Positions 1-64,000 of a stretch of 64,000 bases of DNA are shown here, in pieces (the first letter of the stretch is position 1; every line of letters starts with the position of its first letter). The notes beneath the pieces are model-generated. The model was not told the origin of the DNA. It made no database searches and was given only the letters and a program-made list of their open reading frames with translations. The translations under genes and the position numbers were made by a program. The stretch is from contig JAQGEQ010000177.1 of the NCBI GenBank assembly GCA_034620365.1, positions 62,001 to 126,000 on the forward strand, read 5' to 3'. The stretch is from Pegea sp. RAD2-039 (lineage: Eukaryota > Chordata > Thaliacea > Salpida > Salpidae).

Positions 1-584
1 AAAAAGTTCTTTTTAATAAAAAGAAAAGGATTTTTTGCACAAAACAAATTTAAGAAATGTTGCAAATATTGAAATGAGCCATTTTTAAACTCATAAAAGT
101 ATATTCTTGTTTTGTTATTATGTTGATGATGTTTTAAGTTGTTTTTTATTTACTTTTGCTGATAAGGAAATTTTTTATCTAATTTTGTTGACCTTTTTGT
201 TCATACTTAACCTTGTATTTAAAGTTTGTTTTATGATAAATATTAACAAATTTACAAATCAAACATCTTATATTTCTGCTTTTAACAAATTTCTTTAAAA
301 GAAATTATTCTTAGTTGAAAATGTATCGATTTTAATGATGAAGTCATTCAACTTTTTATTGTCAGCTGTCAGTAATATTTTGTTTCAATTCTTTTCAATC
401 TGAAGAGGTTTTTAGACAGATGTAAAATTTTTGGCAATCTGTTAGTTTTGATTTAATATTTAAAATATTGATTCAAACCATCTGTTGATGATAAGAAAAG
501 AACTTTTTTTTGTTTCTCTTCAAGGTTCTAATCAAAAACAGTTTCTCAGAAAAATCTTTCAAAAATGAGTCATTTTTTACATGA
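1..584. other. AT-rich region with no supported gene
   Basis: Nothing convincing is seen here. Short open frames are AT-rich and lack splice context. If the gene that follows has earlier exons, this stretch would be intron or 5' flank. Confidence 0.5.
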
Positions 585-3165
585 ATGATGAGTAACTTCA
601 CAAGTTTGAATAAATTCTTTTATTTTCAGCCTCACTCAAATAAGTATAAGAACAATTTTGTCCCTGAGAAGCAGTCTATTGTGATCTTAGAGAACTCATT
701 TACACCATCAACCACACCTACTACTCCAGAAGTAATCAAGCCGCCACCAGCAGGCGCCAAAGAGACTATCAACTACTCGCTTAGTATCGATTTACAAGAA
801 ACAAAAGCTTTGTTTGAAAGGCCAGTGAGGAAGAGCAGAAAATCTTTCCGCAAACAGAGATCAACTAGTAGTAGTCGATCACTATCACCGAAATCCAGCA
901 GAAGCAGCAGTTGTCATAGTTACACTTTGAAATCGCAAGACGACTGTGACGTCATCAATACAGAAATGGCAGAAATAGTGCGCCCACCACCGGCTGGAAC
1001 TAAAGAAGTTGTTGACATCCAACCTAGTCTCAGCATCTCCGCCGTAAAAAGTCTCTTTGAGAAGAATAAGTCCGGATCTGATCTCGTTGATTCTGAAGCT
1101 CCAAGAAGACGTCAGCTACGATCTGATTGGGCAAATGAAGGTAAAATGGTTTACTGGTCACTGATTGGTTGCTGATTGGTGTTTTTACAGCTGGTAAGAA
1201 GGAAACTGTAGTCGTGGAAGGAAGTTTTGTTGAAGATAATGGTAAGAGAAAGTTGTTTTGAAGCTTGAAGATCTTTAATTGTATCTCTTCTTAAATTCTA
1301 ATCCTTATTTTAGCTCTTCAGAATAAAACTTATATTGAAGACACAGATGAGGAAGATTTGAGTAAATATATATTAGGGGATTTCGATTTTTGTGAATTTG
1401 CTTCAAATCTTAATTTTAGTGTTTAGTTGATCAAATGAAATATTTGAAAATATTTATAATCTGTTTACTTTAGATGTAAATATTTTTGAAAATCTTTCTG
1501 TAAGCTTCTAGAAGTTTCGCGTTGATTATTATCAGCTTTTTAGAAGTAATTTGTCGAAAATTCGAATCACAAAATAAAGATTTCAAATCACAAAAAAGTT
1601 TAATTGAAAATGAATGTTGATTTCAAAACATTTTTGTTAAAACTTCCGAGTATTTGTAGGTGTTGTGAGACCCCCAACTGCTGGTACTAAAGAGAAGCCG
1701 AGTTATCAGCTTGAAAGTAATGCGTTAAAATCGCGCGCCGCAATCTTTCAAGTTGGAAAAGTCAACGAGTATCAACCGCGAAATCGAGTTCAAAAAGAAG
1801 AAAAGAAGCCTGTAGCGGTTAGTTGATGTTTTGATGTATCTATCATTTGAATAAATTCAATTTTTAGGAGATTGTGAATCGAAAAGATGCAGAGGACGAA
1901 GAAGAAGATTTTGTTCCTTCAATTGATCAGAAAGCTGCGAGAAATGTCTTCGAAAATCACCAAGAATCGTAAGATGTCTACATCCCAAATTGATAACTTA
2001 AAAAACTTCTTCTAAATAGATCTTCTGCTCCGAGGACTGTAAATGATGTGATTCCAGCCGCTAATCTGAGGTAAGTCTCATCAAGTTTCAACGGATCTTC
2101 ATCTTTGAGCATTTTCAGTGCTGCAAAAGGAGTCTTCACTGGTGAAGTTGTTGCTGAGAATGATCAGGTGAAAGATCAGGTGATGTCTTTGATGTTATTT
2201 TCTTTAAATCATTGATTTTTGGATTTAATAAAAAGTGTTTTTTTGTGGCTTTTGATAAAAGATAAATTGAATGAAAGAACTTTTGAGATTTCTGTTTAAC
2301 CTTGAGGGGGTCCTTCTGGGGTCCTTCAGCTGGATTTGATCAAATTCGTTTTTTTCAGAATTTTCAAATATTTTCAAAAAAAAATTGATTTTTTTACAGA
2401 AAGAAGAAGTTCAGGAAGTTGAGACCCCGGAAGAGGTCCCAGCTCAAGCTCCTGTTGACCTTCCAGTCGAGACCCCGGAAGAGGTCCCAGCTCAAGTTCC
2501 TGTTGACCTTCCAGTCGAGACCCCGGAAGAGGTCCCAGTTCAATCTCCTGTTGAAACTCTGACTGAAATTCCATTCGAAATTCCAGTTAGTTTTGAAACT
2601 GCAGAAGTTGAAGAAAAAGGTAAAAAATATTTCCCCAAAAAACTTGTTAACATATTATCCCTTTTCTAGACGTTGTTGAAGATCCTGCTATTCAAGTAAG
2701 TCTCTGATCTTGATCTTTTGATCACGTGACTAAATTATGATATTTCAGACTATAAATGTTAATCAGGAAGAAGTTGAAGCGTTCCAAGATCAAGGTAACG
2801 CCCCACAACCTGCCCCTAGGCAATCCTCAGCACTTATGCCTGATTTTAACATTTTGTCCACTGAAACTTCTGAACCGGAAAACGCCATTTTCGACACTTC
2901 AGTTCAATCACCAAACTCAAACGGGAATACCATTTTCGCCCAATCAGAAAATCTCGATATTTTCGCCTCACCACCTCCAAACACGCCCGCTAAACCTCTC
3001 CAAGACCCATTCGAGTCCTTAAGCATGCCCACAAGCGACCCATTTTCATATGAGGCAACAGCACCAGCGGCTACATCTGATCCTTTCGATATTTTTGGTC
3101 AAATAAACTCAACACCAGCAGCAGCAACAACAACCAGCAAAGATCCTTTTGACTTGTTCGGTTGA
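585..3165 (+). CDS. Unrecognised modular protein with PPxAG/LFE modules and C-terminal DPF motifs
   Basis: Ten exons join in one frame: 585 or 630-1140, 1191-1241, 1314-1361, 1660-1817, 1868-1968, 2020-2070, 2119-2179, 2400-2619, 2670-2695, 2749-3165 (stop). From 585 this gives about 562 residues. A good acceptor ends at 629, so the first exon may really begin at 630 with the start further upstream. Three modules each start with a PPPAG or PPTAG motif followed by KE; about 20 residues later comes an LFE or IFQ box. A fourth box, NVFE, follows in the fifth exon. Exon 2400-2619 carries a Glu/Pro-rich tandem repeat. The C-terminus is low-complexity with DPF motifs (DPFESL, DPFSYE, DPFDIFG, DPFDLFG), typical of proteins that bind clathrin adaptor AP-2. 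The LFE boxes recall short actin-binding motifs. A cytoskeletal or endocytic adaptor is inference only. Confidence 0.8.
2420..2560 (+). repeat. In-frame coding tandem repeat, unit 60 bp, about 2.3 copies
   Basis: Within the eighth exon the unit encoding ETPEEVPAQAPVDLPV with small substitutions is repeated, giving a Glu/Pro/Val-rich linker. The antisense strand is open here only because of the repeat. Confidence 0.8.
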
Positions 3166-6100
3166 TTTAGTTTGTTGTGCTTTTGTAGCAATTATGATTG
3201 TTGTAATTTGTGTTTGTTGTAGATGTAGTTTTGGCTGATCATTCCCTCATCCTTAGAACCCCCGATCTTAGTAAGATTATATTTTGTTACAGATGAATCA
3301 ACTCAATAATTGTCAACTTGAATATCTTTTTTGAGCAGTTAATTTGGTTGTGAGTATTTTGCATGAAAGACCTTTTTCTGACCAATCATCTGCATGTTAA
3401 CTCCCCTCGTGACCATTTAATGCATGATTTAGCTTGCTTCTGATTGGATAGATTCTAAATTTATTCTATCCTGACTAACACTTGCTTTTAGCATATTTAT
3501 TTCACTAACATTTAATCAGCTTTTAGTTTTGTCCATTCTCTTGTTAGACAATTATGTTCTTCAAAAACCTTTTTACATCTTTTAGCAAAATTAAACTTTG
3601 ATTTTTGCAATTTGTAAATAAATTAAACTTTTTCTGCAAACTAACTTTCACTTTTTTTTTGTATTAAATTTTTTTCTCTTAATTTCTATTTTCCACAAAA
3701 ATAAATTTTGGTGTTCTTCAGATTTTTTCTTTTTGTCATCAATAACAAAGTTAGCTGAAACCTTCTCTTGTCAATTTTCTTATTTAGACTTCAAGACAAT
3801 CTGACTTTCTGTGTTCTACTTACAAATGTACTTTATAAATGGTATTGCAACTCGTTCAAGATAATAAATCAAGTATAATTACCATTGACGAGTTTATTTG
3901 AAAACTTCAAAAATTTTTAAGACTAGCAGCTGAAAATAAAAAGAATTTTTCAACGTTGATTTATCTTCAATTGTTGGATCAACTTGAAACAATTTTGAAA
4001 ACTTGAAAGTTACAGAACCACTTTCTGTTGGTAGAAAATCCTTCAGATTTTAATTATTGATGTTTTTTTTTAATATCAGATACGTGGTTTTATAGGGTTT
4101 TTAACAAACAATTTTCTGAATGTTTAAAAACCTGAGCTTTACAGATACTTTCAATGGTTGTTGTCTGATTTTTAGCTTTCTACTTATAGTTTCATCAAAA
4201 TAAAACGTCAATAATACCTTGAAAAAAGATATATTTCGAGAATGGGGGAAATAAAATAAGAAATTGAATGAAAATTGAAGGAAGTTGTAGAAATAAAAAG
4301 TTGATCATTTCTTCTTTGATAATTTTTCCAAATTGATATTTTCTGAAAACAATTTAAAATAAACTAATTTTAAACATCAGATCTTTTTAAAAAAAATATG
4401 TTTTCAATCTTAAAAGTAAATTCAAAGTCAAAATAATTTCAGAAAAACTTTCCAAATGATATTCAATGGTTGAATTTGCAACAAACTTTTGGTTTGTTTT
4501 ACAAATTTAAAATTTGTACTTGTAATAACATTTTTTTGAGATTTTCAACACTAATTTTTATCATAAATTTTACACAATTTCTCTAAACAGATTTACATCA
4601 AAAAATAATTTAAAAAAATATTTTTTCCGAGTCTACACTACAAGCTTTTTCTTCTAATTTGATAGATTGAACTTTTCTTCATAATTTTGTATTTCAAAAA
4701 GTAATTATAAAACACTTTTAATTGTTAATCACAAAAATAAATTTATTCAAATTTTTGTTCACAAACTGGACAGTTTTGGCTTTTTGTGTTTAACAACTAA
4801 ATGTAACAAATTTTCTCAAAATCTTTTTTAGCTAAAAATTTAATTTTGAATTTAAAACAAAGGAAATTGATGTTTTTCAGACTTTTAATATTTTCTTAAA
4901 ATTATTTATTTATATTATCAATCTTAAAAATATTATTGTTACAATAAATAATATTTTTAAATATTATCTTTACAAATAATAATGGGTAATAAGATTTTAA
5001 TCTTGTTTATATATACTACTTATTAGTTTTTAAGAATTTTTTTACTTGCTATTATAAAACTTTACTTTTAGTTCATGATAAAGAACTACATTAAAAGCTA
5101 TTTCTGTTAAATTGATTTTTATTTGACATTTGATTTGAACTTTTAAATATAATTAACTTTTTAGTTAAAATTTTAGATCATGTTTTTAATTCAAATTTTA
5201 ACCAAAAATTTTCTTTCTTACTTTTCGAAAATAAAAGTTTTCAACAAATTTTTTTTTATTTTTGTTTTAATAAAGTTTCCAACTTAAATATTGCTTCCAT
5301 CAATTTCTCTCAAGCTTTGTACTTATATTTAATTTATTCTAATTTAAATTTTTCTATATTCAACATACTAATTAAATAATGGTTACATAAATGAAAAACA
5401 AATACTTAAAAAAACTTATTAAACTTGAATTTAACGAATTAGGTAGAAAACAAAAATTAAATGATTTTGATAATCTCATACTAAAATCATGTAAAATTTC
5501 TATATTTCCGGTAATAAAATTATTATTGGATCATTTAAGCACTGTTCTGGACTATATGTTTGCATTTAATTGCGGACAGACAATCATCAACAATTTATCT
5601 TTTTTGTATGTTCTAAAAAGCCTTATTGACAGAATTGATTGATAACTCTTATTTTTCATTATTTCAAAATGTTAAATTGCTAAAACATTTTGTAAAATAC
5701 TTTAATGTGAGCTACGAAAATAAAATGATTGAATAACCTTTTTATAAAGTTAATGCTATGAACAGATTACTATTTTAACAACTTAGACTTGCTGGTTTTA
5801 CCTTAAAGTTTGAAATTTTTTTAAAATTGGCTTCAATAAGTAATTCATTTACACTTATTGTCGTATTCAAAAGTAGATTTGTTAAAGTTTTCTTAAACTA
5901 TTTTCTGCGTCATCGGAAGAAATATATTGTAAAGGATGAAATTATTTGATAATACTCTTCAATTCTCCCATAAATTTAGAAGTTTTGATGCATATATATC
6001 CTTAAAATTTAATTTTTTGCAGTCAAACTATTCTCCTTAACATCAAAGACGAGCTGTTAGCGCCAACTTGAGATAGAAATATGAAACCATGACAACTGAG

Positions 6101-6660
6101 TAAGCTTAGCAAAAGTAAACATAAACTTGTAAATGTTATACTTTATTTTTTAAAATAGTTGATTTGATTTTAATTTTTTTTGGAAGATTATTTTTGTATT
6201 ACTTTGTCTTGCAGCATTTGAAATAAATAATTTATTTTTAAATTACTTTTACAAACTCTTTATAAACAATTTTATATATTTGATTACAATTCTTTACTTC
6301 CTAAATTATTTTTAATGAAAATGTTATTTTAAATTTAATAAAAAACTTTCCAGTGAATATATATACTTTTAAAAATACTTATAACAAATTTATTTATATT
6401 ATTTACAGCATTAAGTAATCTTATTAGTTTTATATAAAAACTGCATAATATTTGTATTAAACTTACTAATTGATTATTAAAAAAAGGTTTTTATACATAA
6501 TATCAGTTGCTTTTATCTAATTAAATGTTTAAATTTTATTTTAACAACTTTAATATCTTAGTAGTCAATTTTTAAGATCATTTTGTTCATAAACAAACAT
6601 TTTAACTTTAATTTATTTAAATAAAAAATTCAGTTTTTACTTTTCAACAAATTTATTTTT
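3166..6660. other. Intergenic AT-rich DNA, 3' flank
   Basis: The first part is probably 3' UTR of the preceding gene. An 83-codon open frame at 5391-5642 has AT-driven composition (Lys, Leu, Ile, Asn), no splice context and no recognisable motif, so it is not called. No RNA gene or repeat family was seen. Confidence 0.5.
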
Positions 6661-6668
6661 CTTACTAG
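6661..6668 (+). promoter_or_regulatory. Unpaired 3' splice acceptor upstream of NME5 start (possible trans-splice site)
   Basis: A T-rich tract ending CTTACTAG lies 19 nt before the NME5 ATG. No obvious matching donor was seen upstream. It could receive a spliced leader or close an ordinary 5'-UTR intron. Confidence 0.5.
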
Positions 6669-6687
6669 AAGCTTGTAACTTAATAAA

Positions 6688-7556
6688 ATGGAAAATGAGA
6701 ATCCCCAACTACAGATGCAAAATCCCTGTGTGTATGTTGAAAAAACTCTGATTATAATCAAACCAGATGCTATGAAACACAAAGAAATAATTGAAAATTT
6801 GATTCTCAGTAAAGGATTTACAATTCTAAAAGTAACTTTTATATTTCAGTAAAATATTTGTTCATATTTTCTGAATTTTGTACTTAGAAAAGACATCTTC
6901 ACCTATCTCCTGAAATAGCTGCAGACTTTTATATTGAGCATCACGGGAAAATGTTTTTTACTGAACTTGTTGCTTATATGAGTAGCGCTCCAATCATGAT
7001 TTTTTGTGTTGCAAGACACAGAGCAATTAGTTTGTGGTTGGAACTGATGGGTCCTGCCTCACCTTGCAATGTTAGTTGAAGTCAATCACAAAATTGACAG
7101 CAAACTATTTTGATACTAAAACTTTTAGGGAGATGGCTTAAGGAGTAAGTATGGAATTAATAAAATTCAAAATGCTCTTCACGGCAGCGACTCATACTCC
7201 TCTGCTTGCAGAGAGATCAGATTTATTTTTGCTGATAGTAAGTTTGAATACGGTGTTGAAACAAATTATAATTTGATTTTTAGGTATTATTGAACCAATA
7301 AGCGTTGGTCAGAGTTGCAAAGATTATGTGAATAAGGAGATTATGGCCACTTTACTAAAAGGCCTGACTGCTTTATGTAAAGAAAAGCCCAAAGATCCTT
7401 TAGTAAGTTTTCTTGTCTTTGATTAGTCAAGTTTTAATTTTATTTTATTTTCAGGAGTGGCTTGCTGATTGGTTGACTGAAAACAATCCTAATAAACCTC
7501 AGATTGAAAATCCAATCGTAATTAACCCTCCTAAAATGTCAATGATCTTGGATTAG
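6688..7556 (+). CDS. NME5: NME5, ciliary nucleoside diphosphate kinase homologue
   Basis: Five exons (6688-6831, 6888-7070, 7129-7237, 7284-7402, 7455-7556) give 218 residues, close to the vertebrate NME5 length of about 212. The NDPK domain begins EKTLIIIKPDAM (about residues 18-29) and contains HGKMFF, AYMSS and LMGP. The motif ALHGSDS keeps the histidine that corresponds to the NDPK active-site histidine. The C-terminus (WLADWLTENNPNKP) matches the Dpy-30-like tail found in NME5. In animals this protein belongs to the radial spoke region of motile cilia and has little or no classical kinase activity. All four introns are 46-58 nt. The gene converges on CDK10, with 365 bp between the two stop codons. 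Confidence 0.95.
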
Positions 7557-7626
7557 AGTTTCCAATTTTGATTGTTATCTCTCAAATTACTAAACATGAT
7601 TATTGATATTTGTGCAAAGTGATAAA

Positions 7627-7648
7627 ATAATAAAAAATGAAGAAATAA
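7627..7648 (+). terminator. NME5 polyadenylation signals
   Basis: Two AATAAA-type hexamers (AATAAAAAATG and AAATAAAAACT) lie about 70-90 nt after the NME5 stop. On the opposite strand, AATAAA at about 7655-7663 could serve CDK10, so the two 3' ends nearly meet. Confidence 0.5.
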
Positions 7649-7921
7649 AAACTGAATTTATTTCAACTATCAAATTTTTTGACGTTTTAAAATTCAAAGT
7701 TTAGAAAGACAAATTACTAAAAAAATTAAAATTGAAAATCCAAATTTACAAAATGTCTTCTGTGAATGAAAACCTTTTTTGAACCTTAAAAAAAAGCTTG
7801 AATAAAAATCTAAAAGTTGAAAAAGTTTCTTTTTACTTTTGAGGGTTCCTCATCTTTTTTTGATTTCCTCTTTCGCTGCCTACAAACAATAATTTAAAGA
7901 TTAACATCTGAAGATCAACAT

Positions 7922-9600
7922 CTAAAGATCAACTAACTCATTAGGTTGATTGTTTCTGTGATGAGGAAATGTCGGCATCATCTCGGGTTTACAGGCTGAA
8001 GAACAAAATGATCAGATCTCAACAAAAAGTCCCAACAGTAACTCACGTAGAGGAGCTTGTTTAAAATATGATAGTTGTAAGCAATCCCTAGCAGACGCTC
8101 TTTTAGAAGAATCATACATGAGGAGATTATTGAGCAAACTCATTCCTGCGTTTGAAAGCCAAGGAAAAGCAGTTTTCAGATTATTATAAGGTTGATTTTG
8201 AAGATGAACATTTTTAATGTCCGGAAGTTGAGAGTATCCCTATAGATGAAGATCAGCATCCAATCCCATAAGAGGTTGGTTACTAACCGGCCAGATAGTT
8301 TCATTAGGGGACCCGAGAAGTTTTATAATCAAATCTATCATTTGTATCTCAGATTTTCCTTGAAAGAGCGGTTTATGTGCTAACAATTCAGCAAAAATAC
8401 AACCAGCTGCCCACAAATCTACAAAAATCACTTTTAGAACCATCAAGGGAGCTTTTTTGGGGCTTACCAATCCCAGAATCATGAGTTTCCGACCCAAACA
8501 GTAATTCTGGGGCACGATACCACAGAGTAACCACCCTTGGGGTCATATTACATTTAGGAAGTCCAAATTCGCGAGCTAACCCAAAATCAGCGATCTTTAA
8601 AATCCCAGCATCAGTCATAAGAAGATTAGAAACCTTCAGATCTCTGATGAAAGATGGATTTAAAAAATGTCGATGACGTCATCAGACACACCTGTGAACA
8701 ATGTAACTCTCATGAAGGAATTTTAATCCTTCTAGTAGCTGGATGATAATACATTTGACTTGAGCTTCTGAAAATGGAGAAATCATGTTGTCAAGAAGAC
8801 TTCCCAGATCTTGTTCACAATACTCCATCACCAAAAAGATGCTGAATTGAGAATTAGTTTGAAAAAGTCGACCAACTTCTCATTTCTTCACCTGTCTAGT
8901 TTCTGCCCGACAACAACCTCTTTCAATTCAACGATATTTTGATGTTTAAGATTCAATAATAAAGTGATTTCACGTAAACTACTGATAGAGATTCCATCTT
9001 GTTCGTTTTCTGATCGAACTTTTTTCAAAGCTACAATCTCATTATTGGATGTGTCTTTGGCTCGATCTGAAGTTGAAACGTCAAAATTGTAAAAAGGAAC
9101 AAATTAGTTGATAGTTTATGTAAATTGAAGGTTGGATTCTTGAAGAGTAATCTGAAATGCTAGCAGATGTAGGATTGTTTACATCATTTACATGATCTTA
9201 TTTATAATTGAGAAGAATTTCAAGGTTAATGATGCTTTCAACAGCAGAGGTTTCTTATATATGCCATTATTTACTCTATTTTATTCATAATAAAAATGTA
9301 TACAAATCAAATTGATCTAAACAAGTTGTTTCAAGTTGCAGTTCGAAAATAAACTAAAGATAAAAATATATAAGCTCAAGTAACTATTCAAATTTAAATC
9401 TTACAAAAAACTTACAAACGATTCCATATGTTCCTTCTCCAACTCGATTCAATTTCTCAAAAGTTTGAACGTTTCGACATTTACCTAACTGAAAACAGCA
9501 AGTTGGTCATCAAAACTCAGAAGAACCTCGAACTTACTCTCAAAGAGTCAGGGATGTAAATTGGATCACCAGAAAGTGAAAATAAGTTCTCTAAACTCAT
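7922..9600 (-). CDS. CDK10: CDK10, cyclin-dependent kinase of the PISSLRE type
   Basis: Eight exons on the minus strand (9538-9600, 9416-9488, 9066-8892, 8841-8692, 8643-8468, 8418-8288, 8239-8047, 7995-7922) give 344 residues with every junction in frame. The CDK10 N-terminus [20 protein letters not shown] precedes the glycine loop [13 protein letters not shown] holds the ATP lysine. The cyclin-binding helix reads SISSLRE where vertebrates have PISSLRE. HRDLKVSN and DFGLA are the catalytic and Mg motifs. [13 protein letters not shown] is the activation segment. The C-terminal block [11 protein letters not shown] is a CDK10 hallmark. CDK10 acts with cyclin M (CCNQ) on transcription factor and cilium control. 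Introns are 48-51 nt except the second (349 nt). The gene lies just downstream of TTC14 on the same strand. Confidence 0.96.
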
Positions 9601-9619
9601 ATTTAAATTACAAGAATCA

Positions 9620-9640
9620 CTAAAAAGAAAAAAAATCAGT
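9620..9640 (-). promoter_or_regulatory. 3' splice acceptor between TTC14 and CDK10 (possible trans-splice site)
   Basis: Read on the minus strand, a pyrimidine tract (TTTTTTTTCTTTTTAG) ends 19 nt before the CDK10 ATG, inside the 153-bp gap after the TTC14 stop. A site like this between two same-strand genes is what an SL-resolved operon needs. Confidence 0.55.
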
Positions 9641-9753
9641 AAAGAACTTTAAATGACAGAGATAGAATTAGATGAAAATTTCGCAATATTTTGCAGCAAG
9701 AAATATTCAATTCTTCAAATATCTAAGGCACAATTAACTAAAATCAATTTTGA

Positions 9754-11403
9754 TCAAACTTTTTTTTTACTTTCAAACTGATTTATACAAGCAAGAATAT
9801 CATTCAAATTTGTGTTATCAATTTTTCTAATAGATGAACTTGTAATAATTTGATGAGATTTCGAACCAGATGCATTTAAACCAGATTTTGTTTTTGAATT
9901 CTTCTGAAATTCATTCTTATTATTGTATCTATGAAAATCATTGTTCGAATCTTTTGTAGGTCCTCTAGAAGATCGTGAATCAGAGATTCTCCTGATCTTT
10001 TTATCCACAGATGACATTTTATGTTTCAATATTTTCTCTTTCATCATTGTTTTTTGTTTTTTTTTATTCTTTTTCTTCTTTTTTGAAGGCGGGGTTTGGT
10101 CACTGGATGATGATGAAGATTCAGATGACTCTGAGGATGTCTCTCTCTTCTTTTTTCTATTTTTTCTTCTTTTATGTTTACTTACATCATTTTCAAGCAA
10201 GAGTTTCACCTTTGAAATAGAAACTGTTTGACTTTCATCTGAAAAAGTTTCTTTTTTTAACCTCTCCTGATTTTCTTCACTTTGCTGATATCTCAAAGCC
10301 TCTAAATTCTTTATTTCTTCTTTTGCAATCTTATTTTGAGGTTCAATATTCAAAACACGTCGAAATAATGCTTTTGCTTCATATATTTGATCTTTATCAT
10401 CATTTTTTGAACATAGAGATTTGCCTTTTTCAATTAATACTTCAACAAGATACTTTTTAGCATTTTCATGACTTGGCTTCAGATCAAGAGCCTCTGTAAA
10501 CGATTCAATCGCTTTTTGATATGCGCTGTGATTTGCATAAACAGCTCCCTTAGCAACGATTGCATTGACATTTGTCGGATCAAGTTTTAGAGCTTTGTTC
10601 ATTTCGGCCAGAGCTGCAAACTTTTCACCTTTCTGACAAAGATCAACTCCTCTTTTCACACAAACCTCCGCAACTTTTGAAGATTGTGTCTTCCTTAATT
10701 GAGGAGCATACTGCTCTGAAGGAAACGAAAGATTATGAAGATCCTCAAAGAAAGATAACTTTGAATTTTGAATCAAATATTTTCTGAGGTATTCTACAAC
10801 ATGAGGATTATAAAAGCCAACTGATAAATTCAAAGTTTTATCAAAATTATCAGTAGATGTTAAAGATCGTTTATAATAGATTGGTAGATCATCCTCTGAA
10901 ATGATTCCATATTTAAAACTATTCCAATTTAAGTCATCTTTGATTAAAGAAACAACTAAATTAGACTGGCGAGTTGAAACTTCAATTATTTCACCTCTTA
11001 TCAAATCTCCAGCACTAAATCTTTTTAAGACATTATCAAATGTTGTTCTTTTCGGAAGTTCAGACTTTGGGCAAAATGCTTTAATCCCTAATTTATCTAA
11101 CTTCATACAGTTGATGCCATCAAAACAAACCAAATTGATTGAAAGACCATAATCATCAATAAAACCAATTCGCCCAATCACTAAGTCACCTTCATCAACT
11201 AACTTCCAGAAGTGCTCTAAGAGAAAGGATTTGTTGACTTGGAGATAATTATCTAATGATGGAACTACTCCATAGATTTCAGAGTTGTTTTGATTTTCAA
11301 AAGAATTTTTTCTTGATAAGTTATGAGAACAATTTGTTTTCTTGAAATGTTTTAATTTTACTTTTGCACTTGCAACAAAATTTCTTATTTTGTCTTCAGC
11401 CAT
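9754..11403 (-). CDS. TTC14: TTC14, S1-domain and TPR protein
   Basis: One uninterrupted exon of 549 residues. Residues about 70-155 form an S1/OB RNA-binding-like domain (GDLVIGRIGF, then GDLIRGEIIEVS and LVVSLIKDD). Residues about 245-365 contain TPR repeats (ALAEMNKALKLDPTN, AIESFTEALDLKPSH, AKALFRRVLNIEPQN). The C-terminal third is rich in Lys and Ser, with poly-Ser and poly-Lys runs like those of nuclear RNA-processing proteins. This domain order is that of animal TTC14, whose precise role is poorly known. No intron is seen, unlike most neighbours. CDK10 follows 153 bp downstream on the same strand. Confidence 0.92.
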   Translation of the reverse strand: MAEDKIRNFVASAKVKLKHFKKTNCSHNLSRKNSFENQNNSEIYGVVPSLDNYLQVNKSFLLEHFWKLVDEGDLVIGRIGFIDDYGLSINLVCFDGINCMKLDKLGIKAFCPKSELPKRTTFDNVLKRFSAGDLIRGEIIEVSTRQSNLVVSLIKDDLNWNSFKYGIISEDDLPIYYKRSLTSTDNFDKTLNLSVGFYNPHVVEYLRKYLIQNSKLSFFEDLHNLSFPSEQYAPQLRKTQSSKVAEVCVKRGVDLCQKGEKFAALAEMNKALKLDPTNVNAIVAKGAVYANHSAYQKAIESFTEALDLKPSHENAKKYLVEVLIEKGKSLCSKNDDKDQIYEAKALFRRVLNIEPQNKIAKEEIKNLEALRYQQSEENQERLKKETFSDESQTVSISKVKLLLENDVSKHKRRKNRKKKRETSSESSESSSSSSDQTPPSKKKKKNKKKQKTMMKEKILKHKMSSVDKKIRRISDSRSSRGPTKDSNNDFHRYNNKNEFQKNSKTKSGLNASGSKSHQIITSSSIRKIDNTNLNDILACINQFESKKKV

Positions 11404-11415
11404 ATTTTGAACTGC

Positions 11416-11433
11416 CTAAAACCAATAAAAAGA
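11416..11433 (-). promoter_or_regulatory. Unpaired 3' splice acceptor upstream of TTC14 start
   Basis: On the minus strand TTTTTATTGGTTTTAG ends 12 nt before the ATG. It may be a trans-splice acceptor or the end of a 5'-UTR intron. Confidence 0.45.
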
Positions 11434-12655
11434 TTTATATTTTTTGATTATTTGCATTTTAGAAATAAATAGAATAATATTATAATAAATTTATAAAATT
11501 AAAAAAAGTTCAGACTTAATTTTACCAAACTACTTATTGGAAAAAAATCAAAAAGTTTACACTTAATAGTAGAACTTGGTATTTAATAAAAAAATTACAA
11601 TAAACTTTATTACAATTTAAATTCATTTTATGGCATAACAAATTGAGATATATTTAAATATTAAATATATGAATAACCTCACATAGAAATTTATATGTTT
11701 AAATTTTTTATATCTAATTTTCCAAATCTGAATCACATAGATAAATTTTAGGGTTTTACAAAATTTAAACCAAAAATAAAATAAGTTATATAAAAAATAG
11801 AACAATTTTTTTAAGTATAATTTAAAAAAATAAATCTTTAATTAAAAAAACAGTTTAAGTTTTCAATTTGTATGAAAAATTTTCTAAAATTTAAAATGAT
11901 TTAAACAGTAAACAAACATTTAAATCTAAGAAAATTTATAAATTAAATGCAAATTACATCGCATCAAATATATATGAGCCACTTTTATCAAATTTTAGTG
12001 CAATTAAAAACTTTATCTTGATTTGTATACTAGTATGTGGTACGTAAAATAATTTGAAGAGTTTCATTAAAGGGGAATAATAAAATAAAAACGATAAAAA
12101 TTGGGCAAAGCTGTTATTAAAGCTTATCTTTTAAGCTAATGGTTTTTATTATAAGTTAAAAGTCATTTTGTTTGTAATGCTTTATTTTGCATTATCTAAA
12201 CGTTTTCAATCTTTCAATTATTTTTTAATTTCTGCTTCACAGTTTAAGTACATGTTCTGAAACTTATTGTTTTTCTTTTAATTTATTTTAAATTCTTTTT
12301 TGATTTAAATACTATTTATATTAACGAGTAAAGCCCCTGGTTTCAAGAAACAGATCAAAAATAAATAATAGTGTTGTTCAGTTTATTTTTATCAAAAATT
12401 GTAAAATAATTATCTCATAAGTTTAAAAACTGCCATGACTTAAAGTTATGAATAATAAGAAACCCAAAAACTGTTTAATTAACTTTAATTTCTTGAAGAA
12501 TATTTTAGCTACAAAAGCTGAATTTAAAAAAAATCAGAAGATTAAAAAAAAATTTCATATTAAATTTTTATTAAAAAAAACTTACTAAGCTCATTCAGAT
12601 TAAGCTTAAATAACAAAGAATTACTTTAAAGAAAATCAAATTGAATGAAAAGTTC
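11434..12655. other. Intergenic AT-rich DNA
   Basis: No gene, RNA or repeat family is supported. A 60-codon minus-strand open frame at 11623-11805 has only AT-driven composition. Confidence 0.5.
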
Positions 12656-12660
12656 TCATT

Positions 12661-13019
12661 TCATGAGTACGGCCATGCTGCATATCAGGGCAGAATTATT
12701 GATATCCAGTTGTTGCCCATGCAGCAGGATTCCACTCTGCGCCAATTAGGAATGCTTCGGAACAGATGAACTACTACAGCTACGAGTAGGTGGAGTCATC
12801 GGAACTGCCAGAAAGACACTGATTACAGTGACGAGTTGCCTATGAGGGTACCACTGCAGTCTTACATTTGGAGTTTTGTATCTCCTATAAGTGATGTCAT
12901 TAACCAGACTAACGAGGTCCTTTTGCCGGGTTTTTTATGAACTTTTGCTGGTCGCCCGGAATTGAAGCCGGGACCATCTGCGATTTAGTTGGGTGTGATA
13001 ACTTCTACACAACGGAGAT
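12661..13019 (-). mobile_element. SINE with tRNA-Val-like head
   Basis: This 360-bp block is clearly more GC-rich than its surroundings. Read on the minus strand, 13019-12947 aligns by eye along its length with eukaryotic tRNA-Val: TCTCCGT acceptor arm, GTGTAG and GTTATCAC of the D arm, CTAAA at the anticodon loop, and GGTCCCGG then TTCAATT of the T arm. The 5' anticodon stem and 3' acceptor arm no longer pair, so it is not a functional tRNA. The B box GCTTCAATTCC matches the polymerase III consensus at 9 of 11 positions. The remaining roughly 285 bp is an unrelated body running to about 12661. No second copy was found in the window. Target-site duplications could not be assigned. Confidence 0.75.
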
Positions 13020-13690
13020 AGACAATCAACAAGTTAATTAAGGGAATTAAAAACAGCGTTAAGGTTTTAAATAAAAACAATTAATTTGACGGTTTGATGA
13101 AAACTTTAGTTTATAAGCCAATGGTATTACTTTCAGAGAAAAATTAAATAAAAAGCAAATTAGGTTAACTTAAAACATTAGATGAAGGCAAACTTGTTTT
13201 ATAATTTTCACCTGTCGAGGGTACTGACCAGAAAACATGCCAATGCACCATTTATAAGAGGAGTGTGAATGATATAACAATTGCTACCAAAAAGAAATCT
13301 TTCTTAATATGAGGAATTATTTTTTGCTTTGTGGTACAAATGATGCAAGTTCGAATTATTAAACAAGAAAATTTGATAAAAAGTTACTTTGATTTATTCA
13401 ACTTCTTGACCTTACAAGACTTTCTACAATACACCAAGAGGTAAAATATATAATATATATATATATATAACAGTCAAAAATACTCAGCAGACAACTGTAA
13501 ATTTGAAAGTTTTGTTTTATTTTTTAATAGAACACAAAACTATATCAATTACATGCCGAAATTTTATATACTTTTAATAAAATGTGATAGAAGTGAAAGA
13601 TTATGAAAGCATACTCACATTTTGATAAAATCACAGAAAATTAAGTTTTCACTATATTAATGATAAATATATATTTTATACAAAAGTGTT
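13020..13690. other. Intergenic AT-rich DNA with a short (TA)n run
   Basis: A pure TA microsatellite occurs at about 13452-13471. Nothing else is supported. Confidence 0.5.
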
Positions 13691-13695
13691 AATCA

Positions 13696-14490
13696 TTTAT
13701 TTATTTATTCCAATAAATGCGAAGGAGGGTACCTGAAAAGAGCACCTCTCGCTAACACACATTTGCACAAATAACATCTATTTAGCCAAAAATATAGAAA
13801 GTAAAAGATGTAACACATGGTATCTCGATAAGCACTCAAATCATATAACAGTGAACACAAAGATCTTTGTACAGAGATTTGATGGAAGGGTCTGTTTTAG
13901 TTTGTTTGTATAGGAGGTTTTTTAAATGTTGTACATTCTTTAAACTTTTGGGCAAATGTGGTTTCTTGTTGGCTCTAAAGAAAGGTATGAATTTTTCGAT
14001 TGACTCTTTAACGATGTTAGTAAATCTTGAGTAAATAGTATTGATGTCTTCGGAAGAGTTGAAAACATAAATCCAGTCAACATCTGATAGAAACTTGTTA
14101 ATACCATTATAATTTCCACAGTAAAAATTCCTTTTGCTTGAACTTTTAACGTTCATAAAAAAGTTTGATGGAGCTTGAATTCAATCATATTGTGATCGCA
14201 TGTCAAAGCAAAAGGTTTTTTTGATCAACGCACATAATGTTCTCGGGTTTTGCTGTGATAAGAAGATCCAAAGTATTACCACTAACTTGGGTCGGAAAAG
14301 TAACCATCTGAGATAGATTATTGGCATTGAGGAAGCTTACAAAGGTATGGTTTAGAAAGGGTGAATTAGTATTATTGCTATCCAAGTTAAACAATTTTCC
14401 ACTAAATGCTAAATTCGGGTTATTCCAATCAATTTTACCAAAATTAAAATCCCCCAAAATATATAACTCAGGACAAACAACACTCTTCAG
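13696..14490 (-). mobile_element. LINE (non-LTR retrotransposon) remnant with most of its RT deleted
   Basis: On the minus strand 14470-14203 encodes an APE-type endonuclease end: LYILGDFNFGKIDW, then a PTQVSGNTLDLL box of the kind seen in CR1/Jockey-type elements. A frame break follows at an A-rich run near 14215; the next frame continues with a CDHNMIEF box. The segment to 13836 resembles the endonuclease-RT linker (FLSDVDWIYVF, EDINTIYSRF, EKFIPFF). The sequence then passes directly to a 3' end with AATAAATAAATAAATG at 13696-13716. No reverse-transcriptase core is present, so this is an inactive, internally deleted copy. Confidence 0.75.
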
Positions 14491-15375
14491 AGCCTTTTAA
14501 CACATTTAAGACACATTTTTCAGACACATTTAAGTGTGTGAATCATTGAAATTCATAATAACTCTTATTTCTAAAATGTAAGCAGTGAAATAAAATTTGA
14601 TTTTGTTTTGTTGTAGTTATTTACAAAAAAATATCCTAATAACTTAAAATAAGAAAATAAGGGTAAACAAAACCCAAAATAAATGTCATTAAAGTAACAA
14701 GTGTTTTTTGAGTGTAATAAATTTTTGTAAAGCAATTTTTTAACTCTATGAAAATATGGAATTAACATTTTGATGAGATGGAAATATCTTATGGTATTAT
14801 TAATTAACTCAAAGATCGGTTTTTGTCGATGTCACCGAAATGATAAATTTTGATTTTTGCAAACTGTTTAAATTATACTCAATTTTGATAATTGTTAAAA
14901 ATTAATTGTATTTTTAAGTTAGTTTTACATTAGTTGCTATTATTTGACATCAAAAGTTAATAACATTAATAAAAACCCATTTTCGAGCTGTTTATAAATG
15001 CAATCTTCACTGTACATGATATTTGACCATTAAGTTGCAATAGTATTTTTGATATAATTTATTTAAATTTGAATGAAGAAAAAATGTTGAAATCAAATTT
15101 GTTTTTTCTGTGTAATGTTTTCAAACTTTCTAAACAAGTTAGTTCTTTTTATCAAATTATTTTAAACTTACTTTTTGATATACTTTTGAACACAAAAAGA
15201 TTATATTAGAACATTGTTTAAAATTTGTTAAATACATTTATTATAATCTATTATAGTTATAAAAAAAATTGTAGATAAAAATAGAATTTATATAATATTA
15301 ACATCTTTAATATTTATATTTTAGAATTTTTGTCATTTATAAAAATCATTAACTTTTTCTTGTTTGACTGTTGGT
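14491..15375. other. Intergenic AT-rich DNA
   Basis: A short direct repeat (ACACATTTAAG, twice) sits at 14500-14540 next to the LINE remnant. A 65-codon minus-strand open frame (14571-14768) looks like chance. A missing first exon of the next gene could lie here. Confidence 0.4.
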
Positions 15376-17910
15376 ATGAAGTTAATTTTGAATTTATTAA
15401 TTTTTCAGACTCGTAATCTATCAGAAACAAAATTAGTTTCTGGGGTTTTAAATTTAAGAAAATCAATTGAAAATTCTGGGAATTTAAAAAGGTGCTTTTA
15501 TCAAAATTAACTGAAAAAGACTCATTAACTTATTACTTTAAGATATCTCCTTTTATTGATGATTGATTTATACTTGAACTTATAAATAGTAATATTATTG
15601 ATTTTTTAGGTCAAAGTTGACAAAGAGGAAAATTTTACAAAATAGTTTCCCAAAATGGTTAAAACCTGAGCAGTTGAAGGTAGAAAAATACTTTTTCAAT
15701 TTCTTCTTCACAACACTTATAAATATTTTTATATTAATAATAATCATCATCATATCATAAATTATATTCATTTTGTTGTTATATATCTTTAATTATTATT
15801 ATAATGATTTCATATTAACAAATTAAATGTTCAAAATAAAAATTCAATTAAAATATTATAAGAATATATAAAATATCTACTTTATAAATTTTATCTTTTA
15901 TTATTATTCAAATTTTGTTACATTAGCCATTGATTAGACTATTTCACTTTAAATAGAGTGTTCAGCAAATTTCTTCTTTTACTTACACCCATCAAGAAGT
16001 ATCTTGCATTACAATGACAAAAAAGTTTGAAATTACTCACATCGATTCAGTGATTTTAGATATTCCCCCAACACGAGATTGTATGTTTTACTGGGACAAG
16101 GTTTGTTTCATTTATTTATTTTATTCAACACATGGCTGCAGATGACAAATATACAGCTCTTATAGCGAACAAAAAACAACAATATGAGCAGAAAGATAAT
16201 GAAAAGGTCTTAAGTATCAGCATAGATAGTGTAAAAACTAGGAACACTGCAGAGGCATTTAAGAAATAAGTGAAGAAAAAGAAGAAACTTTACTCATATT
16301 TATTTTGCAATTTCAAACCTTGATTACATTGAAAGCTGTTGATTTATTGGGTGTTATTAAGGGGAAAAATTTTAAAACTTTCAGTAAAATATTTAAATTA
16401 ATGAATTCTTGTACAGATCAATCCTATGCTTGAAAGACTACATAATGTTGATTTACATTTACTTGAACAAAATGTCTTTCCACCCAAGTTTGATCGAATC
16501 AATTTACATTTGAAGTAAGTAATATTTTTGTCTCTAAATTTTTATTTTATAGAAAATTATTACAATATTTTGACACTTGGTTTTGCTTGAAGAAGTTTCT
16601 TCTACGTTAAACTGAACGATTTAACTGAATTGGAAAATTAATTTTTTGAAAGGTGCTTTTTACCATTTGCTGTTGTCCACTCAACTTTCTTCTATTTTAG
16701 AAAGTATATAAAATAACTATTATGGTAGAATTTTTCTGTGCCTTTTAAAAACTGTGCCTTTTCTGTTCTTCAGCACTTTCGACCACCAATCATAAAATGT
16801 TTGATATTAGCAAGAAGTTTTGTTGCTCTAAATTAAATTGGCTGATTTTTCAAGTTTCTCAATTTGCTCTATATGGGGGTTTGAACCAGGGCTACTGGTT
16901 ATACAAATCAAAGATTTTGTCGCGCTCTTAGTCAAAAACACTAATCTTAATCCAAATCTCCAAATTCTTACTTTAGCTTCTCCAAAATTTCACAAAACAT
17001 TTGAAAAAAATCATTCATTTACAAAGTTAGAGATATTTTCAAGCATTTTGAAGAAATCCGACAAATTAATATGAATCGGAAATTTCTGCTGTATTTAAAA
17101 TATTTAAAACAGAATTTTTCAATAAGAAAATATATTTATAAATATTTATATTATAAAGTATATATTCATTCACGTTTCTCTCAATGATGACGTCATCCAA
17201 ATCCGCTACCCATGCTAAGATTGGATTTCAAAAAATATTTTTAGAAATGTACATATGAAAAATTTCGAATGAGTTGAGATGTTTTGGTTTGACTAGAAGA
17301 TGTCATTTTTGCAAGATGTCTTGTCACGTGACACAAATAACTTTTGAATATTTGCAGATCAATCACAATGCTTTTGATAGGATCATTACAACAAAGAAAT
17401 CCGTCTGTTGTTCAATTAGACCGATTTAAAGTCGGCGATCATTTCGGACTAGTAGTCGGTTTGTAGATTCAATTTATTAAGAATTAAAGAATTTCTTGAT
17501 GACTCTGAAATTTTATGAAATTAAATCTTCAAATCACTTAAGATTATTTTTAAAGCCTCATCAATTTTGATGACATCAAAATAACATCCTTGAGTTTATG
17601 AAAAGTTTTAACGTTTCAATAAAAGCTTAGATTATTTGAAATTTGATTTTAAAACATATTATCAGAAGGGACAAGATCAAGAATAAACAGTGAAAATTTA
17701 ATCACCGAAATTCTGAAAGATCATTCTTGGAAAGACAATGAGATCAAATATCCAACTCAAAAACTTTCAACTTCTTACAACAAGTCTTATCTACATCAAT
17801 ATGATCCAGCTACTGGAGAAGATTTATCTCTTCCGCTTAGTCTACCTCTAAGTGATGCAATTTTGCAAGCTATCGCTTTTTGGGATATAGTTAAAAAATT
17901 AAATGTCTAA
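15376..17910 (+). CDS. Unrecognised protein, six exons
   Basis: Exons 15409-15491, 15610-15679, 15957-16100, 16417-16514, 17358-17458 and 17666-17910 join in frame for 247 codons. The start is uncertain: an in-frame ATG lies at 15376, immediately before a good acceptor at 15406-15408, so either translation begins there or an unseen exon precedes. The N-terminal part is basic (SKLTKRKILQNSF). The middle contains INPMLERLHNVDLHLLEQN and VGDHFGLVV. The C-terminal part has SYNKSYLHQYDPATGEDL. No membrane segment or catalytic motif is evident. I do not recognise the family; the short Tyr/Pro-rich C-terminal motif is reminiscent of small axonemal proteins, but that is only a guess. Confidence 0.75.
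16660..16945 (-). mobile_element. Candidate tRNA-derived repeat inside an intron
   Basis: On the minus strand an A-box-like GACTAAGAGCGC is followed by a B box GGTTCAAACCC (rc of 16877-16887), matching the polymerase III consensus at 10 of 11 positions. The segment further 3' contains a 24-bp block at 16779-16802 that recurs near 61753. Anticodon and acceptor stems do not fold well, so it is not called a tRNA gene. Confidence 0.4.
16779..16802. repeat. Dispersed repeat block, copy 1
   Basis: This 24-nt block, beginning TCGACCACCAAT, matches 61753-61776 at 22 of 24 positions. See the second copy. Confidence 0.55.
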
Positions 17911-19700
17911 AAGCTGTTTTTTTATTTAATAAAATCGTCATCTATCTATTTTAATTTTTTCAAAGAAAAACATTTAGTCAAATATGTATGATGTAGTTTG
18001 TGGGTTTTTATAATTTTTAACTATCTTAAAGAAACGAAAAGTTTTAAAAAGAGTTTTATTTATAGCGATAGTTTAAGTTTCAATTAGTGAACCCAATTTT
18101 TTTAACATTTGGATCTTTTAATCAAAGTCGTTTCTTAGTTTTGAGGTATCTGATTTTTTAATTTATGAATTTTAAATATTAATTAATTAAATAGTTTTGC
18201 CTAAAGTATCTCTTAAATGCTCTACTAAACTGTTTAGTTACTTAATTTATCATTTTTTTAATGTTTAGTTTAATAAAAATAAATTTAACTTGAATCATGG
18301 AATCTTATAAATTATATAGTTAATTTTTATCGGATTTTAAACAAAGATTAATGCATAATACAATCATTATTTTTTATTATTTATCAAGTAACGATTATTA
18401 GATTAGTTATTTCTAAGTCTGAAATTGACCATCAAGAAAATCAAATAGCGAGTATTTACTTTGATAATACTTTCAACAAGTCTATTAACCCAAATGACAA
18501 ATGTTCATCCTTTTTAAATAAAATTTGTAGATAAATTATTTTTATAAAATAACTTTTAGTCTTTAGATAACAATATTTTGTATACTTTCAAGCTTCTTTT
18601 ATTTAAATATTTGACATTAAATATTCATTTTAAACTTTTATATAAACCAAATTCGACATGATTCAACTGCTATATATTGTTAGTTATTTTGCCGCTTAGG
18701 TACGTTCGATTCAAAAGCTAGCTTTTGAGGTTTCGTCTTTCCTAAAATATAAACAACTCAAATACAATCAGACTTGATTTATTATATCTGTAATTGTTTG
18801 ATTCGATTGTTATTTTTAATAGTTATATTTTTTGATGTGCGAATTTTATTTGGTATATACTATTTTTCATAGATAACTTTTACACTTATCTGTAATAGGT
18901 GCTGATTTAGGTAGAACGGCGAATTAATTTTTTTAATTTAAAGTATTCGAAAAAAAGTGGTGAAAGTGATTGTAAAATATAATAAAATATAGTTTTTTTA
19001 TACTTCTATATTTAGCAAAAACTTTTTTAAAAGCAAACAACTTTTTATTTTTTTGTAGTAACGCACTACAAGTTCAAACCTCACATTTTAATATTTTAAT
19101 GAAATTTGTTTGTACTGTTCGTTTTGTACTTTAAGCTTTTGATTGTTTATATTTGACTGATTCTATAAGTTTTTACATATGACTTTTATTTTTTCTAGTT
19201 TATTGAAATTAATTTTATTTTTTGCCATGATTTAAAATCTATTATTTTCAAATATCACTTTTTGATTATAAATTATATGAATTTATAGTTTTTATGTTTA
19301 ACAGACTAAAATGATCACAAGCTTATAAAATAAAATTATACAAAAATTTAAGAATGATTTTTTATATCTAGAAACAAATTTGTGATTTCAAGTTAGTTCA
19401 TTTATTTTAAGTCTTTTTTTAAAACTACCTAATTTTAATTTTGGGTTATTTAAAATTAGTTTATCTATTTTATTAAATGTTTTTAAATCATTAAAAAAAT
19501 TATTTATAATTTAATATGTTATTTATTTGATAAATGGTTTGAGCATTTGATTTTATTCTTGTATAAGTTTACTTAAATTATTTGCTTTGATTTGTTTAAA
19601 TACTGATAGTAGCATTTTTTACTGATACGATTTTATACATTTCACTTTAACATATAAAATTGTTTTTGAATTTTTATTTTTCATTTAGTAAATTGAACAT
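17911..19700. other. Intergenic AT-rich DNA
   Basis: No gene is supported. An 18-bp perfect palindrome (TCAAAAGCTAGCTTTTGA) lies at 18711-18728. Confidence 0.5.
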
Positions 19701-19710
19701 TTCTTAAATC

Positions 19711-19722
19711 TTCTCTTAACAG
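19711..19722 (+). promoter_or_regulatory. Unpaired 3' splice acceptor upstream of SEH1
   Basis: TTCTCTTAACAG ends 42 nt before the SEH1 ATG with no clear upstream donor. It may be a trans-splice or 5'-UTR intron acceptor. Confidence 0.4.
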
Positions 19723-19764
19723 ATCAAAATTTCAATTGATATCCTTTTTAACTAAGTTTTAATC

Positions 19765-20742
19765 ATGAGTGAAGTTGACAATTTATGTTCTAGTCGAATT
19801 ATGGTTACAGACCATGGTGATATGATTCATGATATTTCATATAATTACTTCGGTAATAGAATGGTAACATGTTCCAGTGACCAAAATATGAAAATTTGGG
19901 ATCTAGATGAAGAATCAAACACTTGGAAATGTTCTAAAAGCTTTAAAGCCCATAGAGCAACTATATGGCGAGTTGATTGGGCCCATCCTGAATTTGGGCA
20001 AGTAATTGCTTCATGTTCTTTTGATAGAACAGTTTCAATATGGGAAGAATCAGTCTCTGAAATCTCACCTGGAGTTATTACAAATGAATGGACTCAAAAA
20101 GGGAATCTTGTTGATAGTCGAACTGCAATTAAAGATATTGAATTTGCTCCAAAACATTTAGGTCTCCAAATTGCCACTTGTACATCTGATGGTGTTATTA
20201 GAATATATGAGGCCCCTGATGTTATAAATCTCTCTCAATGGGTTTTACAAGAACAAATTAATACTGGAACTTCATGTTGTTGTTTGACTTGGAATACTTC
20301 TGTTCAAAGAATCAATAATCCAATGATAGCTGTTGGTAGTGATGATTGGAATGATTCTAGTGGTGGTAAGGTGTTTGTATTTGAGCATAATGAGCATCAA
20401 CGTGTTTGGCAACAAGTTTATGTGATTAAAGAAGTAACAGAACCTGTGAATGATTTGAAGTTCTCTCCTGATGTTGGTAGATCTTATCATATGTTAGCTG
20501 TTGCATCTAATAATCTACATCTTTATAAAATGAAAGCTAGTGTTCAAGATGAGAAAGATGAAGAAAGTTTACAAGTTGAAGAAATAGCTTTTTTGGATGA
20601 TCATGACTGTAATGTGCTGCGTTTATCGTGGAACACACTTGGAACGATGTTAACATCATCTGGTGATGATGGGAAAGTTTTAATGTGGATGGCCAATTAT
20701 ATGGGTATTTGGAAATCTGTTAACCAGCTAAAAGTTGCTTAA
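19765..20742 (+). CDS. SEH1L: Nucleoporin SEH1 (WD40 propeller)
   Basis: One exon of 325 residues. WD40 repeats run throughout, with SEH1 signatures: DMIHDISYNYFGNRMVTCSS, VDWAHPEFGQVIASCSFDRT, SIWEE, IKDIEFAPKHLGLQIATCTS, IRIYEAPDVINLSQW and MIAVGSDD. The last blade ends GTMLTSSGDDGKVLMWMANY. SEH1 belongs to the Y-shaped NUP107-160 complex of the nuclear pore and to the GATOR2 complex that relays amino-acid signals to TORC1. The protein lacks the low-complexity C-terminal tail of the vertebrate form (about 360 residues). It is intronless. A polyadenylation signal lies near 20843. Confidence 0.96.
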   Translation: MSEVDNLCSSRIMVTDHGDMIHDISYNYFGNRMVTCSSDQNMKIWDLDEESNTWKCSKSFKAHRATIWRVDWAHPEFGQVIASCSFDRTVSIWEESVSEISPGVITNEWTQKGNLVDSRTAIKDIEFAPKHLGLQIATCTSDGVIRIYEAPDVINLSQWVLQEQINTGTSCCCLTWNTSVQRINNPMIAVGSDDWNDSSGGKVFVFEHNEHQRVWQQVYVIKEVTEPVNDLKFSPDVGRSYHMLAVASNNLHLYKMKASVQDEKDEESLQVEEIAFLDDHDCNVLRLSWNTLGTMLTSSGDDGKVLMWMANYMGIWKSVNQLKVA

Positions 20743-20839
20743 GTCTTCTGAAGAAGTTTTGATTGTTATGGAATGACAATAGAGCTGTTATGAAATTGTA
20801 AACTTAAGAAAGTATCTCATCAGAGATAGATGGATATTT

Positions 20840-20850
20840 GAATAATAAAA
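20840..20850 (+). terminator. SEH1 polyadenylation signal
   Basis: AATAATAAAAT, containing AATAAA, lies about 100 nt after the SEH1 stop. Confidence 0.5.
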
Positions 20851-21112
20851 TATTATTCAATTGGAAATAGTGCCTTTTTATGTTAGAAAGTTTTTACTTA
20901 ACTTCTAATATGTTGTGTGTAGGAAATTTTGATTAAATGTTTTGTAACTATTGAACATAGTTCAGTTATTATTTCAAATTTCAATGTTGTCTATTTGTTG
21001 ATTTTTTGTCATATTATTAACTTGAAGATTATTTTTGATTTATGCAAGTAAGAAAAATAATTGTTTTTGTGGTAATAAAACATTGTGATTATCACAATAT
21101 TTAACAATTATA

Positions 21113-21129
21113 TTATTTTTTCTTCTTAG
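21113..21129 (+). promoter_or_regulatory. Unpaired 3' splice acceptor upstream of MEIOC, with a tiny uORF
   Basis: A T-rich tract ending TTCTTCTTAG stands 71 nt before the MEIOC ATG. Between them, a four-codon upstream frame starts at about 21151 (ATG then three Lys codons then TAA), which could damp translation. Confidence 0.4.
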
Positions 21130-21200
21130 ATATAATTTAACTAAACCTTTCATGAAAAAAAAGTAATAAATTTTTTTATCATTTAAAAAAAATAATTTTT

Positions 21201-24200
21201 ATGGAAAAAAAATCGAACTACCCTCTATGGTCCAGTAGTAGTTTATCTACAGATGCTAATTTAACAAGGTAAATATCTCAATTTTTATAAATCATTTAAA
21301 TCAATATTATATTTATGAAAATTAAGTTTATACTTTTCGTTGTACAGTTTTTATGTAAAATTGAAAATTTATTAATAAAAGCTTAAATTTGTGTATAAAC
21401 TTTGATAATATTTATTGAATTATAATTATCTTTTTAATTTCCAGACAAGATACAGGCCTAGATAATATAGTCGACCATATTTTACATGAAAATACAGCAA
21501 CAACTAATTTTAATAATGGGTAAACCATTGATTTATTTTACATTATAAACTAAACAATATTTTGTAATTAATTGTTAGAAACAGTTTAGAGACTTGTTGG
21601 AGGATAGTTGGTAATGGAAGCTTATCTTCTAATCATTTATCAGCAAAAAATCATGTTTTAGATGACTTCTCATCTAATGGAATGACCACTGAGCTTTTTA
21701 AAAAAGATGCCATCAGTTTAGATATTACAGGTCAGGTTTTTATGACAATTTAATTTCTAATTACTCAAGTTTGTTTCAAATTCGATTATAGATTGGGCTC
21801 AAAACCTGTCTCAATCAGGAGGTGGAGATTTTTACTCAAAATCAGATTCAGTTCTGAAATCAAACTTTTCAGATCAAGCTAATCGAATAAAAGCTTTGAG
21901 GTGAGTTTCAAACCACAAATAGTACAAATTTCAAAAAATCAAATTTCTAGATTAAAAGTTCAACGTAAAGATCAACAGCAACAACGCGAAGTAAATTATC
22001 GCGCGTTTAGAGACCCCTTCCTTAATACATCCTCTGCTAATTACTGTAGCGCTTTCAATTTAGATGAAACATTTGCAAGCAACAACCCATCACCCTGGTA
22101 AGATGTTATTTTTATAATTACAATTGTTAGATTTGGTTAATAAATTCACTGCTAAGTTGAGCTTCGATTTTCTTATGACGTCATTGATAAGTAGCGATTT
22201 TCTGCTAGCGCTCGCGATTTAGATCATCAGCATCAGGAAGTAGAAACGAGTTTGAGAGATTTTTGCTTATCTAGTCAAGCATCACAAGTTAGACAGCGGC
22301 AATCTGAACAGTCATCTGTAGCAGGTATCGAAACATCGCCTCTCATATTTCATTTAAGATAGTATCTGTAAATAAAATCAGATATCAAGTTGCTAGCTCC
22401 CTTAACTGAATATTGTCACAATCTAAGAGAAGATAAAAAAGTTTCAACCAATTAGATGCGAGCAGAATTTTATGACTTTATCTTGAACTTATTGAAAGTT
22501 GTAGCCAGTATAAGAGTTGTTACCGAAAAACATTTTTGTAAAAGATCAGATATCAATTGATGATTTAATTCACAGCTAATACTAATTTCGATTTAACACG
22601 TGTTAAACTAAACGGGTTGGACCCTACTAAGCAGCAAACAACACCAAGAAAGCTGCCTACCAAAGGTAGGTGAACCTCAAAACCTTCTATTCATCTAATC
22701 TTTCAATCTGTAGTAGGTTTTAGATCTCTACAACTTGATTCTAATCTAGATCAGTTCAGTAACATTTCGAAAGATGTTTTAAGTTCCAATGATTCTGTAA
22801 ACTTTCATACATCTGTTGCTAGTAATTCTGTTGACAAATCTTCTGAAATAAGGGTTTGTTTCCTTCGACCAAATCTGTTATTTATAATAAATTGTCTATT
22901 TCTAGACGAATGAACTTATTTGGAGAAATGCAAACAACTTTACCTATCAAGGAAGTAATAATGATTCAAGCTCACTAGGTTCAAATCTGACTGATAACTA
23001 TTCGAAGTCAAGTAATTAAAAAGTTTAATCAACGGAATTTGCATCAACTTTACTTTCACCAGATCTCTCTCAAAACTACAATCCAATAGAACAATTATAT
23101 TCAACCAATCAAATCAATTGTGCATCAAAAGAGGTACAAATCGTCTCCATCAAACACTCTACTCATATTTCTTCTTCAAAGGTCCCATTAAGCGTCAACA
23201 ACTTCTCACAAGCTTCGAATATGGACCAATCTCGATTACCAATGACTTTTCAACGTCGTAGCAACATCCAAACAGCACCAGCAGCTATCAACAGCTTCTA
23301 CGGTCATACAATGGCACCAGTATTTCAACCATCTCTATTAGCACCATATCCTACTTACTATCAAGTAGAACAACCAGGAGCGATACTAGTAAACAACACT
23401 ATCCCAAGTATGTCGGTACGCTCAAGGTATCCAGTGATTGCCCCCCAACACGCTTCGATGTACCAACCATCGTTTGTTGGTGACCAAAACTGGTCTATGA
23501 TACCACTCGCAAACCAACCATCTGCACCATTAGCACCAATATCTGATTTTTATGGTGAGTAGTTTGATATTAGATACAAAATAGTAAAGTTGTATTTGTA
23601 GGTGTTTCATCGCCTGCTGCTTCTGGCTTGAATATGTTTGCTGTGAGACCTGTGCTACGTCAACAACAACAAATTGTTAAAAACGCTCCGACTAACAAAC
23701 TAACCCATGCTATTGAAGATGCTTATGATGAATATAAAAATTTAGAAAAAGAAAGAAAAAAGGTTTTTAAATGTTCAATAGATATTTGTAATCAAATTAC
23801 TTGATATTAGGTTGAAGGTGAACTTTCAAAAGCATTTCCTGGTCGCCGGGTTGTTTGTCCCAACAATACACCGTTGCCTAGACCACCTGCAAACCCATCT
23901 CGAGTTGATAAATTGATTGCTGATCAAAGTAGAGAACATGGAAGGGTGAGTTGCTTTTACTTGATTTCTGCTTATCAAAAGTCCCAGGTTTAATTTAAAA
24001 ATTCCTGTTGGTCCAATTAGCACCTTGTTTCGTAAAAACTTCACGGCCAACAACACCAAGCCAAGAAAATTACCAAATTTTACGCTTAGTTGTAGAAGAC
24101 TCGTTGCTTATCAATACGAACTTCTTTAAGTTTGTGGTTTATTCTGAGTCCAAACTTATTTTGTATCTAAAAAAAGAAGCTCACCTATAAAAATACTATT

Positions 24201-25009
24201 TTATTGAATGATTAGATTACTCTGACTCTAATAGATGTGGATTACATAGCCCTTTTTAAACTAATGCGTTTAATTTTGGGGTTGATAGGCCTCTGTTTAA
24301 AAGTCTTTGGTTTAAGAGCTCTTGATGATATGTAGATGTTAGTATACAAACTAATAAAACTTGTGGGACACTCATATAACTTGTGGGACACTCATATAAC
24401 TTGTGGGACACTCATATAACTTGTGGGACACTCATATAACTTTTGGGAAACTCATAAAAGTTGTGGGACACTCATATAACCTGTGGGACACTCATATAAC
24501 TTGTGGGACACTCATAAAAGTTGTGAGACACTAATATAACTTGTGGGACACTCATATAACTTGTGGGACACTCATATAACTTTATCAGAATATTTTCTAA
24601 AGTTGGTTTTTCTTTCAAATTAAATCTACAATTGTTCTGAAAAGTTTTCGTTCCAGGTAATGGCTTTGATTGATCGAATGGCTCATTTGCTAGTAGGTCC
24701 CATGGATTCCACTGTAAATAGTATATTAGAAGATCATTACCAAAAAATTAAAGAAGTTGAAGCGCGGCGTAGAGATGAATTAAGTTCTCATCATTCAGCA
24801 CCTGGGTCTCAACTATCTGATCATGATATGGGTTTGTTCTCATCACTTCTCATCACCATCTCATTAACATGTTTGTTTCTGTAGAACGTTTAGTAGCTGC
24901 ACTTGCTGTTGGTTTAAAACTTCTCACTCAAGCTACTAGACGTTCGCGTACTGCTTTATGGGCTGCCCTACAAATCACTCTTGATTCGAAAAGTACAAAT
25001 AAGGTTTGA
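21201..25009 (+). CDS. MEIOC: MEIOC, meiosis-specific coiled-coil protein
   Basis: Fourteen exons (21201-21268, 21445-21519, 21579-21730, 21792-21900, 21951-22097, 22209-22324, 22576-22665, 22717-22853, 22906-23011, 23063-23554, 23602-23762, 23811-23945, 24657-24831, 24885-25009) join in frame for about 695 residues. The N-terminal two-thirds is Ser/Asn/Gln-rich and poorly conserved. The C-terminal third is the MEIOC domain: [72 protein letters not shown] and [14 protein letters not shown]. In vertebrates MEIOC works with the RNA helicase YTHDC2 to maintain the meiotic programme, so germline expression is expected. An alternative last junction would end at 25061. A 48-nt in-frame stretch at 23134-23181 looks like a retained or optional intron. 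Confidence 0.92.
24361..24580. repeat. Tandem repeat, 20-bp unit, 11 copies, in a MEIOC intron
   Basis: The unit TTGTGGGACACTCATATAAC repeats eleven times without a change of length. Eight copies are essentially identical; the others share variants such as CTCATAAAAG. It fills part of the intron 23946-24656. Confidence 0.97.
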
Positions 25010-25061
25010 GATCAATTCCATCGGATATTTATTGAAATTTACATTTTTCCAGGTAACTTAA

Positions 25062-26690
25062 AACAAAAACTTCAATTTGTTCTATTAAATTATGAGTAGG
25101 TGATGAAGAACCTAAATCTCATATCAATTAATGTTTTTACTTTTTTCTTCTGTTTAATTTTTAACAAAAGTTTATTTTTACAAATAGTTAATTTATTTTT
25201 ACAAATAGTTAATTTATTTTTACAAATAGTTAATTTATTTTTACAAATAGTTAGTTTTATTATGTTTTATTTCAAGCACTTAAAGCCAGCTATAAACTTG
25301 TTATCACTTTGACTACAAATTGCTCTCTTCAACTTTTCTCAACAGTTGTAACATTTAGAACTTCTTGATAATGTCACTCGGCCTCATTAAGAGTTTCTTA
25401 AACTAAAATAAATCTTCGAATTTATAAAAACGAAATGTTTTAAAAACAAAACATTTTTTTTGAAATCATTTTGTCAATTGTTTGTTGTGTAAACTCAATT
25501 AGAAAGCCCAAAATGTGGTTAAATGTTGGAACACTCCTGTAGAAAAATCGTGATTATAGTCAGAGATTGATTCTACATTTTTCATTTCTATTTATTCTTT
25601 TCTTTTTCGTTCTTAAGTTAGCAATTGCGTTTTTTGTTACTTTTGTTGAAACTTATTACAATGTTGGTGTTTTTTCAAAGACTATTTTCAAATTGACTTC
25701 TGAAACTAAAATAGATTTCTAGTTACTAAATTTGAGCTTTTATCTCTTCAAAATTTCAATTAATTTATCAAACCTCATCAAGTGGTCAATTTCTCATCAA
25801 ATATTTATAAAAAGTCTAAAAGTCTTCCTCAAAATCTCTAAAAAAATCCAATTTGTTGGTAAGAGGTCCAAAAACAAACTTTCAAAAACGAATTAATTCC
25901 AAAAAATATTGATAAACATCAAAGATTTGAAGTCTAAACAATAATTGAATATTTGATATAAAAATTTCACAAAAAGTTTTCGTTTCACGACAAGCATTTA
26001 TCGATCTTGATGTTGCAAAGTAACTCTATCAACCCATCAATAATTTGAAGAGTTAGATAATTGACAGGTTAAGCAATCTTGAACAAATTGAAACATTCAG
26101 TAAAGATGCTCGGAGCATTTAGTAGTTTAGGAGCTGCTGAAAACAAGTTATAGATGTTTGTAGGTGAGATGCAGGGTTAAGTTGATTATTACAGTTTCAC
26201 CATCTTAAAATCAGCTTTTTTTGAAGTAGACCAACAATTTTATCAGCTAACTATTTAGTTTTGCTTTAAGGTTTATCAAATGTTTAGGGATTTGCTTTCT
26301 TATTAATTTAAGTTTATCAAAAGAATTTAGAAAATAATAAATTGTTAAACAAGTTAATAACTTATTTGTGTCTAAACATGAATGTAACTAAATTTCAAAA
26401 GTTAATTGAAGATCAAATTGAAATAACTTTTATCTGAGAGTTTTATCTAAACCTAAAGTTATAAGAAGATTTGATGAAATTTAAACAGCTTTTTAAAAGC
26501 AAAGATAAATATCAGATCTTATATAGAATTTAATATTTTCAACAATAAAAAATAAATGTAAAAATGTTGTTGATACTATTTGGTTTCTTTCAAATTGTCA
26601 TTTGAGGCTTTAAATTAATGGTAATTTTTTATTATTTTCAAACAAAAATAAAGTCAATATCTTTTTCCTATAATTTCATTTTATGTGTTA
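25062..26690. other. Downstream of MEIOC, no supported gene
   Basis: It contains a short 21-bp tandem repeat at 25171-25254, listed separately. The rest is AT-rich without splice-consistent coding. Confidence 0.4.
25171..25254. repeat. Tandem repeat, 21-bp unit, 4 copies
   Basis: The unit TTTATTTTTACAAATAGTTAA occurs four times with almost no divergence. It produces an artificial Leu/Phe-rich open frame. Confidence 0.95.
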
Positions 26691-26697
26691 AAAACAG

Positions 26698-26790
26698 TTC
26701 GATTTGAGATCTAAATACCTTGACAAAGTCCCTTTAAAGAAGAACCTGCATGAAACATATCGACCACATCATGACAAAAACAACATCTAA
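26698..26790 (+). other. Possible isolated terminal exon, unknown gene
   Basis: After an acceptor-like AAAAACAG, 30 codons stay open to a TAA and have coding-like composition (for example KVPLKKNLHETYRPHHDKNN). In phase 0 it could follow the last MEIOC donor at 25003, but no support exists beyond frame. It may be chance. Confidence 0.25.
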
Positions 26791-29700
26791 AATTGTGTCT
26801 GAAGATATAAAATTTATAAGGCACCTAATATTTAGTTTATGTCAAAAATTTGGAAAAGAAAATATTACAAAACCATTAACTTCAAGCAGTAAGTTTGAAA
26901 ATCAATGAAAGGATGAATCGTTTAGAAATCGAGATTTGAACTGCTTACAACTCTTCCTGAGTATTGAACTTGATTTTTTTTACTTCATCTTAAGTACTTT
27001 ATCAGTTAATCGACTTAAAACAAAAATAAAAGATTTTTTTCATCTAAAAAAGTAAAATTTATCATTTTAGAATTATCTATTTTTCACAAAACAAAATATT
27101 TTTTTGTATTTTATTGATATTTAAAACTTGAAATCTTTTCTAAAACTGTTTTACTTTAGTCTTTAAGGTTCCTTTAATCAAATTTAGCGTCAAATAATTT
27201 ACTAAAATTAGCTTTCTACCCATGACATCAAAATATAATCTTCACTAAAAGTCAAAACAAGTTATTTCGAAAAAAGTTTACTTTTAGTTAAAAGCAATGA
27301 CCTTAGTTTTATTAAATTAAAAAAAAATTAAAATAAACTTCTACTCTAATAGAAAAATTGAAGTGACCTTTTTTATCTTACTTTAATAAACTCTTAATAC
27401 AGTTTTTTTACTAAATTGTTATTGATAATAATTATGTTGCTAAGATTATTAAACAAAACGTTTGTTCCTCTCCCAACTTTTCATCATTTTCTTTAAGTAA
27501 ATACAAAACTGTTCAAATGTTAAACTAAGTTCTCTGTTTATTGATTTTATTTATAACTAAAAATATTAAGTAATTAATGAATATAATCTGTATAGTTTAT
27601 TGAAAAATAAAAACCTTTTATATTTAATCAGAATAATTTATTTTTAACTTGTTTAATTATTTATCTTTGAAACGATTATTTCAAATAACTTTTAACTTGG
27701 CTTCAATAAATGAAAAAACAGCTCTGGCTAGAAAAGCATTTTTCATAATTTCTTCTTGATATTCAACCAAGAAAACTTTTTGAAGAGAAAACCAGAAAGT
27801 TTTATAAGATTGTTGTGTCAAGTCGGTAAGTTTCCATTATAGTGAAGTTTTCTGACAATTTTTCAAGTTTTCAGTAAACGTAGTGAATATGTAAAAGACT
27901 GAACAAGCAAAAAACGAAGAGTTGCTCTCTGAAGCAGATTTTTGAAACTTTTGTATCGATCTTTTGACACAAATTTGTTAGAACGGTATCTTTAGAAATT
28001 ATTAATTTTATTAAATTTAATAATTTTTTAATTGTTAAACTTTTACGAGAAAACTTTCCGTGATAGGTTGACCTTTATATACATTCCAAAAATATCCTGA
28101 AATATTTTAAAACTCAATTTGACTAAGTTTAATCTTACGGATTTTATAATGAGGCAATAAACTTAATTTTAGGTTCAAAAAACGTAATTTATTTTATACA
28201 CAACTTTCCAAAAGATTGAGAGATGTTTAATTTTGTTTATTATCAAATTTAGAAAGTAAATTAGAAAGATTTCAATTTGTATTAAAACTAAAAAGTCTAA
28301 TTAAAACCATCAAATAATTTAGAAGTTTAAAAATAGGAAATTTTCTTGAAGATTTTAAAAACTTTCTTAAAGTTTGCAAGCTTAATATAGAATCAGAAAT
28401 CTTTTTGTTATTATACGTAAACACTCAATCAATATATTTTACATTTCCTTATTTTTAAAAGAAACATTTCAATTTCTCATCAAAAGTCGAAAATATTTTA
28501 AATAAGATAATAAAGTTTGCAACAAATTGCAAGTTGTAAAAACATTTTAACGAAACCTAAGATTTTGTCAAACAATAAATCTTACAGTATTTGAGACGAA
28601 TATTATTGTTGTGTTATTGTTACTTCATTAATTATTCAATAAATTTCTGTTTATACCAGCAAATTATGTAGGTTTAATCTTAGATTTAAAAAAGTTGAAG
28701 CCTATTATTCATGAATAATAAAAATAGTCTTATTTTAATGTTATAGTAATGTTAAACTTGTTGTTTAAACTTTTACAAAAATCTATAAAAACCTTTAAAA
28801 AAGTTAATTGGAAATTACTGACAATTACGTAAAAATTATTCTTTTATTTTAACTTAAACATTACAATTTGAATGTCCGCTAATATTATATATATCAACAA
28901 GATATCATAAACATTAGTTTTATTATAGTATCTATTTTATAGATATATAGTATACTTTCTAAAAAAATAAATTACATAAGATTAGATGAAAAAAGAAAAC
29001 TAAATGTAAATTTCAGGTGCATACAATTCCTTAATCTTTAATCCTTAATCTTAATTCTTTAATAATTAGGATAAGTATATCTTTAGAATCAACTTTGTTA
29101 GTTTTGATTTAAGTTTTAGATATTTCTTTACATGCAAATATTTTGTTGGTTTTATTCAATAAAAAAAGATTTCATTTTATTTGTGAAATCATTAAAGTAA
29201 AATGATTTGAATAAATTTTTTTAAGAATTTAGGTTTGATTTTAAACTCAAATATTTAAAAAAGTGTTGAGTTTCAAAAGATTTAATTTAGATTATATTTT
29301 CATATAAATACTTTGATTTAATTTTTTCTTCTTGTTTTATTATTTAGATAAAAACGTAATGAATTTTCAAAGTTGATAAAAATTCTGTTTATTTTAATAG
29401 AAATAAAACAAAAAATCTAATTTAAATTTTAATCTTTATTTAAAACTTTAACAATTGAAACATTTCAAATTACTCAAACTTCAAACAAATTTTCAACTCA
29501 TTCAAATTTCAAAATTATCGCAAAAAAAAAGAAATGTGAAAAATTTTCAAAAATGAGTCGAGAAAGTCGTAGAAACCATTGGGGACTCGATTTCTATTTA
29601 ATATTTTATGAAGGTGAAAAGAAGAAAGAAATTAGCAAAAGGTTTGAAGCAGGGAATTTTTGCAACAGCGAAAAGTTGCTACTTGTCTCACAGACAGAAG

Positions 29701-31910
29701 ATGAAAATCATCTCAGAATTATTTCCATCTTCTTTTGCATCAGAATATTTTATGATTATCTTTATCCAGATAAAATAGTTTGAAAATGATGGTTACTTTG
29801 ATATACTAATGAAAGATTGTAGAAACAACTTTGATGAGCAAAAATACAGGCTGATTATTAGAAGAGTTTTTTAGTTTTAGTCTTCTTATCGATTTTAGCT
29901 TGCATTCAAATATAAAGATATTTTAAGGCAAATGTTCTTTTACTAAAAGTTGTAATAAGCAAAAAGTTCAAATATGTTTCAGTGAAACAGTTTAAATTTG
30001 CGGTTTTGAAAAAAATACTTTTAAATCAATACTTATTAGTTATTTGAATTTTTCTTAAAAAGTATATTAAGTAATTGAAAACTTGTTAATTTAAAAGTTT
30101 GGTTAAGAGAAAAGTATAATTAGAAATGATTTCTTAGCTAAAATGGAAAATGTTTTATTATTTCAATATTGAATTAGTTTTGTATTTTTAATTTGAAAAA
30201 TATTTGAAGTAAAAGACAAAAATTTGTGACTTAAATGTTGATGATGTAAAAGTTATTGATTATTTTAGTTTAAAGTTATTATGGTTGCTGAAACTTTTCC
30301 AAATCTAAACTGCTTTCTAAACTTCTTAAAATGTTTGTATCTATGAATTCCATAAAAAATTTATTTATTGTATTTTGTACTTTCAATGAAACATTTAGTT
30401 TAATAATTTATAAACTTGTTTTGATAAGTTAAAACTTCCTTATACTTTAAAAAAATTCTCTTTGTCAATTATTTATCAATTTAAATATAATAAAAAGTTT
30501 TTGTTAAAACTTTTTGAGATTTTTTTACTAAATAGTTTCTACCAAGAAAGTTTTAATTTTTTTTTATTTAAAGTTATTAAATACAATTTTTAGGTTGACT
30601 AAAATAAGCATTGATTGAAAACTACTTTCTTTTAAATTTGGAATGATGCAAACTCCTATGAAAAGTAGAAACTCTACCAAATAGGGTTTAATAAATTTAG
30701 TTTAAATATAAATCATCATTTACAAATTAAAGTCCTATATATGTCAGTCTTAAGATAATTAATTACCAAATAGTTCTTTTTCTAAGTTTTTCATTGATTA
30801 ATTTAAGGTAAAAATATTTGGCAAGTCTTAGTCCATTTAAAACTAAACTTTTAAAGAAGTTATCCAAATTATAATAAAAATGAAACATAAAAAAGATATA
30901 TTTTTCATTAAGTCTGATTTATTAAATTAAGATCATAAAACTCTGAATTTAGTTTATTGTATGAACAAATTGTAAAGTTAATCAATCTATATAAATATAA
31001 ATATTTTTTTAAACTAAAAAAATCATTTGATTGGTAATTAATTTCTTCTTTGAGTTCACCTAAAATTTATAAAAGCATGTTTGAACTGAAAGATTATTTT
31101 TATATAAATACCTGTTTATAGAAAGAATATAAAATCATTTTTTAATGTTTTGTTGCAAACTTATATTTTAATTAATAACATTTTTTGTGAAAGTAAAATT
31201 TTAACTTTATATATTTTTCTTGAAGGAGTTCCAAAACTTTTTAACTTTGTTTTTATCTCTGAAGATCTAACAAATAATTTGAAATATTTTTCTTTAACCT
31301 CCAAATGAATGCAAAATATCTTTTTAATATTTTAGTTTTCTAAACATTTTTCTAGAATAACTTTTTCTAAAATTTATTTTGGTTAAAATGATTTTGCCAA
31401 AAATTAAAAAATATATATCAATAAAATTTGATTGTATTAATTGTATTTATCAAATAATTAGTTTTAAAAATTACAAACAGAAGACTTCTATAGTTTAATA
31501 TTTAAAGTAATATTTTACTAAATTTTATTTTTGTTGATATCTTAAAAACGTGTTAGATTTTTGTTTTAAAAAATTTGTGAATTATTAAAATTAAGTTTTA
31601 ATAAATATTTCATCCTAGAATTAGGAGTTTTGAAAACTTCTTTCTGTGTTTAAAATGAATTATTTCTTTCATTATTAATTTAATTAACACTTTTAGTAAT
31701 GTAATAACATCTCAACAAAAACTTCTTTTAAAATGTCAAAAAGTTAGAAAACCTTTTAGAAAGACGAATCCTGGTCAAAGTTAAAGTTTTGTAATTTTTG
31801 TGTTTTTATCAATTCTTAAATCTTTATTTGCTGCTTGAAATAAACCAACATCGATAATTTGCATAAAAATCCACATTTTGAATTTTCACCTAATACAGAA
31901 GCGTTTCATC
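26791..31910. other. Long AT-rich intergenic region
   Basis: More than 5 kb without a convincing exon. A 76-codon open frame at 29553-29783 begins with a locally less AT-rich stretch (MSRESRRNHWGLDF) but has no recognisable domain, so it is not called a gene. Confidence 0.45.
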
Positions 31911-31914
31911 TTGT

Positions 31915-32040
31915 TTTAATCGATCAGATGTAATCGATCGGATAATTTCTACATACTCACCGGCCCTAACCACTTTTTACCCCGCAGAAATTGTCAATTT
32001 TTCTGATCTGCTTAAATCGATTATTTTGTGAGATTTAATT
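31915..32040. other. GC-raised islet with ATCGAT repeats, hairpin and a donor-like site
   Basis: In a very AT-rich background this stretch has two ATCGATC copies, a CGGCCC core and a small hairpin (CAGAAA to TTTCTG, 31985-32005). On the minus strand CCGGTGAGTATG is a near-perfect 5' splice site. It could be a promoter, an exon of an unseen minus-strand gene, or a small RNA gene. No function is assigned. Confidence 0.35.
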
Positions 32041-32686
32041 TACAAGCTTGAAGATTTTGAAACTTAGTAAATGTTATCTTTCTAAAAATCTTCAACAAAC
32101 TTTGTAGATGTCGCAGAGAATTGACTTACTTTCTAAAACCTCTTATTTTCTATTTTTTTTTTGTTTCACTTTTACTATCGAAATAAAATCATTTCTTTTC
32201 AGCCTTCGAAAAATTTGGATTTATTTTTAAATCGATTATTTAGATGGTAAAAGTTTTAGAATAATTTTCAATTTGTTTTAAATATTGAATTTTTTAAAAT
32301 ATTTTTTCGAATCAGTTTTTTTAGTTATCAGAAGTTACCTTAGTTTTACTTGAAAGCAAGAAGATAAATTTTTCCATCTTTTAAAAGTTGTTATTTTTGT
32401 TTTAAGTTTCAGAAACTTAATTAAAAAGAAAACATTTTTGGTAATGATAAGCTTAATTAATTCATTTATTTTACAAAATAAAAAAGTAAATAAGAAAACA
32501 AATATTTATAAGAATTTATTTATATTTGAAGTTATTTTGATGAATTGTAGTCAAACTAATCAACAAATCAAATTCAGTAACAACTCTGAAATACCATCTA
32601 TTTTACAGAACAAATTTTACAAAATGAAAAATCTAATCAATTAAAAACGCCAAAATAGTCATTCAATTACGTCATCAACAACTTCA

Positions 32687-35600
32687 ATGTCCGCCAGAAC
32701 AAGAAAGAAGAAGCTCCGCTCTCAACCAGAGCAAGACTCCCCTAAAACAGGGGCTCCTCAAAACCTCGCGATGATTCCATTCGACAATTTCCATTTCCAT
32801 GACGACGACAAACACTGCAACGATTTTCAACGCGACGTCAAAATAAACGATGGACTTGATGACGTCATGTCTAGCTGTGTGATGTCATCAAGTTCGGGTG
32901 TAAGTACGGATGAGGGACTGAAGCCTTCTTCGATTAGCGTCTTCAGCGCGATGTCAACTCTACACGGTCTTAGCCACATTTTCGCTGTCCATCAGTCCAG
33001 GCTTCGATGCTTCTCGTGGGCGACCGCGTTTGCTGTTAGCTTCGCCTTGCTGCTTTATCAGGTGAGTTGCTAAATGCTTTCTGATTGGTTGATAAATGGT
33101 TGCTGACTGGTTATTAGATGGCTACTGATTGGTTGTTAGATGGTTGCTGATTAGTTGTTAGATGTTTACTGATTGGTTGTTAGATGGTTGCTGTTTGGTT
33201 GTCATATGGCTGCTGATTGGTTGTTAGATGGTTGCTGATTAGTTGTTAGATGTTTACTGATTGGTTGTTAGATGGCTACTGATTGGTTGATAAATGGTTA
33301 CTGACTGGTTATTAGATGGTTGCTCATTTGTTGATCAATGGTTGTTGATTGGTTGTTAGATGGTTACTGAATGGTTATTAGATGATTGCTGATTATTACT
33401 AAATGGTTGCTGATTGGTTGTTAGATGGTTGCTGATTGGTTAGTAGATGGTTGGTGATTGTTAGTAAATGGTTGCTGATTGGTTGATTGATAGTTGCTGA
33501 TTGGTTGTTAGATGGTTACTGATTGGATGTTAGATGGTTGCTGATTGGTTGATAGATGGTTACTGATTGGTTGTTAGATGATTGCTGATTATTACTAAAT
33601 GGTTGCTGATTGGTTGATTGATGTTTAATGATTAGTTGTTTGATGGTTTGTGATTGTTAGTAAATGGTAGCTGATTGGTTGATTAATGTTTGCTGATTGG
33701 TTGTTAAATGGTTGCTGATTGGTTAATAGATGGTTACTGACTTGTTGTTAAATGGTTGCTGATTGGATGTTAGATGGTTGCTGATTGGTTGATATACGGT
33801 TGCTGATTGGTTGTTAGATGGTTACTGATTGGTTGTTAGAGGGTTGCTGATTGGGTGTTGGATGGTTACTGATTGGTTGTTAGATGGTTGCTGATTGATT
33901 TTTAGATGATTGCTGATTGATTGTTAGATGGTTGCTAATTGGGTGTTAGATGGTTGCTGATTGGCTGATTAATGGTTGCTGATTGGTTGATAGATAGTTG
34001 CTGATTGATTGTTAGATGGTTGCTGATTGGGTGTTAGATGGTTGCTGATTGGTTGTTAGATGGTTGCTGATTGGTTGTCAGATGGTTTCTGATTGGTTTT
34101 TGATAGTTGCTGATTGATTTGCACATGGCTTGCAACTAGCTGATGATTGTTAATTAGATTTTTATTTATAATTTTGTTATGTTTTTAAAGTAGATAAAAA
34201 TTAATATTTATTTTTGAAAACTTTCTTAGATTATTGCAAAAAAACTAATGTAGTCAAGCAAGCAATTCATCGCTTATAAATTGATAAACGTTTTTTTCAG
34301 TTTGTTGGAATTGTTTTGATTTAAACCAAACTGTTAAAACTAATATTTTATTTATTAATAATTTGTTTATTAATAAATTTTTAATAAAAAATAATTCTAA
34401 AAGTTTTGATAAAGAATAAAATATTTAATTTAGTTCTAAAAAAAGCAATTAAATCTAAATGACTTTTTATTAAATTAATATTTCGAAAACCTGTTAACAG
34501 ACAAAAAAAAATATTTTTCTATTAAGTTAACATTTGTTCAACTAAATATTTACAAGCTGGCTTAAATGATGATAATTTTAACTTATTATGTGTATTAAAT
34601 TTTATCAAAATTCATTAAAAAAAATTAATGATTAGTTCTCAAAACGTTTAAATAAAATTGTTTAAATTATAAAAGTAAAATATTTTAATTTATTCCTAAA
34701 AAATTAATTACTTTGATTTTACTTCATGTAAAACTTGTAATTTATATGATTATGGTTACAAATTTCAAAATAATCAAAACTAAATTATGATTTCAATAAT
34801 TAGAAAATAATTTTATTGATTAAAAAAAAGAAATGTTATTTGAAGTTTGTATTTTTCATTTATAATAAATTAGTAATAAAATATTATTTTGTAATGATCA
34901 CAAATAATAGTAATGATTACGAATTCACAAATTGAGAGTTCTCTAATTATTCATCAGTTAATTGACTTCAATTCAAACTTTGTATTAATTGACATCAACA
35001 TTGAAAACGGTTTCAAATTTTGATTAAAAAAATTAAATATCTGAAATTATAACCTGATAATAAACAATATTTCTGATTCAAAATTACATTTTTTAAGTTA
35101 TTTAATAAAAAGTAAAAATATATTCCTCATTTTATTAACTTCTTTGTTTTTGGGTATTTTCGCACCTCATCTTTTAAATGGCAAAATAAACAATCATACT
35201 AGTTACAAATCTATTTACAAATATTATCAATAAATATCTGATTCTATTCACATATTATGAATAGAAATTGAAAGTTTAAATTGATAAGCCGACTACTTTC
35301 AATTTTCTTCAGAGTTCAAACCGGGTGTCGTATTATTTGACTTATCCTCACATCACAAGACTAGATGAAGTCAATGCCGGCAACCTTGATTTTCCTGCAG
35401 TCACTATTTGCAACTTAAATGAGTTCCAGTTCAATAAAATTACAAAAACCGATATGTACCATGCAGGTAAATATCATATAACTGACAAATTCATTTGTAC
35501 TTTTTTAATTATGGTGAATTAAACCGCTAAATTGTTTGAAACTTTTAGCATTTAACTAGAATACTATAATTTGATTTCATTATTAGAATTAGAAAGAATA

Positions 35601-38600
35601 ATTTAAACAAATTAGTAGACAAACTGAAGCTGAGGGTTTACAGTCGATTTATATTAAATCAAATCTTTTTTACAAATAATTTGTAAATAATCGTAAGATC
35701 AATAATAATAACGTAAGCTTGAAAATTATTTCTTTAATATCTGAAATAAATAAATTAAATAAACTTAGAAAATAAATAGATTAAATAAAATAATCTTAAA
35801 ATTGTCTAATAAATAAAAATTTTCATTAAGTAAAGCGATGTTAAAAAATAAATTAAAAACTTTATTAGTAGAATAATCGCTTTAATATATGAACTTTGTT
35901 ATGATGTCAATAAATTATTAAAAGAAGCTTAAGGTTAAAAACATATTAATTTGCAAATTTGTATGAGGTCTTTTGATGAAATTATTTTATGTTTGTTTAA
36001 CTTCTAAAACTTCGGTTTGAAAATATTTGGTCAGATAATAATCTAAATTAAGATTAAAAGTACTTCATTTCAAAATGTTTATTTAATGAAAAAGATTTTT
36101 ATTTAAAATTTTAGTAAATAATCTGTTTTTAATTAACTAATAATCAAAATAATGGAACGACAAAAACTTATATTTAGAAAAAAGTTTTTCCAAAAACGAC
36201 TTTTTGATGATAGCGATGAATTACAGGTGGACTTCTTGGATTTTTAGACGAAAATAATAAGTTGAAGCATCCTGGGTTTTTAGGATCAAAGAACGACTCA
36301 AGATCAAAAGATCTTTTAGCAAAAGTCACTGAGCTAGCCAACTTCAAGTTTGTTGATTTGATTTTTAAATAATTTTTATAATTTCTTATATTTCCTAAGC
36401 TTTTTAGTATTTCTTACGTAAAGGTTTCTGAAATTTAATTTATGTGTTACTAAATCGCCTTTGAAAAAGCTGATTACCCAACTGCGCTATCATATTTCAC
36501 GTAAATGGAAATTTTGGGGTTTCGAACAGTTGGCTTTAAACTATTTCCTGGTTCGAGAATGTGGGGTAAAAATATCCACATAAGATGATTAAAATATTTT
36601 TTAATGAAGTCTTTTTAAGAAAAATAATTATTTAAAAGATCAAATCAAGACTTCTAGTTTGTTCATTTCAACTTAAATACTTTTAGTGTTTTGTTTATTT
36701 TTAGAAACTTATTTTAGCAGTTCTCATTTCGAAATATTTTATTTGTGATTAAGTAACAATTATTCTAAGAAATTGAAAAGTTTCTCCAGTGTAAAAGATG
36801 ACTAGTCTCAGAATATTGAATAAAGTTAATAAACTATTTTAATATCCATAAAAATCTTTTTAATGAGAAAATCTGTTTCAATTTTTTTGAGATTAATAAA
36901 ATATTTAAACATTTTTTATTACTTTAAACTTTTTTTCATAATTTTTGACCTAATATTAATCTTTTGACTTTTCAGTTATCTTTAAAATGTCTTAAATTAA
37001 TCAAGCTGTTTGGTTAATCTTTTAATGTGATTTGAGTAAAATATATAATTTCTATATTTCATAAAAATTGATTTTTTAAACATAATATTTTCTGCATAAA
37101 CTTTATTTTTATTCAATTTTCGTATAAATTAAAATATAAAATTATTAACTATTTTACTGATAAATAAATCTAATATAAATTCAAACAAATTTATAAATTA
37201 CTTATAATATTCTTTCTTTAATGTTTCCAGTAAATCTTGATGAACATTTTTGTAACAATTTTGATTTTTATCAACTTTTAGAAATGAAGCAATTCCAAAA
37301 GACTTTAATATGAGAGAGTTTTACAACAGAACTGGTCATGACCTTAATCTAATGGTCCGCAGCTGCAAATATCGTGGACAGTCTTGTAAAGACGCTGATA
37401 ACGGTTGGAAAGAGGTAGAACAAGTTTATTTATGGCATCATTGATGTTGTCACTTTCGTTGTTGTTAAATTTGTTGTTTTTGAAATGTTCAACTAAAATG
37501 GCTTTTTAGACGTTTTGAAATATTTTGATTAATTTTGATAAAAATTTTATATAAAAAAAGTTCTAATTTTAGTTTTAATTGTCACAAGCAATCAGCAAAA
37601 ATTAAAAGTTTAATTTTGAATTATTATTATTTATCAACTGATGGATACGTTTTCTAATTTAAGTAATTTTGAAGTTGATTAAAAATATCTAAAACAAAAG
37701 TTATGCTTTAAACTTACTAGTTCTTTACTGACAGCAAGCGGTGAAAATAACAGCTTTCATATTTTTTCATTTCTTTGTAAAAATTGCAGCAAAATAAGAA
37801 ACACTCATTTTAGACGTTTCTGGTGAAATATTAAAATCTTGAAATAAAAAAAACTAAATTAATGAACTAATTAAATAAGTTTTAAAAGAATTAAAATTTT
37901 ATAAAAGTTGTTTGAAAGAATTTATATAATTAACAGAAAAGTTTAAATTTTATAAGTTTTTATTATAAATCGCCTTCCTAATATTTTATTATGTTAATTA
38001 AATGATTTAATTATTTATCTTAACTTGGAATATAGTTTTAGTGTAAATATTCTGAAGTTCAAATTTTTATTTAATTATTGAACTTTAAGTTAATCAAATA
38101 CAAATTAAATTAGTTAATAAAATAAGTTAATAAAAATACCTTTACCTCTTTTTTTGGTTAACATAAAATTTTCAAAAATCGTTGAACTAAATAAGCAAAA
38201 TTTATAAATACAATTTTATAAGTCTTACTCTACGATTATTCCTAATCTTGTAAGATTCGAACTTTCAGTATGAAAGAACTTTTGAAAATTTAGAATGTCA
38301 GGTATTTCATTACCCATCAAATAATTTGATGATTTTAAAACTTTTAAAGTTATGAAAAACTGTTCAATGTTTTTAAAACATGATTTTAAATAATTCTATC
38401 AAACTTGCTTTACTTGTAGGAGAATTCTTAACAATTTTTGTATTTGATATCTATGACATTAATGAAATCTTCTTCTTCCTGTCTTGCTCTGAGTCTTTTA
38501 AACATTCTAAGCTCCCTAATATACTTAAGGTCAAGTAGCCTTAGATATCCTTTGAGGTTCTTACAAATTGTATGAACCCTTTTTAACTGGTTTGAACTGC

Positions 38601-41600
38601 TTGAAAAACTATCTGGTCCCTTTAAATCATTCTGGGGTCCCAGAAAATAGGTTTAGGCTTTTTAACTTGATCTGAATTGCTTGATGAGTCTTTGAAGATA
38701 GTTTAAGATGATGAACTTATTTCAAAATTACTTTGAGCTTTTCAAAAACCTAAATAATTAATTAGTGACAAAATCAATGTTCGAATTAACAGATCAATTT
38801 TTGCTTCAGTTTTTGTAAAGATATTTTTTGAGAGCTTAAAGTTGATTGTAAATCTTTCAATTTGTTTTACGGTTTTCTCAGTTTAGAATATTTAAAAAAA
38901 TATTTATTAATTGAATAAAATTCAGAGTTTTGAAGAACTTTCGGTAAGAAAGTGACAAATTACTTTAATATTAAAAATTGTAAAATAAGCAATTATTCTA
39001 TAAATTTTTAGTTTCTTAATTTTGAAATGATCTTTGAAAGTTAAGTTATTTTCAACTTAATGGCAGATGAGTTTATTTAACTGCTGCTGAAAATTAGAAA
39101 TTTTGACTAAAATGTAAAAAGAATCCTTTCGCTAGAGGCCGCCGTTTGTCTTAAATTTTTAGTTATAATAAATCTTGATTTTCATGTATTTTTTATTAAA
39201 TCTTTTAAAAATAGAATTAGATTTAAATTAACTAATAGTCAACAAGATTGGTTTAAAAAATATTTAGCTTTATTAAAATTTTTTATTTGAATAAGTTTTA
39301 ACATTTTTTAGGGAAAAGTTTTGACATTTTCTGTATCATTAAAAAAGTAGAAAATAAAATTCATTCCGAAATAATTATAATTCAAATTAATTTTTTTTTA
39401 TAATTTCATTCAAAATGTTCTTAAGCCATAAAACTCTCGTCCAGTAAAAATCCGTTGTTTTTATTAATTGTATAAAAAGTTTATCCTCTGTGAAAAGGTT
39501 TTGTTTTCTTCTGGTAGTTTGTTGATTGATTCTAGAAAGGCTTCTAAATATGCCTGAAAAATTGTTGGAAAAAACATTATTAATGTCTATAGAAGAGAAA
39601 ATGAACAAGTCATTAGTTCTCTTATCCATCTTTCTACTTCTTACAATTAAATATTTATGAGATCTTTTTGATGTCTCCAACTACAATTTTAAATTTATTA
39701 TTAATTTTTCTGATAAAACTTTTATAATTTAAATTGTTTAATTTTTTTTTGATTTAATTTATTTAGAATCTTTTTTTTGTAACTTTATACATTTTATTGC
39801 AAAAGTTTTATCTTTGTTTTGTTAAATTCAATTAGTTGACAAAATTCAACTTAACATTTTTGTTTTTTTTTATATAATTTACAATTTAGTTTAAAAAAAA
39901 ACATTTTAGAAGTTTATAAATGAAATAAAATATAAAAATAAAAGATTAATTTGAATACTTTTAACTTGAAGAAATTAATGAAATAAAAAACTATTTTATG
40001 AAACAATTTATTATTTCTTAACAACATTATATTGTATAAATATTTTTTTCTACAAAATTCATATATTCATTAAGTAATAAGAACATTTTTCAAGTTCATT
40101 GATTTCTTTATCTTTTTTTCCTTTGGAGGGTTTAAAAAAAAACTTTTTCAATTTTGATCGATAGATTTCAAATTCACATATTAAATCATTTCTATATATT
40201 TGAAAATCATCTTTGCGTCTTCAAATTTTACATCAATCAACATTTTACAGTAAAATTATTTATTTTCAATCTAAATACAAATAATAAAGTTTGGCTAAAA
40301 CATTTTGCAATATTTAAAGTTTTTTAATCTATTTAAAAAAATACAAAATCTATTTTGATTAAATTCTTTTATTTATTTTATTTTCAAAGTGAAAATGTTT
40401 ATTAATTTTATAACTTATATTTTCAATAACTCAATTAGTCTACACATTTTTTTAAAGAAATTAATTTTTTTGAGTAGCTAGAAAAACGTTCAATAAAATA
40501 ATTCTAAAATCAGAATAATGTTTAAACCAAAATATTTGTGTTTACAAATTGCTAATGAATAGTAAAAACAACAGTTTAAAGTTAAAAAAAACCTAAAAAA
40601 TAATACAATTTTTAGAGAAAGTTATTAGCCAACTGAATATACATTAAAAATTATGTATAAAAATCATGTTTAGTAGAAATAAAAGATTTTTTAACAAATA
40701 GTTCACGATGCATGTAATTTTAACACGAAAATCAGAATTACTAAAAGTTAGGGTATTTTAGGAAATTTATGTTTTAACATGAAAATTGTTTAAATATGAA
40801 ATAGTGAAGATAAATAAGACATCTAATACATTTAAATATAACTATCAATGCAAGTTGAATTTTACTATTTTGAAATTATTGAAAAAATCAAATTACACAA
40901 GTCTATAATTTTCTTGCAATTTAAGAAATAATTTGAAGTTTTACATATTTAAAAACAAATTAGATATTTTTAAAACCCGTTAAAGGGTCTTAAAAGGATT
41001 TTTTACATATTAAAGAAGAAATGTTTTAACTAATTCAGCTAAAACTGCCTTAATTACTTCTAACCATTTAGCTAAGTATCTTGTGTATCTCTTTTGCAAA
41101 CAATAAATTAAACAATTTGTAAAAATAGAATTTAGTTTCAAATTAACCTGTAAACGTTGGTGAGCGCTATACAATTTCAAAATTTGTAAAAATATCTAAA
41201 AAGTTGCAGTTTTTACCGCAAACTGCTTTTCAAAGTCCAAAAGATCTCGTTAAAATGCGACTTGATGAGGTATCAAAAAGAAAAAAGCTAAAACTAAGTG
41301 AGAAAGAAAATTTGGATCGATACAACACTAGGACAAAATCAGCTGTGCTCCTCTACAAGCGAACAGTTGCTGTTTTTTAGCCTTTCATTTGTTTATAAGA
41401 TTTTCTAGCTTAAACAGAAAAGTTTTATGATTTCTTAGAAAAGTTTTTGAAATATTTTGAAAATAATAGAAAGTAATGAACAAAGTTCAGATTATTAAGA
41501 AGATCTTTTGAAATGAGTCGCCAGAAAATTATAGCTCGAAACGAAATGGCTTCTAATGAAAATGGCTTCAGAAAAAGTTATTATAAAATTGAAGAACGGA

Positions 41601-44600
41601 GTGATGAGAATTCCGAAGCAGTTTGCTGGAAGCAGTGTTCTTGTGAACTTAGATTACCTAGAAACGGCTGTGACGTTTTAATACCTGGAAATGCAACTGA
41701 TTCATATGTTTCTTCTACTGATTACGTCACTCAGGTATGATGTCATTCATAAATTAGATTTTCTTTTAACTAGATTAAAATTTGTAGTTTGTTCAAGTTT
41801 CCGAATAAAAGAAAATGTTATTTAAATTTTTATCGATTAGAAAGTAGTATTTTTTGAATGATGAATTTTGAATAATTTATTCTAATTGTGGCTAATAGGA
41901 AGAACCAAAACCTTCTTCTGTTTCTTATTTTGCTGCAAATACAACTTTTCATGGAATCAGTCACATAGGGGCTCCAGAAACATCTTTTTTTAGAAGAACT
42001 ATTTGGGCTTTGGTCTTCATCATTTCTTTTGGATTTCTCTGTTATCATGTAGGTGATGAACAATTTAGTGTTTCCAAACTAACTTTTGCCAAATTTCAAA
42101 AAGTCCATTAGTTGATTGAATGAAAATTTTCTGAAAATATTAAATAGATAGAACAAAAAAAATCAATATTTAGTGCAATAAGTGATATTTAAAAATTTGA
42201 ATCTTTTTGTTTTAATTGAGACTCTAGAAAGTTTAAAAACATTTTGAGTCAATTCTAATCGATAAATTTTTATAAACAATAGTAAGTTTTTCAACGATTC
42301 AAATTTTGTAACTATACACCTGAAATACTTAAAATATCAAGTTAGAAATATTTTGGCATCAAAATACTAAATTAAATTGAACAATTTTAGATAAAAAAGT
42401 TCACCAAAAAGAAAATATTTCGAAAACATTTTTATATGCAAATAGCTTTTCAACGATAGTTACTTAGCAAGTCACAAAACCTTTGTTACTTACCTTAAAA
42501 ATATCCTAAATCAAATTTTTTGAATTTAATCAAATTGCTTACAATTTTTTTACTGTTTCTATCATATTTAGGCGCAAGACCGTTATCGGTATTATATGTC
42601 GTCACCACATGTCACTAAGTTAGATGAGCTAGATACAACCGAGCTCGACTTTCCAGCTGTCACTATTTGCAATATTAACCGATTTCGATTCAGTCAAATC
42701 GATACAGACGACTATTTCCATTTTGGAGTCAAATTTCTAAATGTTTTAGAAAGTGATTATAGTTTAAATCAAAATATGTGAGTTTTTATATTCGAGTCTA
42801 GTCTTTCTTAGATTATTTAAAAAAAATTAAATTTGTTGTGATTTATATTAGAAAAATAAGTAAAGTTTTATAAGATTTAAATTGTAAATAGTTAGAAACT
42901 ACAAGTTTAGACTTTAATAATTATTTAAATTATTGTTAATAAATTAAATTATTTATTTCAATTTTGTTTAAATTATTGAAATGAAAACAAAATTAAATTT
43001 TAAAAATTAATAATTTAAACTTCTAAAAGCTTTTTAATATCTGTATTTAAAATTTAGGGAATTTTAATTAAAAAAACAAATCATTTGTACTCAATAATTG
43101 AATTTTATTTTAATTTTTAATTCGACTTTTATCAAAACATAATCAAATATATGTTATAAAATTTCTATTTACAAATGTCATTTTAAATCATTATCACTTC
43201 CATTTAAAAATTAGAATTTGACTGAAATTTTTCTGACTTGAAAACTTATATAAAAATCCAATACTGGCTTCAACGGTGTTTTGTTTAAAGACATGAATCA
43301 TATCTCTTCCAAATGTTATTCTATTTTTTTCCAAAACTTTAACAATCTAGAAAATTTTATTTATTCAAACTTAAAGTTTATGCTCTCTTTCAATAGTTTG
43401 AAATATTAGCTTTTATTATAAATTAAATTATGTTAAAAAGCTTTTAAACGTTTTTACGTTAACTAATAATTAATAACTATTAACGTTATTTGACAATTAG
43501 CTTAAAAAAACAAAATCAATATTTATTATTCGAAATATTTAATACAACTTACTAATAAAGTTTTGTTGAATAAAGATATAATTTCAAACAGCTTAATGAA
43601 AATGAAATATCATATTAGGGAGATACCCTCAATTTTTCTTATTTTCTTACTTCTACGCCATTAATTGATATTTTAATTAAAACTTCATTTTAAAGTGTAA
43701 GTTCTCATTTACTTTTTTTTCTATTTTTAACTTTCAATTTAAAAACTTCAACCGCAAAAACTTTTTAATCAAACCAAATGAAATAAGATATTAAATTTAT
43801 ATTCTAGAAGTTGTGAGCTCGAAAAAGAGATTTTAAAAATAAATTGATGATTTTTTACAAAGATATTAAAATGCTACTTTCAGTAAGTAAACAAGAATTT
43901 TTAGATAAAACTTACGATTCTAAAACTCTTTTTGTTTTCATTTATAATCTTGTTAGTTTTCCAAAGTATTCCACAAATAAAGTTATTTGACTAAACCCAC
44001 CAAAAAATGTCATGTTCTGATTTATTTTCTGACAACTTTATTGCTTTGTCATTTATGGTTGCTGCTAGAAATTTTCTTATATTAAAATTCATATTTCTTA
44101 GTTTTCTAATTTAAAACAACCTTAGTAACTAACAAATATCTAGAAAGTCTGTCAATTTTTTTCAAAACTATTATTCTTGCAATGTAAATGTCATATAAAC
44201 TATATACTACTGGGTAGTGTTAGAAAGAAAATTTCAAATATTTTTTAGTAAATCTTTTTTGTACAAGCCTCTTATCAGTATTTATTAAATAAGTAGATTA
44301 TTTTAGTCAATAGGATTTTAGATCAACTGTTTAAGAAATTAAAAAAATATATCTTCCAAGTATTTTTCAAACTTAGGTTAGATGCAACTTTGCATTAGTA
44401 AACTTTTTTAGGTTATTTTAAATTTTTTATGAAAAATTATAGGTCGGGTTTCTAACCATAAAACTGAATTTAAAGATGCAGCAAGTATTTAAATATATTT
44501 TTCTGAGGGTTAGTTTTTCTTGATAAGTACACCAATAAGTTCAATAATGTGATTTTATAGATGATAAATAAGTTTTTAAATAAATTTAAACAAATAGTTA

Positions 44601-47600
44601 TCAAAATCTTAATTATTTTTTAGATATGGAATAATCAGTAATTCATTATTCGAAGTGATAAAAAACCGAACTGAACCAATTGTCAGTCAACGAAATGATT
44701 ACAAACCCTTTCGTCAAAAAGCCGATTTATTTGACTTCTATAACAGAACAGGGCATTTGATCACTGATATAATCAAAAGTTGTCGATATCAGAAGTTAAA
44801 TTGCATTGGCTCAAATTGGAAAAAATATTGGATTGTGGTTTGTGAGAAATCCACTTAAAACCGGCCTTTTTACGATCACTTTTTTAATTCGATGTGACAT
44901 CAAAAAACGAACGCAAAATTGAATTGCGTTGTAATCGTAAAAGCCATTTTAGTTGATAGTTACTGTTGCTAATGATAACATGCGTTGTGTACAAGTTCTG
45001 TTGGTGTTGCTATTGCATTTTCAGACTTTTATTCTACTTGAATAATTTTTTAGGTGTATACACGTTATGGAAAATGTTATACATTTAATAATATCGGTCC
45101 CAAATTTTTGAAAACTACAAAAGGAGGTATCGATAACGGACTTGAACTAGTTTTAGACTCACAACAAGATGAATATATGCCCGTCTGGAATGAAACCGGT
45201 TTGAGATGTTTTTTGACATTTTAATATCTGAAAAGATGTAGAAAAAATAATGATAATTTGCTGTAGCGTAAAATGTTCTAATCAGATATGAAAACAGAAA
45301 AAAATATTTATAAAATAAATACTTTACTGGAAAATTAATTTCAAGCATATTATGAGATTTAATTTATGATAATTTTTAAATATTCTGTAAATGCAGCTTT
45401 CATAAATATTTATATCAAATGTAATTCTTATCACAATTAGAAATTTATAAGATGTGAAAAAAACTTTTCGAAATAATAATTTCTGTTTTTTGATTTAAAA
45501 CATGGTTTTACATGCAATGTTTCATTTGATTTACAAAAATAATATTTTTATATATTTGTTACTAAAAAATGAATTTTTAGATGAGATTTCACTTGAAGCC
45601 GGGTTTAAAGTTCAAATACACACTCAAGCCGAACCAGCTTTCATCCACGAGCTAGGGTTTGGAATTTCTCCTGGATTTCAGACACTAGTAGCCACACAAG
45701 AACAAAGAGTAAAATTCAAAATAATTTCAAATGAAAATAAAACTTTTAAGCTTAAAGAAAATTTTTTGTTTTACATTTCAAAAATATGTTTCTGAAATAA
45801 TTTGTGATTATAAAGCAAAACAGAAGGTATAATATATAATAAGTTGATAGAAAACTAATTAATGATGAGATAGTAGTAACAAAACATTTAATTAAATTAT
45901 ATGTTTCCATATGTCTAAAAAAAGAAGCTATTGATACACACAACATTAACCAGTTACTATATCTTGAAAAATATTATATAAAAAGTCTTAGAAAATAGCA
46001 AAATTTAACTAAAATATTTTCTATTTAATTAAATGATGAATCATTTTCGTAAAAACTTTTTTTCCTCAGATTACATTTCTACCCAAGCCTTGGGGTAAAT
46101 GTAGGGACAATGTAAAAAAAGATGAAAAAATTTTTATGGATACTTACAGTATTTCTGGCTGTAGAATTGCTTGCGAAACAAAAGAAGTTTTTAAAGAATG
46201 CAACTGTATAATGGTTCATATGCCAAATAAAGGCAAACAATTTTAAAGACTACTTATTGCTTATCTTTATTTAAATCTTTTTATATAGAAGGCAAAAAAC
46301 AATTTTGTACTGCTGAAGAATATAAAGTTTGTGCCGATATTAAATTAGATAATCTAACATCTGGGAACTCTAGCGAATGTACATGTGAAACTCCTTGTGA
46401 AGTCATCAGGTAATTTATCATCATACATCCTCATTTGCAAATAAACTATTCTTCCTTAGTCGGAGTATTTTAGCTCCAAAGTCAAGATTTTTTTAAATAA
46501 ACAATTTCTGGTCAATTATATTGATATTTTATATATCAGGATAAAGTAAACATCATTTAAATAATTATATCTCATTTTTAATAATTGGATTAAACAATCA
46601 TAAAATATCTCAACTGATTATTTATATATTTCATTTATCTGCTTAAATTACTACAAATCACAAAAATTATTTTTATATAACATTATCATTCGATCAATTA
46701 ATGATGTAACAAGTGTATTTCTAAACTGTTCAAAATTCAATTTGAAATGATTTAGTTTCCAAATTAAAATTTACACATTATCTAAATCAGTTTTATTATT
46801 TTTTATAAATTCCAATGTGAGCTAAAACATTGTAGATTAGAAATTATAGAAGCTTCCAACTTATAAATTGCAGCACAGACACTCTCCTATCGATTTCGCT
46901 TAAGAATTTCGTCTGTTCAGAGTTGTTAACCAAAAAAAAGTTACAGCTAACACACAAAATAGTTTAATCAAAAACCCGAATTAAAACAAATCCAATTGAA
47001 AAGTGAAAAGTATATTTCAAAGTTATTCAAATATATCTAAATCTTTCAAGTATTTAAGTAAGATTGAACATGATGAGAACTAATGAAAGGTGTACATTAC
47101 AGTTTTAAAGACAATCCATCTATATGTAAAATGTCACGTGGTAAGTCGGTAATTATTTTAGCGTTTTCTCCGGAACAAACTGTCTGACGATGGCTTCAAA
47201 GTTTTAGCGTTTTGTCGGCACAAAACTCATAAATTATTCAGAGAACTAAAACTGGATGTTTTCTTTTAAAGGAGTTCTTACGCTTCTTACAGTTTGACAT
47301 AAAGATAAGGTTAATGTGCATTCATTTCATTTTTAACAAGCTCTTAGACTTTTCATAAGTGGCTGATGAGAATATTTTCGCTTATAGCTTCATCAGCAAA
47401 TTATAATTTTGAAAAATAGACAGGCTAAAAATTGATTAGAGTTTTCTAGTTCCCAAATGAGGTAGCTTCTAATTGTAATTTATATTGGGCACAAACTCAA
47501 AAACATTTTCAATGAATCATTCGTGGCAAGATATTTTTAGCTGAATGACAACAATAACAATTTTAGTCATTTTTTATGTGATTGAAAACTTTATTTTTGT

Positions 47601-49285
47601 TTGACATTAAATTAAAAGGAAATTTTGGCATGATCACTAGTTTGTAACATTTCAACAATTGCTCTCATTTGCAACAAAACCGTTTTTTGACTAAACAAAC
47701 TAAATTGAACTTTTAGCTACTAAAATAAAAAGATATTTGTATTTAAAACAAAACTTTTTTGCTTTAAGCAAAATATTGAAATAAAATTATAATAAATATT
47801 TTTGCAAATATACTCAACTAAAACTTTTTATTGTTTCAGATACAATTTAGAGATGTCGAATTTGAGGTTTCCCAGCGAGCAAGCAAGATCTTTTTTGGCT
47901 TATAAGTACAATGTCTCTGAAGATTACGTCAAGTAAGGGTTCTTCGTTTATACCTTTGAATAAAGTATTTAAGTAATAAAAACAACATAAAAGTGACCCA
48001 CTAAAAGGTTTCAATTAAAATGCATAAATTATTAATTTATTAAAATCTAAATTAGCTAATTAAAATTTATTATACATTTTCAGGCGCAATTTCTTGAAAT
48101 TAAACGTTTTTTTTGAAGCTCTAAACTATGAAACTATTGAGCAAAAAGTGGCTTATGAAGTTCCTGGCTTGTTTGGTTAGTTGATTTTAGCTTAATAGAA
48201 TTCGTTAAAAATAGTTACACTTAATTAACACATTACATTTATAAGTTACTACTAAAGATGTTTAAATACTTTGTAAAGTTATTACTTTAGATAAATCAAA
48301 CAATAAGATAAGATGAAAACAAACTATTTGTTCCACTACAGGTGATATAGGTGGTCAAATGGGACTGTTTATTGGTGCAAGTATCTTAACAATTCTAGAA
48401 TTATTTGATTACATCTATGAAGTGATTAAGGTAAAAAAAATTGCAAATTGACAAATATTTCAAGAAGATTTTTAGGAAAAAGTTCTCGGTGGTAAGCTAA
48501 GTCATAAAAAAGACAAAAAAGAAAATAAAACAAAACGCAACAAAGAAGAAACTCCAATCACTGAAGGTTTGTTTCTTACTTTTATATTGTTTAGAAATAA
48601 TCAAAAATGTTTAGATTTGAGTCTTTCAATACTTCCATCTGCTGGAAACTTTTCAAATTCCACTGCGCCTCCTGAATATCAATCAAAAAACTGTAGAAAC
48701 GCCAACAAACAACACACTATATACGGCACTCAAATGTTTGATGCACAACTGAATAAAAACCAACGGCAATCAACTCCTTCACAATATCAAGGAGTCGGCA
48801 ACTTTTTAATGACACTAAAAGAAGATGATGGGCACCCGAGACTTCCTGATTATCAAATGAGATACGATACAGATCAACAAGTTAACGGAGGCGGAAAGAT
48901 GACTCGCCGGAATATTCATGGAAGTATTATGCCCCGCGAGACTAGTATGAGTTACAATGATCTTTATCGAGTTCATGACTTTAGTGGAACAGCAACTTTG
49001 CCTCCAGATGTTGGGTGTAGTTTCACCTCCAGTCATCATTCGAGGCATAAGCATATGTCTCGAGGCTATACAGCACCATACCCTATCGGGGCCGCTAGCA
49101 GCAGTAGTTGTTTAAATTCTTTGACAAATCCTAGATCACAACAACACACAAGTGCTTTTTCTCCTAACGTTGTCTCATCTCTTGCTAACAACCAATCACA
49201 TACTAACCAATCAACATCGTTTATGACGGATTATGATCCAAACAATCCCGATTATCCCCTCCCTATGGAAACTGATATACATTAA
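32687..49285 (+). CDS. ASIC: Acid-sensing ion channel, isoform from the upstream 5' cassette (D form)
   Basis: Cassette exons 32687-33061, 35313-35466, 36227-36347 and 37282-37414 give 261 codons and end in phase 0. No separate downstream channel exons were found before the second cassette, so splicing to the shared exons from 45054 is inferred; the product would be about 791 residues. The cassette has a 100-residue cytoplasmic N-terminus, the [10 protein letters not shown] motif and the first membrane helix ([17 protein letters not shown]). The proximal extracellular domain follows: [62 protein letters not shown]. The His in [10 protein letters not shown] matches the proton-sensing His73 position of ASIC1a. 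ASICs are trimeric proton-gated sodium channels of the neuronal plasma membrane. The match to vertebrate ASIC1/2 is closer than to FMRFamide-gated relatives. Confidence 0.85.
33062..34135. repeat. Minisatellite, 22-bp unit, about 48 copies, in the first ASIC intron
   Basis: The unit GGTTGCTGATTGGTTGTTAGAT repeats with substitutions and a few 20-21 bp copies over about 1.06 kb. It begins at the donor splice site itself. Each copy holds ATTGG, the reverse complement of the CCAAT box. The intron continues to 35312 without repeats. Confidence 0.97.
34136..35312. other. Rest of first intron of the upstream ASIC cassette
   Basis: AT-rich intron with nothing further recognisable. The acceptor TTTTCTTCAG ends at 35312. 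Confidence 0.6.
38428..38655 (-). other. Unexplained coding-like stretch inside the ASIC locus, minus strand
   Basis: About 75 codons stay open on the minus strand to a TAA at 38428-38430, with strongly charged, coding-like composition ([18 protein letters not shown], then [12 protein letters not shown]). It lies between the two ASIC cassettes. Just upstream on that strand a related segment ([13 protein letters not shown]) occurs in another frame, suggesting a local duplication. It might be an exon of an antisense gene or an old pseudogene. No family is recognised. Confidence 0.35.
39387..39680 (-). other. Minus-strand open frame, possibly eroded LINE linker
   Basis: A 97-codon frame contains [18 protein letters not shown], which resembles the FNSSEDINTIYSRF segment of the LINE remnant at 13.8-14.2 kb. 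The similarity is short, and chance is possible. Confidence 0.25.
41210..41380 (+). other. Unexplained coding-like stretch upstream of the second ASIC cassette
   Basis: After an acceptor-like AAAAAGTTGCAG, 56 codons stay open to TAG, beginning [20 protein letters not shown] and ending [10 protein letters not shown]. It is less AT-rich than its surroundings. In phase 0 it could act as an alternative terminal exon after 37414, which would truncate the channel, or it may belong to a pseudogene. The family is unknown. Confidence 0.35.
41513..49285 (+). CDS. ASIC: Acid-sensing ion channel, isoform from the downstream 5' cassette (E form) plus shared exons
   Basis: Cassette exons 41513-41734, 41899-42048, 42572-42777 and 44624-44837 (264 codons, phase 0) are followed by shared exons 45054-45198, 45581-45708, 46070-46232, 46289-46409, 47840-47932, 48084-48175, 48342-48430, 48476-48566 and 48615-49285. 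The total is 794 residues. The cassette has [10 protein letters not shown], the first membrane helix ([20 protein letters not shown]), [12 protein letters not shown] and [18 protein letters not shown]. The shared part starts [13 protein letters not shown], then [19 protein letters not shown] and [20 protein letters not shown]. The Cys-rich [17 protein letters not shown] and [12 protein letters not shown] come next. It ends with the pore: [20 protein letters not shown] with the GAS filter, then [11 protein letters not shown] Ser/His-rich cytoplasmic tail of about 255 residues is several times longer than in vertebrate ASICs. One intron uses a GC donor. Confidence 0.92.
46233..46288 (+). other. 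GC-AG intron flanked by a direct repeat
   Basis: The channel frame requires the exon to end at AAAG (46232) with donor GCAAAC, not GT, and to resume at 46289. The intron start (AAAGGCAAACAATTTT) and the next exon start (GAAGGCAAAAAACAATTTT) are nearly identical. Confidence 0.7.
46410..47839. other. Long ASIC intron
   Basis: No coding is supported. It contains a hairpin with 8-bp perfect arms (GCTGATGA to TCATCAGC) at 47362-47397 and a locally duplicated TTTTAGCGTTTT motif at about 47157 and 47202. Confidence 0.5.
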
Positions 49286-50065
49286 ACTTCTTTTCGCGAT
49301 GTAACATAATTTTAAAGATGTATAAAGTTTGCCATTAAAACATCGGTTGTTGTGGTGGTGATGATAGTATCACGTTTCAATGTTGTGTTTACTCTTCTTA
49401 TGTATACTTCATGTGAATCTTTTTAAATCTTGGCTACCAGCTGTTTTATTGCAGATGATAACTTATTTTTTCTGTTTCTAAATCTCTTCAAGTTAAATCT
49501 TAAATCAATTGCATTTATGAAAATAAAATAGTTTTATATCAGATGTCTTTTGAAGCTATCTATTTTAAAAATTGTTGTCCAATATTTTTAGATAACATTT
49601 AAAAAAATTTAATTCGAAATTTGTTTTGATGATTAAGAGCTTAGCAAATATTTAAAGAAATTATTAATGATTAGCTAAACTTACCCAGCAACTTTTTCGT
49701 ATTTCTGAATCAGTAAAGTATTTACTGGTTTCGTGTAAAACTAAAATGTAAAAACAAAAAAGTTAAAATGTAAAAACAGATTTTTATTTTAAAAAGAACT
49801 TTTTTTGCTTTCAACAAGATGTTTTCTGATAGTTTTCAATTGTTAGAATATTTAGCAGCTCATAAAAATATTGATTTCAATAAATATCGATTTTTGGAAA
49901 ATTTTAAACACCAAAAAGAAAAAAAATTCTCCAGTGACATATAATAAATTAGTAATAGTTGAAATTATAAAATTTTAACAAATTTATAAACGAGTAGTTA
50001 AATGTTTACATAAAAGAGAAAAGTTTTGGAAATAAATCTAATAAAGTTATAATTTAATGCTGAAT
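49286..50065. other. ASIC 3' UTR and spacer
   Basis: AATAAA-type signals occur downstream of the stop (for example AAAATAAAATAG near 49520). No gene is seen before the transporter. Confidence 0.4.
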
Positions 50066-50085
50066 GATTCTCACTTTTTATACAG
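50066..50085 (+). promoter_or_regulatory. Unpaired 3' splice acceptor upstream of the transporter gene
   Basis: TCTCACTTTTTATACAG ends 27 nt before the ATG at 50113, with no clear donor upstream. It may be a trans-splice or 5'-UTR intron acceptor. Confidence 0.45.
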
Positions 50086-50112
50086 ATTTTTATTGAAAAG
50101 TTTTTGATAAAT

Positions 50113-52930
50113 ATGGAAGATATCTCTCAGGTGATTATCTTTTTATAACTTTTAGTAAAGCAACCGATCAAATCAACTTAATTTCATAATAATTATCCGA
50201 AAATAAAAACTTGTTTAAATATTACGTAATTGTTACGTGGTCATCAACCATCTCATCATTGTAGGGTCGACCTAGAATCACCACAACGTTGATGACGTCA
50301 GTTATAGTTGCTGTATTTGGTGGAAGTTTTCAGTACGGTTACAATGTAGCAGTAGTCAATGCCCCTGCAATAGTAAATATCTCTTTCACATTTGAACTTG
50401 TTGAAACATTTTTCATGAATTTCAACTTTTACAGTTTATTAAAGAATATTTTTTCAAAAATCAATCTTTTCAAGAAGTGGTATTTATTAAAACATTTTTA
50501 CTTTTTTTTTATCTGATATTTAAACAATATCCTAACAATTTTCTAGCTATATAGCTTCTACTTTTATTTGCTTAAATAAAAACTTTCTTGAATCTCTTAA
50601 AATGTTGAAGATCAATAATGACATCCCATTGGGGTATTATTTTTTCTAAAATTGATTCGCTTTTAGTTTGTAGTTTTAACAGCTTTTCAAAATTTGCCTA
50701 TAATAAATATATCTATAAATTTTTAAAGAATTTTACAGCTAATTTTTTCAGCTAAAATTATTTATAATTATTGTAAAAGTTACATAAAATTAGAATATGA
50801 AGTTATATTTGAAATAAAATTAATTTAGTTTATAATTAAAAGTTTTATAAATAGTTTTTTACAACCTAGCATATTGACTTTAACCCTAGTTAAAGTTTAA
50901 CTATTTTCAATTTAAGTCAGTTAACTTTTAGACTATGAATACACCAGCTGGCAATGAAAATCAAACGATCACCTCATCAAATTATGAATACACGGATACA
51001 GAAACCCTTTTATGGGCTATAACTGTCTCTATCTTTACTATAGGAGGAGTTTTGGGATCAGGATCAGTTGGTTATTTTAGCAACTGGCTTGGAAGGTTTA
51101 TTTCTTAATCGATAACAACAAGTTTGTAAAAAGATCAAAACGTTAACAGAAAAGGAGCTTTATTGGCTAGTAACTCTTTATCAATTAGCGCTGGAACTTT
51201 GTTGCTGTTAAGTAAAAGTTGTAATTCAATTGTAATGGTTATTATAGCAAGAATTTTAATTGGAATGTTTGCAGGTAAATTTCGAAAGATCTTTTGAACT
51301 AATATTTACTTTAGTAATATTTACATAAAAGTAGTTACTGTTTAAACTCTGTCACAAGTAATTATCATCAAATTAAATAAACTTTGTTTGAAAGAAAATA
51401 TTTTTAACATACTTTTGTAATTAGGATTATCAAGTGGGCTTGTACCTTTGTATATTGCTGAAATATCTCCCAAACATCTCCGTGGCGCATTAGGCGTTGT
51501 TTATCAATTAGCTATTACAGCTGGTAATTCTTCAATTTTTATAAAATTTTAACCATTTTAAGCAGAATTTTAATAAACCGTTTTGACAGATTCATTCTAA
51601 TCAAGTAAAAAAAACTTTTCAAAATTAGATTTAAATAAAATAGGAAATTAATTTTCAGGGATTTTAGTTGCTCAGCTACTCGGGTTGAAAGAGGCTCTTG
51701 GACGACCTGATCTTTGGAACATTTTGTTGGCATTGACTGCCATTCCTTCATTTGTACAACTCGCTGTTTTGACTTTTATGCCAGAGAGTCCTCGTTATCT
51801 TTTAATTATTAAAAATCAAAAAGAAGCTGCGAGAAAAGGTGCTTCAAAAGTAAAAAACTAAAAGACCGAAGTTGAATCAATGTTTCTAAAGCTTTGAAGA
51901 AATTTCGAGGTTTACAAGATGTTGAAAATGAAATTGCTGAGATGGAAGAAGAAACTGAAAAAACAAAAAAGTCCAAAAAAGTTTCTATCATCGAAGTTTT
52001 GAAGGATAAATGTGTAAGGTGGCAAATTACTTCCATTATTATCTTGCATGTCATGCAGCAATTATGCGGAATAAATGCGGTGAGATTTTCAGTAAAAAAC
52101 ATTAACACTTTTGCTGTTACTAAATTATACTTTTAGTACTTTAATTTTTTTTGATTTATTCAGATATTCTTCTATTTAAACACAATATTTGAGGCAGCAG
52201 GAGTTGATGAGAGTTTATGGAATTATGCTTCATGTATAGTTGGAGCAATAAATGTTTTTATGACAGTTGTCTCAGTAAGTTTAAAAAATAACAAAAATTT
52301 AGTTACAAAAATGCTTGTATTAGGTGATGCTAATTGAAAGAGCCGGTCGAATAAGGCTTTTATACATGGGATACTCTATAGCTGGACTGTTTTGTATTCT
52401 GATGACAATATCATTAGCAAAACAAGATGACATCTCGTGGCTTTCTTACCTTAGTATTGCATCAGTGATTGGGTTTATTATAGGATTTGCAGTTGGACCA
52501 GGTTTCAGATTTATTATTCAAAGAAAAGGTTACAGAATTAAATTTTCAGGTCCTTTACCATGGATTCAACAAAATGAGTTTTTTGAGCAGTCTTATCGAG
52601 CATCTGCTAGTGCTTTTGCTACTGGATTAAACTGGAGCGCAAACTTTGTCTTAGCTTTGTTATTTCCGTTCTTACAGGTTTGTTTAAACTGATTTTCATG
52701 ATTTTTATAAATTCTTAAAACTTTTATTCAAGAAATGGATCGGTGCTTATGTTTTTTTGATGTTTTTTTTTGTTTGTTTATTTGGAGCTGTGTTTACTTA
52801 CAAATGGGTCCCCGAAACTAAAAATTTGACGTTTCAAGAGATTTCAAAACGTTTTGAGAAATACAACAAAGGAAAAAAACTTGGATACAATGAAGTTAAT
52901 CAAGATATTAAACTGGAAGAAAAGATTTGA
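50113..52930 (+). CDS. SLC2-family facilitative sugar transporter, class II (GLUT5-like)
   Basis: Eleven exons (50113-50130, 50265-50372, 50932-51095, 51150-51274, 51425-51523, 51659-51838, 51892-52079, 52164-52274, 52324-52501, 52550-52677, 52733-52930) give 498 residues, the usual GLUT length. Family motifs in order: [17 protein letters not shown] in helix 1, [20 protein letters not shown] at helices 2-3, [48 protein letters not shown] and [17 protein letters not shown] followed by a V-N-A/S-P-A pattern and an absent QLS triplet place it with fructose-type class II carriers (GLUT5/7/9/11). It moves hexose down its gradient across the plasma membrane. The loop-8 R-x-G-R-R motif is degenerate (RAGRIR), and the helix 10 region after PW reads IQQNEFFEQ, unlike most family members. 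Confidence 0.93.
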
Positions 52931-54500
52931 ATTAATTAATTTTCTAATAGTTGACATTTTTATTTCGATAAAATAGTTTTGTGAAATAAAATGTTTTATT
53001 TAGTTACAACTTCCAAAAACTATATCAATTTTTCTACAAAAGTTTATATTAAAAAGATTTTAACTGGAAAGTTTCAATTATGGTTTAAAACATTCTAATC
53101 TGATAAAAGAATTGTAGAATTTCAAAAAGATCCTCAAATTTGGAGCATAAAAAATAATAACAAATGAAGTAATTAAGTATTTTATTCAAACTAAAAGCAT
53201 TTAATCAATTAGTTAATTTTCATTAAATATCTTTAATAAATTGAAATAAAACCATTATCGAGGTTAAAAATGAATAATTTTTATGGTAACCTCATGACGT
53301 CATCAACAATCTTTTTAGTGTTGCTAGTCACTTGATCCTCTTGCAAAGTATGGTATTTAGGAAAGGTTTTAGTCCAAACTATTTTAATATTTTTGTATAA
53401 TTTAGTCAGTCATAATTTAAATCTTATTTAAACTCTTTGAAAAACTGTTTTAATTAATTTTTTTCTAAGCAATTTTAAATTAAAGATTTTTAATAACTGC
53501 AACAATTTTAAAACTTTTAAAATGTTTTAAATTTTCACTGAAAGAAAATTCTCATAATTTTTTAAGCACTTTTCGATTGCAAAACATTTCACAAAAATCT
53601 GACTACAGAATATTAATTTTACAACTAAACAAACATTGTGAAGTCATTGATAAATTTACAACATTGATTCACAAGTTTCAAACTTTCAAATATAATTTTA
53701 TCTTTTGTTCAATTACAAAATATTTTTTATTTTAAAAGACTTGAAATAAAACAAATTGATACAAGATTGAGCAATCATCATCTAATTATTCTGATCTTCT
53801 GTTTCAAACTTCTTAGATCTAAATAAGTTCCCTCCAATACATATCAAACATAGACATCATAAACTTTAAAAGAAATAACAACATAAAAATAATTTCAACA
53901 ATTTCTGTTTAAAAAAGAAAATGGAAACAAAACATTTCGTGAAACATTTTGTAAATCTAATTTGTTGGTATCTAAAAAGACAAGAAAATGAAGCCTTTGA
54001 GATTTAAGGTGTTCTAAATCATGATAAGATATTTGATATAAAATCGTTTTAAGAATTGAAAGTAATAAAACAAACATGATTTTCATTTTTAGATATTTTC
54101 CTCAACAGACTTTTTTGTTAATTTTAAAGATATTTTCAGTTTTGACTTTTTCTAAATACATATTTCCATTTATATCTTTTGTGGAGTGACAATTGATAGA
54201 TTTTTACAACTAAATAAGAAATTTATATATTCTTAACAGATATAACTAAACATTTAAAGATAGAAAAAGTATTTTGAATCTTATTTCAATTTTTTTCCTG
54301 AATTATTAAAAAGTTTTGGAAAAAATTGAACCAATAATTTATGAAATTGTTGAAATTTTCTGTCTTAATTTCATTTTGATTTAAAAATTTTAAATATATT
54401 TTAATCAAAAATTCGGAAAAGATGACATTTAATAAATATACAAAATAAATCAATTATAAAAATCAAATAGTTGTTTCATTAGTTTCTGGTTTAGTGGTTT
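52931..54500. other. Convergent intergenic region
   Basis: This lies between the 3' ends of the transporter (+) and the receptor (-). It carries a TGACGTCA palindrome at 53294-53301. AATAAAATG near 52985 may be the transporter polyadenylation signal. No gene is supported. Confidence 0.45.
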
Positions 54501-57500
54501 TTATTTTTGTGGTTTCTTACTACAGGCAGCAATTTTTGCTAAACGTTTGAAAAGCTTTTTATCAAGACGTGAATAAATGATTGGATTAATTGCACTGTTA
54601 ACTGGTAAAAGTACAATCGAAGATATTGGAATAACAATTCCAGAAATATTATATCCGTTGTAACTCATGAAAGACATTATAAAAATTGGTAACCAGCAAA
54701 CCATATCTGTTACAATGATATAAAAAACTCTTCGTTTCATCTTTAGCATCTGATTGTCATTTGACTGATTATTGGATTTTTTCATACTTTGTCTTATGAA
54801 ATAATAGATTACAATGTAAGCAGAAGCAATAAAGAATAGCGCAAGAAAATTGACAACCATCATCGAAAAGGAAATAATGAAATGAGAAGATGAAATTCTT
54901 GTATAAAGATCTGGAAAACAAACAGGAGAAGAACTGTAATATCCAAAAGTTGATTTCACTTTGATATTTCTGTTTGGAAAACTAAGCTTACCTTCAGCCG
55001 AATTGAAGAACCAACTCTTTAAATTGGCAAGCTTCAGACTGCTTCTTGAAGTGTTTTTTAAATCAAACGAAAGATTTGAATACAAGAGAGGAATAATTTC
55101 AGCTCTCTTGTAAAATTTTTCAAGTCTTACAAAATTAAAAGACTGCGGTAAAAATGGATTTGGTTCGATATAAAATTTTTCAGTAAAAACAGTTTTGAAC
55201 CAAACAGGAATTAAAGCAAATAGAAGTGATAACAACCAAACAGTAGTTGAAACAAGAAAAAAGAGCTTAAAGCATAGTTGGTTTGATTTAAAAGGGTAAA
55301 TCACAGCATACAATCTCACACTTGTGATTATAACTAATATACTCACTGATGTTTGTGATGAAAGAACAGTTAGTACACCAATAACATTACAAGTGACGCT
55401 TGATCGCCATTCAAGATCATGATGACAGTATTCACCTGAAAACTGCTGTGATTTGATACCAAGTGTCAGTAGAACAAAACCCATTATAAGATCAGCAAAA
55501 GCAAGTTGACATAACAGTAAGGTGTTAATATAACTAAAAGAACTTTTATTTTGAATTTTTAGCAACTTTACTAGATGCCTTTGAAGCACTATCAGGTTAA
55601 CGAGGATTGTAATTATTGAACTAAACCAAATAAAGAGATGAAGATGTCCATTTTTGATCATTTCATATGGAGATGAAAAATCATCAGTAAAACATTCATC
55701 AGATCCATCAGAACAATCTTTTCGACCATCTAAATGTTTACTTGACTTAATAAAAGTCACATTACCTTTCCAACAATAGAAATGAGTTTTAGATGAAGAA
55801 TTCATTTCATCTGAGCCATCTGAACAATCTTTGTTTAAATCGCAACAATATTTTAAATCAATGCTTTGAGTGATGTTTGAATGACAATAAAACCTCCACG
55901 GACAAATGAATTTTTCCAAGTTGCAAAAATCACTAAATTTGCTAAAACTAGTATTTTGGCTACCTTCAATGTTCATCACGCTTTTTGATTGTTCAAAGTT
56001 GTAAAAACTGACTTTTTTTGCCTTACGTTTGTTTAGTAAATCAGTTGATACTTGAAAATCGGTAGAAATATTACCAAACGACTTCACAAAATAAGTTGAT
56101 TTGTTGTTAAATCGATGACAAGTTAGTGCCAAATCTTTGTCAAAAAACTGCTTATCAGTTGAACGAATAAACTGAACGTAGCTGGAAAAATATGGTTTAA
56201 GTATCTTAACGTTTTTATACTCTTCATAAGCATTCAAGCAATAAAAAAAACATTTATAGAGTCAATGTCTAGACAATCTGATGAACATTCATCATCTTTC
56301 AATGGACAATCAATGGTTCCATCACAAAATTTTCCTGAGGCCTCGGTACTATTTGTAGCATCATAAGACAAGCATTTATAATTAAGATCAACTGAAGACT
56401 CAATTGATGACTTATTTGAAGTTGGTCCAGTTAATAAGGAAAGAACTTTGTAATTACAAAACTTTTCATCAATTCCATCTTTCAAATCAACTACTTGATT
56501 ACAAATTTGATTGAAATTTAATTGATTTGAACGCTTACTAGAAGTTGTGATTGGATACATCATCTCACAAAGTGGTTCTATTTCATTGTTTCCACATGTA
56601 CATTCATCTGACATGTCTGGACAGTCGATGTAGTTGTCACAAATTTGTGATTTAGAAATTATAGTTTTGTTATCTAAACATCTTGAACAAACAAACTGAT
56701 TTTCTTCATTGTAACATCTATCTTCTTGTGAGAAACAAATGGAAATGTTGTTGTTGATATACTGTTGAGGAACAGTTCTTATTTCTTTTTCCAGACTATT
56801 TGATAATTGCGTGGTGTTACCCATTGATACAAGACATTTAAAGCCAAAAACCAGATCTGAACAAGACTTTATTCCTTTATTAGGAAAATGTTTTAGATTT
56901 TTGCTTCTTATAATCGGTGGGAATAATTTTACTTCACCTTCATGACAATGTATGCAGTTACTTAAGTTACAAAACTCAATTTCATCGCTTCCATCTTTGC
57001 AATTTAGTATTCCATCACAAACATAACTTGTTGGCAAGCATCTGCTTTTATCTAAACATTGAAATTCATCACTAAGACATTTACTAAATTTATAACTTTC
57101 ATCTTCTCCTGATTTACAATCTTCAATTGAATTTCCCACCCAAGATCTAGGTATACAACGTTTTTCATTACAACTGAATTCAGTTTCTTTATAACAACTG
57201 AACTGAGTTCTATTCTCATCTGAATTATCTAAACAATCACTGAAGTCATCATTAACACGATAGCGAGGAATACATCGATAATTATCTCTACAAGTAAACT
57301 CTGTTTTTTTGTAACAATTAAGGATTACCTTCTCATCACTTTTATCCTTACAATCTACTTTTCCATCCATCACTATTTCTCGTAAGATACATCGAGATGA
57401 TTTGTCGAGACATCGAAATTCTGTATCCTTGTGACATACATCACCTTTGTCAAAAATATTCTAAAAACAAAACACCAAATTAAATTTTTACTAAATCATC

Positions 57501-59248
57501 AAATAAATTTAAGTTGGATATATTTTCTAAAAGAAACTTTTGATGTAGTCAACAAATTAGACAAAATTTCCCTTAAAATTTATCTATTTTAAGAATTCAG
57601 CTATTTATTTTAAAGTTCATTTACCAAAGTGAAGTTATTCTGGCAAAATGTATAAATGTGTTCTTTTAAATGTATTCGAAAGATAACTAATGTGATACAA
57701 AGTTATTGATAAAAGTTATTTTATCTTACAATTTTCAAAGCTAAATTATTGATTTCAATGAAAATTGTTTTTCTATTTATTCGTTATATTTCCTAACTCT
57801 AACTTTTGATTGAAAATTTTCTCCTAATTAAACTACTTAAGAAAAGTTCGAAATATAAAAGTATATGTTGAATAAACGAAGCAAACTAAAACAGTCAGAG
57901 TTTTAATTTTGAGGAATAAATTAATTTAATATAAATTTTATGTAGATAAAATAATAGTTTTCCCAAGTTAGCGAATTTATTGTTTTTTAATAGTTATTTC
58001 TTTCAATTTCAATACTTAAAGTTATTTACTACTGTTTGAAATTGACAAAAATTCAAAAAGTAAAGGCAAACAACATTTGTTTTTAACTTATTAAAGTATG
58101 TGATTAATAGACTAAATTATTTATAATTACTTAAACTCTTATCATTTAATAATTTTACAAACATAGTCATGAAAATTGCTTTTGTTTTACATTATGTGAT
58201 GAAATAGGATTTCTTACAAGTATATTGTTGTGTGTTCCGCATTATTATTAAATAACTGCTTTAAACGTTTATAGTTTTAATTATGATAGCTTTTTTATAA
58301 ACCTAATGAGTTTAATTAACAAACGATAAGTAAAAAGTAGCTTTAACAGTTTTAGTAGATTAACAAAGATTTGAAATATTTTGAAACCTCATAGTAATCG
58401 TTGCAATCCTTTTCATCCCCATCTTTCACCCAATTTCTTGGAATACAATCATCTGATTGTTTGCAATGAAATTTGTCAGGACGACATCGAAGCTTTAAAT
58501 GTATAGTTGGAGGTTTGCAATAATAATTGCACGATTTCATTTCGTCTTATGCACCTTTTTATGAAAAGTTGAAAATATTTTAAACTATTTGTTAAAATTG
58601 TTTTCTTATAAATAGTATTCCTCTGATAAAAGAAAATATTCAATTAAATGAAATAGTTCCTTTGTTGGTTGATGTTTTATATAACAAAAGTGTTGACAAG
58701 TTGAATCTTAGCTAAATAAACGGTTTATATTTGTTTTGTAAGCTTACTTAAAAAAACTTTGGCATAAAGAACTAAATACTTAAATAAGCTGATAAAGATT
58801 AATTGAAAACAGAAAATTATATTTAAAAACTTTAAAATTAATTAGCATTTATTATAATAAAAATATAAGATAATTTAATCCGATTTATTAAAACTAAATT
58901 GGTCGGAAAAGTGGTTCTTGAAAGCTCTAAAAATAATTTTATAATCAAAAATTTATTTTAAAACAGAAACAGAAAGTTCTATTTAGCCGTTGAACTATTT
59001 GAAATACTATTTTACAGAATTATTTAAAACTCACTCTGTTTGTTTATGGGATCGATAACAAGAAACTTCATCGTTGCTACAATTTAACTTTTCACCACAA
59101 TAGTAGTTAGCTTCACGTCTCACAACACAAATATTGTCTACTTTGGTAAAACTGCTGTCAGAATCGTTCCGAGCACTTTGACATTCGTGAAAGCTATCTT
59201 CAGGTCGACAAGCCTGGTCCCTGGTATGTTTGCTTCGTATAATATAGG
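54501..59248 (-). CDS. LDL-A repeat seven-helix receptor resembling GRL101 / relaxin-type receptors, with one frame break
   Basis: Minus-strand exons seen: 59248-59035 (Cys-rich), about 58545-58388 (LDL-A), 57460-about 56250 and about 56250-54501. The extracellular part has at least seven LDL-A type repeats (for example RCIPRYRVNDDFSDCLDNSDE, DEFQCLDKSRCLPTSYVCDG, KDCSDGSDE). No leucine-rich repeats were seen. Then come seven helices: helix 2 LLCQLAFADLIMGFVLL, helix 3 ending TSVRLYAVIYPF in place of the usual DRY/ERW, helix 6 CWLPIFIMSF, helix 7 with NSAINPIIY (NPxxY). LDL-A arrays joined to a rhodopsin-class 7TM are typical of molluscan GRL101-like receptors. The frame changes by one base at eight A residues (56243-56250). 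Phases between the two 5'-most exons do not match, so an exon is missing from this model. The signal peptide was not found. Confidence 0.8.
56243..56250 (-). other. A8 homopolymer where the receptor frame breaks
   Basis: Upstream coding (LDL-A repeats ending DDECSSDCLDIDS) runs into a stop 3 nt after the T8 run on the coding strand. The 7TM frame is open from the same run. One extra base in the run would join them. This may be an assembly error, a real inactivating change or programmed slippage. Confidence 0.75.
57461..58387. other. Receptor gene intron
   Basis: AT-rich, nothing recognisable. Minus-strand donor GTTTCAA at 58387 and acceptor TTTTAG at 57461-57466 are in phase 0. Confidence 0.5.
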
Positions 59249-62150
59249 CTGTAAATAAATTTTATAAAATAAAAGACTTCTGAAGTTATTTAAAAGTTAT
59301 TCATTTTATCTTATTCTTCTTAATTTAGTAATTTTTCTTTTATGTCTTATTTAAGGATAATGTTGTAGAAGATTTGTTACAAACGTTTTAGTTCAGTTTA
59401 ATTTAAAATAAATTAATAATATTTATATATATTTCATTATTTTATTTGTTATTATATATTTCATTATTTTATTTATTTTATACTCGAAAGTATGTAGAAT
59501 CTTAGAGGTTATGACAAACACTTTATTCCAGTCAAACTATTTTTTTCAAAACATTATTTCTTCTTTTTCAGAAGTACAATCAAAATTTATCATTTAAGCT
59601 AAAAGTTAATATTTTTAAACACAAAAGAATTTTTATTATAGTAAGTTAGTAAAATATGAAACATTTATAGAATAAAAATAAACTCTATTTAACATTTTGA
59701 GATTTAGCAAGATCTAATTTTCAAATATTTTCTATAATAATTTTTCTATTTGACGAATAAAAGATTTTAGCCGAAAACTATTAAATTTTGTTTTGTAAAA
59801 TCTTAAATAGCTTTAATTTGAATAAACGTTTTGCATCAACAAGTAATGACGTAACCAAAATGAAGAGATAGATTGATAATAAATATTTCATCTTTTAATT
59901 TGAATCTCCTTTACATGAAAAGTTCTAAGAAGCAACAAAAACATTTCCAGTATAACTACTGTTATTAGTTGAAAGATGAAAACAACAGTTTAAACATTTT
60001 ATTAAGAAGAAATATCAAAAATCTTATATTTTTAGTTCACAATGATCTTTTAATAACTTTAACTTAATTAAACAATCAGACAACTATTTATTTTATTCAG
60101 AATGTAAGCTAATTCAAATATATATTTAAATAAGAAACTAAATAAGCTTTATAATTTTGTTAGATATAACTATCTATTATAAAATCAGATCCAACAAAAC
60201 TATTTTATAAATTAGGAAATTCTTTAATCCAAAAGTTTACATTTAAATTTAGTTTAAATCAATGATATAACTAAACTGAATAATTTAAAATAAGCTTTCT
60301 TGAATGATTAATAAAACATTCAATTAATGTAAAATTATTATAACAGTATATATACAGTAAAAATATAGTTTAAAAAATGAACTTATTTTTAAGTAACTTG
60401 AAGACTTTTTCTATTTTATTTTTTTAGATTTTAAAACGTCCAAAAAAACTCTTACTATTATAATTTTAAACGATTTTCCTTTTTCCTTAATATTTCAAAC
60501 AGCTCCTCAAAGATAATGAAGCTGCAAAAGTTTTCCAAAAGTAAAAATAAATAGAAGAAGACAAAAAGTGAAGTTGATTGAATATTAGTTTAATTCCCGT
60601 TCATATGTAAAAGAAAATGTTAAAGAATTTGCTAAAGAATAATAATTCTGTTTTTAATATAAAAAAGATTTTATTAAAAGTAGCTGCCTCTATATCCCAT
60701 TTGTAAAAGTTAAATAGTTTTTGAGAAAAACTTATATGGTACACGTAAAACTGAAATGAAATTTACGCTGAAAATTACATTGCTAGGTTTAAAATGTAGA
60801 TTTTAAGATTAATGATCCGTAGTGAAAACTCTTAATTAAGTTTTATAATCTCCATTTACGCAAGAAAAATTTACTTAATTAAAGCAAACAAAACTACAAG
60901 GTATGGTTCTAGTTGAAAAAATGTATTTCTTACAATTCGAAGGTTTTTGTTTTGAAATAAGTTTGAAGATCCTGAAATTATGCTACAAACTACTGAATGT
61001 TAAAAACTAAATTTCTAGTTTTTACTTTAGAAATTTTTAAACAACTTAAAAGTATTTTGCTTTCATTATTTGCTCCTGATTTTTGACAATTTTACTATTT
61101 GTTAAATTTCACAAATATTGTGCTTAAAAATTATAAACTCTTCAAATGAACTTTTTTCCAAACCTAAAAATTATTATTTCCATAAAATATTTAAAATGAT
61201 AGATGAAATAGATTTTCAATCATTTTAGTACTTCCTATAATTTTGTTTAGGTTTTTAATTTTTTGGAATACAACGATAGAAAACGTTTATTGAAATTTCA
61301 CAAAAATCTGCAGTAGGCTGTTTCGAAATTGATAAAAAAATTGTCTGAAAGAAATTATAAATTGTTAAACAATTGTTGACTAGTTAGTTAATTGGATTAA
61401 ATAATGATATTTTGGGATCAACCTTTTTTAAATTTTATTTATTTAATTTTCTAATTGTTGTAGGTTTATTTTTATCAATTCGTTCTTTAATAATTGTGTT
61501 TTGTTTTTTCTATTATGTTAAATTTAATTTTTATATTTTTAACTCTTTTACTAAATGATAAAAGTTTATGTTTCATTTATCTCAATACATACATCAAATA
61601 AAAGTAAGTCTCAAAAATACTTTTCATGTTCACTAAACAAATAAACCAGAAACGATTCTACTTGATAACTTTTTCTTCCTAATTTTTTATTCTTAAATTT
61701 AATGTTAAATTAATTTGTCAACAATAATTTAAAAATAAATGTTGCAAGATTATCGACCACCAATTATAAGATGTTTTTTGCACTCATTAAATGAAAAATA
61801 CATTTTTTATACAATTTTTCGTTTTGTCTTTCTTTTTAATTCTTTCAACTTCAATCTCTTATTTAGTTGATGGCTCAGAGAAACGAATACTGCTATCAAA
61901 GTTATTCATTAAAATTATAAAATAGTTTAAATAAAATGTTCTATAGATTTTTTAATTATAATTTGAGTTTTTAAAGTTTATATGAATAATACAAAATATA
62001 AATACTGTTATTTTTGTCAATATTTTTATTTTCTACTTCAGTTTTACTTCTAATTCTTTTTGTGACTTCTTATGTCAAACATTTTATAATATTGTAAACT
62101 AATTTTAATTCTTTTTAAAAGTTTCATTTTATTAATTTTCTTTTAATTAC
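59249..62150. other. AT-rich region upstream of the receptor
   Basis: No exon is recognised, although the first exon and signal peptide of the receptor may lie here. One 24-nt dispersed repeat copy is at 61753-61776. Confidence 0.4.
61753..61776. repeat. Dispersed repeat block, copy 2
   Basis: It matches 16779-16802 at 22 of 24 positions (TCGACCACCAATTATAAG in the first part). No tRNA-like head is evident beside this copy. Confidence 0.55.
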
Positions 62151-62159
62151 AAGTAAATG

Positions 62160-62340
62160 TTGCATCCACCAGCATCACCTGCAAAACGTATCTACATCAC
62201 ATGATGACATTTCAATCCAGATGGCAATTTGCTTTTTTTACTAAGTTGCCCTATTATCGAAACTAATCTTGCAAAATGCAGACTATGTTGGATTGGTCAT
62301 CTCTCCAAAGAGAGAGAATAACTATTTAGTGAAAGCGGAG
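62160..62340 (+). mobile_element. Eroded LINE fragment (RT C-terminal RLRWxGH motif)
   Basis: One frame reads PIIETNLAKCRLCWIGHLSK, matching the conserved IE...RLRW-GH-R block after the RT domain of many non-LTR elements. An upstream frame (HQHHLQNVSTSHDDISIQM) fits the preceding 'FHQRCLRxILxIxWxD' region with stops. Local GC is raised. Confidence 0.5.
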
Positions 62341-62929
62341 AAGAAAACTTTCTAATTTCAAAAAAATAAGAATTATAAATATGCAAACAATTTGCTAAAT
62401 AAGACGTTTTTAATTTATGACTTTTTGATAAAAATGATTGATTGTTATTAAGTGACAACAAGCATAACGCTATTATTTTTTTAGGGCTAAATATTCAACT
62501 GTTTTATGAAAAGATTTTATTTTATTTAGAAAAATATTATCAATTATTTAAAACAAATTCACACCCTTTGCTGTATATTGTTGTTTCAACTTAAAGTTTA
62601 ATATAGCTTGAAAGTGATTAATTAAGGAAATAATAACTAGGCTGAATTAAGTACTACTTTCCTAAAGTTTTTTCATTTAATAATTTTCCAGCTCCTTATA
62701 AGCTGCAACGTTTGTAGTTTTAAAGTTTTGAAAAAACGATTTTTTTAATCTTTATTACTTTAAACATGTTGAAACCATTAGAATCTGCAGAGAAATGTAA
62801 TTTTTAAAACTTTGAATTATTATTGGATTAAGAAAATCAAATTAAAAAAAAAGGTTTATCTTTACTAGTTGTTATTTAATTTCAATTTAGTTGGCTTATA
62901 AACTTCAATAAACCTGTAAGCAAAAATAT

Positions 62930-63230
62930 CAAAAACCATTCAATACGAAAATTGCAGAATATGCAAAACTATGGCAGAAAAAATCAACTATACCAGAGTT
63001 TTAGATAATTACACGAAGATATTACTTCTAACGCTATAGCAAAGTAGTCAGCTACTTTCACTGGCAGCAGCACTAGTATATATCAAGGAATTCGAGAATA
63101 AATCAAAATACAAAAATCTCAAAATATAAAGCCGAAGAAAGTGGAAGAAGATTACCCAAATACTTGGCGCCTTAAGAAAACATCAACTGAAAAATTCATT
63201 GAAAAATACCAGAAAAAGTTTGAAAAGTTG
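62930..63230 (+). mobile_element. Eroded reverse-transcriptase fragment
   Basis: A frame with stops carries RYSKVVSYFHWQQH, like the 'Y-RH-KV-x-LHW' block of invertebrate RTs. After a shift, EFENKSKYKNLKI and then ITQILGALRK match the 'KYQDL ... VVPVVVGALG' block that ends many such proteins. Several stops and shifts make it inactive. Confidence 0.5.
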
Positions 63231-64000
63231 AAATAGTATTATTGAAAACATCGCACATACAGCATACATTTTTGATGCCTAATTGAGTTCTAAACTTTTC
63301 CAAACCTTCTTTCTAACAATATTGCTAGTTTTAACTGACTAATATCTCTCACAACCTATTCATTACACCCTAACTAAAAACTGTTCGTGGCACGCTCTTT
63401 AACACATTACTTATGCCTGTGAGTTTAGATTACCTGGATGGTGACTGGTAAGTAGGTTTTCTAAGTTTTATAAAACGAATAAGCCGACTAGCAAATTTAA
63501 AATTGCTAACATAAAAATGTATCGAACTTTTTGATACAATTAACATTTTTATACTTTCATTAAAAGATTTATTCTGTAACTATCCGAGTTCATAAAACAC
63601 GTTTTTTAATCAATCTTATTTGCATCAGTTAAATTTTTGTTTAAATTTTTTTAAAGTCTTTCTAAGCTGTGAATTCTGATTAAATTAATTAATTATTGAT
63701 ACATAGTAGAAGACAAAACTAGCTAATTTGATCTAAAACTAACTTTTAATTTCCTGGGTTACTTTAAAAGTGTGTCAGTTTTCTTTTGAGTGACAAAGCT
63801 TGTTTAAAGATAATGTTAACTAAATTCATTTTTTTCAATCTAGAAAAATAAAATTTATAATATATAAAAAAATAAGAAATTTTCAGAAATATCTTCTAAA
63901 ATATAAAAATATTTTCCATCTCTTACTTTTCTTGGATTGTAATAAAACTCCTGACACTCTCTTAAATTACTATATCTACATAAGCTTGCAAATGTAGGTT
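63231..64000. other. Window end, no supported feature
   Basis: AT-rich DNA without a recognisable gene or repeat. Confidence 0.5.

Follow-up and report, generated by a model that had tools for sequence, protein, structure and literature searches.

Two tandem 5' cassettes ahead of one shared part in a single ASIC gene of a tunicate genome

The question raised by this locus is whether one ASIC gene can supply two channel subunits by joining either of two front ends to one back end, and whether such front ends share their origin with those of vertebrate ASIC1a/1b and ASIC2a/2b. The window, a stretch of 64,000 nucleotides from Pegea, was found to contain a single ASIC gene. Two cassettes of four exons each, A (783 nt) and B (792 nt), lie in tandem ahead of a shared part of nine exons (Table 1). 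The last exon of each cassette ends in phase 0, just upstream of the shared part. The start codon of each is preceded by an in-frame stop, at 32642 for A and at 41477 for B. Joined to the shared part, cassette A gives a protein of 791 aa and cassette B one of 794 aa, and both reading frames are open. Cassette lengths, start (32687), first shared exon (45054), stop (49285) and phase 0 ends all agreed with the original prediction. Its central claim, a single ASIC gene in which two complete sets of alternative 5' exons precede a part common to both, was borne out by the exon model and the open frames. The layout suggests two front ends, either of which could be spliced to the one back end.

Table 1. 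Features of the ASIC gene, with positions in the window
Feature	Position	Strand	Content
ASIC gene	32687-49285	+	start codon 32687, stop 49285
Cassette A	32687-37414	+	4 exons
Cassette A exon 1	32687..33061	+	start codon, His-Gly motif, TM1; ends phase 0
Cassette A exon 2	35313..35466	+	post-TM1 palm, His/Asp (cASIC1 H74, D79)
Cassette A exon 3	36227..36347	+	finger, by alignment
Cassette A exon 4	37282..37414	+	finger end by alignment; donor GTAGAA, phase 0
Cassette B	41513-44837	+	4 exons
Cassette B exon 1	41513..41734	+	start codon, cytosolic N-terminus; phase 0
Cassette B exon 2	41899..42048	+	His-Gly motif, TM1; ends phase 0
Cassette B exon 3	42572..42777	+	post-TM1 palm with His/Asp, finger start
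Cassette B exon 4	44624..44837	+	finger; donor GTTTGT, phase 0
Shared exon 1	45054..45198	+	starts [11 protein letters not shown]; joining point for A and B
Shared exon 2	45581..45708	+	
Shared exon 3	46070..46232	+	GC donor at 46233
Shared exon 4	46289..46409	+	
Shared exon 5	47840..47932	+	
Shared exon 6	48084..48175	+	
Shared exon 7	48342..48430	+	TM2 with GAS filter
Shared exon 8	48476..48566	+	cytosolic tail start
Shared exon 9	48615..49285	+	long cytosolic tail, stop

All eight cassette donors are GT and all six internal cassette acceptors are AG. In the shared part every acceptor is AG (9/9) and seven of the eight donors are GT, the remaining one being GC. By eye, an alternative in-phase donor, GTGGTT, was seen 3 nt upstream of the donor of cassette B exon 4. 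At 26.3% GC and under an independent-base model, stop-free runs of 261 codons in A and 264 codons in B would arise by chance with probabilities of roughly 7e-11 and 5e-11, values which are a guide only, because the exon ends were picked by eye to hold the frame.

The joined proteins, truncated after TM2, were compared with the Pfam ASC domain (PF00858), and both forms matched it over positions 1-455 of 455 (E 3e-108 for A and 5.1e-106 for B). About 85 aa encoded by cassette A exon 1 precede the domain. A full-length ASC domain and two TM helices were thus found, as in ASIC members of the DEG/ENaC superfamily. The best E values of the A form were 1.2e-164 for an ASIC1 chain, 1.5e-161 for ASIC2, 1e-51 for ASIC5, 1.2e-43 for ENaC alpha and 5.2e-32 for the best FaNaC. 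Cassette B alone gave 5.7e-38 for ASIC1, 4e-11 for ASIC5 and 1.5e-10 for ENaC alpha. Judged by these values, the gene is nearer to ASIC1/ASIC2 than it is to ASIC5, ENaC or FaNaC. The His-Gly motif and the GAS filter are retained, as are 14 of the 17 cysteines of chicken ASIC1 (cASIC1); cysteines 50, 62 and 276 are absent from both forms. Of the residues considered with regard to a proton-gated current, H74, D79 and E80 are retained in cassettes A and B, whereas D408 is replaced by Asn in both forms and B lacks E98 and R176. C94, C173 and C180 are likewise retained in both cassettes. In ASIC structures, TM1 and the His-Gly motif ahead of it are also part of the lining of the permeation path. 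Each cassette carries its own TM1 and His-Gly motif, and therefore only TM2 with its GAS filter is common to the two forms. The original prediction of two channels with one pore was too strong in this respect.

Searches of the 105.7-Mb genome for further copies were carried out exon by exon, with the best candidates alone being scored. With the shared part as query, all matches at E<=1 (7/7) lay within the gene, and the same was true of the seven matches to the PF00858 profile at E<=0.001, for which nine candidates were scored. One ASIC gene was thus detectable in the genome, and, as had been predicted, no second set of pore exons was found by these searches. A 16-mer, which we take to be the Ciona spliced leader, was present in the genome in 272 exact copies (reversed control, 0), and exact copies also occur in a tandem array of about 200 bp. 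A CesA core followed by GH6 was found in the genome as well, and the CesA-GH6 fusion is confined to tunicates according to PMC7464555. The fusion together with the spliced leader identifies the genome as that of a tunicate, and the ASIC gene hence sits in a chordate. A Brachionus rotifer, considered initially on account of the genome size and low GC, was rejected on the same evidence. A search for COX1 gave no match in the genome, and the 18S gene was located. With a tunicate host, the remark that this organisation has rarely been shown outside chordates does not apply; moreover, the tunicate Ciona already has CiASICb.

The locus is probably best explained as a single tunicate ASIC gene with two promoters and two subunits, its cassettes having been duplicated in tandem within tunicates. 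One promoter would lie before cassette A and the other in the long intron between A and the shared part, before cassette B, each giving rise to its own pre-mRNA. Whichever cassette is transcribed would be spliced from its final donor to the acceptor just before 45054, and the A form would therefore skip the B exons. Between the two predicted subunits, the cytosolic N-terminus, TM1, the proximal palm and the finger would vary, and the thumb, the distal palm, TM2 and the tail would be common. Homotrimers and heterotrimers with differing pH sensitivity would probably result. A bacterial-type promoter scan was set aside, being meaningless for animal DNA.

The same exons are compatible with a lone promoter whose long pre-mRNA is alternatively spliced, or with spliced-leader trans-splicing that fixes where one of the forms begins at its 5' end. 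A start codon is present in each cassette and the Ciona spliced leader in the genome, both of which would suit these schemes. A spliced-leader-like 16-mer with two mismatches at 45031, before the shared exon, is within chance: the window holds five matches with up to three mismatches, versus a mean of 7.0 in shuffles. What speaks against a single start is that the enhancer of CiASICb serves as a reporter in Ciona, as stated in PMC12338642, and a single promoter or trans-splicing is regarded as unlikely. The activity of that b-form enhancer also speaks against the idea that one of the cassettes is a decaying duplicate which is never used. The branch of B is longer than that of A, and cASIC1 residues E98 and R176 are missing from B, as decay might produce. 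However, the stop-free codons, the GT and AG splice sites and the conserved cysteines are found in both cassettes, which makes decay very improbable.

The most likely origin of the pair is a 5' cassette of several exons that was duplicated in tandem within tunicates. The trees in which the cassettes were placed with vertebrate ASIC forms had nine rows, five of them entered by hand; the one of these five that was checked (ASIC2a) was identical over 173 aligned residues. A and B grouped together in 5/5 trees (bootstrap 79-90, SH-aLRT 86.7-89.8), with support that was below the starred level of the tool and never decisive, and the long branches of cassette B and of two hand-entered rows, in an AT-rich genome, could draw A and B together. 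The alternative is that the last common ancestor of tunicates and vertebrates had an A-like and a B-like cassette, kept today as ASIC1a/1b, ASIC2a/2b and the tunicate a and b forms. Such an inheritance would suit the identical joining residue and the identity of A to the ASIC1a and ASIC2a rows, 46-47%, compared with only 33-37% for B. By eye, short motifs link B to the hand-entered ASIC4 and ASIC1b rows. Grouping of A with the vertebrate a-forms was not rejected in 5/5 tests (p 0.073-0.21), nor was B with ASIC4 in 4/4 tests (p 0.062-0.095). B with vertebrate ASIC1b, however, was rejected in 5/5 tests (p 0.0037-0.0369), and B with 1b, 2b and 4 together gave p 0.035 in a single test. The identity of B to 1b (36%) also does not exceed its identity to ASIC1a (36-37%). 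Furthermore, cassette A exon 1 and cassette B exon 2 end at one alignment column, with a phase 0 intron after TM1 that vertebrate first exons are not known to have. Against a duplication it counts that this is the one inner intron, out of three per cassette, whose position matches between A and B. An ancient pair is thus unlikely, and the trees and the intron after TM1 favour, though they do not prove, a tandem duplication within tunicates that ran in parallel with the origin of the vertebrate a/b pairs. The earlier suggestion of an ancient arrangement is not favoured: the union of A with B and the rejection of B with 1b go against it, although the placements of B with ASIC4 and of A with the a-forms were not rejected.

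The intron phases also permit in-frame joining of A exon 1 with B exon 3, which would combine the TM1 of A with the B ectodomain, and of A exons 1-3 with B exon 4. With such hybrids, up to four channels from one gene would be possible. This wider reading, in which cassettes built independently by tunicates and vertebrates at the same junction are combined with hybrid subunits, is considered unlikely as a whole. The locus shows every exon of an ASIC gene with two alternative 5' cassettes in a tunicate, and tunicates are the sister group of vertebrates. Together with other tunicate genes and with lamprey genes, it would allow a test of whether the a/b swap is an inheritance or arose more than once at a single splice site. 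The two forms are also a natural chimera pair for finding which N-terminal residues determine proton sensitivity.

The layout is confirmed, but it is largely what one would expect of a tunicate, because vertebrates use it and a known sea squirt reportedly has it. CiASICa and CiASICb were reportedly described by Coric et al. 2008, a study cited in PMC7324659 and PMC12338642, as two splice forms of one Ciona gene. The Ciona ASIC is, like the present gene, a tunicate ASIC gene, and its b form has been named. In PMC6790391, the Ciona ASIC is reported as proton-insensitive and that of another tunicate, Oikopleura dioica, as proton-sensitive, and vertebrates are stated to obtain six subunits from four ASIC genes via ASIC1 and ASIC2 splice variants. 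The main text of PMC9949801 does not contain the words splice or isoform, and passages of PMC7360831 do not give the vertebrate first-exon layout. In Pegea, the start of the shared part aligns with residue 187 of 7rnn_D, an ASIC1 chain of 528 residues, and with residue 188 of 6ave_A. This is presumably the position where vertebrate ASIC1a/1b and ASIC2a/2b join, and it agrees with the predicted swap at the same place. In its genomic layout, two alternative first parts meeting one common part at the vertebrate residue, the gene resembles vertebrate ASIC1a/1b and ASIC2a/2b, in which an alternative N-terminal third is followed by a common remainder. It differs from them in that the vertebrate alternative first parts are single exons, whereas the Pegea cassettes have four exons each, and in that the trees do not pair cassette B with vertebrate ASIC1b.

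A single acid-sensing ion channel (ASIC) gene was read from the sequence on the + strand of the window. The original prediction, that two alternative 5' cassettes (A and B) lie in tandem before one shared part, was borne out by the exon model and by the open joined frames. The four exons of cassette A hold 783 coding nt and the four of cassette B 792 nt, each cassette ending in phase 0. Joined to the shared part they give 791 aa (A) and 794 aa (B), both frames being open to one common stop. Donors were GT in 8/8 cassette exons and in 7/8 shared exons, with one GC, and acceptors were AG throughout (6/6 internal cassette, 9/9 shared). An in-frame stop is found 5' of each start codon, at 32642 for A and at 41477 for B. 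At window composition (26.3% GC) the chance of an equally long stop-free run under an independent-base model is below 1e-10 per cassette, a guide only, as exon ends were picked by eye to preserve frame.

Exons of the two cassettes and the shared part of the ASIC gene
Feature	Position	Strand	Description
Cassette A exon 1	32687-33061	+	exon model
Cassette A exon 2	35313-35466	+	exon model
Cassette A exon 3	36227-36347	+	exon model
Cassette A exon 4	37282-37414	+	exon model
Cassette B exon 1	41513-41734	+	exon model
Cassette B exon 2	41899-42048	+	exon model
Cassette B exon 3	42572-42777	+	exon model
Cassette B exon 4	44624-44837	+	exon model
Shared part	45054-49285	+	nine exons

Directly after its first donor, the first intron of cassette A carries a 22-base tandem repeat in 48 copies (33066-34116). 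Just 5' of cassette B is a 77-aa open frame (41147-41380, +), the last 57 codons of which appear coding by eye; it had no Pfam match and no further copy in the genome search, and is possibly the last exon of a nested gene.

Genome searches were run exon by exon on the 387 contigs, with only the best candidates scored. All seven matches of the Pfam ASC query in the 105.7-Mb genome, and all seven places at E<=1 for the shared protein part, were inside this gene. Six of seven places for cassette B were also inside it, three of these within the stretch of cassette A. The remaining one lay on a different contig and had E 0.033 and internal stops. Because the three queries returned essentially this gene, a second set of pore exons was found neither in the region separating A from B, as predicted, nor elsewhere in the genome. 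A hidden second copy in the assembly is unlikely.

Residues of both forms were mapped on chicken ASIC1 (chain 6ave_A). In this alignment each cassette spans the cytosolic N-terminus, His-Gly motif, TM1, proximal palm and finger; the thumb and distal palm, TM2 with GAS, and then a long cytosolic tail belong to the shared part. The claim of one pore was thus half right only: TM2 with GAS is common, but TM1 and the motif before it change with the cassette. H74, D79 and E80 are present in both cassettes. E98 and R176 are kept in A and are Arg and Gln in B. The D408 position is Asn in both forms because it lies in the shared part. The tail after TM2 (48476-49285) exceeds 230 aa, and that of chicken ASIC1 is presumably shorter. 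The mouse equivalent of H74, H73, is reported to be critical for proton sensitivity (PMC6790391).

A cellulose synthase core was found at C14:71914-72770 as two partial CelA-model matches, below the whole-protein cut-off, of a model that also matches 11/14 control genomes. A GH6 domain (C14:74494-74718, above cut-off, matched in 0/14 control genomes) follows 1.7 kb past the core on the identical strand. Pfam on open frames confirmed both, with Cellulose_synt above its cut-off, and gave no match for the open frame between them; from order and strand we infer one gene. A fusion of CesA with GH6 is reported to be confined to tunicates (PMC7464555). The 16-base spliced leader of Ciona had 272 exact copies in the genome and its reversed control 0. 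Among the 100 matches listed it repeats at intervals of about 200 bases along roughly 7 kb of contig C4, with GTAAGT directly after it in both units inspected. The core with GH6 and the leader therefore mark a tunicate genome, and the suspicion that the locus was possibly non-chordate did not hold.

Dispersed exact copies of the leader also form the 5' ends of LINE-like elements (e.g. inspected stretches L028, L034, L035, L036, L037 and L040). Seventeen rows were inspected, close pairs being chosen deliberately and L028 and L043 being one place. Eight run into one common Cys-rich open frame (METMVDTN...), without a Pfam match in L040. Two exact leaders 16-34 bases apart were present in 5/17 rows, and in other rows the second was one letter short; acceptor-like letters (TTTCAG/GTTATAG) stand between paired leaders. 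Pfam placed a reverse transcriptase 3' of the leader in L035 and L036. This suggests that element RNA was trans-spliced and then re-inserted with its leader, repeatedly. Within the window, two open frames at 13836-14496 (-) resemble a LINE endonuclease stretch: one (14206-14496) matched Exo_endo_phos_2 slightly below cut-off (E 9.8e-6, 25.9 against 27.4 bits), the other had no relevant Pfam match. Long open frames at 54501-57460 (-) encode LDL-receptor class A repeats, then a rhodopsin-type receptor (Pfam), presumably resembling relaxin-family/LGR receptors. Elsewhere, the 18S copy of L012 (G000:C1:6129500-6132500) is internally shortened or variant, since its 1201 bases cover the same model ends (1-1831) as the 1791 bases of L013 (G000:C27:3500-6500).

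The A/B pair could be an inherited ancient a/b pair, one of the two options originally proposed, or a duplication inside the tunicate line. A phase-0 intron after TM1 stands at the identical alignment column in A and B; the remaining two inner introns of each are at non-matching positions. Across the cassette alignment, identity of A is 46-47% with ASIC1a and ASIC2a but 39% with B, and identity of B is 33-37% with the a-forms and 36% with ASIC1b. Trees were computed once with nine rows and in four variants, two of these on fewer rows. Five of the nine rows were provisional sequences, namely those for 1b, 2b, 3 and 4 and that for ASIC2a, the last of which was identical to chain 6l6p_A across 173 aligned residues. 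A and B grouped in 5/5 trees (bootstrap 79-90, SH-aLRT 86.7-89.8, starred in none), and grouping of B with ASIC1b was rejected in 5/5 tests (p 0.0037-0.0369), so the trees do not favour an inherited ancient pair. Grouping of B with ASIC4 was rejected in 0/4 tests (p 0.062-0.095) and of A with ASIC1a/2a in 0/5 (p 0.073-0.21). A grouping of four rows (B, 1b, 2b and 4) gave p 0.035 in a single test. Duplication inside the tunicate line is the favoured origin, with real doubt.

In the simplest working model, each cassette would have its own promoter and would be spliced as an alternative 5' exon set to the acceptor before 45054. A CiASICb enhancer is reported to drive a reporter in Ciona (PMC12338642), which fits a separate promoter for one form. 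Alternatively, trans-splicing of the spliced leader, which is present in this genome, may make the 5' end of one form. The frame is also kept in two putative hybrid forms, one in which A exon 1 is followed by B exon 3 and one in which A exons 1-3 are followed by B exon 4.

The salp gene mirrors the layout of vertebrate ASIC1 and ASIC2. This part of the prediction stood, but the organism is a tunicate, and an inherited ancient pair is the less favoured origin. An ASIC b form is already on record in tunicates.
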